From positions 1 to 24,201 of IMG/VR virus record IMGVR_UViG_3300046506_000048: a stretch of DNA of 24,201 nt; one strand, written 5' to 3'. Below the pieces are notes generated by a model. It was not told where the DNA came from, did no database searches, and saw nothing but the letters and a program-made list of their open reading frames with translations. Below, piece by piece: positions 1 to 24,201 of this stretch. The stretch comes from a virus. Position 1 is the first letter of the stretch. The number at the start of each line of letters is the position of its first letter. Position numbers and translations under genes: made by a program.

Positions 1-5
1 GAGGT

Positions 6-230
6 GTGTTTCACCAGCTGGACTGTACCAACTGCCATGGGTCCGGCTGGGTCTGCCAGGCAACCGGTGATGCTTTGCCGCTCGAGGACTTGGTGCCGCA
101 GCTGAACATGAAGCTGCGCAATATGGCCGCCGAATTGAACAGAGCTCGCCATGCGCAAGGCGGCGCGCACGAACAGTACGAACAGAACAACCGCCGGGGC
201 GCCGGTGGCACGAATTGGACGGGGGATTGA
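6..230 (+). CDS. Small Cys-rich (CxxCxGxG) phage protein, possibly 5' partial
   Basis: A 74-aa reading frame starts with GTG at base 6, but the frame stays open to the window edge, so the true start may lie outside. The N-terminus has Cys7, Cys10 and Cys17 in a CTNCHGSGWVC pattern. This resembles half of a DnaJ-type zinc-binding module and suggests metal binding. The rest is charged and probably helical, with a Gly/Asn/Arg-rich tail. It ends three bases before the next gene, so the two are probably co-transcribed. Small proteins of this kind are common just before late regulators in Pseudomonas prophages, but I know no assigned function. The coding call is fairly sure; start and role are not. 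Confidence 0.6.
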   Translation: MFHQLDCTNCHGSGWVCQATGDALPLEDLVPQLNMKLRNMAAELNRARHAQGGAHEQYEQNNRRGAGGTNWTGD

Positions 231-233
231 TCG

Positions 234-797
234 ATGGGCATCTATAAAGACGTGATGGGGACTTTGGTCCGGGTGCTGGCCGCTGACAACATCGACAACA
301 GCACGAAACAGTCATGGCAAAAACTGATCGATGCCGACGCGCGACAAGGCGGAACCGGAAGCACTATCTCGGTCCGCGACAAGTTCGACTATGACTGCTG
401 CCTTTATGCGCTGCTGCATCGCGAACTGGATCAGGCCCACTGGGATGTTCTCGTGGCCAGGTACTCAACGCACAAGGCGAACAAGGTCGCATCGATCGGC
501 AGGCTTGTATCCCGCATGAGCTCACCAGCGCCCCAATTGTTCATCTATAAGGCGCTCACCGCCTGGGCAATTCCGAAACTCAAAGGTGTTCAGACCGGCA
601 AGCGATCCACCGACATGATCGTGCTGCCTGCCGAGTTCTACGACATGAATACCTGGGACCTGGCTGGCTCGCCTGAGCGTACTCGCCGCAACTGGCGGTC
701 CGGTATCCATAAGCGTTTGGAGGCACTTGAGGAAGCGGCTGTTATCCATGCAACCGAGATATTCGACGCTGAACAAATATTCGTGGACGCCGCTTGA
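234..797 (+). CDS. Candidate late-gene antiterminator or activator (Q-position protein)
   Basis: This 187-aa soluble protein has no signal peptide or membrane segment. The segment from about residue 138 to 165 (TWDLAGSPERTRRNWRSGI and following) looks like a helix-turn-helix with a basic second helix, of the kind seen in phage late regulators. I do not recognise a named family by sequence. The functional idea comes mainly from position: it is the last gene before the lysis genes and ends inside a candidate promoter that is followed within about 60 bp by an intrinsic terminator. This is the Q-pR'-tR' layout of lambdoid phages. The start is ATG at 234 with a weak GGGGGA upstream. It could instead be a transcriptional activator of the late promoter, or something unrelated. 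Confidence 0.7.
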   Translation: MGIYKDVMGTLVRVLAADNIDNSTKQSWQKLIDADARQGGTGSTISVRDKFDYDCCLYALLHRELDQAHWDVLVARYSTHKANKVASIGRLVSRMSSPAPQLFIYKALTAWAIPKLKGVQTGKRSTDMIVLPAEFYDMNTWDLAGSPERTRRNWRSGIHKRLEALEEAAVIHATEIFDAEQIFVDAA

Positions 798-823
798 CCG
801 TAATGGCCGTTTGGCCGTAAATT
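794..823 (+). promoter_or_regulatory. Candidate late promoter (pR'-like)
   Basis: TTGACC at 794-799 matches five of six bases of a sigma-70 -35 box. TAAATT at 818-823 matches four of six bases of a -10 box, with an 18-bp spacer. It overlaps the stop codon of the upstream gene and points at the lysis genes. A start near 830 would give a leader of about 50 to 75 nt before the terminator at 883-906. This is a reading by eye; the -10 match is mediocre. Confidence 0.4.
795..818 (+). repeat. Three direct repeats TGRCCGT in the promoter spacer
   Basis: TGACCGT (795-801), TGGCCGT (804-810) and TGGCCGT (812-818) lie head to tail with steps of 9 and 8 bp. The first and third copies are both followed by AA. 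The array fills the space between the candidate -35 and -10 boxes. It could be the binding site of the protein encoded just upstream. Confidence 0.6.
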
Positions 824-882
824 TAACCCATCATGTCGATCTTGCGTACGGTGATACGCGACGACAAACAGAACACACGAAA

Positions 883-906
883 CCCGGCCCTCGCGCCGGG
901 TTTTTT
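883..906 (+). terminator. Intrinsic terminator in the late leader
   Basis: CCCGGC at 883-888 pairs with GCCGGG at 895-900 around a 6-nt loop, followed directly by six T. It lies between the candidate promoter and the holin gene, so late transcripts must read through it. A weaker hairpin, GCGTA (844-848) with TACGC (855-859), sits just upstream in the leader. Confidence 0.85.
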
Positions 907-939
907 CGTTTCCAGCTCCCGGAAAGGGAGGACATTCGG

Positions 940-1266
940 ATGCCGACGATGCCCGAAAAGACGCCTGAATTCTGGGCAGCACTCTGGCTGGCCTTGAGCA
1001 ATCCACTATGGCAGGGCGCGATCATGGCCTTCGCAATCTCCCTTCTTCGCATCATCTGGGACGCCAAGGAAATCAGCGTTCGCCGGACTTTGGCTGAATC
1101 ATTGATCTGTGGCGGTCTGAGCCTGTCTGCCAGCACGCTGATCGACTGGATGGGTTGGCCGCCGAGCCTTTCTGTTGCAGCTGGAGGCACCATCGGTTTC
1201 ATCGGCGTTACTGCAATCCGGGAGCTGATTATCAGGTTCCTCGGTCGCAAGGCGGATTCGGTATGA
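940..1266 (+). CDS. Phage holin, lambda S type
   Basis: This 108-aa membrane protein times lysis by opening the inner membrane. It begins MPTMPEKTPEFW and has hydrophobic segments at about residues 24-42, 54-70 and 76-92, ending in a basic RFLGRKADSV tail. Both the MPEK start and the layout match the lambda S holin family (Phage_holin_3_1). The reading frame is open further upstream, but ATG at 940 has a good GGGAGG ribosome site (926-931) and gives the family length. A second in-frame ATG three codons in (MPT-MPEK) recalls the two starts of lambda S. Its stop overlaps the next gene's start in ATGA. Holins of this class make large holes that release cytoplasmic endolysins, which fits the signal-less endolysin at 23315. 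Confidence 0.9.
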   Translation: MPTMPEKTPEFWAALWLALSNPLWQGAIMAFAISLLRIIWDAKEISVRRTLAESLICGGLSLSASTLIDWMGWPPSLSVAAGGTIGFIGVTAIRELIIRFLGRKADSV

Positions 1267-1649
1267 AGGCTTTCGCAGCTGCACTGATTATCTTGCTCAT
1301 TGGCGTGCTGCTGGTGGGCATCCAGCAATACCGAGTTGTGGCGTTGCGTGCCGAGGTTGCTGTCGAGACGAAGGCCAAGACCGCCGCCCTTGACGCGAAC
1401 GAGGAAAGCCAAGCCACGATCACCACGCTGCGAGCGGAAGCCGCTCGCAATGCTTCCTATCAGGCGGACCTGAGCAACCGGCTAAAAGCCAGTGAACAGA
1501 AAGCCCTGAAGGCGAGGAAAGACTTTGAAGACCTCAAGCGTAAAAGCCCGGCTGTTCGCAAGTGGGCTGATCAGCCTCTGCCTGACGGCCTGCGGGGTAA
1601 GCCAGCCCCAGCCGGTAAAGACGACAACGGTAAGGCTCGAGCCCCCTGA
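1263..1649 (+). CDS. Rz-like i-spanin (inner-membrane spanin subunit)
   Basis: The 128-aa product has one N-terminal membrane anchor (residues about 3-21, FAAALIILLIGVLLVGI). A long, charged, probably coiled-coil periplasmic domain follows (about 27-100), with a Pro-rich end. This is the Rz/LysB architecture. Together with Rz1 it bridges inner and outer membranes and fuses them in the last step of lysis. The start is ATG at 1263, overlapping the holin stop as ATGA. A longer upstream frame exists but would destroy the membrane anchor topology. The Rz1 gene begins inside this gene in another frame, which is the usual embedded arrangement. Confidence 0.9.
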   Translation: MKAFAAALIILLIGVLLVGIQQYRVVALRAEVAVETKAKTAALDANEESQATITTLRAEAARNASYQADLSNRLKASEQKALKARKDFEDLKRKSPAVRKWADQPLPDGLRGKPAPAGKDDNGKARAP

Positions 1650-1797
1650 GCTTGTCCCTTGTGAGCGCATCAGCGAAAGCGACGAAGACGTCGCACTCAA
1701 TGGCGACCTCTGGGCCTTGAAAGATCGGGCGGTGAACCTGCTCGACACCTGCGCTGATCAGGTCGACGCCCAAATCCTTCGCAGCAAGAGCAAATAG
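1525..1797 (+). CDS. Rz1-like o-spanin lipoprotein, overlapping Rz
   Basis: The frame starts with TTG at 1525, seven bases after a GAGG at 1514-1517. The 90-aa product has a basic N-terminus, a hydrophobic stretch (LFASGLISLCL) and the lipobox LTAC with Cys at residue 23. A Pro-rich start to the mature part (VSQPQPV) follows. These are marks of the outer-membrane spanin partner. It starts inside Rz in a different frame and runs about 150 bp past the Rz stop. It is therefore a partly embedded pair rather than a fully nested one, and longer than lambda Rz1. The non-ATG start is the least certain point; no better in-frame start keeps the signal peptide. Confidence 0.85.
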   Translation: MKTSSVKARLFASGLISLCLTACGVSQPQPVKTTTVRLEPPELVPCERISESDEDVALNGDLWALKDRAVNLLDTCADQVDAQILRSKSK

Positions 1798-1799
1798 CC

Positions 1800-2000
1800 G
1801 TGGCCTGTAGCGGATGCGCCGCGCGGCGCGAACGAATGAAGAGGTGGATGAATGTCAGTTACGAGCGAGCCAGACAAATACTTGGATCAGATTCAGAAGC
1901 TGAGCCCAAACGAGGGCGATCTGCTGGTGATCTATCCGGAGCAGATGCTAAGCCTGGAGCAGCATCAGCGAGTGGTGAAGAGCCTAAGCCCATTCGCTGA
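1800..2000 (+). CDS. Small CxxC protein overlapping the next gene
   Basis: The frame starts with GTG at 1800, two bases after the Rz1 stop, and encodes 66 aa. The N-terminus MACSGCAARRERMKRWM, with a CSGC pair and a very basic helix, resembles short phage proteins often found beside lysis or terminase genes. The second half (Ala/Pro/Glu/Ser-rich) lies in the 149-bp overlap with the gene starting at 1852 and may be little constrained. The ribosome site is weak, but the start is coupled to the Rz1 stop. Function is unknown. The N-terminal half looks like real protein; the C-terminal half could be a by-product of the overlap. Confidence 0.6.
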   Translation: MACSGCAARRERMKRWMNVSYERARQILGSDSEAEPKRGRSAGDLSGADAKPGAASASGEEPKPIR

Positions 2001-2217
2001 AAGCATTGGCTGCAAGATTCTGGTATCGCAACCAGGCCACCATGTTGCTCTTCATCCTGATCCAGGTGCGGTGCTGGCGGAGATGCGCAGGCAGACCAAA
2101 ATCCTTTCATCTATGTCCGATCGGTTCGACTTGCTCATCCAGGCCATGGCAGAGGATGAGCCTGAGGATCCAGATGCGCAGCCTCGCAGGTACATGGACG
2201 GCAGCCTGTGCCTCTAA
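1852..2217 (+). CDS. Conserved phage protein of unknown function
   Basis: ATG at 1852 follows a good GAGGTGG ribosome site (1841-1847). The 121-aa product has an alternating hydrophobic pattern (LLVIYPEQML, and CKILVSQPG) suggesting a small alpha/beta fold. An amphipathic helix follows (about residues 74-100, AEMRRQTKILSSMSDRFDLL), then an acidic tail. There is no signal peptide, membrane span or motif I can name. Its end overlaps the HNH gene by ten bases, so the two are translationally linked. Proteins of this type occur between lysis and terminase genes in Pseudomonas phages. I do not assign a role. Confidence 0.75.
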   Translation: MSVTSEPDKYLDQIQKLSPNEGDLLVIYPEQMLSLEQHQRVVKSLSPFAESIGCKILVSQPGHHVALHPDPGAVLAEMRRQTKILSSMSDRFDLLIQAMAEDEPEDPDAQPRRYMDGSLCL

Positions 2218-2582
2218 GACCACAGAAGCCATGTAATGCACAGGGCTGCAACGTGCTGACCCGTAACCCCCGGTACTGCGATGCTCATGCTCATCTGCTC
2301 AAGAGTGCAGCCCGTGCCAAACCGCGCGAGAGCAGCACCAAGCGTCACTACAGCTACAAGTGGCAGCAGGCCCGGGCAGGCTGGCTGGTCAAGCATCCGC
2401 TGTGTGTTCACTGCGAGCAGCGCGGTCGAGTCACCGAGGCCAGTGATGTTGACCACATCACTCCTCACAAAGGTGACATGAGCCTGTTCTGGGACCGCAC
2501 CAACTGGCAAAGCCTGTGCGGCCCATGCCACTCGGCCAAGACAGCCGCCGAGGATGGTGGATTCGGCAACGCGCGGCGCTGA
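2208..2582 (+). CDS. HNH endonuclease next to cos and terminase
   Basis: The 124-aa protein starts with GTG at 2208, inside the end of the previous gene. It carries the HNH core: a CVHC zinc pair at about residues 65-68, the DH pair in VDHITPH, the Asn of TNWQSLC and the His of the second zinc pair CGPCHSAKT. An N-terminal CNAQGC motif may hold another metal. In HK97-like phages an HNH protein encoded beside the terminase (gp74) is needed with terminase for specific cos cutting. Placement immediately before the candidate cos site and TerS supports the same role here. It is the common packaging HNH, not an intron homing enzyme, because it sits in the operon without disrupting a gene. Confidence 0.92.
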   Translation: MPLRPQKPCNAQGCNVLTRNPRYCDAHAHLLKSAARAKPRESSTKRHYSYKWQQARAGWLVKHPLCVHCEQRGRVTEASDVDHITPHKGDMSLFWDRTNWQSLCGPCHSAKTAAEDGGFGNARR

Positions 2583-2587
2583 AATGC

Positions 2588-2614
2588 AAAAAAAGGCCGA
2601 AAAAACAGAAAAAA
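2588..2614. other. Phased A-tracts (predicted bent DNA)
   Basis: Three runs of A lie at 2588-2594, 2600-2605 and 2609-2614, centred about 9 to 12 bp apart. This is close to one helical turn. Such phasing is known to bend DNA. They stand out in a GC-rich genome and lie just before the G-rich tract of the candidate cos region. Confidence 0.6.
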
Positions 2615-2643
2615 TGCTTGAAATGAGACGAATTCTCGTTTTA

Positions 2644-2700
2644 GGGGTGGGGGAGGGTCAAAAGTCTAGGGCCTTTGGCTTCTAGACCGCGCCCTCAGCC
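2644..2700. other. Candidate cos region: G-rich tract plus hairpin
   Basis: A purine tract (2644-2657, G4-T-G5-A-G3) is followed by an inverted repeat: GTCTAG at 2664-2669 pairs with CTAGAC at 2682-2687, with GCC/GGC (2671-2673, 2677-2679) pairing inside. The stretch 2583-2742 has no gene and separates HNH from TerS, where cos lies in HK97-like phages. The exact nick positions cannot be read from sequence alone. It could also act as a weak transcription pause. Confidence 0.5.
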
Positions 2701-2742
2701 TTTCTTACACACCCGCGAAATTAAAAATCCAGGAGTTGCGCG

Positions 2743-3228
2743 ATGGGAGGCACCGCCACGGTCGCCGGCCGTGGTCGCAAACCCAAGCCGACGGCCAAGA
2801 AACAGCTGGCCGGTAATCCTGGCAAGCGGGCGCTGAACACCGCCGAGCCCCAGTTTTCGAAGATCACACAGATCGACCCGCCCGAGTGGTTCAGCGAACG
2901 GGCCGCCACCATGTGGAACATGATTGTTCCCGAGCTGCTTCGCGAAAACGTGGTCGCGATCACCGACCTGCATAACGTCGAAGCCTTCTGCAGCGCCTAT
3001 GACAACTGGCGCATGGCGCAGGAGTCAATACGCGAGCACGGCATTATCGTGACGGGCGCAACCGGTGGCCCGATGAAGAACCCCGCGCTAACGGCGGCGA
3101 ATGAAACGATGCGGCAGATGGTTACTTTCGGCTCGATGCTCGGCCTTGACCCTGCGAGTCGCACGCGCCTGATCGGTGGCAACAAGGAGAAAGAAACCAA
3201 CGAATTCGCCAAGTTACTGAGCTCATAA
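2743..3228 (+). CDS. Terminase small subunit, P27 family
   Basis: This 161-aa protein recognises the packaging site and loads the large terminase. The N-terminus (GRGRKPKPTAKKQLAGNPGKR) is the signature of the P27/Terminase_4 family, with a basic, Pro-rich lead-in before the helical core. The PEWFSERAATMWN segment and the C-terminal region with GLDPASRTRL are also typical. ATG at 2743 has an AGGAG site at 2731-2735. The stop is directly followed by the ATG of the large terminase. Length and neighbours are standard, and the candidate cos region sits just upstream. Confidence 0.93.
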   Translation: MGGTATVAGRGRKPKPTAKKQLAGNPGKRALNTAEPQFSKITQIDPPEWFSERAATMWNMIVPELLRENVVAITDLHNVEAFCSAYDNWRMAQESIREHGIIVTGATGGPMKNPALTAANETMRQMVTFGSMLGLDPASRTRLIGGNKEKETNEFAKLLSS

Positions 3229-4956
3229 ATGACCAAAGCCCTGCACCCAAACGTCGACAAGGCGCTGGCGTGGGGTCGGTCTGTGCTCCGAGGGAAGGTA
3301 CCGGCCTGCCGCTATATCCACCAGGCAATCCAGCGTCACTTCGACGACTTCGCCGCCAGCCGCAAACGCGGGTACCGCTTCAAATTCGACCCGGCCAAGG
3401 CCGAGAAAAAGCTGAAGCTGATCCAGCTGTTGCCGCACACTAAAGGCGAATGGGCATTCAAGCGTCAACTGATCAGCCTGGAGCCTTGGCAGCTTTTCGG
3501 AATGGCCGTCACGTTCGGCTGGGTCAAGAAGAAGGGCGGGCACCGCCGGTTCCGCGAGAGCTACTGGGAGGTACCGCGTAAGAACGGCAAGTCGGTGATC
3601 GCGGCCGGCGTCGGCATCAGCATGTTCGTGGCCGACGGCGAGTTCGGCGCCGAGGTGTACTCGGGCGCCACCACAGAAAAGCAGGCATGGGAGGTTTTTC
3701 GGCCTGCAAAGCTGATGGTGGCCAAGTCGCCGATGCTGGTCCAGGCGGCAGGCATCGAGGTCAACGCCTCGAACATGAACATCCCATCCGACTTCAGCCG
3801 CTTCGAGCCGCTGATCGGTGATCCTGGTGACGGTGCATCGCCCAGCTGCGCGATCGTGGACGAATACCACGAGCACCGCACCTCGGCCCAGTACGACACC
3901 ATGCTCACCGGTATGGGCGCCCGGCGTCAGCCGCTGATGTTCATCATCACAACCGCTGGCGCGGATATCGAAGGTCCTTGCTACGACAAGCGCCGGCAGG
4001 TCATCGAGATGCTCGAGGGCACGGTGCCCGACGAAGAGTTGTTCGGCTTCATCTGGACGCTCGACGAAGGCGATGACTGGACCGACCCGAAAATGCTTGC
4101 CAAGGCCAACCCGAACCACGGGGTGTCGGTGTTCCAGGAGTATCTGGAGAGCCAGCAGGCGCGGGCAATTAGGTCGGCCCGCTTCACCAACACGTTCAAA
4201 ACCAAACACCTGAACCTTTGGGTGAGCGCAAAATCCGGCTTCTTCAACATGGAAGACTGGAAAGCCTGCGAAGACACCACGCTTACGCTCGAGCAGTTTG
4301 AGGGGCAAGAGTGGATTGCGGGCTTCGACCTAGCGCGCAAGTTGGATATGAACTCACGAGCGCGGATTTTCTGGAGGGTCATCGACGGAAAGACCCATTA
4401 CTACAGCGTGGCTCCTAAGTTCTGGGTGCCGTATGACACCGCCTACAACACCGACAACAAGCGCATGTCGGAGCGGTTCCAGGCGTGGATCAACTCCGGA
4501 CACCTGGAGGTTACCGACGGCGCCGAGATCGATTACCGGGAAATCCTTGAAGACACCAAAGAGGCTAACCATCAGGCGCCGCTGCGCGAGTCCCCGATTG
4601 ACCCGCACGGCGCGACCGGTTTGAGTCATGACCTTGATGACGAGGGCTTCAGTCCAATTACGATCACGCAGAACTACACGAACATGTCTGACCCCATGAA
4701 AGAGCTTGAGGCGGCTGTAACTGCCGGCCGGTTCCACCATGACGGCAATCCGATCATGACTTGGTGTATCGGAAACGTGATCGGCAAGAACCTGCCGGGC
4801 AATGACGATGTCGTGCGCCCGATCAAGCAGGGCGAAGACAACAAGATCGACGGCGCGGTCGCAACGATCATGGCGGTAGGCCGGATCCTGATCTTGGTCA
4901 ACGACAGCAGCGGCAACATTAGCGACTTCTTCTCAAAACCAATCATCGTTGGATAA
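3229..4956 (+). CDS. Terminase large subunit (HK97/Terminase_1 type)
   Basis: This 575-aa packaging motor and nuclease is complete. Walker A is VPRKNGKS (residues 115-122), Walker B with catalytic Glu is CAIVDE (207-212), and the coupling motif is LMFIITTAG (236-244). The RuvC-like nuclease half begins at [10 protein letters not shown] (Asp367 and Asp373 candidates) and ends with NKIDGAVA near residue 541, the usual third acidic site. ATG at 3229 directly abuts the TerS stop. It docks on the portal encoded next, translocates DNA using ATP and cuts cos. All key motifs are intact. Confidence 0.96.
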
Positions 4957-4967
4957 CTGGACTGACC

Positions 4968-5132
4968 ATGAATACAGGCCTGCTCGTATTTCTTCTGGCG
5001 GCCATGGCTGGCCTGTGCCTGCTCGTTGGCGGCGTATTCGTTCTGTCCGGTCTGGGCTGGGCACTAGTGGCTGGCGGCGCTGCTTTCTTGGTCGCTGCGG
5101 GCTTCGTTCGCAAGGGGCTTACCGGTGAGTAA
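4968..5132 (+). CDS. Small two-helix membrane protein between terminase and portal
   Basis: This 54-aa frame starts with ATG at 4968 and ends with TAA at 5130-5132. The product is almost all hydrophobic: one span at about residues 4-26 (GLLVFLLAAMAGLCLLVGG and following), a short SGLGW turn, a second span at about 31-46, then a basic VRKGLTGE tail. It overlaps the portal gene by eight bases and follows TerL by eleven, which fits a translated link in the operon. Small membrane proteins are seen at this spot in other HK97-like phages, but I know no function. It could also be a chance frame in GC-rich DNA, though clean topology and tight packing argue against that. Confidence 0.65.
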   Translation: MNTGLLVFLLAAMAGLCLLVGGVFVLSGLGWALVAGGAAFLVAAGFVRKGLTGE

Positions 5133-6462
5133 ACCCCTCAAAGCTGTCCTACAGCAGGCGCTGTTCAAGTCGGCTGAACCCGGGCTTATGAAGTCGTCGC
5201 TCGCCGGATGGGTTGGGCGCCGAATCGGTCTGGGTGATTCCTCATTCTGGAACAGCTTCTACGGGACCGACTCCGCATCCGGAAAGACGGTTAGTCAGCA
5301 AACGGCGCTGCAGCTCTCCACTGTCTGGGCGTGCGTCCGCCTGATTGCGGAGACACTGGCCACGCTACCTATCGCGCTGTACGAGGACCAGAACGGTGTG
5401 CCCGTCGTCGCCTCGACTCACCCTGTGCACCGCGTGATTAGCATGCAGCCGAACGCTGACCAGACTCCTGTGGAGTTCTGGGAATGCGTGGTTGCAAGCT
5501 TGCTGCTCAGCGGCAACAGCTTCAACGAACCACACCTGGTGGGTCGCGATGTTTCGTCGTTGGAATTCATACTGCCGCAGAGCGTGTCGCCGCCGAAGCG
5601 ACTCAGCAATGGCGCTATCGAATACCGTTTCATCGATAGCCTGGGCAAGCCTCATACCCTGCTCGACGAGCAAATGATGCACACCCGAGGCTTTGGTACT
5701 GACCCGCTTTATGGACTCAGTCCTTTGTCGATGGGGCGTAACGTCTTCGGCGCCGCGATGGCGGCCGATGAGTCTGCCAGCAAGATGTTCGCGAACGGTA
5801 TGAAGCTGGGCGGCGTGCTTTCTACCGACCAGATCCTGAACAAACAGCAGCGTGAAGACATCCGCGAGGACATGGCCGCCAAGTTCGCCGGCGCCGTCAA
5901 CACCGGGAAGACCATGGTGCTGGAAGCGGGCATGAAGTATCAGCAGGTGTCGATGACGCCTGAAGATGCTCAGATGCTGCAGACCCGAGCGTTCAACGTC
6001 GAGGAAATCTGTCGATGGTTCCGTGTGCCGCCTTGGATGGTGGGTCACACATCCAACAGCACTAGCTGGGGCACCGGGATGGAGCAGCAGATGCTGGGCT
6101 TTCTCAGCTTTACCTTGCTGCCTTGGATGAAACGCATCGAGCAGAGCATCAACCGTCGCCTACTGCGGCCTGATGAGCGTCGCCGGTTTTACGCCAAGTT
6201 CAACCCGGAAGGCCTGCTACGCGCCGACAGTGCCGCTCGCGCAGCGTTTTACAGCTCGATGACACAGAACGGCATCTACACCCGTGACGATTGCCGGATT
6301 AAAGAGAACCTGGCGCCCATGGGCGGTAACGCCGCGAAGCTCACCGTCCAGTCCAACATGCTGCCGATCGACAAGCTCGGTGCCGACGGCGGTGATGCGA
6401 TCAAGGCTCGGTCGGCGCTGCTCGACTGGCTCAACGACAAGCCGAAAGGTAATTCAGAATGA
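5125..6462 (+). CDS. Portal protein, HK97 family
   Basis: The 445-aa product forms the dodecameric ring at the capsid vertex through which DNA passes. It shows the HK97 portal signature ALQLSTVWACVRLIAETLA (from residue 61) with LPIALYE, the VPPWMVG motif (about residues 301-307) and the helix region MEQQMLGFLSFTLLPWMKRIE after it. Start is GTG at 5125, overlapping the preceding small gene. An ATG later would cut off the N-terminal clip and wing region. The stop overlaps the protease start as ATGA. Length is normal for the Phage_portal family. Confidence 0.95.
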   Translation: MSKPLKAVLQQALFKSAEPGLMKSSLAGWVGRRIGLGDSSFWNSFYGTDSASGKTVSQQTALQLSTVWACVRLIAETLATLPIALYEDQNGVPVVASTHPVHRVISMQPNADQTPVEFWECVVASLLLSGNSFNEPHLVGRDVSSLEFILPQSVSPPKRLSNGAIEYRFIDSLGKPHTLLDEQMMHTRGFGTDPLYGLSPLSMGRNVFGAAMAADESASKMFANGMKLGGVLSTDQILNKQQREDIREDMAAKFAGAVNTGKTMVLEAGMKYQQVSMTPEDAQMLQTRAFNVEEICRWFRVPPWMVGHTSNSTSWGTGMEQQMLGFLSFTLLPWMKRIEQSINRRLLRPDERRRFYAKFNPEGLLRADSAARAAFYSSMTQNGIYTRDDCRIKENLAPMGGNAAKLTVQSNMLPIDKLGADGGDAIKARSALLDWLNDKPKGNSE

Positions 6463-7160
6463 AGCGCAAAGACCAATCGGTGGCGGTGAAATACCGCTCA
6501 TTCGACTATGACGTAAAGGCTGTCGGCGAAGACGGCCTTTTTTCTGGGTACGGTTCCGTGTTCGGGGTCGTCGACAGCTACAACGAGGTTGTCGCGCCAG
6601 GCGCGTTCCTGGAGTCAATCGCGGATGCCAAGGCGAAGTCACGCACCTTTCCGGTTCTTTGGCAGCACCGTACCGGCGAGCCGATCGGTAGCTGGGATAT
6701 TGAGAGTCTGAAAGAGGACGACCGCGGTCTTTTCGGCTCCGGCCAGCTCTGGCTCGAAGATGCGCCGTATGCCCGAATCGCTAACCGAGGAATGCAGTCT
6801 CGCTCGATCACCGGACTCTCCATCGGTTACTACGTGCGCGAGTCCAGTTTCGATGAGAAGACCCGGATTCGCACGCTGACCAAGCTGGACCTGGTCGAGA
6901 TTTCCATTGTCACCGTGCCGGCTAACGATGAGGCCCGCACCGACACCATCAAGTCGAAGCTGGCCCACGGCGGCCTGCCTTCGCTCCCTGAATTTGAGTT
7001 GCTCCTGCGCGAGGCAGGCTTCTCGAAAACTCAGTCTGCGGTGATTGCCAACCGTGGATTGAAGCATTTGCTCCGGAGTGAGTCCGAGGGCGACCTGGCA
7101 GAAGTCGAAATTGTCGAGGCGTTGAAAGCGCGCCCGGCACTGTCTCTCCCCTCATTTTAA
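6459..7160 (+). CDS. Prohead maturation protease, S78/HK97 gp4 type
   Basis: This 233-aa serine protease cleaves the capsid delta domain, and itself, after prohead assembly. The family marks are present: GYGSVFGVVDSY near residues 30-41, catalytic His70 in LWQHRT, nucleophile Ser121 in TGLSIGY, and Glu147 in LVEISIVTVPAN. These correspond to the herpesvirus-like His-Ser-Glu arrangement of HK97 gp4. The start overlaps the portal stop. Its place between portal and capsid genes is standard. The C-terminal part after about residue 170 is less conserved, as expected for a self-removed tail. Confidence 0.94.
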   Translation: MKRKDQSVAVKYRSFDYDVKAVGEDGLFSGYGSVFGVVDSYNEVVAPGAFLESIADAKAKSRTFPVLWQHRTGEPIGSWDIESLKEDDRGLFGSGQLWLEDAPYARIANRGMQSRSITGLSIGYYVRESSFDEKTRIRTLTKLDLVEISIVTVPANDEARTDTIKSKLAHGGLPSLPEFELLLREAGFSKTQSAVIANRGLKHLLRSESEGDLAEVEIVEALKARPALSLPSF

Positions 7161-7169
7161 GGATTCATC

Positions 7170-8423
7170 ATGCATAACGTCATGAGCAACGGCGCGCGCG
7201 CCGAAAGCCGCCAGATGCAGCGTAAAGAGCACGCTGGCGACAAGATCGAGCTGAAAGCGGTCAACGACCTGCTCGACCAGCGCGATCTGGAAATCAAGGC
7301 ATTTGCCGAGAAGGCCAGCAAGGAAATCAAAGAGCACGGTACCATCCTGGCGGACACCAAAACCGTTTTGGACGGTCTGGTGAAAGATGGTCTGGGTCTG
7401 CAAGATCGCCTGCAGGACATTGAGCAGAAAATGGCGCGCCGCTTCGCTGCCAACGATCCTGCCGAGCAAAAGTCCGCAGGCGAAGAGCTGTCGGAGTCCG
7501 AGGACTTCCAAGCCCTGCAAACCCGTGGTCGCGGTATTGCCCGTATCGGTCGTAAGGCGGTTACCAACATCACTAGCTCCACCACCGGCACCGGTGGTGT
7601 CGGCGTAGGCATCCAGCCTACCCGTGTTCCTGGCATCGTTGCCGGGCCAGATCGTGAGTTCACGATCCGCGACCTGATCATGCCCGGCCGCACCGCGTCG
7701 AACGCAATCGAGTTCGTTCAAGAGAGCGGTTTCCAGAACATGGCGGCCGTGCAGGCGACTGAAGGCGCGGCGAAGGCTCAGTCCGACATCTCGTTCGCAC
7801 TGAAGACGACCAACGTTGTCACCATTGCTCACTGGTTCCGGGCATCCAAGCAGGTGCTGTCGGACATCCCGCTGCTGCAGAGCTACATCAACGGTCGTGC
7901 GATCTACGGCCTGAAGTACAAGGAAGAAGAGCAAATCCTCGCTGGCAACGGCGTAGGCGGCAACCTGCTCGGCCTTATCCCTCAAGCCACCGCGTTCAAC
8001 AACGCTCTGCGCAAGGCTGGCGACACCAAGATCGACACTCTGCGTCGAGCCATCCTGCAGGTACGTATCGCTGAATACCGTGCCTCGGCTATCGCGCTGA
8101 ACCCGGTCGACTGGGCGGATATCGAGCTGACCAAGGACGCCAACGGCTCCTACATCTGGGTCAACGTCCAGGAAGGCGGCGCTCAGCGCCTGTGGAAGCT
8201 GCCGGTCGTGGACAGCAACGCTGTTCCAGAAGGTGAATTCCTCGTCGGCGCGATGAATATCGCGGCCCAGGTGTTTGACCGCGAAGACGCTGCTGTCGAG
8301 GTTTCGACCGAAGACGGTGACAACTTCCGCACCAACATGGTGACCATTCGTGCGGAAGAGCGCCTGGCGCTCGCTGTTTACCGCGAAGAGTCATTCGTCC
8401 ACGGTGAGTTTGACGCGGCTTAA
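7170..8423 (+). CDS. Major capsid protein, HK97 fold, with conserved cross-link residues
   Basis: The 417-aa precursor has a charged, probably coiled-coil N-terminal delta (scaffolding) domain of roughly 130 residues. The HK97-fold body follows: TIRDLIMPGRTASNAIEFV, the E-loop, and TIAHWFRASKQVL. A helix with LQSYINGRAIYGLKYKEE and the C-terminal region NMVTIRAEERLAL come next. Aligning by eye to HK97 gp5, Lys202, Asn389 and Glu396 fall at the positions of Lys169, Asn356 and Glu363. The spacings are identical (187 and 7 residues). Those three make the isopeptide chainmail in HK97. The cleavage site should lie near residues 129-136 by the same alignment. ATG at 7170 follows AAGGA. Confidence 0.96.
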   Translation: MHNVMSNGARAESRQMQRKEHAGDKIELKAVNDLLDQRDLEIKAFAEKASKEIKEHGTILADTKTVLDGLVKDGLGLQDRLQDIEQKMARRFAANDPAEQKSAGEELSESEDFQALQTRGRGIARIGRKAVTNITSSTTGTGGVGVGIQPTRVPGIVAGPDREFTIRDLIMPGRTASNAIEFVQESGFQNMAAVQATEGAAKAQSDISFALKTTNVVTIAHWFRASKQVLSDIPLLQSYINGRAIYGLKYKEEEQILAGNGVGGNLLGLIPQATAFNNALRKAGDTKIDTLRRAILQVRIAEYRASAIALNPVDWADIELTKDANGSYIWVNVQEGGAQRLWKLPVVDSNAVPEGEFLVGAMNIAAQVFDREDAAVEVSTEDGDNFRTNMVTIRAEERLALAVYREESFVHGEFDAA

Positions 8424-8473
8424 GTCGTCATCACCAAACTGGAGCGCGCTCAGGCAACTGGGCGCGAACAACG

Positions 8474-8716
8474 ATGCCAGAAATTACCGTTAAGGCCATC
8501 AAGAGCTTCAACGCCGATGGCTTGAAAACCGACGTGTCCTACGTCAAGCGCGGGTCAGAATTCCCGGTCGACGAATCTGTCGCGCGCGACCTCCTGCGTT
8601 CCGGGCTAATCGAGGATTACGGAGTGAAAAACGCAGAGAAACCTGAAAACAAAAAGGCGCCAGAACCAGCCAACAAATCCGCGTCGAAACCGTCAACCAA
8701 ACAGGCAGACAAATAA
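8474..8716 (+). CDS. Small head-region protein with Lys/Pro-rich tail, unknown function
   Basis: The product is 80 aa. The first 50 residues form a compact pattern (VKAIKSF, VKRGSEFPVDESVARDLLRSGLIEDYG) seen in small proteins often encoded right after phage capsid genes. The last 30 are a Lys/Pro/Ala/Glu low-complexity tail (EKPENKKAPEPANKSASK) that is probably disordered. It lies between capsid and connector genes, where decoration or head-completion proteins are sometimes found, but nothing in the sequence proves that role. The 50-bp gap before it (8424-8473) holds no good ribosome site. ATG at 8474 is the natural start of the conserved part. Confidence 0.7.
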   Translation: MPEITVKAIKSFNADGLKTDVSYVKRGSEFPVDESVARDLLRSGLIEDYGVKNAEKPENKKAPEPANKSASKPSTKQADK

Positions 8717-8718
8717 CT

Positions 8719-9195
8719 ATGAGCGTGATCGCCATCGAACTGGCCATGGCCCACCTGCTGGCTGAGCCTGAGGATCAAGAGTTGATCCAGGCACAGCTGG
8801 ACGCGGCCGAGGAAGCGGCAATGCGCTTCTTGAACCGCCGGTTCTTTGTCGATCAAGCAGCAGTTGATTCAGCCAGGGCAGACACCAACCAGCGGATACG
8901 CGATGCGCGCGGTGTCTACGGCATTGCAATTTCCGAGGCTGATTTGCCAGAGAATGCGGATATACGCTGCAAGCTCCGGGAAAACGCCAGAAACGCGCTG
9001 GTGGAAACCTACGAGATCATCGACATGGACGAGCGCGGAATGGTGATCAACGCCGCTATCACAGCGGCTTGTCTGCTGAAGCTCGGCCACCTGTTCGCCA
9101 ATCGCGAAGAAGTTGTCACGGGAACCATCGCTACCGAGTTGCCGCTCTCTTCGAAGTCTCTTTTGATGCCTTACCGCATCAAGATGGGTGTTTGA
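8719..9195 (+). CDS. Head-tail connector, HK97 gp6-like
   Basis: This 158-aa mostly helical protein has the N-terminal LAMAHLLAEPEDQELIQAQL helix pair. Next comes an AAMRFLNRRFF segment and a C-terminal helix bundle typical of gp6-like connectors (Phage_connect family). These form the ring under the portal that closes the DNA channel after packaging. The family usually starts with such a 'DQELI' helix followed by residues binding the portal stalk. The gene lies two bases after the previous stop and shares its own stop with the next start (TGATG). The insert between about residues 50 and 75 is somewhat longer than in short members. Confidence 0.85.
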   Translation: MSVIAIELAMAHLLAEPEDQELIQAQLDAAEEAAMRFLNRRFFVDQAAVDSARADTNQRIRDARGVYGIAISEADLPENADIRCKLRENARNALVETYEIIDMDERGMVINAAITAACLLKLGHLFANREEVVTGTIATELPLSSKSLLMPYRIKMGV

Positions 9196-9533
9196 TGCTG
9201 GCCGGTAAGCTGCGGCACCGCATTGATTTCCAGACGCTGGGCGAGGTGCAGGATCCGGACAGCGGCGAGATGGTGCCAGGATGGGCGACGATCTGGGCCA
9301 AGGTGCCAGCCTCGGTGACGCCACTCAGCACTCGCGATTTGATCGCCGCGCAGGCAGCACAATCAGAAGCCTCGGCGCGTATCGTGATTCGATACCGTGC
9401 CGGTGTTTTGCCCACCATGCGCATTATCCATCGCGGTGAGGCATACGACATCAAAGGACCGGCCTTGCCTGATCCTGACTCTGGCCTGGAATACCTCACC
9501 ATCCTGGTGGCGAAAGGAGTGAACGATGGCTGA
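9195..9533 (+). CDS. Head-tail adaptor (closure) protein
   Basis: This 112-aa beta-rich protein starts MLAGKLRHRIDFQTLGEV and runs through SGEMVPGWATIWAKV, SASARIVIRYRAGV and IIHRGEAYDIKG. This is the standard pattern of the Phage_H_T_join family (SPP1 gp16-like stopper). It joins the connector ring to the tail and plugs DNA. The open frame extends upstream, but ATG at 9195 overlaps the previous stop as TGATG and gives the exact family N-terminus, so it is chosen. Confidence 0.9.
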   Translation: MLAGKLRHRIDFQTLGEVQDPDSGEMVPGWATIWAKVPASVTPLSTRDLIAAQAAQSEASARIVIRYRAGVLPTMRIIHRGEAYDIKGPALPDPDSGLEYLTILVAKGVNDG

Positions 9534-10065
9534 CGGCATCGAGTTCAAGCTCGAGGGAATCGACTCGTTGGTTTCCAAGCTTGAGGCGATCAGCTACGAC
9601 GCCAAGCGCAAGGGAGGGCGCACGGCTTTGCGCAAGGCAGCAATCCTAATACAGCAAAAGGTCGCAGAGGGAGCGAAGCGAGTCGATGATTCAGGTACGG
9701 AAGAGGACATCAGCAAAAACATCACCGTGCGCTGGAATGGCCGCCTTTTCAAAGCTTCAGGTGACCTAGGTTTCAGGGTCGGCGTATTGGGGGGCGCCCG
9801 TCAGTACGGGAACACGAAAGAAAACGTAAGGGCGGGCAAGGCTGGGAAGACCTACGAAACTTTGGGCAGCAAAGACAACCCCGGCGGAGACACTTGGTAC
9901 TGGCGATTCGTCGAGTTTGGGACATCGCGAGTTGCAGCCCGCCCATTTATGCGACCTGCCTTGGCGCAGAGTATTTCTGAGGCCACGTCAGTATTTATTT
10001 CTGAGTACGAAAAGGCCATCGACCGGGCAATTAAGAGAGCGGCCAAGAAAGGAACGACAGCGTGA
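9526..10065 (+). CDS. HK97 gp10-like tail-completion protein
   Basis: The 179-aa product matches the HK97-gp10_like family. It has an N-terminal helix with FKLEGIDSLVSKLEAI and a helix ALRKAAILIQQKVAEGAKRV, with a YWRFVEFGTS motif followed by RPFMRPAL near residues 125-146. The latter FGT..-x-RPFmrPA motif is diagnostic. The family acts at the head-tail joint or tail completion. It overlaps both neighbours by four to eight bases, so translation is coupled. A basic C-terminal helix (AIKRAAKKG) ends the protein. A loop around residues 85-120 is longer than in the shortest relatives. Confidence 0.9.
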   Translation: MADGIEFKLEGIDSLVSKLEAISYDAKRKGGRTALRKAAILIQQKVAEGAKRVDDSGTEEDISKNITVRWNGRLFKASGDLGFRVGVLGGARQYGNTKENVRAGKAGKTYETLGSKDNPGGDTWYWRFVEFGTSRVAARPFMRPALAQSISEATSVFISEYEKAIDRAIKRAAKKGTTA

Positions 10066-10430
10066 ACTCAGCCCCGATATTCGCCGTCTGCGCAGCTGAT
10101 GCCGGCGTGACCGCGCTGCTTGGCGTGTCACCGACCAGGCTCTACCCATTTGGCGAAGCGCCAGAGGGCGTTGCCAAGCCATATGCCGTCTGGCAATTGG
10201 TGACGGGCAGCCCTGAAAACTACCTCGCCGGCCGCCCGGACATCGACGGATACACGCTGCAAGTCGACGTGTACGGCACGACCGCGGCGACGGCCCGTCA
10301 GGTGACCGCTGCGATCAGCACCGCCATCGAGTTGAAAGCGTACGTCGCCCGCTGGGGCGGCGAGAGCAAGGACACCGAAACAAAGCTCTACCGGTCCAGT
10401 TTCGATATCGACTGGCTCGTCCCTCGATAG
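10062..10430 (+). CDS. Tail terminator-like protein (DUF3168)
   Basis: This 122-aa protein starts with GTG at 10062, overlapping the previous stop. Marks of the DUF3168 family include [26 protein letters not shown] and [11 protein letters not shown] with a following helix. A late beta-strand [11 protein letters not shown] also fits. Members take the place of lambda gpU, capping the tail tube and joining it to the head. A terminator follows immediately, which marks the boundary between head-tail joining genes and the tail tube gene. Confidence 0.87.
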
Positions 10431-10449
10431 CCATACCAAAAACCCAAGG

Positions 10450-10471
10450 CCCGCCATGTGCGGGTTTTTTT
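10450..10471 (+). terminator. Intrinsic terminator before the tail tube gene
   Basis: CCCGC at 10450-10454 pairs with GCGGG at 10460-10464 around a 5-nt loop and is followed by seven T. The sequence after it (ATGCC) repeats after the terminator at 17056. It lies within a long one-direction operon, so it probably tunes or needs read-through. Confidence 0.8.
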
Positions 10472-10494
10472 ATGCCCGACATTTGGAGATCACC

Positions 10495-10986
10495 ATGTCG
10501 ATTCTGTCCCAAGGAACGCAGATTTACGCCCTGGTGCCGCCACTCACCGGAACTGGCCCGATGACAGTGCTGGCGATTGAGTGTGCAACGGCTTTCAGTC
10601 CGGGTGGCGCACCCGCTGACCAGATCGAAGACACTTGTCTGGAAGATCAGGAGCGTAGCTATAAAAAAGGTCTGCGCACTCCCGGTCAGGCGTCTCTGAC
10701 CATCAATGCGGATTCGAACAATGCAAGCCATATCCGCCTGCATCAGCTGTCGGAGGCAAACGGCGATACCACCATTCATTGGGCGGTGGGCTGGTCAGAT
10801 GGCACGGCAGCTCCCACGCTTAATGCCGAGGGGGATGATTTCGAGCTGCCAGAAACGCGCACCTGGTTCACCTTCAGCGGCTACGTCTCTGACTTCCCGT
10901 TCGACTTCGCGGCAAATACCGTGGTCACCACCGCTGCAACCATTCAGCGTTCGGGCGGCTCCGCCTGGATCCGCAAAACTACATAA
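10495..10986 (+). CDS. Major tail tube protein
   Basis: The 163-aa beta-rich product forms the stacked hexamer rings of the tail tube. It starts [13 protein letters not shown] and continues with a pattern of short strands: [13 protein letters not shown], a Cys-containing loop [28 protein letters not shown] and [15 protein letters not shown]. These are typical of the Phage_tail_3/lambda gpV-like N-terminal domain. It lacks a C-terminal Ig-like domain, unlike lambda gpV. The frame is open upstream through the terminator. ATG at 10495, six bases after GGAG at 10485-10488, is the sensible start. Confidence 0.87.
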
Positions 10987-10995
10987 GGCAATCCC

Positions 10996-11421
10996 ATGAA
11001 ACTCACTCTGGAAAGCCTTAAATCGGTTGGTGCGTTCACTGGCCGTCCGGTCGAGAAGGAAATCAAGTGGTCGCAGGGCGATGATGAATTCACCGCAACG
11101 GTGTTCATCCGCCCGCTGGGCTACCAGGCAGCTGTCAGCGATGTGACTGCCTTGAACGGAAAATACGACAGCCTGGCGGGGCGAATCGCCGCCAGCGTCT
11201 GCGATGAGGACGGCAATGCCGTGTTCACCGTTGGCGATATTACCGGCACGGCTGACCCAGAGCGCGGCGCCCTCGATGGGCGTCTCACTGTAGCGCTGCT
11301 TGCCGTCATCTTCGAGGTGAACAACCTGGGAAAGACGACGCCCTTACCGACGGAGAAGAGCTCTGGCACGAACTCGCGATCACGTTCGGTTGCACGATCG
11401 CGGAAGCCCAAGAGCGCCTGA
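10996..11421 (+). CDS. Tail assembly chaperone, gpG-like
   Basis: This 141-aa unshifted product has an N-terminal MKLTLESLKSVGAFTGRPVEKEIKW with a beta-rich core. A helix-rich middle ends at ALLAVIFEVNN, and a Ser/Arg-rich tail of about 28 residues follows the slippery site. The tail is a poor protein sequence, as expected where the selected frame is the shifted one. In lambda, gpG and the frameshift product gpGT coat the tape measure and recruit tube subunits. Position between tube and tape measure genes is the standard one. Without the frameshift, translation stops at 11419-11421. Confidence 0.85.
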   Translation: MKLTLESLKSVGAFTGRPVEKEIKWSQGDDEFTATVFIRPLGYQAAVSDVTALNGKYDSLAGRIAASVCDEDGNAVFTVGDITGTADPERGALDGRLTVALLAVIFEVNNLGKTTPLPTEKSSGTNSRSRSVARSRKPKSA

Positions 11422-11630
11422 GCCTTCGTGAATACAACCGCTGGGCAAAATACCGGCGGGAACGCGGCTCTTTGAACGTGGGGGCAAGGATCGAGCGCAG
11501 CGTGGCGCTCCTGACCACCATCTACGCAAATCGGATTTCCAAGGACGGGGGCTTCAAGCTAGCCGACTTCTTGCCGCACGAGCGGGCACGAGAGGTAAGT
11601 CTTGAGGAAGCGATGGAGGCATGGGTGTGA
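10996..11630 (+). CDS. Tail assembly chaperone gpGT-like fusion by -1 frameshift
   Basis: Reading 10996-11334, slipping back one base and continuing 11334-11630 gives about 211 aa. The T part (about 98 residues) contains ELWHELAITFGCTIAEAQER and LREYNRWAKYRRERGSL. It is well-formed protein ending at TGA 11628-11630, just before the tape measure gene. No start codon with a good ribosome site opens this frame by itself, so frameshifting explains an otherwise empty 210-bp gap. The shifted part resembles the small conserved helical domain that follows G in many siphophages. In lambda the T part binds the tube protein while the G part coats the tape measure. Confidence 0.8.
11328..11334 (+). promoter_or_regulatory. 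Programmed -1 frameshift slippery site GGGAAAG
   Basis: The heptamer G-GGA-AAG is in the zero frame of the G-like gene (GGA 11329-11331, AAG 11332-11334). It is the same heptamer used for lambda G/GT. After slipping by -1, the new frame stays open to 11630. I see no strong downstream pseudoknot. Confidence 0.85.
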
Positions 11631-11648
11631 TTTTCTCGGAGAATATGA

Positions 11649-14174
11649 ATGGCCGGTAATTCACTGGGCACGCTCACGCTCGATCTGATTGCAAAGATCG
11701 GTGCATTTACCGGTCCGCTCGACAAGGCGAGCCAGGACGCGAAGAAGCGAACGGCTGAAATTTCCAAGTCGTTCGACAATCTTGCCAAGGGCGTGGGCGC
11801 CGCTGTGGGTTCCATCCCGGCGGTGCTCACTGCGCTTGTCGTCCATTCCGCAAGCGTGGCGAAAGAGATTTCCAACCAGGCGGCTCTGGCGGGACTGGGT
11901 ACGACTGAGTTTCAGAAATACGCCGCTGGCGCGCAGAGTGTGGGCATCGAGCAGGACAAGCTGGCCGACATTTTCAAGGACACGAACGACAAGCTCGGAG
12001 ATTTTGCGAATACGGGCGGCGGCGCTCTGAAGGACTTTTTCACCAACATCGCCCCTAAAGTTGGCCTGACGGCTGACAGCTTCAAGAAGCTCAACAGCAA
12101 GGACGCGCTGGCGCTGTACGTCACAAGTCTGGAGAAAGCGAACGTCAGCCAGCAGGAAATGACGTTTTACATGGAAGCGATCGCGAGCGACTCCACTGCG
12201 CTCGTGCCACTGCTACGCAACGGCGGCAAGGCTTTCGACGAACTGGGAGCAGCCGCCGAGGCCGCCGGCGTCGTTATGGACGAAGGCACTATCGCCGCGG
12301 CGAAACAGTTCGGGATCGAAATTCAGGGTCTTGAGCAGTACCTGACCTCTGCCAAGACCATGCTCGCCGCTGAGTTTCTCCCCGTCATTGCGCAGTTTGC
12401 GAAGGATCTGAACTCCTCGGCGAAAGAGGCTGGCGGATTGAAGGGCGTTGTAGGAGACCTCGGCGAAAAGCTGGTGGAATCCACAGCGTTCATCGCAAAT
12501 GCCGGTGATGGCGTGGTCCGCGTGTTTGACGTGATCGCCAATACGCTGGTCGGCATGTTCGCTACGGCGGTTGGGCACACCGACAATCTGGCGGCGCAGG
12601 CCAACACAGCGCTTTCGGTGCTCACGTTTGGTGAAACCTCGAAGGAGTTCAAGCAGAACGCGGCGGACTTTGCCAACAGCGCACAAATTCAGTTCGGAGT
12701 GGCCGCGCAGGCGGCGGGTAAGATTCACGAAAATCTTGATCGGCCGCTGGTGGGGGATCAGTTCAAGGAGTACGTGGCCAATGCCAAAAAGGCAGCCGCT
12801 GAACTCGCCAAGACGAATCCTTCGGTCACTCCCGGAACCGGCTCGGGGGTTGACCCGGCAGCAATTGCTGCGGCTGCGGCTGCCGCGAAGAAAGCTGCGT
12901 CAGATGCTGCTGCGGCTGCGAAGAAGATCCAGGACTCATTTTCCGATTCCGAGACGGATCTGCAGCGACAGATCGAGCTGATCAACACGTCAGTGGATGC
13001 GAGGAAAAATGCCACTGAGGTTTCGAAGCTTCAGTTCGAGATTGAGTCCGGGAAGCTGGTCGGCATCAATGCTCAGCAGCAGAAGCGGCTGCTTGGGCTT
13101 GCTTCCGAACTCGATGTGAAGAAACAGCTCAAGCAGGCGAACGAGGACGAAGCGAAAGCCGCCGCTTATGCCGCCACGCTCAACGCCGCCAACCAGACCG
13201 CAAAATCCGGTTTTGACCGAGAGATTGCAGCAGTTGGATTGGGTGACAAGGCCCGGGACAGGCTGCAGCAGGATCTTGCCATCCAGGAGGACTTCAACCA
13301 GCAAATGGCGGACCTGCAGAAGCAGTTGAACACTGGCGATATCAGCCCTGACAACTACAACAAGCAGACCGGCCAGTTGAAGGCTGCGCTTGCTCAGCGA
13401 CTTGTGATCCAGCAGGGCTATTACACAGGCCTGGACAAGGCCCAATCCGACTGGACCAATGGTGCGAGCTCCGCCTTGGAGAACTACCTCGACAGCGCAC
13501 AGGATGTCTCCGGACAGACCAAGAGCCTTTTTACCAACGCTTTCAACTCAATGGAAGACGCAGTCACCAACTTTGCGCTAACAGGAAAATTGTCGTTTGC
13601 GGACTTCACAAAGTCGGTGTTGGCAGACATCGCTCGCCTCGAAGCGCGGCAGGCAGCCAGTGGCTTGCTGGCGGCAGGTATTTCCGCAATTGGTGGGCTG
13701 TTTACCGGCGGAGCCACGGCGGGATCGTCGCAATCGGATTACACAGGTTCGGCATTCGCGAACTGGACTAAAACCCAGGCGAAAGGTGGTGCGTGGTCGG
13801 ACGGAATACAGATGTTCGCGAAGGGCGGCACGTTCACGAACGGGCTGGTTTCCTCGCCGACCGCTTTCGGGATGGCCGGCGGGAATGTAGGATTGATGGG
13901 CGAAGCCGGCCCGGAAGCGATTCTGCCTCTGTCGCGCACCTCAGACGGATCTCTAGGCGTAAAGGCGATCGGGGGCGGCAGCTCCGCGTCGTCCACGCAG
14001 GTTCTGATACAGCAGACGATCACGGTTCCCGAGTCCAGCGGCGGAGGTTCCACGCAGGACATGCAGGCTGTCGGCCAGGCTTACGCGGACACCGCCAAGC
14101 GAGGTGCACAGCAGGCAATTGCCGAAGAGCTTCGGCCCGGTGGGGCAATATGGAGAGTCATTAATGGCCGTTGA
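11649..14174 (+). CDS. Tail tape measure protein
   Basis: This 841-aa protein sets tail length and is ejected ahead of DNA. The N-terminal LGTLTLDLIAKIGAFTGPLDK starts a long helical region. A hydrophobic segment follows at about residues 51-66, then a poly-Ala/Lys stretch near 404-430 and further coiled coil to about 590. The C-terminal domain carries KGGTFTNGLVSSPTAFG and MGEAGPEAILPL, the hallmark of lambda gpH-type proteins. At about 1.5 angstrom per residue the tail would be near 125 nm, a rough inference. ATG at 11649 is seven bases after GGAG (11638-11641); the ATG at 11645 is in another frame. The stop overlaps the next gene. Confidence 0.95.
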   Translation: MAGNSLGTLTLDLIAKIGAFTGPLDKASQDAKKRTAEISKSFDNLAKGVGAAVGSIPAVLTALVVHSASVAKEISNQAALAGLGTTEFQKYAAGAQSVGIEQDKLADIFKDTNDKLGDFANTGGGALKDFFTNIAPKVGLTADSFKKLNSKDALALYVTSLEKANVSQQEMTFYMEAIASDSTALVPLLRNGGKAFDELGAAAEAAGVVMDEGTIAAAKQFGIEIQGLEQYLTSAKTMLAAEFLPVIAQFAKDLNSSAKEAGGLKGVVGDLGEKLVESTAFIANAGDGVVRVFDVIANTLVGMFATAVGHTDNLAAQANTALSVLTFGETSKEFKQNAADFANSAQIQFGVAAQAAGKIHENLDRPLVGDQFKEYVANAKKAAAELAKTNPSVTPGTGSGVDPAAIAAAAAAAKKAASDAAAAAKKIQDSFSDSETDLQRQIELINTSVDARKNATEVSKLQFEIESGKLVGINAQQQKRLLGLASELDVKKQLKQANEDEAKAAAYAATLNAANQTAKSGFDREIAAVGLGDKARDRLQQDLAIQEDFNQQMADLQKQLNTGDISPDNYNKQTGQLKAALAQRLVIQQGYYTGLDKAQSDWTNGASSALENYLDSAQDVSGQTKSLFTNAFNSMEDAVTNFALTGKLSFADFTKSVLADIARLEARQAASGLLAAGISAIGGLFTGGATAGSSQSDYTGSAFANWTKTQAKGGAWSDGIQMFAKGGTFTNGLVSSPTAFGMAGGNVGLMGEAGPEAILPLSRTSDGSLGVKAIGGGSSASSTQVLIQQTITVPESSGGGSTQDMQAVGQAYADTAKRGAQQAIAEELRPGGAIWRVINGR

Positions 14175-14502
14175 GACGTTCACCTGGTGCCCGAAGATCG
14201 ATGCCACGAGCGATCCCGAATATCGAGTCCGGTCTTCGAAATTCGGCGATGGGTATGAGCAAGTCGCGGGCGACGGGATTAACAACCGCGTTGACAGCTG
14301 GTCGCTCACCTTTGTGGTCGGTAAAGCCGCCGCGCTCGATATCAAAGCCTTCCTCGACCGCCACGGCAATTTCAAATCGTTCCTCTGGACTCCGCCACTT
14401 GGCGAACTCAGTTTCTGGCGCGCTGCAGCACCGGCCGTAAGTGTCAACGGCGCTGGCTTCTACACGCTGACGACCACCTTCACCCAGTCATTCCTTCCAT
14501 AG
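14164..14502 (+). CDS. Minor tail protein M-like (tail tip)
   Basis: This 112-aa protein has the Phage_min_tail pattern: ETFTWCPKIDATSD at the start, RVRSSKFGDGYEQVAGDGIN, FLDRHGNFKSFLWTPPLGE and the C-terminal YTLTTTFTQSF strand. It matches lambda gpM, which helps form the tail-tip ring under the tube. The open frame extends upstream, but ATG at 14164 is eight bases after GGAG (14152-14155) and gives the family start. It overlaps the tape measure end by eleven bases. Confidence 0.92.
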   Translation: MAVETFTWCPKIDATSDPEYRVRSSKFGDGYEQVAGDGINNRVDSWSLTFVVGKAAALDIKAFLDRHGNFKSFLWTPPLGELSFWRAAAPAVSVNGAGFYTLTTTFTQSFLP

Positions 14503-14509
14503 GTTCGAT

Positions 14510-15259
14510 ATGTCGTTAATTCAAAAACTCCAGGAGCTTGAGCCTGGCAGTGAAGTGCTGCTGTTTGAACTGGACGGCTCAGATTACGGCGCCGACGTGT
14601 TGCGGTTTCATGGCCACGCCATTCCCTACACAGTCTCTGAATTGCTGGCTGCTGGCGCTGATGCCGACCAGCTGCCCGCGAAATCGATCTGGTGGCAAGG
14701 CAACGAGTATGGCGCCTGGCCGATGCAGATCGATGGGATTCAGGCGACGGGCGACGGCACGGCTGTCCGCCCAACGCTTTCGGTTGGCAACGTGAACGGC
14801 CGCATCACAGCGTTGTGCCTGGTATTCGAGGATCTGCTCGAGTTCAAGTTGACCATGCGCCACACGCTGGGCAGCTATCTCGACGCGGCGAACTTCCCCG
14901 CCGGGAATCCTGAGGCAGACCCCACTCAGGAATCAATCGAGGTCTGGTATCTGGATCAGAAGACCAACGAGGACGGGGAGACCGTTTCGTGGGAGCTGGC
15001 CAGCCCAGGCGACGTAGGCGGCGAATCAATCGGGCGCCAAATGACCACGTTGTGCCATTGGTGTCTCACCGGTGGATATCGCGGACCGAACTGCGGCTAC
15101 ACCGGTCCGTATTTCGACAAGGACGGTAATCCGACTGGCGATCCTGAGCTCGATGAGTGCAATGGGTTGCTGACTACTGGCTGTGAACCGCGCTGGGGTG
15201 CCAACAACGAATTGCCATTCGGCGGCTTCCCGGCTGTCTCGCTGATTGCCAGGAGTTGA
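14510..15259 (+). CDS. Minor tail protein L-like, probable iron-sulfur tail-tip protein
   Basis: The 249-aa product has the phage_tail_L layout. An N-terminal half (LIQKLQELEPGSEVLLFELDG through RITALCLVFEDLL) is followed by a C-terminal Cys-containing domain. Cysteines lie at 182, 185, 195, 217 and 225 in the contexts LCHWCL, GPNCGY, DECNG and TGCEPRWG. Lambda gpL binds a [4Fe-4S] cluster through four C-terminal cysteines; four of the five here can play that part, with C195, C217 and C225 clearly matching. The start is ATG at 14510 and the stop lies next to the K-like gene. It acts in tail-tip assembly with M, K, I and J. Confidence 0.92.
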   Translation: MSLIQKLQELEPGSEVLLFELDGSDYGADVLRFHGHAIPYTVSELLAAGADADQLPAKSIWWQGNEYGAWPMQIDGIQATGDGTAVRPTLSVGNVNGRITALCLVFEDLLEFKLTMRHTLGSYLDAANFPAGNPEADPTQESIEVWYLDQKTNEDGETVSWELASPGDVGGESIGRQMTTLCHWCLTGGYRGPNCGYTGPYFDKDGNPTGDPELDECNGLLTTGCEPRWGANNELPFGGFPAVSLIARS

Positions 15260-15261
15260 CC

Positions 15262-16017
15262 ATGCTCAAACACATTCTGAAGGCGGTGCAGGTCCATGCC
15301 GCCGCCGAATACCCGCGAGAGTGCTGCGGCGTGCTGATCAGCATTGGTCGCAAGCAGCAGTACATCCCGTGCGTCAATACCGCGACCGAGCCGAGCGAAG
15401 AGTTTCGGATTGCTCCGGAGGAATACGCCGCTGCTGAAGATCAGGGCGAAGTGATCGGCATCGTTCACTCACACCCGGACGCGACAAGCAGGCCTTCGCC
15501 GCGCGACCTGGCCATGTGCGAGGCGACCGAACTGCCATGGCACATCCTGAGCTGGCCCGAAGGCGATCTGCGAACCATCGTACCGACTGGGCACACGCCC
15601 TTACTCGGTCGTCCTTTCGTGCACGGCGCCTGGGATTGCTGGCAGGTCTGCGCTGACTGGTACAAGCGTGAGTGGGGGCTGGAATTCGAGGCGTTCAAAC
15701 GCGAGGACGGATGGTGGGAGCAGGCCGACGGCCCGAGCCTGTATGAACAGGCCTACGAGGCGGCTGGGTTCGAGCGTGTCGGCACCCCGCAACGGGGCGA
15801 CATGATCGTTATGGAAGTAGGGCGTACCAAGCATCCGAACCACGCCGGAATTTACCTCGGCACCGATCCTATGCTACCCGACGAACCGGTGGCGGTGCAC
15901 GGTGCTGGTCCGTTCCTGCTTCACCACATGTACGGTAAGCCATCGGAAATCGTTGTGTTCGGCGGGCCTTGGCATGAACGCACACGACTGATCCTTCGTC
16001 ACAAGTATGCACGGTGA
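15262..16017 (+). CDS. Tail assembly protein K-like: JAMM peptidase plus NlpC/P60 domain
   Basis: This 251-aa two-domain protein starts with a JAMM/MPN domain: Glu20 in YPRECCGV and the metal motif H69-S-H71 with Ser79 and Asp82 (HxH, seven residues, SxxD). An NlpC/P60 domain follows from about residue 115, with catalytic Cys126 in GAWDCWQVC and His194 in NHAGIYLG. Both active sites look intact. In lambda, gpK is needed for tail-tip assembly and is thought to work on peptidoglycan or on another tail protein. ATG at 15262 with AGGAG at 15251-15255 is preferred over the in-frame TTG at 15256. Confidence 0.94.
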   Translation: MLKHILKAVQVHAAAEYPRECCGVLISIGRKQQYIPCVNTATEPSEEFRIAPEEYAAAEDQGEVIGIVHSHPDATSRPSPRDLAMCEATELPWHILSWPEGDLRTIVPTGHTPLLGRPFVHGAWDCWQVCADWYKREWGLEFEAFKREDGWWEQADGPSLYEQAYEAAGFERVGTPQRGDMIVMEVGRTKHPNHAGIYLGTDPMLPDEPVAVHGAGPFLLHHMYGKPSEIVVFGGPWHERTRLILRHKYAR

Positions 16018-16048
16018 TAATCTGAAGCTTTATCAATGAGGGATCGTC

Positions 16049-16393
16049 ATGCGAATTTTGATAGGGGCGCTGGCTGTTGCCCTGCTGGCTGGCTGTGTGT
16101 CTCCGAGTGATTTGAAAACAAATCCTCCAACAACAAGCGCAAATACTAAAAAGTCACCAAAGGAATACGCCCTCTGCGTTTTCCCAAAATGGCAAGACGC
16201 ACGGTCTGAAGCGGTTATGTCTGAAACATCCGATGGGTACCGAATTGTTATTGGCGCAATGCAACTGACTGATGAGTTGGTAGAGGTGAGCAAGTCTGCC
16301 AGCGGCAGCCGGGTAAACTTCTATCAACGTGTCGCGTGGATGCCTGGTATAGGGCGATCATCCATCGAGGCAGCAGTAAAAGACTGCCTCTGA
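16049..16393 (+). CDS. Phage-encoded lipoprotein inside the tail operon (possible moron)
   Basis: The 114-aa product has a signal peptide with lipobox LLAGC (Cys16), so the mature part of about 99 residues should be membrane-anchored. A Thr/Asn/Lys-rich linker follows (residues about 20-38). The globular part contains YALCVFPKWQDARSE and ends in AAVKDCL, with two Cys (about 43 and 113) that could pair. Base composition is visibly more AT-rich than its neighbours. It sits between the K and I genes, which are normally adjacent, and is flanked by a short gap with a GATAAT box (16016-16021) and a hairpin at 16404. Lipoproteins at this place in other phages block superinfection; that role is possible but not shown. 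Confidence 0.85.
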   Translation: MRILIGALAVALLAGCVSPSDLKTNPPTTSANTKKSPKEYALCVFPKWQDARSEAVMSETSDGYRIVIGAMQLTDELVEVSKSASGSRVNFYQRVAWMPGIGRSSIEAAVKDCL

Positions 16394-16403
16394 ACGACAA
16401 TAA

Positions 16404-16425
16404 GCCACCTTCGGGTGGCTATTTA
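16404..16425 (+). terminator. UUCG-loop hairpin after the lipoprotein gene
   Basis: GCCACC at 16404-16409 and GGTGGC at 16414-16419 form a 6-bp stem with a TTCG tetraloop, followed by TATTTA. The T-run is short, so it may be a weak terminator or an RNA-stabilising hairpin. It separates the lipoprotein gene from the I-like gene. Confidence 0.6.
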
Positions 16426-16436
16426 TGTGTGAGACG

Positions 16437-17036
16437 ATGATGCTCGTGACAGCAGCAAACTACAGTCCAATGACTACCATCCTCCTCTCTGGGTCGCTCG
16501 CCAAGAAATTTGGCCGGGTGCATCGCCGGCAGATCGATTCAGGGCAGGTTTGGGAGGTGTTCAAGGCTCTGAAAGCAACCCTTGCTGGGTTCGATCAAGA
16601 AATCAAAAGACTGGACCATTTGGGAATGCGCTTCGCGATCTTTCGCAACCGGAAGAATGAGGCACCGGACAGCTTTGTGCTGGGCGGGACTCGCGAGGTT
16701 AGGATCGTCCCCGTCGTCTCTGGCGGCAAGCGAGCGGGCATTCTCCAGACAATCATTGGTGCCGTTATTTTTGTCGCGTCCTTCTTTGTTCCCGGCATGC
16801 AGGGCTGGGGGCAATCGCTGGGCGCGTCCTTGGTGCTAGGCGGTGTGATGCAGATGCTCAGCCCGCAATCATCCGGCCTGAAGCAAAGCGCAGCACCAGA
16901 AAACCTCCCGTCCTACGCTTTCGGTTCCGCCAAGAACACCACAGCCAGCGGCAACCCTGTTCCGATATGCATCGGTCGCCGGCGGTGGGGCGGCGCGATC
17001 ATTTCTGCATCGATCTACGCCGAAGACAAAACCTGA
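16437..17036 (+). CDS. Tail assembly protein I-like
   Basis: The product is about 199 aa and fits lambda gpI (Lambda_tail_I). It has an N-terminal TTILLSGSLAKKFGRVHRR ubiquitin-like beta region and a hydrophobic segment at about residues 99-121 (ILQTIIGAVIFVASFFVPG). A second Gly-rich stretch ends at LVLGGVMQMLSPQ, and the C-terminus is YAFGSAKNTTASGNPVPICIGRRRWGG. The start is uncertain: ATG at 16425, 16437, 16440 and 16470 are in frame. I chose 16437 (a GAGA lies just upstream); homologues may begin at MTTILLSG (16470). The protein is needed for tail-tip assembly with K and J but is not thought to stay in the virion. Confidence 0.88.
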   Translation: MMLVTAANYSPMTTILLSGSLAKKFGRVHRRQIDSGQVWEVFKALKATLAGFDQEIKRLDHLGMRFAIFRNRKNEAPDSFVLGGTREVRIVPVVSGGKRAGILQTIIGAVIFVASFFVPGMQGWGQSLGASLVLGGVMQMLSPQSSGLKQSAAPENLPSYAFGSAKNTTASGNPVPICIGRRRWGGAIISASIYAEDKT

Positions 17037-17055
17037 TCCTGAACTGAAAGACCCG

Positions 17056-17077
17056 ACCGCCGCCTGGCGGTTTTTTT
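17056..17077 (+). terminator. Intrinsic terminator before the J-like gene
   Basis: ACCGCC at 17056-17061 pairs with GGCGGT at 17066-17071 around GCCT, with seven T at 17071-17077. The following GCCTGGAGAAAAG (17080-17092) is the ribosome-site leader of the J-like gene and recurs exactly at 23299-23311. Confidence 0.82.
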
Positions 17078-17093
17078 ATGCCTGGAGAAAAGC

Positions 17094-20000
17094 ATGGGCG
17101 CAGCTGATAAAATCGACATCACCGGCGCCAAAGGCGGTAGCACCAGCCCGAAGACTCCTATCGAAGCTGCTGACAGCCTGCGCTCTACCAACGTTGCAAA
17201 GATCCTGATCGCAGTTGGCGAAGGTGAGTTCGATGGCGTGCCGACCGCCGCCAACATCTACCTCGATAACACGCCCATCAACGATGCCAGCGGCAACGTC
17301 AACTTCCCGAATGTGAAATGGGAGTGGCGTACCGGTTCGGTTGATCAGACATACATCCCAGGCATTCCTTCGGTCGAAAACGAAACGACCGTGAACGTCG
17401 AGCTGCGCAGCGACACCGCATGGGTTCGCTCGCTGACGAACACTCAGCTTTCCGCCGTGCGCCTGCGCTTTGCTTGGCCTGCACTCCAGCAACAGGACGA
17501 TAACGGCAACGTCGGTGGCTATCGCATCGAATACGCAATCGATATCGCGACTGACGGCGGCGCCTATCAGCAGGTGCTGGATGAGGCAGTCGACGGCAAA
17601 ACCACGACTCGCTATGAGCGGTCCCGCCGTGTTGACCTGCCGCCTGCAACATCTGGCTGGCAGATCCGCGTTCGCCGCATCACGCCAAACCAGAACACCA
17701 ACAAGATTGCCGACACCATGCTGGTTGCCGGTTACACCGAGGTGATCGACGCGAAGCTGCGGTACCCAAACACCGCGCTACTCTACATCGAGTTCGATGC
17801 CGAGCAGTTCACCAACATCCCGGCCGTGACAGTGGATTGCAACGGTCGGAAATGGCAGGTACCGAGCAACTACGACCCGATCACCCGCAGCTACACCGGT
17901 GTCTGGGACGGGACGTTCAAATCGGCGTGGACCAACAACCCGGCATGGGTCACTTACGGCATCTGTACCGCTGACCGGTTTGGGCTCGGAAAGCGCATCA
18001 AGCCCTTCATGGTCGACAAGTGGGAGCTGTACCGGATTGCCCAGTACTGCGACCAGTCGGTGCCGAACGGTGTCGGGGGGCAGGAACCACGCTTTCTCTG
18101 CGACATGAACCTGCAGGGCAAGGCCGAGGCCTGGACTCTGCTTCGCGATATCTCGGCAATCTACCGGGGGATGACGTACTGGGCTCAGGGCCAGCTTGTC
18201 GCACAGGCTGATATGCCGCGCCCGCAAGACTTTGACTACGTCTTCACCCGGGCGAACGTCATCGACGGCAAGTTCTCGTACGGCAGCGCGTCGACCAAGA
18301 CCCGATACACCCGTGCGATTGTCAGCTACGACAACCCGGCGAACAACTACGACACAGACGTTACCGCTTTTGCGGATCCAGACTTGCAGCGTCGTTTCGG
18401 TGACAAGCCAGTCGAAATCAGCGCCATCGGTTGCACACGTGCGTCTGAGGCTCAGCGCCGCGGCAAATGGGTGGTGATGAGCAACAACCAAGATCGCACT
18501 GTCACGTTCAAGACCGGCATGGAGGGGGCGATTCCGCTGCCGGGCTACATCATTCCGGTGGCTGACTCGCTGCTGGCTGGGCGCGAGGTAGGCGGGCGCA
18601 TCTCTGTCGCTGCTGGGAGAGTCGTGACGCTGGACCGTGACACACTGGCGAAGACTGGCGACCGGTTGATCATAAACCTGCCGAGCGGAAAGGCCGAGGG
18701 CCGTACGGTGCAGTCGGTGGCCGGGCGCGCGATCACGGTGACCACCGCCTATAGCGAAACCCCAACACCGCAGCTTCAGTGGGCGCTCGACGCTGACGAT
18801 CTGGCGATTCCTCTGTACCGGGTTCTCAGCACCAAGCGGACGACGGAAGGGGATTACGAAATCGCAGCGCTTCAGTTCGAGCCGGGCAAGTTCGCTTACA
18901 TCGACACTGGGGCGAAGCTGGAAGAGCGGCCGATCAGCGTCATTCCGATTACCGTCGTTCCGGCGCCGGCGAGCGTAACGCTGACTTCTACCACGGCGAT
19001 TGCTCAAGGCTTGGCCGTGACCACCTTGACGATCACCTGGCCGGCCGTGATCGGCGCTGTCGGGTACGACGTCGAGTGGCGCAAAGACAACGGCAACTGG
19101 ATCAAGGTGCAACGCACCGGCTCGACGAGCGTGGACATCACGGGCATCTATTCCGGCGGCTATCTGGCCCGGGTGCGCGCCGTGAGCGCTTACGAAATTT
19201 CGTCGATCTGGCGTTCCTCGATTTTGACTCATCTCAACGGCAAAGAAGGCTTGCCGCCGGCGGTGACATCTCTGACCGCTACTGGACTGCTCTTCGGCAT
19301 CAAGCTGAAATGGACTTTTCCGCCAGGTGCAGAAGACACTCAACGAACGGAGATTTGGTACAGCCCTGCGACTGATCTTGCGGCCGCGACAAAGCTCAGC
19401 GATCTGGCGTATCCGCAATCCGAATACACCCTGCAAGGGTTGCGTGCGGGCGTGCGTTTCTACTTCTGGGCACGTCTGGTCGACCGCACAGGCAACATTG
19501 GCCCATGGTATCCATCCAACGGAAGTGTGGTCTCGGCTATTTCCAGCACTGACGCTGCCCCGATACTCGATCTGCTCGTCGACGAATTGACCAAGGACCA
19601 ATTCGGGCAGGACCTGAAATCGGAGATTGATGGCAAGGCCACGCAGGTGTACGTCGATCAGCAAATCTCTGACCTGGAGGGCCAGATCGATGACATCGTC
19701 AGTGGGGGAGTTTACGACCCCAACGCGGCGTACGCTCGATACAACACCGTGCGCGTCGGGAACAACCTGTGGTCAGCGATTCAAGCAGTCCCGGCCAAGG
19801 CGGACGGCACGAATGGACCACCTAATGCCACGTACTGGAAAAACGTTGGCACTGTCACGAACGACTTCGGCGCCGTAGCCGCGCAGGTTCAGCAGAGCAA
19901 AACTGACATCACCAACATCAACGGGACGTTGTCTTCGCAGGCGAGCACCCTGCAAGGCCTCCGTACTGACGTTGACAGTAAAGCCAGTTCGACCACAGTT

Positions 20001-20903
20001 CAGCAAATGGGGTCGACCGTCACCCAGCAAGGACAGATCCTCACTGCCCAGGGTCAAGCCATAACGTCGATCAGCAACAAGATCAACGACCCGGCAACGG
20101 GGTTGGATGCTCAGGCGGGCGCGATCAACAGCCTGAGCGGCACGGTAAACAACCAGGGAAACCAGATCAACGCCAATGCTCAGGCGATCAATGGTGTTTA
20201 TGCGCAGGTCAACCCGACAATGGCGGGGGAGACAACATCGTATGCGGGTTCTGAGCAGACGTATGTTGGCGTGTATTCAATCCAGTCGGCAATTATTGAA
20301 GGGGACTATGCGCAGGGGTTAAGGACCGACACAATCACCGTGCAACTGGGCCAGCAAAGTGCGGCTATTCAGGTTAATCAGTCGGCGACCATTACCGCGC
20401 AGAATGCCGCCAACTCGGCTAATAGCGCAGCGAACGCTGCAAGCAGTAATGCTGCGGCTCTGAAAGCCCAGGTTGACATCTCCTATCAGGTTAAGCTGCA
20501 AGCAAACGCAAACGGTACTTATGCTTGGACTGGTTATGGGTTGGGGCTTTCAAACTCCAGCGGGGTCTTCCAGTCAACGTTCCTCATCGCTGCCGATCGA
20601 TTCATACTCGCGACAACAGACGGTGCTCAATATGCGAGTTCCCCTTTTGCTGTGATCGGCAATCAGGTGTTCATCCGTGAAGCCTTTATCCAGAAATCGA
20701 CGATTCAAAGCCTGGTTGTAGGTACGGTAATGCAATCAGAAGCGGTAAATGCTCAGGGACTTCCATTGATAGATGTAAATCTTCAATCCGGGGCGATTAA
20801 TAATCGTCATCCAAGTCAGGCGAACACGTATAAAGTTTCCGACTCGTTGTCTGATCGATGGGTAATTAACGGCGTATTGCGAGTTAGAATCGGGAGTTGG
20901 TGA
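17094..20903 (+). CDS. Tail-tip host-specificity protein, lambda J type
   Basis: This 1269-aa protein forms the tail tip and probably binds the receptor. Residues about 1-600 are the conserved J core (MGAADKIDITGAKGGSTSPKT start, then GICTADRFGLGKRIKPFMVD, and LLRDISAIYRGMTYWAQGQL). Two fibronectin-III-like domains lie at about 623-709 and 718-815. About 873-918 is a Tyr/Trp-rich segment (AYARYNTVRVGNNLWSAIQ, then YWKNVGTV) like a small carbohydrate-binding (CBM5/12-type) module. Gln/Asn-rich coiled coil follows to about 1125, then a DUF1983-type fibre domain (DISYQVKLQANANGTYAWTG onward). The last 200 residues are coded by more AT-rich DNA. ATG at 17094 follows GGAG. Receptor identity cannot be read from sequence. 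Confidence 0.94.
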   Translation: MGAADKIDITGAKGGSTSPKTPIEAADSLRSTNVAKILIAVGEGEFDGVPTAANIYLDNTPINDASGNVNFPNVKWEWRTGSVDQTYIPGIPSVENETTVNVELRSDTAWVRSLTNTQLSAVRLRFAWPALQQQDDNGNVGGYRIEYAIDIATDGGAYQQVLDEAVDGKTTTRYERSRRVDLPPATSGWQIRVRRITPNQNTNKIADTMLVAGYTEVIDAKLRYPNTALLYIEFDAEQFTNIPAVTVDCNGRKWQVPSNYDPITRSYTGVWDGTFKSAWTNNPAWVTYGICTADRFGLGKRIKPFMVDKWELYRIAQYCDQSVPNGVGGQEPRFLCDMNLQGKAEAWTLLRDISAIYRGMTYWAQGQLVAQADMPRPQDFDYVFTRANVIDGKFSYGSASTKTRYTRAIVSYDNPANNYDTDVTAFADPDLQRRFGDKPVEISAIGCTRASEAQRRGKWVVMSNNQDRTVTFKTGMEGAIPLPGYIIPVADSLLAGREVGGRISVAAGRVVTLDRDTLAKTGDRLIINLPSGKAEGRTVQSVAGRAITVTTAYSETPTPQLQWALDADDLAIPLYRVLSTKRTTEGDYEIAALQFEPGKFAYIDTGAKLEERPISVIPITVVPAPASVTLTSTTAIAQGLAVTTLTITWPAVIGAVGYDVEWRKDNGNWIKVQRTGSTSVDITGIYSGGYLARVRAVSAYEISSIWRSSILTHLNGKEGLPPAVTSLTATGLLFGIKLKWTFPPGAEDTQRTEIWYSPATDLAAATKLSDLAYPQSEYTLQGLRAGVRFYFWARLVDRTGNIGPWYPSNGSVVSAISSTDAAPILDLLVDELTKDQFGQDLKSEIDGKATQVYVDQQISDLEGQIDDIVSGGVYDPNAAYARYNTVRVGNNLWSAIQAVPAKADGTNGPPNATYWKNVGTVTNDFGAVAAQVQQSKTDITNINGTLSSQASTLQGLRTDVDSKASSTTVQQMGSTVTQQGQILTAQGQAITSISNKINDPATGLDAQAGAINSLSGTVNNQGNQINANAQAINGVYAQVNPTMAGETTSYAGSEQTYVGVYSIQSAIIEGDYAQGLRTDTITVQLGQQSAAIQVNQSATITAQNAANSANSAANAASSNAAALKAQVDISYQVKLQANANGTYAWTGYGLGLSNSSGVFQSTFLIAADRFILATTDGAQYASSPFAVIGNQVFIREAFIQKSTIQSLVVGTVMQSEAVNAQGLPLIDVNLQSGAINNRHPSQANTYKVSDSLSDRWVINGVLRVRIGSW

Positions 20904-20904
20904 T

Positions 20905-21198
20905 ATGCCCCAAGGCATGCAGGTGTGGGACGCCAATGGCGTCTTGATTATGGACATAACCGATAATCTTCCACGTTTTATCGGTTCGGTGAGTACGGGA
21001 GTAGTCGCGGGATCTGTTGCTATTCCTGATTTTGCTGGGGGCAGGGGATTTGCGTACAGCACCGACGTGACTGGAACCTACCCTGGTGATGCAGTTAATC
21101 GTCCAATATTCCAAGTATCAACCTCTGGAATTTCTTGGGACTGGGGAAGCGGCCCGCCAACCAGGAGATCTACTACGATTTTATACGGGGTGTTCTGA
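20905..21198 (+). CDS. Small tail-tip or fibre accessory protein
   Basis: This 97-aa protein starts one base after the J stop. Its N-terminus (MPQGMQVWDANGVLIMDITD) is of a type found in short proteins encoded right after J in many siphophages. The rest is Gly/Ser/Val-rich and probably beta-structured, with a IFQVSTSGISWDWG strand near the end. The opening is clearly like that of the next gene's product (MAAGFQVFNSSGFLQIDGNY). Function is unknown; an ornament of the tail tip is a reasonable inference. The stop overlaps the next start as TGATG. Confidence 0.82.
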   Translation: MPQGMQVWDANGVLIMDITDNLPRFIGSVSTGVVAGSVAIPDFAGGRGFAYSTDVTGTYPGDAVNRPIFQVSTSGISWDWGSGPPTRRSTTILYGVF

Positions 21199-21863
21199 TG
21201 GCAGCCGGTTTTCAGGTTTTCAACTCCAGCGGCTTTCTTCAAATCGACGGTAACTATTCAAACTATTGCATGACCGCGAAGGGGTCTGCTGTCAGCGCCC
21301 AGCTAACACCGGACGTTGGATATGGTGTTGATATTGCCAGCGGCAAGAAAAACAGCATCATAGCCATTCGATCATCGACATTTGCAGTTGTGTTCAATCG
21401 GCTTGATGCAAGCGGAAACGTAGTCCATCGGGTTCTTACCGAAACTAACGGCGCCACGTTTGAATACTGGGTATTCGCGGCCGACCCCCCGGGCCCTTCG
21501 AATTTCGGATTCGAGGTTTATAACGAGGCTGGGGTGAGGGTGTTCTCAGCTGCCGAAAAGTATCTGAAGCTTTTGGGCTTTTACAACGTACCAGTGAATG
21601 CCGGTACGAACGGAAGTGTATCCACGCCAGGTAAAAACCCCGCATGGGTCTCAGCTTCCTATTGCGCGCTATGGGAGGGTGCCACAGTCCCGAATCCGGG
21701 AGGACAGCCAATCTCGCAAGGGATACTTAGAACGTTGATGGGTAGATCTGTTGCAGGGGGTGCTCAATACCAATCAAAAACAATTTATACCTTCAACTCT
21801 AACCGTGGAACCTCCGACAACGCATACGGCGCTTTTCTTTTAATCGATGTGGATAACCTCTAG
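21198..21863 (+). CDS. Tail fibre-like protein (DUF6453-like)
   Basis: The 221-aa product starts with ATG at 21198, overlapping the previous stop. The longer open frame upstream is ignored because it would run through the preceding gene. It opens with AGFQVFNSSGFLQIDGNYSN and has a beta-rich pattern (VGYGVDIASGK, SSTFAVVFNRLDASG, FEYWVFAADPP, FGFEVYNEAGVRVFS). This pattern is like the DUF6453 proteins beside phage J genes. The C-terminal part includes a second strand-rich area ending AYGAFLLIDVDNL. Base use is relatively AT-rich. It probably decorates the tail tip and may contact the host surface. Confidence 0.8.
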   Translation: MAAGFQVFNSSGFLQIDGNYSNYCMTAKGSAVSAQLTPDVGYGVDIASGKKNSIIAIRSSTFAVVFNRLDASGNVVHRVLTETNGATFEYWVFAADPPGPSNFGFEVYNEAGVRVFSAAEKYLKLLGFYNVPVNAGTNGSVSTPGKNPAWVSASYCALWEGATVPNPGGQPISQGILRTLMGRSVAGGAQYQSKTIYTFNSNRGTSDNAYGAFLLIDVDNL

Positions 21864-21871
21864 GTAGAACC

Positions 21872-22555
21872 ATGGCAAAGCAAACGATTCAGTTGGGCGC
21901 TGCCCCAACGGGTGTGGGCGGTGATACCCCCAGAAGCGCCAATTTGAAGATAAACGCCAACTTCGACGAGCTGTATAACGCCCCGGCCATCAATAGTTTG
22001 CGGGTCTTGGCCGGCGCAACCTATGGAAGCGGGCAGGGTGGCTATACCGGGTGGAACGATGCCGGGGACGGCAGTGGTTTCTCGGGTCACATGGCGTTCA
22101 CTTGCAACCGAGGCGGCGGAAGCGGTGGGTTTAGCTGGCGTTCTGTACTGAGCGACAACAGCGCGGGCGGTCCACCAATGACCTACAGCTACGGCGGGGT
22201 CTTAAATGTCCCGGTTGGTATCCAGCTGGGCGGCGCCGATATCGTATCCCGGGGGTCGAATACCAACGGCGACTTCGTGCGCTATGCGGATGGGACCCAA
22301 ATCTGCTGGCTGCGAAATCTGGGATTTGGACCAACCTCCGGCACAGCCAGCGGTTTCTGGACGCCGCCTGCGGCATTCCTAGGTAACCAAGCCACCGTAC
22401 TTGCCTCGCTTGCCTTTGCGGAAACAACGGACAATTTTACGTGTTCCCGATTGAGCGCCAACCTGGGTGCCAACGGCGCAGTCACAGTAACCGCGAACTT
22501 TAGCGTCAGCCAAGTTTACCGAATCAGCCTTATGGCTATTGGGAGATGGAAATGA
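21872..22555 (+). CDS. Tail fibre / receptor-binding protein
   Basis: This 227-aa protein has the N-terminus MAKQTIQLGAAPTGVGGDT followed by SANLKINANFDELY. I associate it with a short attachment domain of Pseudomonas phage tail fibres and spikes. A Gly/Ser/Thr-rich beta region follows (about 45-125), then YADGTQICWLRNLGFG and a strand-rich C-terminal tip (about 140-227, ending YRISLMAIGRWK). That tip pattern recalls fibre-tip domains with a DGTQICW motif. It is the most likely interchangeable host-range protein of this phage and is followed by two small assembly-type genes. ATG at 21872 is the only reasonable start. Confidence 0.85.
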   Translation: MAKQTIQLGAAPTGVGGDTPRSANLKINANFDELYNAPAINSLRVLAGATYGSGQGGYTGWNDAGDGSGFSGHMAFTCNRGGGSGGFSWRSVLSDNSAGGPPMTYSYGGVLNVPVGIQLGGADIVSRGSNTNGDFVRYADGTQICWLRNLGFGPTSGTASGFWTPPAAFLGNQATVLASLAFAETTDNFTCSRLSANLGANGAVTVTANFSVSQVYRISLMAIGRWK

Positions 22556-22893
22556 TCATCAGTCTTTCCCCGTCCCTCTCCGATGTAACGCTTACCGTTG
22601 TTAAGTCCGGTGACGTGCTGACCATCAATGGCGAGAACTTCGACTTTTCGCGCATGGCCGACGGCGACACGCTGCCGATGGGCGCCATCGATTCTCAGTG
22701 GTTTTGCGGGCCAGTGGACCGAGTCGGTGCGGATCTGATTCTGACGCTGCGGCTACCCCTGCCCGATAACTACAGCCAGGAACAGGCCTACCCGGTGCCA
22801 TTGACCAACGTTCCGGACGGCGAAGTGAGCTTGCCGCAGCCACTGCCGCTGCGCGCGGTTGAACAATTCCCAATCATCGAGGCCCAGCAATGA
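22552..22893 (+). CDS. Small fibre-associated protein, unknown function
   Basis: This 113-aa product starts with ATG at 22552, six bases after GGGAG (22541-22545). The ATG at 22546 touches that site and is less likely. The sequence is beta-rich: MIISLSPSLSDVTLTVVKSGDVLTINGENFDF, then DTLPMGAIDSQWFCG and ADLILTLRLPLPDNYSQEQA, with a Pro-rich end. Similar proteins follow tail-fibre genes in Pseudomonas prophages. It may be a fibre chaperone or a virion part, and I do not know which. It overlaps both neighbours by four bases. Confidence 0.78.
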   Translation: MIISLSPSLSDVTLTVVKSGDVLTINGENFDFSRMADGDTLPMGAIDSQWFCGPVDRVGADLILTLRLPLPDNYSQEQAYPVPLTNVPDGEVSLPQPLPLRAVEQFPIIEAQQ

Positions 22894-23255
22894 ACATCGA
22901 TTGGAGCCAACTGATTACCAAGGCCATGAAAGACGCTGCGGTCGCCGCGCTCGCCCTGGACACCGCCAAGGCTGAGCTTTCATTGCGCAACGCAGCAGCT
23001 GCCGCCCAGATCGCGCGCATTCAGGATCGAGTGGAGACGCTCGGTTACGGCGTGGACAGCGGCGAAGCCACCGAAGAGGATGAAGCTGAGCTTGCTGTGC
23101 TGACCGTCAGCCTGAAAGGGTGGAAGGTCTACAAGTTCCAGCTGGGCAAGGTCGCGACTCAAGCTACATGGCCAGCGGCACCTATCTGGCCGATCGCGCC
23201 TGCCATCCCTGACATCGCCGCAGATCCGGCCGCACTGGCGCCTGACACCATCTGA
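22890..23255 (+). CDS. Tail fibre assembly-like protein
   Basis: The 121-aa product begins MNIDWSQLITKAMKDAA, has an Ala/Glu/Lys-rich helix with acidic GEATEEDEAELAVL, and ends in a SLKGWKVYKFQLGKVATQ segment. That WkxYkxxLgkV pattern followed by a Trp/Pro-rich tail (TWPAAPIWPIAP) is like the C-terminal part of Caudo_TAP tail fibre assembly proteins. It likely helps fold or attach the fibre encoded two genes upstream. It is the last gene before a strong terminator and shares a four-base overlap with the previous gene. Confidence 0.8.
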   Translation: MNIDWSQLITKAMKDAAVAALALDTAKAELSLRNAAAAAQIARIQDRVETLGYGVDSGEATEEDEAELAVLTVSLKGWKVYKFQLGKVATQATWPAAPIWPIAPAIPDIAADPAALAPDTI

Positions 23256-23272
23256 TCGCAGCACGCGACCGG

Positions 23273-23298
23273 ACCCGCCATCGAGCGGGTATTTTTTT
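23273..23298 (+). terminator. Intrinsic terminator between fibre genes and endolysin
   Basis: ACCCGC at 23273-23278 pairs with GCGGGT at 23285-23290, with a six-base loop, then A and seven T (23292-23298). The ribosome-site leader GCCTGGAGAAAAG follows at 23299-23311. Confidence 0.85.
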
Positions 23299-23314
23299 GC
23301 CTGGAGAAAAGTAA

Positions 23315-23761
23315 ATGCCATCAGTTACCCGAGGGGTCCGAAATAACAACCCTGGCAACATCGACTACAACCCGCGCAATCAGTGGCAGGGCCAACTGGC
23401 GCCGGATCCGGCGATCGAGAAGCGATTCGCTCGGTTCGATACCGCCGAGAACGGTATTCGTGCGCTGGCCAAGCTGGTGCTGGCCTACCGGGGCAAAGAT
23501 GGGCAGCCGGGCATCGGCGGGCCAGGTATCGACACTGTTCGCGAGGTGATCAGCCGCTGGGCGCCCGGAGTTGAGAACGACACTGAGTCGTACATCAAGG
23601 ATGTGTCCGCCAAGGTGGGCGTTGCGCCGAATCAGCCCATCGATCTACGCAACTTCCGCACGCTGATCGCTATCACTACGGGAATCATCCAGCATGAAAA
23701 CGGTGGGGTCCCGTACGCAGCGCCGGTGATTGCCGAGGGTGTGCAGCGCGCATTGAGTTGA
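23315..23761 (+). CDS. Probable endolysin (RGxRNNNPGNI family)
   Basis: This 148-aa soluble protein starts MPSVTRGVRNNNPGNIDYN, with RNQWQG, ARFDTAENGIRALAKLV, VISRWAPGVENDTESYI and IIQHENGG. Proteins of this family are sometimes labelled 'structural protein' or P5-like in phage annotations, but in many Pseudomonas prophages they occupy the lysis-gene place. A peptidoglycan-cutting role is my inference, since no other endolysin is visible here. There is no signal peptide or SAR anchor, so it would need the lambda-type holin at 940 for release. ATG at 23315 has GGAG upstream (23303-23306). Its stop directly abuts the stop of the opposite-strand gene. Confidence 0.75.
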   Translation: MPSVTRGVRNNNPGNIDYNPRNQWQGQLAPDPAIEKRFARFDTAENGIRALAKLVLAYRGKDGQPGIGGPGIDTVREVISRWAPGVENDTESYIKDVSAKVGVAPNQPIDLRNFRTLIAITTGIIQHENGGVPYAAPVIAEGVQRALS

Positions 23762-24004
23762 TTAACTGGGCAACGCCTGCAGTCGCTGTTGAACGGCATC
23801 ATCGAAGATCATGTAGAGCGCCTCGATATCCGATGGCCGCAAGCGCTTGGCGGTTTCGAGCCCGAGGATGAACGCGATTTCCATCTCGGCTTCGCGCTCT
23901 ATGGCTTCCCGATCGCTAGCGGAGTTCAGCGCCCGGACCAGGTCGTCGATTTGCGCCTGTAGTGACTTTGGTAGTCGAAGCGCTTCGATGCGTTCTTGTG
24001 GCAT
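23762..24004 (-). CDS. Minus-strand small helical protein, unknown function
   Basis: The 80-aa protein (ATG at 24004, reading left) is charged and almost wholly helical: RIEALRLPKSLQAQIDDLV, then REAIEREAEMEIAFILGLE and PSDIEALYMIFDDAVQQRL. There is no membrane span, Cys or known motif. An AGGA lies about ten bases before the start. It follows the other minus-strand gene with a three-base gap, so both likely share a promoter right of the window. Its stop meets the endolysin stop with no gap. Genes running against the late operon at this place are often expressed in the lysogen; a regulatory or defence role is possible but only a guess. Confidence 0.72.
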   Translation of the reverse strand: MPQERIEALRLPKSLQAQIDDLVRALNSASDREAIEREAEMEIAFILGLETAKRLRPSDIEALYMIFDDAVQQRLQALPS

Positions 24005-24007
24005 TGG

Positions 24008-24199
24008 TCAATCCTGAATGGTGCGGGAGGTTTCTGAGTCGTGTTCCCGATTTGCCATGCGCAGTTCTTCGAGCTGTTTACGGCAGCGCTCAAGCCCAGA
24101 TACCCGGTTGACCAGCAACGACTTCTCCACGTAGCAGTCAGAGAGGCGCTTTTGCGATTGCCTGAGTTCGGACCGCAGGCTATCACGTTCCATTGTCAC
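24008..24199 (-). CDS. Minus-strand coiled-coil protein, start near the window edge
   Basis: A 63-aa frame (GTG at 24199, or ATG at 24193) encodes a strongly helical, heptad-like sequence: MERDSLRSELRQSQKRLSD, then EKSLLVNRVSGLERCRKQL and EELRMANREH. It is probably a coiled coil, with Cys at about residues 22 and 39. Only two bases lie beyond the GTG in the window, so the gene could begin further right and be partial here. It is followed by the 80-aa gene with a three-base gap, forming a small operon. I recognise no family. Confidence 0.6.
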   Translation of the reverse strand: MTMERDSLRSELRQSQKRLSDCYVEKSLLVNRVSGLERCRKQLEELRMANREHDSETSRTIQD

Positions 24200-24201
24200 T
24201 T

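Follow-up and report, generated by a model that had tools for sequence, protein, structure and literature searches.

The described system closest to the late-control locus analyzed here is that of AlpA from Pseudomonas aeruginosa (PDB 7xya, 7xyb). AlpA belongs to a chromosomal cell-death locus rather than to a phage late operon, and its target promoter PalpB has a downstream terminator and controls lysis genes. The AlpA-binding element (ABE, GGGACGN5GGTA) lies between the -35 and -10 elements, and only one AlpA molecule is described in the published structure. Residues K138, S139, T140, and H142 of AlpA are located in the major groove of the ABE and are required for read-through, and the -10-like element of PalpB, CACGAT, spans positions -1 to +5 (PMC9371919). 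Among the phage proteins, phage 21 Q (PDB 6JNX, 6P19; PF06530) binds direct repeats TGAGCA as two protomers, with key base pairs at -21 and -13, while lambda Q (PDB 7ubn; PF06323) requires a -35-like element (PMC6606751). Lambda Q also contains an inserted zinc finger (PMC9371919). In Caulobacter crescentus, the antiterminator GafZ uses an element between -35 and -10 and reads through a downstream terminator (PMC11150451).

Here we describe a locus in a window of 24,201 nucleotides, which is the whole of a 24.2-kb virus record. The gene at 234-797 very probably encodes a processive Q-class antiterminator with an AlpA-like fold, serving as the switch for late genes in a temperate Pseudomonas phage.

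Organization of the locus

The gene at 234-797 runs into its own candidate promoter. Its stop codon (TGA, 795-797) is embedded in the -35 hexamer, and a spacer of 18 bp separates the -35 and -10 hexamers (Table 1). An intrinsic terminator follows, and behind it lie the lysis genes, with the holin gene and the LysB/Rz-like and LysC/Rz1-like spanin genes occupying 940-1797. The genes 3' of the terminator are all encoded on the + strand, and the spanin genes are followed by HNH, terminase, portal, protease, major head, tail, and fibre genes. The sequence-only reading had listed the 187-aa reading frame, the promoter, the terminator, and the lysis genes in this order, and all four were recovered; the terminator stem, given there as 883-906, is shifted by a few bases to 879-904. 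The same gene is found directly 5' of the late promoter and lysis genes in D3, F10, JBD44, MD8, Solano, and Hali.

Table 1 Features of the late-control locus and adjoining lysis genes
Feature	Position	Strand	Basis
Proposed late antiterminator, Q-class, phrog_3412 family	234..797	+	ORF with ATG, 187 aa
Codons of residues 146-154 (SPERTRRNW), N-terminal end of recognition helix	669..695	+	R149 at 678-680
-35 element TTGACC, overlapping stop codon of the 234-797 gene	794..799	+	TTGAC (TTGCA in three clusters) across 32/32 clusters
Predicted Q binding element, subsite 1, TGGCCG	804..809	+	Period-8 direct repeat; same register as the ABE of PalpB
Predicted Q binding element, subsite 2, TGGCCG	812..817	+	As subsite 1; TGGCCGNNTGGCCG site occurs once in the window
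-10 element TAAATT	818..823	+	Sigma70-like site with the -35 element
Predicted -10-like (sigma-dependent pause) element CATCAT	829..834	+	CATC invariant, 32 clusters
Possible leader stem-loop	834..866	+	Window folds there; modest support across relatives
Conserved TGCG; predicted pause T843/G844, 9 nt past -10-like element	843..846	+	T 30/32, G 28/32 clusters
tR'-like intrinsic terminator, stem 879-904 and T tract	879..909	+	10 pairs, 6 G-C, 6-nt loop
Holin, lambda-family, first late gene	940..1266	+	TIGR01594 and PF05106 profile matches
Rz/LysB-like spanin	1263..1649	+	phrog_89 E 1.3e-28; TIGR03495 below its cut-off
Rz1/LysC-like spanin, overlapping Rz/LysB-like gene	1525..1797	+	phrog_456 E 1.8e-13

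A conserved promoter module with two direct repeats

The strongest feature of the locus, absent from the sequence-only reading, is the pair of direct repeats at 804-817. The complete module is composed of the -35 element, two direct repeats spaced exactly 8 bp apart in the spacer, the -10 element, a start region with the pattern CATC.T...TGCG, and the terminator. Finding each of these sites once in a lone sequence is weak evidence (four terminator-like sites were found in the window sequence scanned versus 3.1 expected), but the whole module recurs, and nearly all relatives have it either directly behind the gene or past inserted genes. Sigma70-like sites number two in 3 kb of the window versus 0.6 expected in shuffles, and 794-823 is one of the two.

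Among the relatives, 216 of 285 reach a module score of at least 17 within 30 bp of the stop codon, versus one background hit in 672 kb; this score includes the CAT element. Under strict criteria, period-8 repeats occupy the -35/-10 spacer at 138 of 285 loci, with three background hits in 422 kb, and repeats of periods 5-7 and 9-11 are found at 0-11 of these loci. Several loci below the module score carry the same module with an altered half-site or a TTGCAA -35 element. In the -10-like element, a weak hexamer match assigned from sequence only, position 2 is A in all 32 clusters and position 6 is T in 29 of them.

The register of these elements agrees with that of PalpB. In both PalpB (GGGACGATAAAGGTATAAATTCTCCACGAT) and window positions 805-834 (GGCCGTTTGGCCGTAAATTTAACCCATCAT), 24 bp lead from the binding element to the -10-like element. 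This shared spacing places the predicted transcription start at about A830, in line with the start near 830 that had been proposed from the window.

At six loci, DNA or genes are inserted between the antiterminator gene and an intact module, which lies at +777 (L117), +488 (L119), +947 (L126), +510 (L181), +503 (L274), and +58 (L287); this may be a site for accessory genes. No module was found within 1 kb at L118 and L208.

Terminator and leader

Of 102 non-redundant loci, 97 retain the terminator, at a median of +39 and with 56 different left arms; among shuffles the count is 33 of 510. Directly 3' of the terminator, D3 (L002, 5681-6505) has annotated tRNA genes, and a tRNA-like sequence is present 3' of the terminator in L028.

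The leader between start and terminator can be folded as a stem-loop in most clusters, with varying arms and kept pairing (alignment A6). The conserved TGCG is located in or near the loop, and the pair counts are modestly above controls. A covarying RNA hairpin was suggested by single folds, but its alignment score was reached by 26 of 500 shuffles. In addition, RNAalifold predicted nothing on the leader alignment, and a scan of Rfam gave only sub-threshold matches to the leader and terminator. Because the alignment counts are modest and the RNAalifold result is empty, we do not claim a covarying leader RNA element.

Co-variation between residues 146-152 and the repeat

The N-terminal end of the recognition helix changes together with the repeat sequence. 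When 103 non-redundant loci were sorted by repeat class, R149 paired with TGGC[CAG] in 43 of 43, and the sole other R149 pairing was one TGTCC locus. The GCAAC repeat occurs with LNR[ST]TYW (15/15) and the CCATC repeat with RPESTRR (3 loci), while P-[ED]-[SQP]-T is found with TGAGC, TGAGA, or TGATC, mostly TGAGC. Measured by entropy-normalised mutual information over the three main classes, columns 146-149, 151, and 152 fall within the seven best of the whole protein.

Relatedness accounts for part of this link. A quick tree that leaves out residues 140-160 has 16 changes of repeat class. On strongly supported branches, only two independent switches between TGGC and the remaining repeats could be counted, with agreement in nearly every pairing; the complete best tree gives nine. 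Judged from these sequences, the recognition code appears almost deterministic, with residues 146-152 predicting the repeat, and the co-varying period-8 repeats constitute a predicted protein-specific binding element between -35 and -10. Within the clade of the window, L096, L102, and L106-L109 have KPESTRR, with S instead of R at residue 149, and their second half-site is TGATC instead of TGGCC. These loci would represent a recent natural specificity switch.

Predicted fold of the protein

The AlphaFold model of the window protein, built with 76 relatives (pLDDT 82.8), has a Q/AlpA-type fold with a C-terminal helix-turn-helix, and residues 148-180 form the last predicted helix. A Foldseek search against 350,542 PDB chains returned the loaded and loading complexes of AlpA as the top two matches (prob 1.00), with weak E-values of 0.017 and 0.041. 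In VIA-align, AlpA scored Z 13.4 and 13.0 over ~147 residues, a Z of 13 being at the limit of the method for helical proteins, followed by lambda Q with Z 7.6 and 5.3 and by the next row with 3.4. By this ranking, transcription antiterminators fill the first four rows. The match to AlpA and lambda Q takes in the N-terminal part (model residues 6-181), at 13% sequence identity between AlpA and the window protein. A search of the viral structure library yielded a single weak, unnamed full-length match (A0A8S5QVS0, E 0.0025). Of the two phage Q proteins proposed earlier for structural comparison, lambda Q was recovered as the second-best fold family, while 21Q was not among the Foldseek and VIA rows listed, which excludes nothing. 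In seven relatives (L108, L109, L122, L130, L145, L199, and L200), the protein carries an insert of ~40 aa near window residues 119-122; the inserts differ in sequence by branch but share one position, between core and helix-turn-helix.

The fold also bears on the role of the protein. If the protein were simply a DNA-binding activator or repressor acting at the 794-823 promoter, not travelling with polymerase and with an incidental terminator nearby, the position of the repeats in the -35/-10 spacer, where repressors bind too, would fit; likewise, a helix-turn-helix that co-varies with the site is a sign of DNA recognition rather than of antitermination. However, a regulator of this kind would have no need of CATC.T...TGCG at a fixed distance, the terminator persists in nearly all loci while its arms are replaced, and the whole fold, including the N-terminal part, matches AlpA and lambda Q. 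We thus regard simple activation or repression as improbable and prefer a processive antiterminator.

Family and distribution

The protein matches a sole family, phrog_3412 (PHROG profile, function unknown), with an E-value of 1.9e-77 and residues 3-187 aligned to positions 2-187 of 188. No Pfam, NCBIfam, or PDB sequence match was found, and among the Pfam Q families PF06323, PF06530, and PF03589 no match appeared up to E 5. This upholds the sequence-only reading in placing the protein outside the characterised Q families. Its suggestion of a distinct late regulator stands at the sequence level but not at the level of mechanism, as the shared AlpA/Q fold means that the protein is not a new mechanism class.

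Relatives were found by tblastn in 62 phage records, of which 61 bear the name Pseudomonas phage, and the annotated ones among the 40 matches listed read hypothetical or phage protein; the members in D3 and F10 are labelled 'hypothetical'. Queries with D3 and F10 gained further relatives, and members are encoded in 273 stretches from IMG/VR and at 61 loci of bacterial genomes, with Pseudomonas accounting for nearly all. In the open-licence literature found, no function is assigned to D3 orf84 or its relatives. Neither a PF06530 nor a PF03589 Q was detected in 50 records carrying the phrog_3412 family, for which the controls gave signal; PF06323 was also without a match in family-carrying records, but its control was equally silent.

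The reading frame immediately upstream (3-230, phrog_5085, E 5.5e-39) might instead be taken for the Q protein, since its relative MD8 gp60 (L289, 3664-3960) is annotated 'antitermination protein Q' and it possesses zinc-knuckle-like CxxCxGxG cysteines. Its place is taken by unrelated families in D3, F10, and JBD44 (phrog_7514, phrog_4935, and phrog_21368), whereas phrog_3412 and the co-varying repeats remain constant. This variation across the family rules out the upstream frame as a conserved partner and makes it a most implausible Q. The MD8 label is probably misplaced, because the next gene is the better candidate. Equally hard to credit is a late initiation factor of the sigma region 4 type: Q helix-turn-helix domains resemble sigma region 4 (PMC6606751) and an AlpA ortholog weakly matches a sigma PHROG, but the promoter has good sigma70 hexamers itself, the repeats lie between -35 and -10 rather than replacing them, and neither Pfam nor PHROG gave a sigma match for the window protein.

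Relationship to AlpA and other antiterminators

AlpA itself was located among our loci by the promoter pattern (L292) and confirmed by its match to 7xya (E 1.9e-110). Searched against all PHROGs, AlpA weakly matched phrog_3412 with an E-value of 0.082, and a 77%-identical AlpA ortholog matched this family with 0.0025, both over most of their length. Alignment of AlpA with the window family by hhalign gave P 0.0012 and a probability of 19%, and it places E148-R149-T150-R151-R152-N153-W154 on AlpA K138-S139-T140-L141-H142-R143-W144. Common descent of AlpA and the phrog_3412 family is likely. AlpA orthologs are also located near the ends of several IMG/VR contigs (L294-L305), which suggests that prophage sequence frequently adjoins the alp locus or is called together with it.

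The two systems are alike in the fold with its C-terminal helix-turn-helix, in a binding element between -35 and -10 with the same register to a -10-like element at -1 to +5, and in a downstream terminator and control of lysis genes. They differ in the element itself, as the ABE has no 8-bp repeat; the ABE sequence is absent from the window, which has TGGCCG direct repeats instead.

In this respect the window resembles phage 21, where two 6-bp direct repeats are likewise 8 bp apart in the spacer. The window repeats end at about -21 and -13, the positions of the key base pairs of phage 21 Q, and the family class TGAGCG is nearly equal to the phage 21 repeat. By analogy, two protomers probably occupy the window repeats, one each. 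Phage 21 Q differs in showing no sequence match to the window protein. Lambda Q is similar in its gene position, adjoining a late promoter and terminator 5' of the holin gene, but it lacks sequence similarity to the window protein, which has no zinc-finger cysteine set of the lambda Q type. The phage 82 Q family (PF03589) is distinguished by the missing Pfam match. GafZ shares the location of the element and the downstream terminator; its element is an inverted repeat, it works with GafY and IHF, and it was reported to be without structural similarity to AlpA or Q.

Proposed mechanism and significance

A cassette of the Q-pR'-tR' type with a non-lambda Q, as had been proposed for this locus, is well supported computationally. 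The gene position, the spacer repeats, the conserved start region, and the terminator at ~+39 fit it, as do the AlpA and lambda Q fold matches and the co-variation between helix and repeat. From these we infer DNA binding, loading onto a paused polymerase, and antitermination by the protein.

In the proposed mechanism, sigma70 RNA polymerase would start at ~830 from the 794-823 promoter and would pause near 843 because sigma region 2 grips CATCAT. Without the 234-797 protein, transcription would end at the 879-904 terminator, leaving a leader RNA of ~80 nt. The C-terminal helix-turn-helix of the protein would read DNA, and its N-terminal part may be able to form a ring. The protein would bind the TGGCCG repeats, with each repeat probably occupied by a single molecule, as for phage 21 Q, and would then pass to the paused polymerase and narrow the RNA exit channel. 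The modified polymerase would read through the terminator into the lysis, packaging, head, and tail genes.

On this reading, the family consists of phage Q proteins that have the AlpA fold, an operator of two sites like that of 21Q, and a recognition code, and it is of a kind already known. Its description would provide a function for a large 'hypothetical' family in D3, F10, JBD44, and hundreds more Pseudomonas phages and prophages, and would name their late switch. Moreover, it connects AlpA, for which a prophage origin was suspected in the absence of any relative, with a phage family. We tentatively suggest, at somewhat less than even odds, that this phage family is the source of domesticated AlpA and that the short recognition cassette at 146-152 divides the family into late-control groups that are orthogonal to one another (TGGCC, TGAGC, GCAAC, CCATC, and TGTCC). 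If such groups exist, co-resident prophages would not switch on each other's late genes. The family also offers a set of naturally occurring protein-DNA pairs governed by a seemingly near-deterministic code, which makes Q specificity change and prophage cross-activation directly testable.

Follow-up and report, generated by a model that had tools for sequence, protein, structure and literature searches.

The promoter directly downstream of the gene at positions 234 to 797 of the window (the whole stretch of viral DNA that was analysed, 24,201 nucleotides long) is very probably the loading site of a Q-type processive antiterminator. We infer both the binding and the antitermination, and the reading rests on the conserved architecture of the locus, the predicted fold of the upstream protein, the position of its gene, and the covariation of one of its helices with a tandem repeat in the promoter. 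Standing against it are the lack of sequence similarity to known Q proteins, the modest Foldseek E values, the reported loading of AlpA as a single molecule, and the existence of some loci without the element or the terminator. Our best reading is that phrog_3412 is an unrecognised family of Q-type antiterminators, which occurs in phages D3, F10, MD8 and many other Pseudomonas phages and uses a tandem site like that of phage 21.

The promoter module downstream of the 234-797 gene

We compared the window with 132 other loci, taken from 80 viral contigs (kept of 273), 36 genome loci, and 16 regions chosen from 62 phage records. A homologue of the 234-797 protein was encoded in 133 of the 133 loci, and a promoter directly after the gene was callable in 130; one locus ends at a contig edge (L038) and two gave no callable promoter (L111 and L125). 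The −10 call in L103 was set by hand. The features of the window on which the analysis draws are as follows.

234-797, + strand: candidate Q-like antiterminator gene, 187 aa (phrog_3412, E 1.9e-77; unknown function in PHROGs)
669-710, + strand: predicted recognition helix, codons 146-159, whose residues vary with the repeat sequence
794-799, + strand: −35 hexamer TTGACC, overlapping the stop codon TGA of the gene (795-797)
795-801, + strand: copy 1, TGACCGT, read directly from the letters
804-810, + strand: copy 2, TGGCCGT, read directly from the letters
804-811, + strand: upstream half-site TGGCCG TT, 8-bp period conserved
812-818, + strand: copy 3, TGGCCGT, read directly from the letters
812-819, + strand: downstream half-site TGGCCG TA, 8-bp period conserved, running into the −10 hexamer
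818-823, + strand: −10 hexamer TAAATT, spacer 18 (−10 called in 130 of 133 loci)
829-834, + strand: putative −10-like pause element CATCAT, −1 to +5 if A830 is +1
834-866, + strand: predicted leader RNA hairpin (fold prediction)
843-846, + strand: TGCG, pause-like motif at about +14 to +17
879-904, + strand: intrinsic terminator (terminator-like hairpin), a tR'-like barrier
940-1266, + strand: first late gene, lambda-family holin (PF05106, E 3.9e-30; TIGR01594)

Three features of the Q-type class are present at this locus, namely, an element in the spacer, a −10-like sequence, and an intrinsic terminator ahead of the late genes. Nine of 12 promoter positions agree with the sigma-70 consensus, and transcription would start at A830. 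Of 130 loci, 128 have ATC at the −10-like place, 125 of them together with T+5, and the two loci lacking ATC read CATAAT; judging from the sequence, polymerase may pause at CATCAT (829-834). T[GA]CG, that is, TGCG or TACG, lies near +14 in 126 of the 128 loci having ATC, and the TGCG at 843-846 resembles the pause consensus. A terminator-like hairpin was found in 124 of 126 loci, compared to 27 of 378 shuffles, with a median end at +66; by the rule used for these 126 loci, L109 and L121 had no terminator. A cruder T-run check on 41 contigs found by promoter pattern was positive in 30.

Many leaders can form a hairpin between the −10-like element and the terminator, a conclusion for which the support is moderate. 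Across 23 leaders, 78.3% of cells paired, compared to 31 to 58% in slid versions. A set of 45 leaders of our own choosing gave a mean z of −1.32, with 14 of the 45 under −2, and the covariation score on 23 of those 45 was reached by 20 of 500 shuffles. RNAalifold returned no consensus pairs for the 23 leaders, and an Rfam search of window positions 600 to 1000 gave nothing near the gathering score. In the window, the hairpin extends over both the TGCG motif and the last part of the −10-like element, and the 5' and 3' arms change together in several lineages.

Large open reading frames follow the holin gene on the same strand. Between positions 940 and 1797, spanin-like genes come after the holin gene, and no endolysin was recognised in between; the stretch at 23315-23761 had no Pfam match.

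Conservation of an 8-bp tandem among relatives

A sequence-only reading of this DNA had described three head-to-tail copies of TGRCCGT in the promoter spacer, at 795, 804 and 812. These positions are exact, and the letters also confirm the extension of copies 1 and 3 to TGRCCGTAA, 17 bases apart. Within the window alone, the triple repeat did not exceed chance: there are 9 occurrences of TGRCCGT where 6.98 are expected, and three near-copies of a 7-mer within 26 bp occur at 4 start positions (two of them in one A-rich run), while 20 single-base shuffles gave 0 to 6 each. We rejected a three-copy element, as copy 1 consists of the −35 hexamer TTGACC (794-799) and the stop codon TGA (795-797). 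Of the 130 loci in which a promoter could be called, 128 have TTGAC, but only 27 have the TTGACCGT needed to complete copy 1. Among 106 close relatives (at least 80% identity and a protein of window length), 25 complete copy 1 in this way, and 90 retain TGGCC in both copies 2 and 3. The 9-bp lag from copy 1 to copy 2 was no commoner than chance across 13 clusters, defined by a protein identity of <70%. Because TGGCC stands twice in 90 of the 106 close relatives and copy 1 is completed in only 27 of 130 loci, the element, as judged from sequence comparison, is formed by two copies with an 8-bp period, copies 2 and 3 (804 and 812); its reality is shown by this comparison and not by the window alone. 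Of the proposed three-copy element, therefore, copies 2 and 3 stand, with their conserved period, and copy 1 falls to the −35 hexamer and the stop codon.

The half-sites differ widely across the 13 clusters and include TGGCCG, TGAGCG, TGAGAG-like, GCAACA (D3), CGAACA (MPK9), TGTCGC (Aurca01), CCATCA and others. All 13 clusters nevertheless had the two-copy architecture, the two half-sites sharing 4 to 6 of their 6 letters. Self-identity at a lag of 8 was 0.596, compared to 0.264 (sd 0.034) in shuffles, a value reached by 0 of 2000; at a lag of 9 it was 0.189. A half-site was identical to its own partner at 0.760 of positions and to the partner from another locus at 0.377 (0 of 5000). A later set of 177 further loci, in 158 of which a promoter was called, formed 18 clusters. 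We left out 3 of these, which were 90 to 100% identical to earlier proteins, and the remaining 15, all <80% identical to all 133, gave a lag-8 self-identity of 0.617 against 0.270 (sd 0.032; 0 of 2000). In 14 of the 15, five or all six of the 6 half-site positions matched; L374, which does have a promoter, matched at only 3. Lag 4 was also raised (2 of 2000 in the 13-cluster set, 0 of 2000 in the 18-cluster set), as was lag 12 (44 of 2000 and 2 of 2000), and we read both as overtones of the 8-bp repeat. The repeats could have proved unconserved among relatives that share the upstream protein, a result the sequence-only reading had named as speaking against its proposal; for copies 2 and 3, this comparison found the opposite.

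We inspected 8 of the 19 loci in which no promoter was called, and 5 showed visible 8-bp repeats that the caller had missed. At four loci (L308, L362, L322 and L327), the element is still present but displaced, 487 or 664 to 666 nt downstream of the gene; at L322 and L327 the caller had put a repeat-less promoter beside the gene. Intervening DNA at these four loci displaces the whole promoter module, with the repeats and the conserved leader start kept. No recognisable element was seen in L125 (PS-1), L111/L375, L331 (where the promoter call is doubtful) and L333, and eight relatives carry unlike half-sites, TGGCGG/TGATCR or TGGCGC/TGATCG, with 2 to 3 of 6 matches. Searching for the whole promoter pattern while ignoring the protein returned 41 viral contigs; the gene ending on the −35 hexamer belonged to the phrog_3412 family in 41 of 41, and its last aligned codon ended one base into TTGAC, likewise in 41 of 41. 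As the pattern contains TTGAC and many of the contigs are shared with the first set, this result is a consistency check and not new evidence.

The upstream protein and its predicted recognition helix

The 234-797 protein matched only phrog_3412, with nothing in NCBIfam and nothing above the cut-off in Pfam. Sequence searches of solved structures gave no match for the single protein and one match, at E 0.54, for the profile. We then turned to an AlphaFold2 model (pLDDT 81.6, pTM 0.79), for which Foldseek placed AlpA first, with a probability of 1.00 and modest E values of 0.019 and 0.029. VIA also placed AlpA first (Z 12.4 and 11.8), followed by Q-lambda (7.1 and 5.3) and rows at 4.1 and below, and a model of a distant member, L114, gave AlpA at 12.2 and 11.3, Q-lambda at 7.0 and 5.0, and the next row at 3.8. 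The superpositions of these predicted models on AlpA extended over most of the chain, with 140 residues at an rmsd of 4.1 (Z 12.4) and 134 residues at 3.9 (Z 12.2). As the tool warns, helical models can reach Z scores of this size by chance; the gap in Z to the unrelated rows and the recurrence in a second member argue that the AlpA match is not of that kind. Six proteins (L104, L105 and L113-L116) carry an insertion of about 40 to 45 residues between about window residues 120/121, which is absent in others.

The position of the gene is that of a Q gene in several phages. It lies after ninG, directly or past one small gene, in D3, MD8, JBD44, PMG1 and PseuP_222, and the first four of these have an annotated holin some 0.1 to 1.7 kb further downstream; no holin is annotated within the region fetched for PseuP_222. 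The regions fetched for F10, MPK9, Solano and Hali have no annotated ninG, and lysis genes still follow. The depositor of PseuP_222 labelled its copy 'transcription regulator, anti-termination', a label that the passages found from the PseuP_222 phage paper do not discuss. Similarly, the passages returned by a search of open-licence PMC articles contained no text assigning antitermination to the phrog_3412 family; the YA3 paper concerns a Pseudomonas phage whose Q belongs to a different family (Phage_antitermQ). The family member of MR15 (L123:2390-2935) is annotated 'putative prepilin peptidase', apparently in error. Directly upstream of the Q-like gene, the window encodes a small CxxC-bearing protein (3-230, phrog_5085) that is also found in MD8, where the gene at L120:2664-2960 is annotated 'antitermination protein Q' and matches phrog_5085, of unknown function, with weak DnaJ-like matches; the Q-like protein of MD8 is its downstream neighbour.

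The sequence-only reading had suggested that the repeats may be the recognition site of the neighbouring gene's product and that they might co-vary with it across relatives. Such covariation was found. In 87 distinct close proteins, repeat type was most strongly associated with columns 153, 159, 155, 156, 146, 184, 149 and 152, seven of which fall within 146-159, the eighth being 184; the long C-terminal helix of the model begins at 148. Mean excess information was 0.284 in columns 146-160 and 0.065 in columns 161-175, although the latter lie nearer the repeats. Synonymous positions showed no gradient and did not follow repeat type, and neither did codons 161-187, between the helix and the repeats. 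We therefore found no support for simple linkage of the gene end and the promoter as the cause of the covariation. In six loci of the TGATC type, codons 141-160 were 0.803 identical within the group and 0.601 to the main type, compared to 0.825 and 0.830 for codons 1-140 and 0.760 and 0.752 for codons 161-187. Six residues, including four at 152-159, separate the L007 protein from that of L052, and the repeats of the two loci differ too. Together with the architecture in 13 of 13 and 14 of 15 clusters, the covariation of the repeat letters with one predicted helix supports the suggestion that the upstream protein recognises the repeats.

Across 31 clusters, both half-sites have TGGCC in 4 of the 6 clusters with R149 and in 0 of the 25 without it (p 0.00048), the Fisher tests on these clusters ignoring relatedness because there is no tree for the 31. 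Three of the four R149/TGGCC clusters (L345, L388 and L436) are 38 to 50% identical to the window protein and 40 to 68% to each other. Exceptions to the R149 rule, lacking TGGCC, are L124 (ATGTCG) and L375, and L376 reads, by eye, HERT (R149) with TGTCCG. The E153 group, in particular, may represent a single lineage, and so may the Y152 group. Covariation was also not strict among close relatives, in that N153 is absent from 3 of the 74 distinct proteins whose site has TGGCC in both copies. Repeat type switches often on a weakly supported tree, on which only 3 pairs fall on starred branches, too few for a sign test based on the tree to become significant. Judging from where the alignment with AlpA ends (181 to 171), the terminal helices would be shifted by ten residues, and T150, R149 and R152 would then correspond to AlpA T140, S139 and H142, which are reported to read the AlpA element (PMC9371919).

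The repeats might instead be an operator through which the same protein acts, as an ordinary activator or repressor, on initiation and not on termination. Covariation of helix and repeats implies recognition and not by itself antitermination, and spacer sites can affect initiation too. The AlpA/Q fold, the terminator straight after the promoter in 124 of 126 loci and the fixed −10-like element speak against an initiation operator, as does the sigma-70 match; with 9 of 12 consensus positions, the promoter may need no activator. We consider this explanation unlikely. Far less probable still is that a host factor or the phrog_5085 product of 3-230 binds the site: the annotation of the small MD8 neighbour as antitermination protein Q would favour it, but that neighbour matches only phrog_5085 and weak DnaJ-like entries, D3 carries repeats of its own although the small gene in that place is a different one (phrog_7514), and the covariation was found with the 234-797 protein, the protein analysed for it. 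Neutral tandem duplication, or a by-product of the −35 hexamer, the stop codon and codon usage, would account for copy 1 and for a triple repeat within chance in the window, and is hardly credible for copies 2 and 3, which in two cluster sets keep their 8-bp period while their letters change together and track a helix of the protein.

Proposed mechanism and comparison with known systems

Under the antiterminator reading, RNA polymerase would start constitutively at the promoter (794-823) and make a short leader from about 830, halting at the terminator (879-904). The 234-797 protein would bind the TGGCCG half-sites at 804 and 812. It would probably load in two copies, with each half-site taking one, in the manner of phage 21 Q; loading in two copies is a part of the reading that we regard as likely. 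With polymerase held by sigma at the −10-like element (829-834), the protein would engage it, and would then ride with polymerase and block terminator hairpins, so that the late operon, from the holin gene onward, would be transcribed. We likewise infer the sigma-dependent pause, the nozzle action and the readthrough of the terminator.

We also put forward, tentatively and as a reading that may well fail, that an AlpA-fold Q loading as two protomers on an 8-bp tandem re-targets repeatedly through few helix residues (149, 152 and 153), so that a helix-to-base code would be readable and orthogonal Q/site pairs would occur naturally. The geometry would be dictated by polymerase, since the unrelated 21Q has the same one, and the leader hairpin may form immediately beyond the exit-channel ring and so prevent backtracking by locking the RNA. 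The natural variation in helix and site provides ready matched and mismatched pairs, making sequence recognition by Q directly testable. More broadly, the analysis gives a likely function to an unannotated family, and hence suggests how many temperate Pseudomonas phages probably turn on their lysis and virion genes. Viral contigs encode members of the family by the hundreds (561 of 583 stretches that matched a pattern), and so do 62 phage records, those of the classic phages D3 and F10 among them.

Phage 21 offers the closest site. In Shi et al. (2019; PMC6606751), the element consists of TGAGCA direct repeats in which C:G pairs occupy −21 and −13; substituting these pairs affects antitermination, and each subsite binds one 21Q, from different helix faces. 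With C at −21 and −13, the 8-bp period is common to phage 21 and the window, and the analogy to Q21 drawn in the sequence-only reading, from direct repeats at a late promoter, was right. Like the locus described here, that of phage 21 Q (PF06530, phrog_943) has two direct repeats in the −35/−10 spacer, a −10-like element, a terminator-like hairpin directly downstream and the Q gene immediately upstream; the half-sites 804-811 and 812-819 correspond to 21Q subsites 1 and 2. The 17-mer deduced for phage 21 was found in 88 contigs, a few being chance matches elsewhere, and in L136 the gene upstream of it is 21Q (6jnx, E 1.9e-109). At three loci of the MPK9-like clade (L435, L437 and L438), the tandem reads TGAGCAAATGAGCA, letter for letter the site of phage 21 Q, and its occurrence behind a Q family with no sequence relation detected is apparently convergence. 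The 234-797 protein had no match to PF06530 at E up to 1, and no homology to 21Q was detected, as hhalign gave no profile match, with only two sequences on the 21Q side. 21Q was not among the fold matches listed for phrog_3412, a family whose predicted fold matches AlpA.

AlpA of Pseudomonas aeruginosa shares with the window locus a binding element in the spacer and an intrinsic terminator downstream, and is the best fold match for two members. The AlpA element CACGAT lies at −1 to +5, with A+1 and T+5 required, and CATCAT (829-834) would lie in the same register, with A+1 and T+5, if +1 is placed as above; 804-811 is also at the position of the AlpA ABE, as at that of 21Q subsite 1, to within 1 bp in our putative numbering. 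AlpA differs in being a host cell-lysis regulator with a single GGGACG element, on which it is reported to load as a single molecule (PMC9371919), whereas the window has two tandem half-sites of another sequence at a phage late operon. Lambda Q at pR' resembles the present case in having its gene between nin genes and a holin gene and in being the second-best fold (Z 7.1 and 7.0); it differs in that these Z scores are low and profile searches gave no sequence relation. According to PMC9371919, lambda Q also has an inserted zinc finger. Since the fold matches AlpA, the spacing matches phage 21 and AlpA is reported to load singly, the phrog_3412 family is best described as combining an AlpA-like fold with a 21-like site. 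That one tandem spacing serves Q families with no detectable sequence relation suggests that polymerase geometry, and not ancestry, may fix the spacing.
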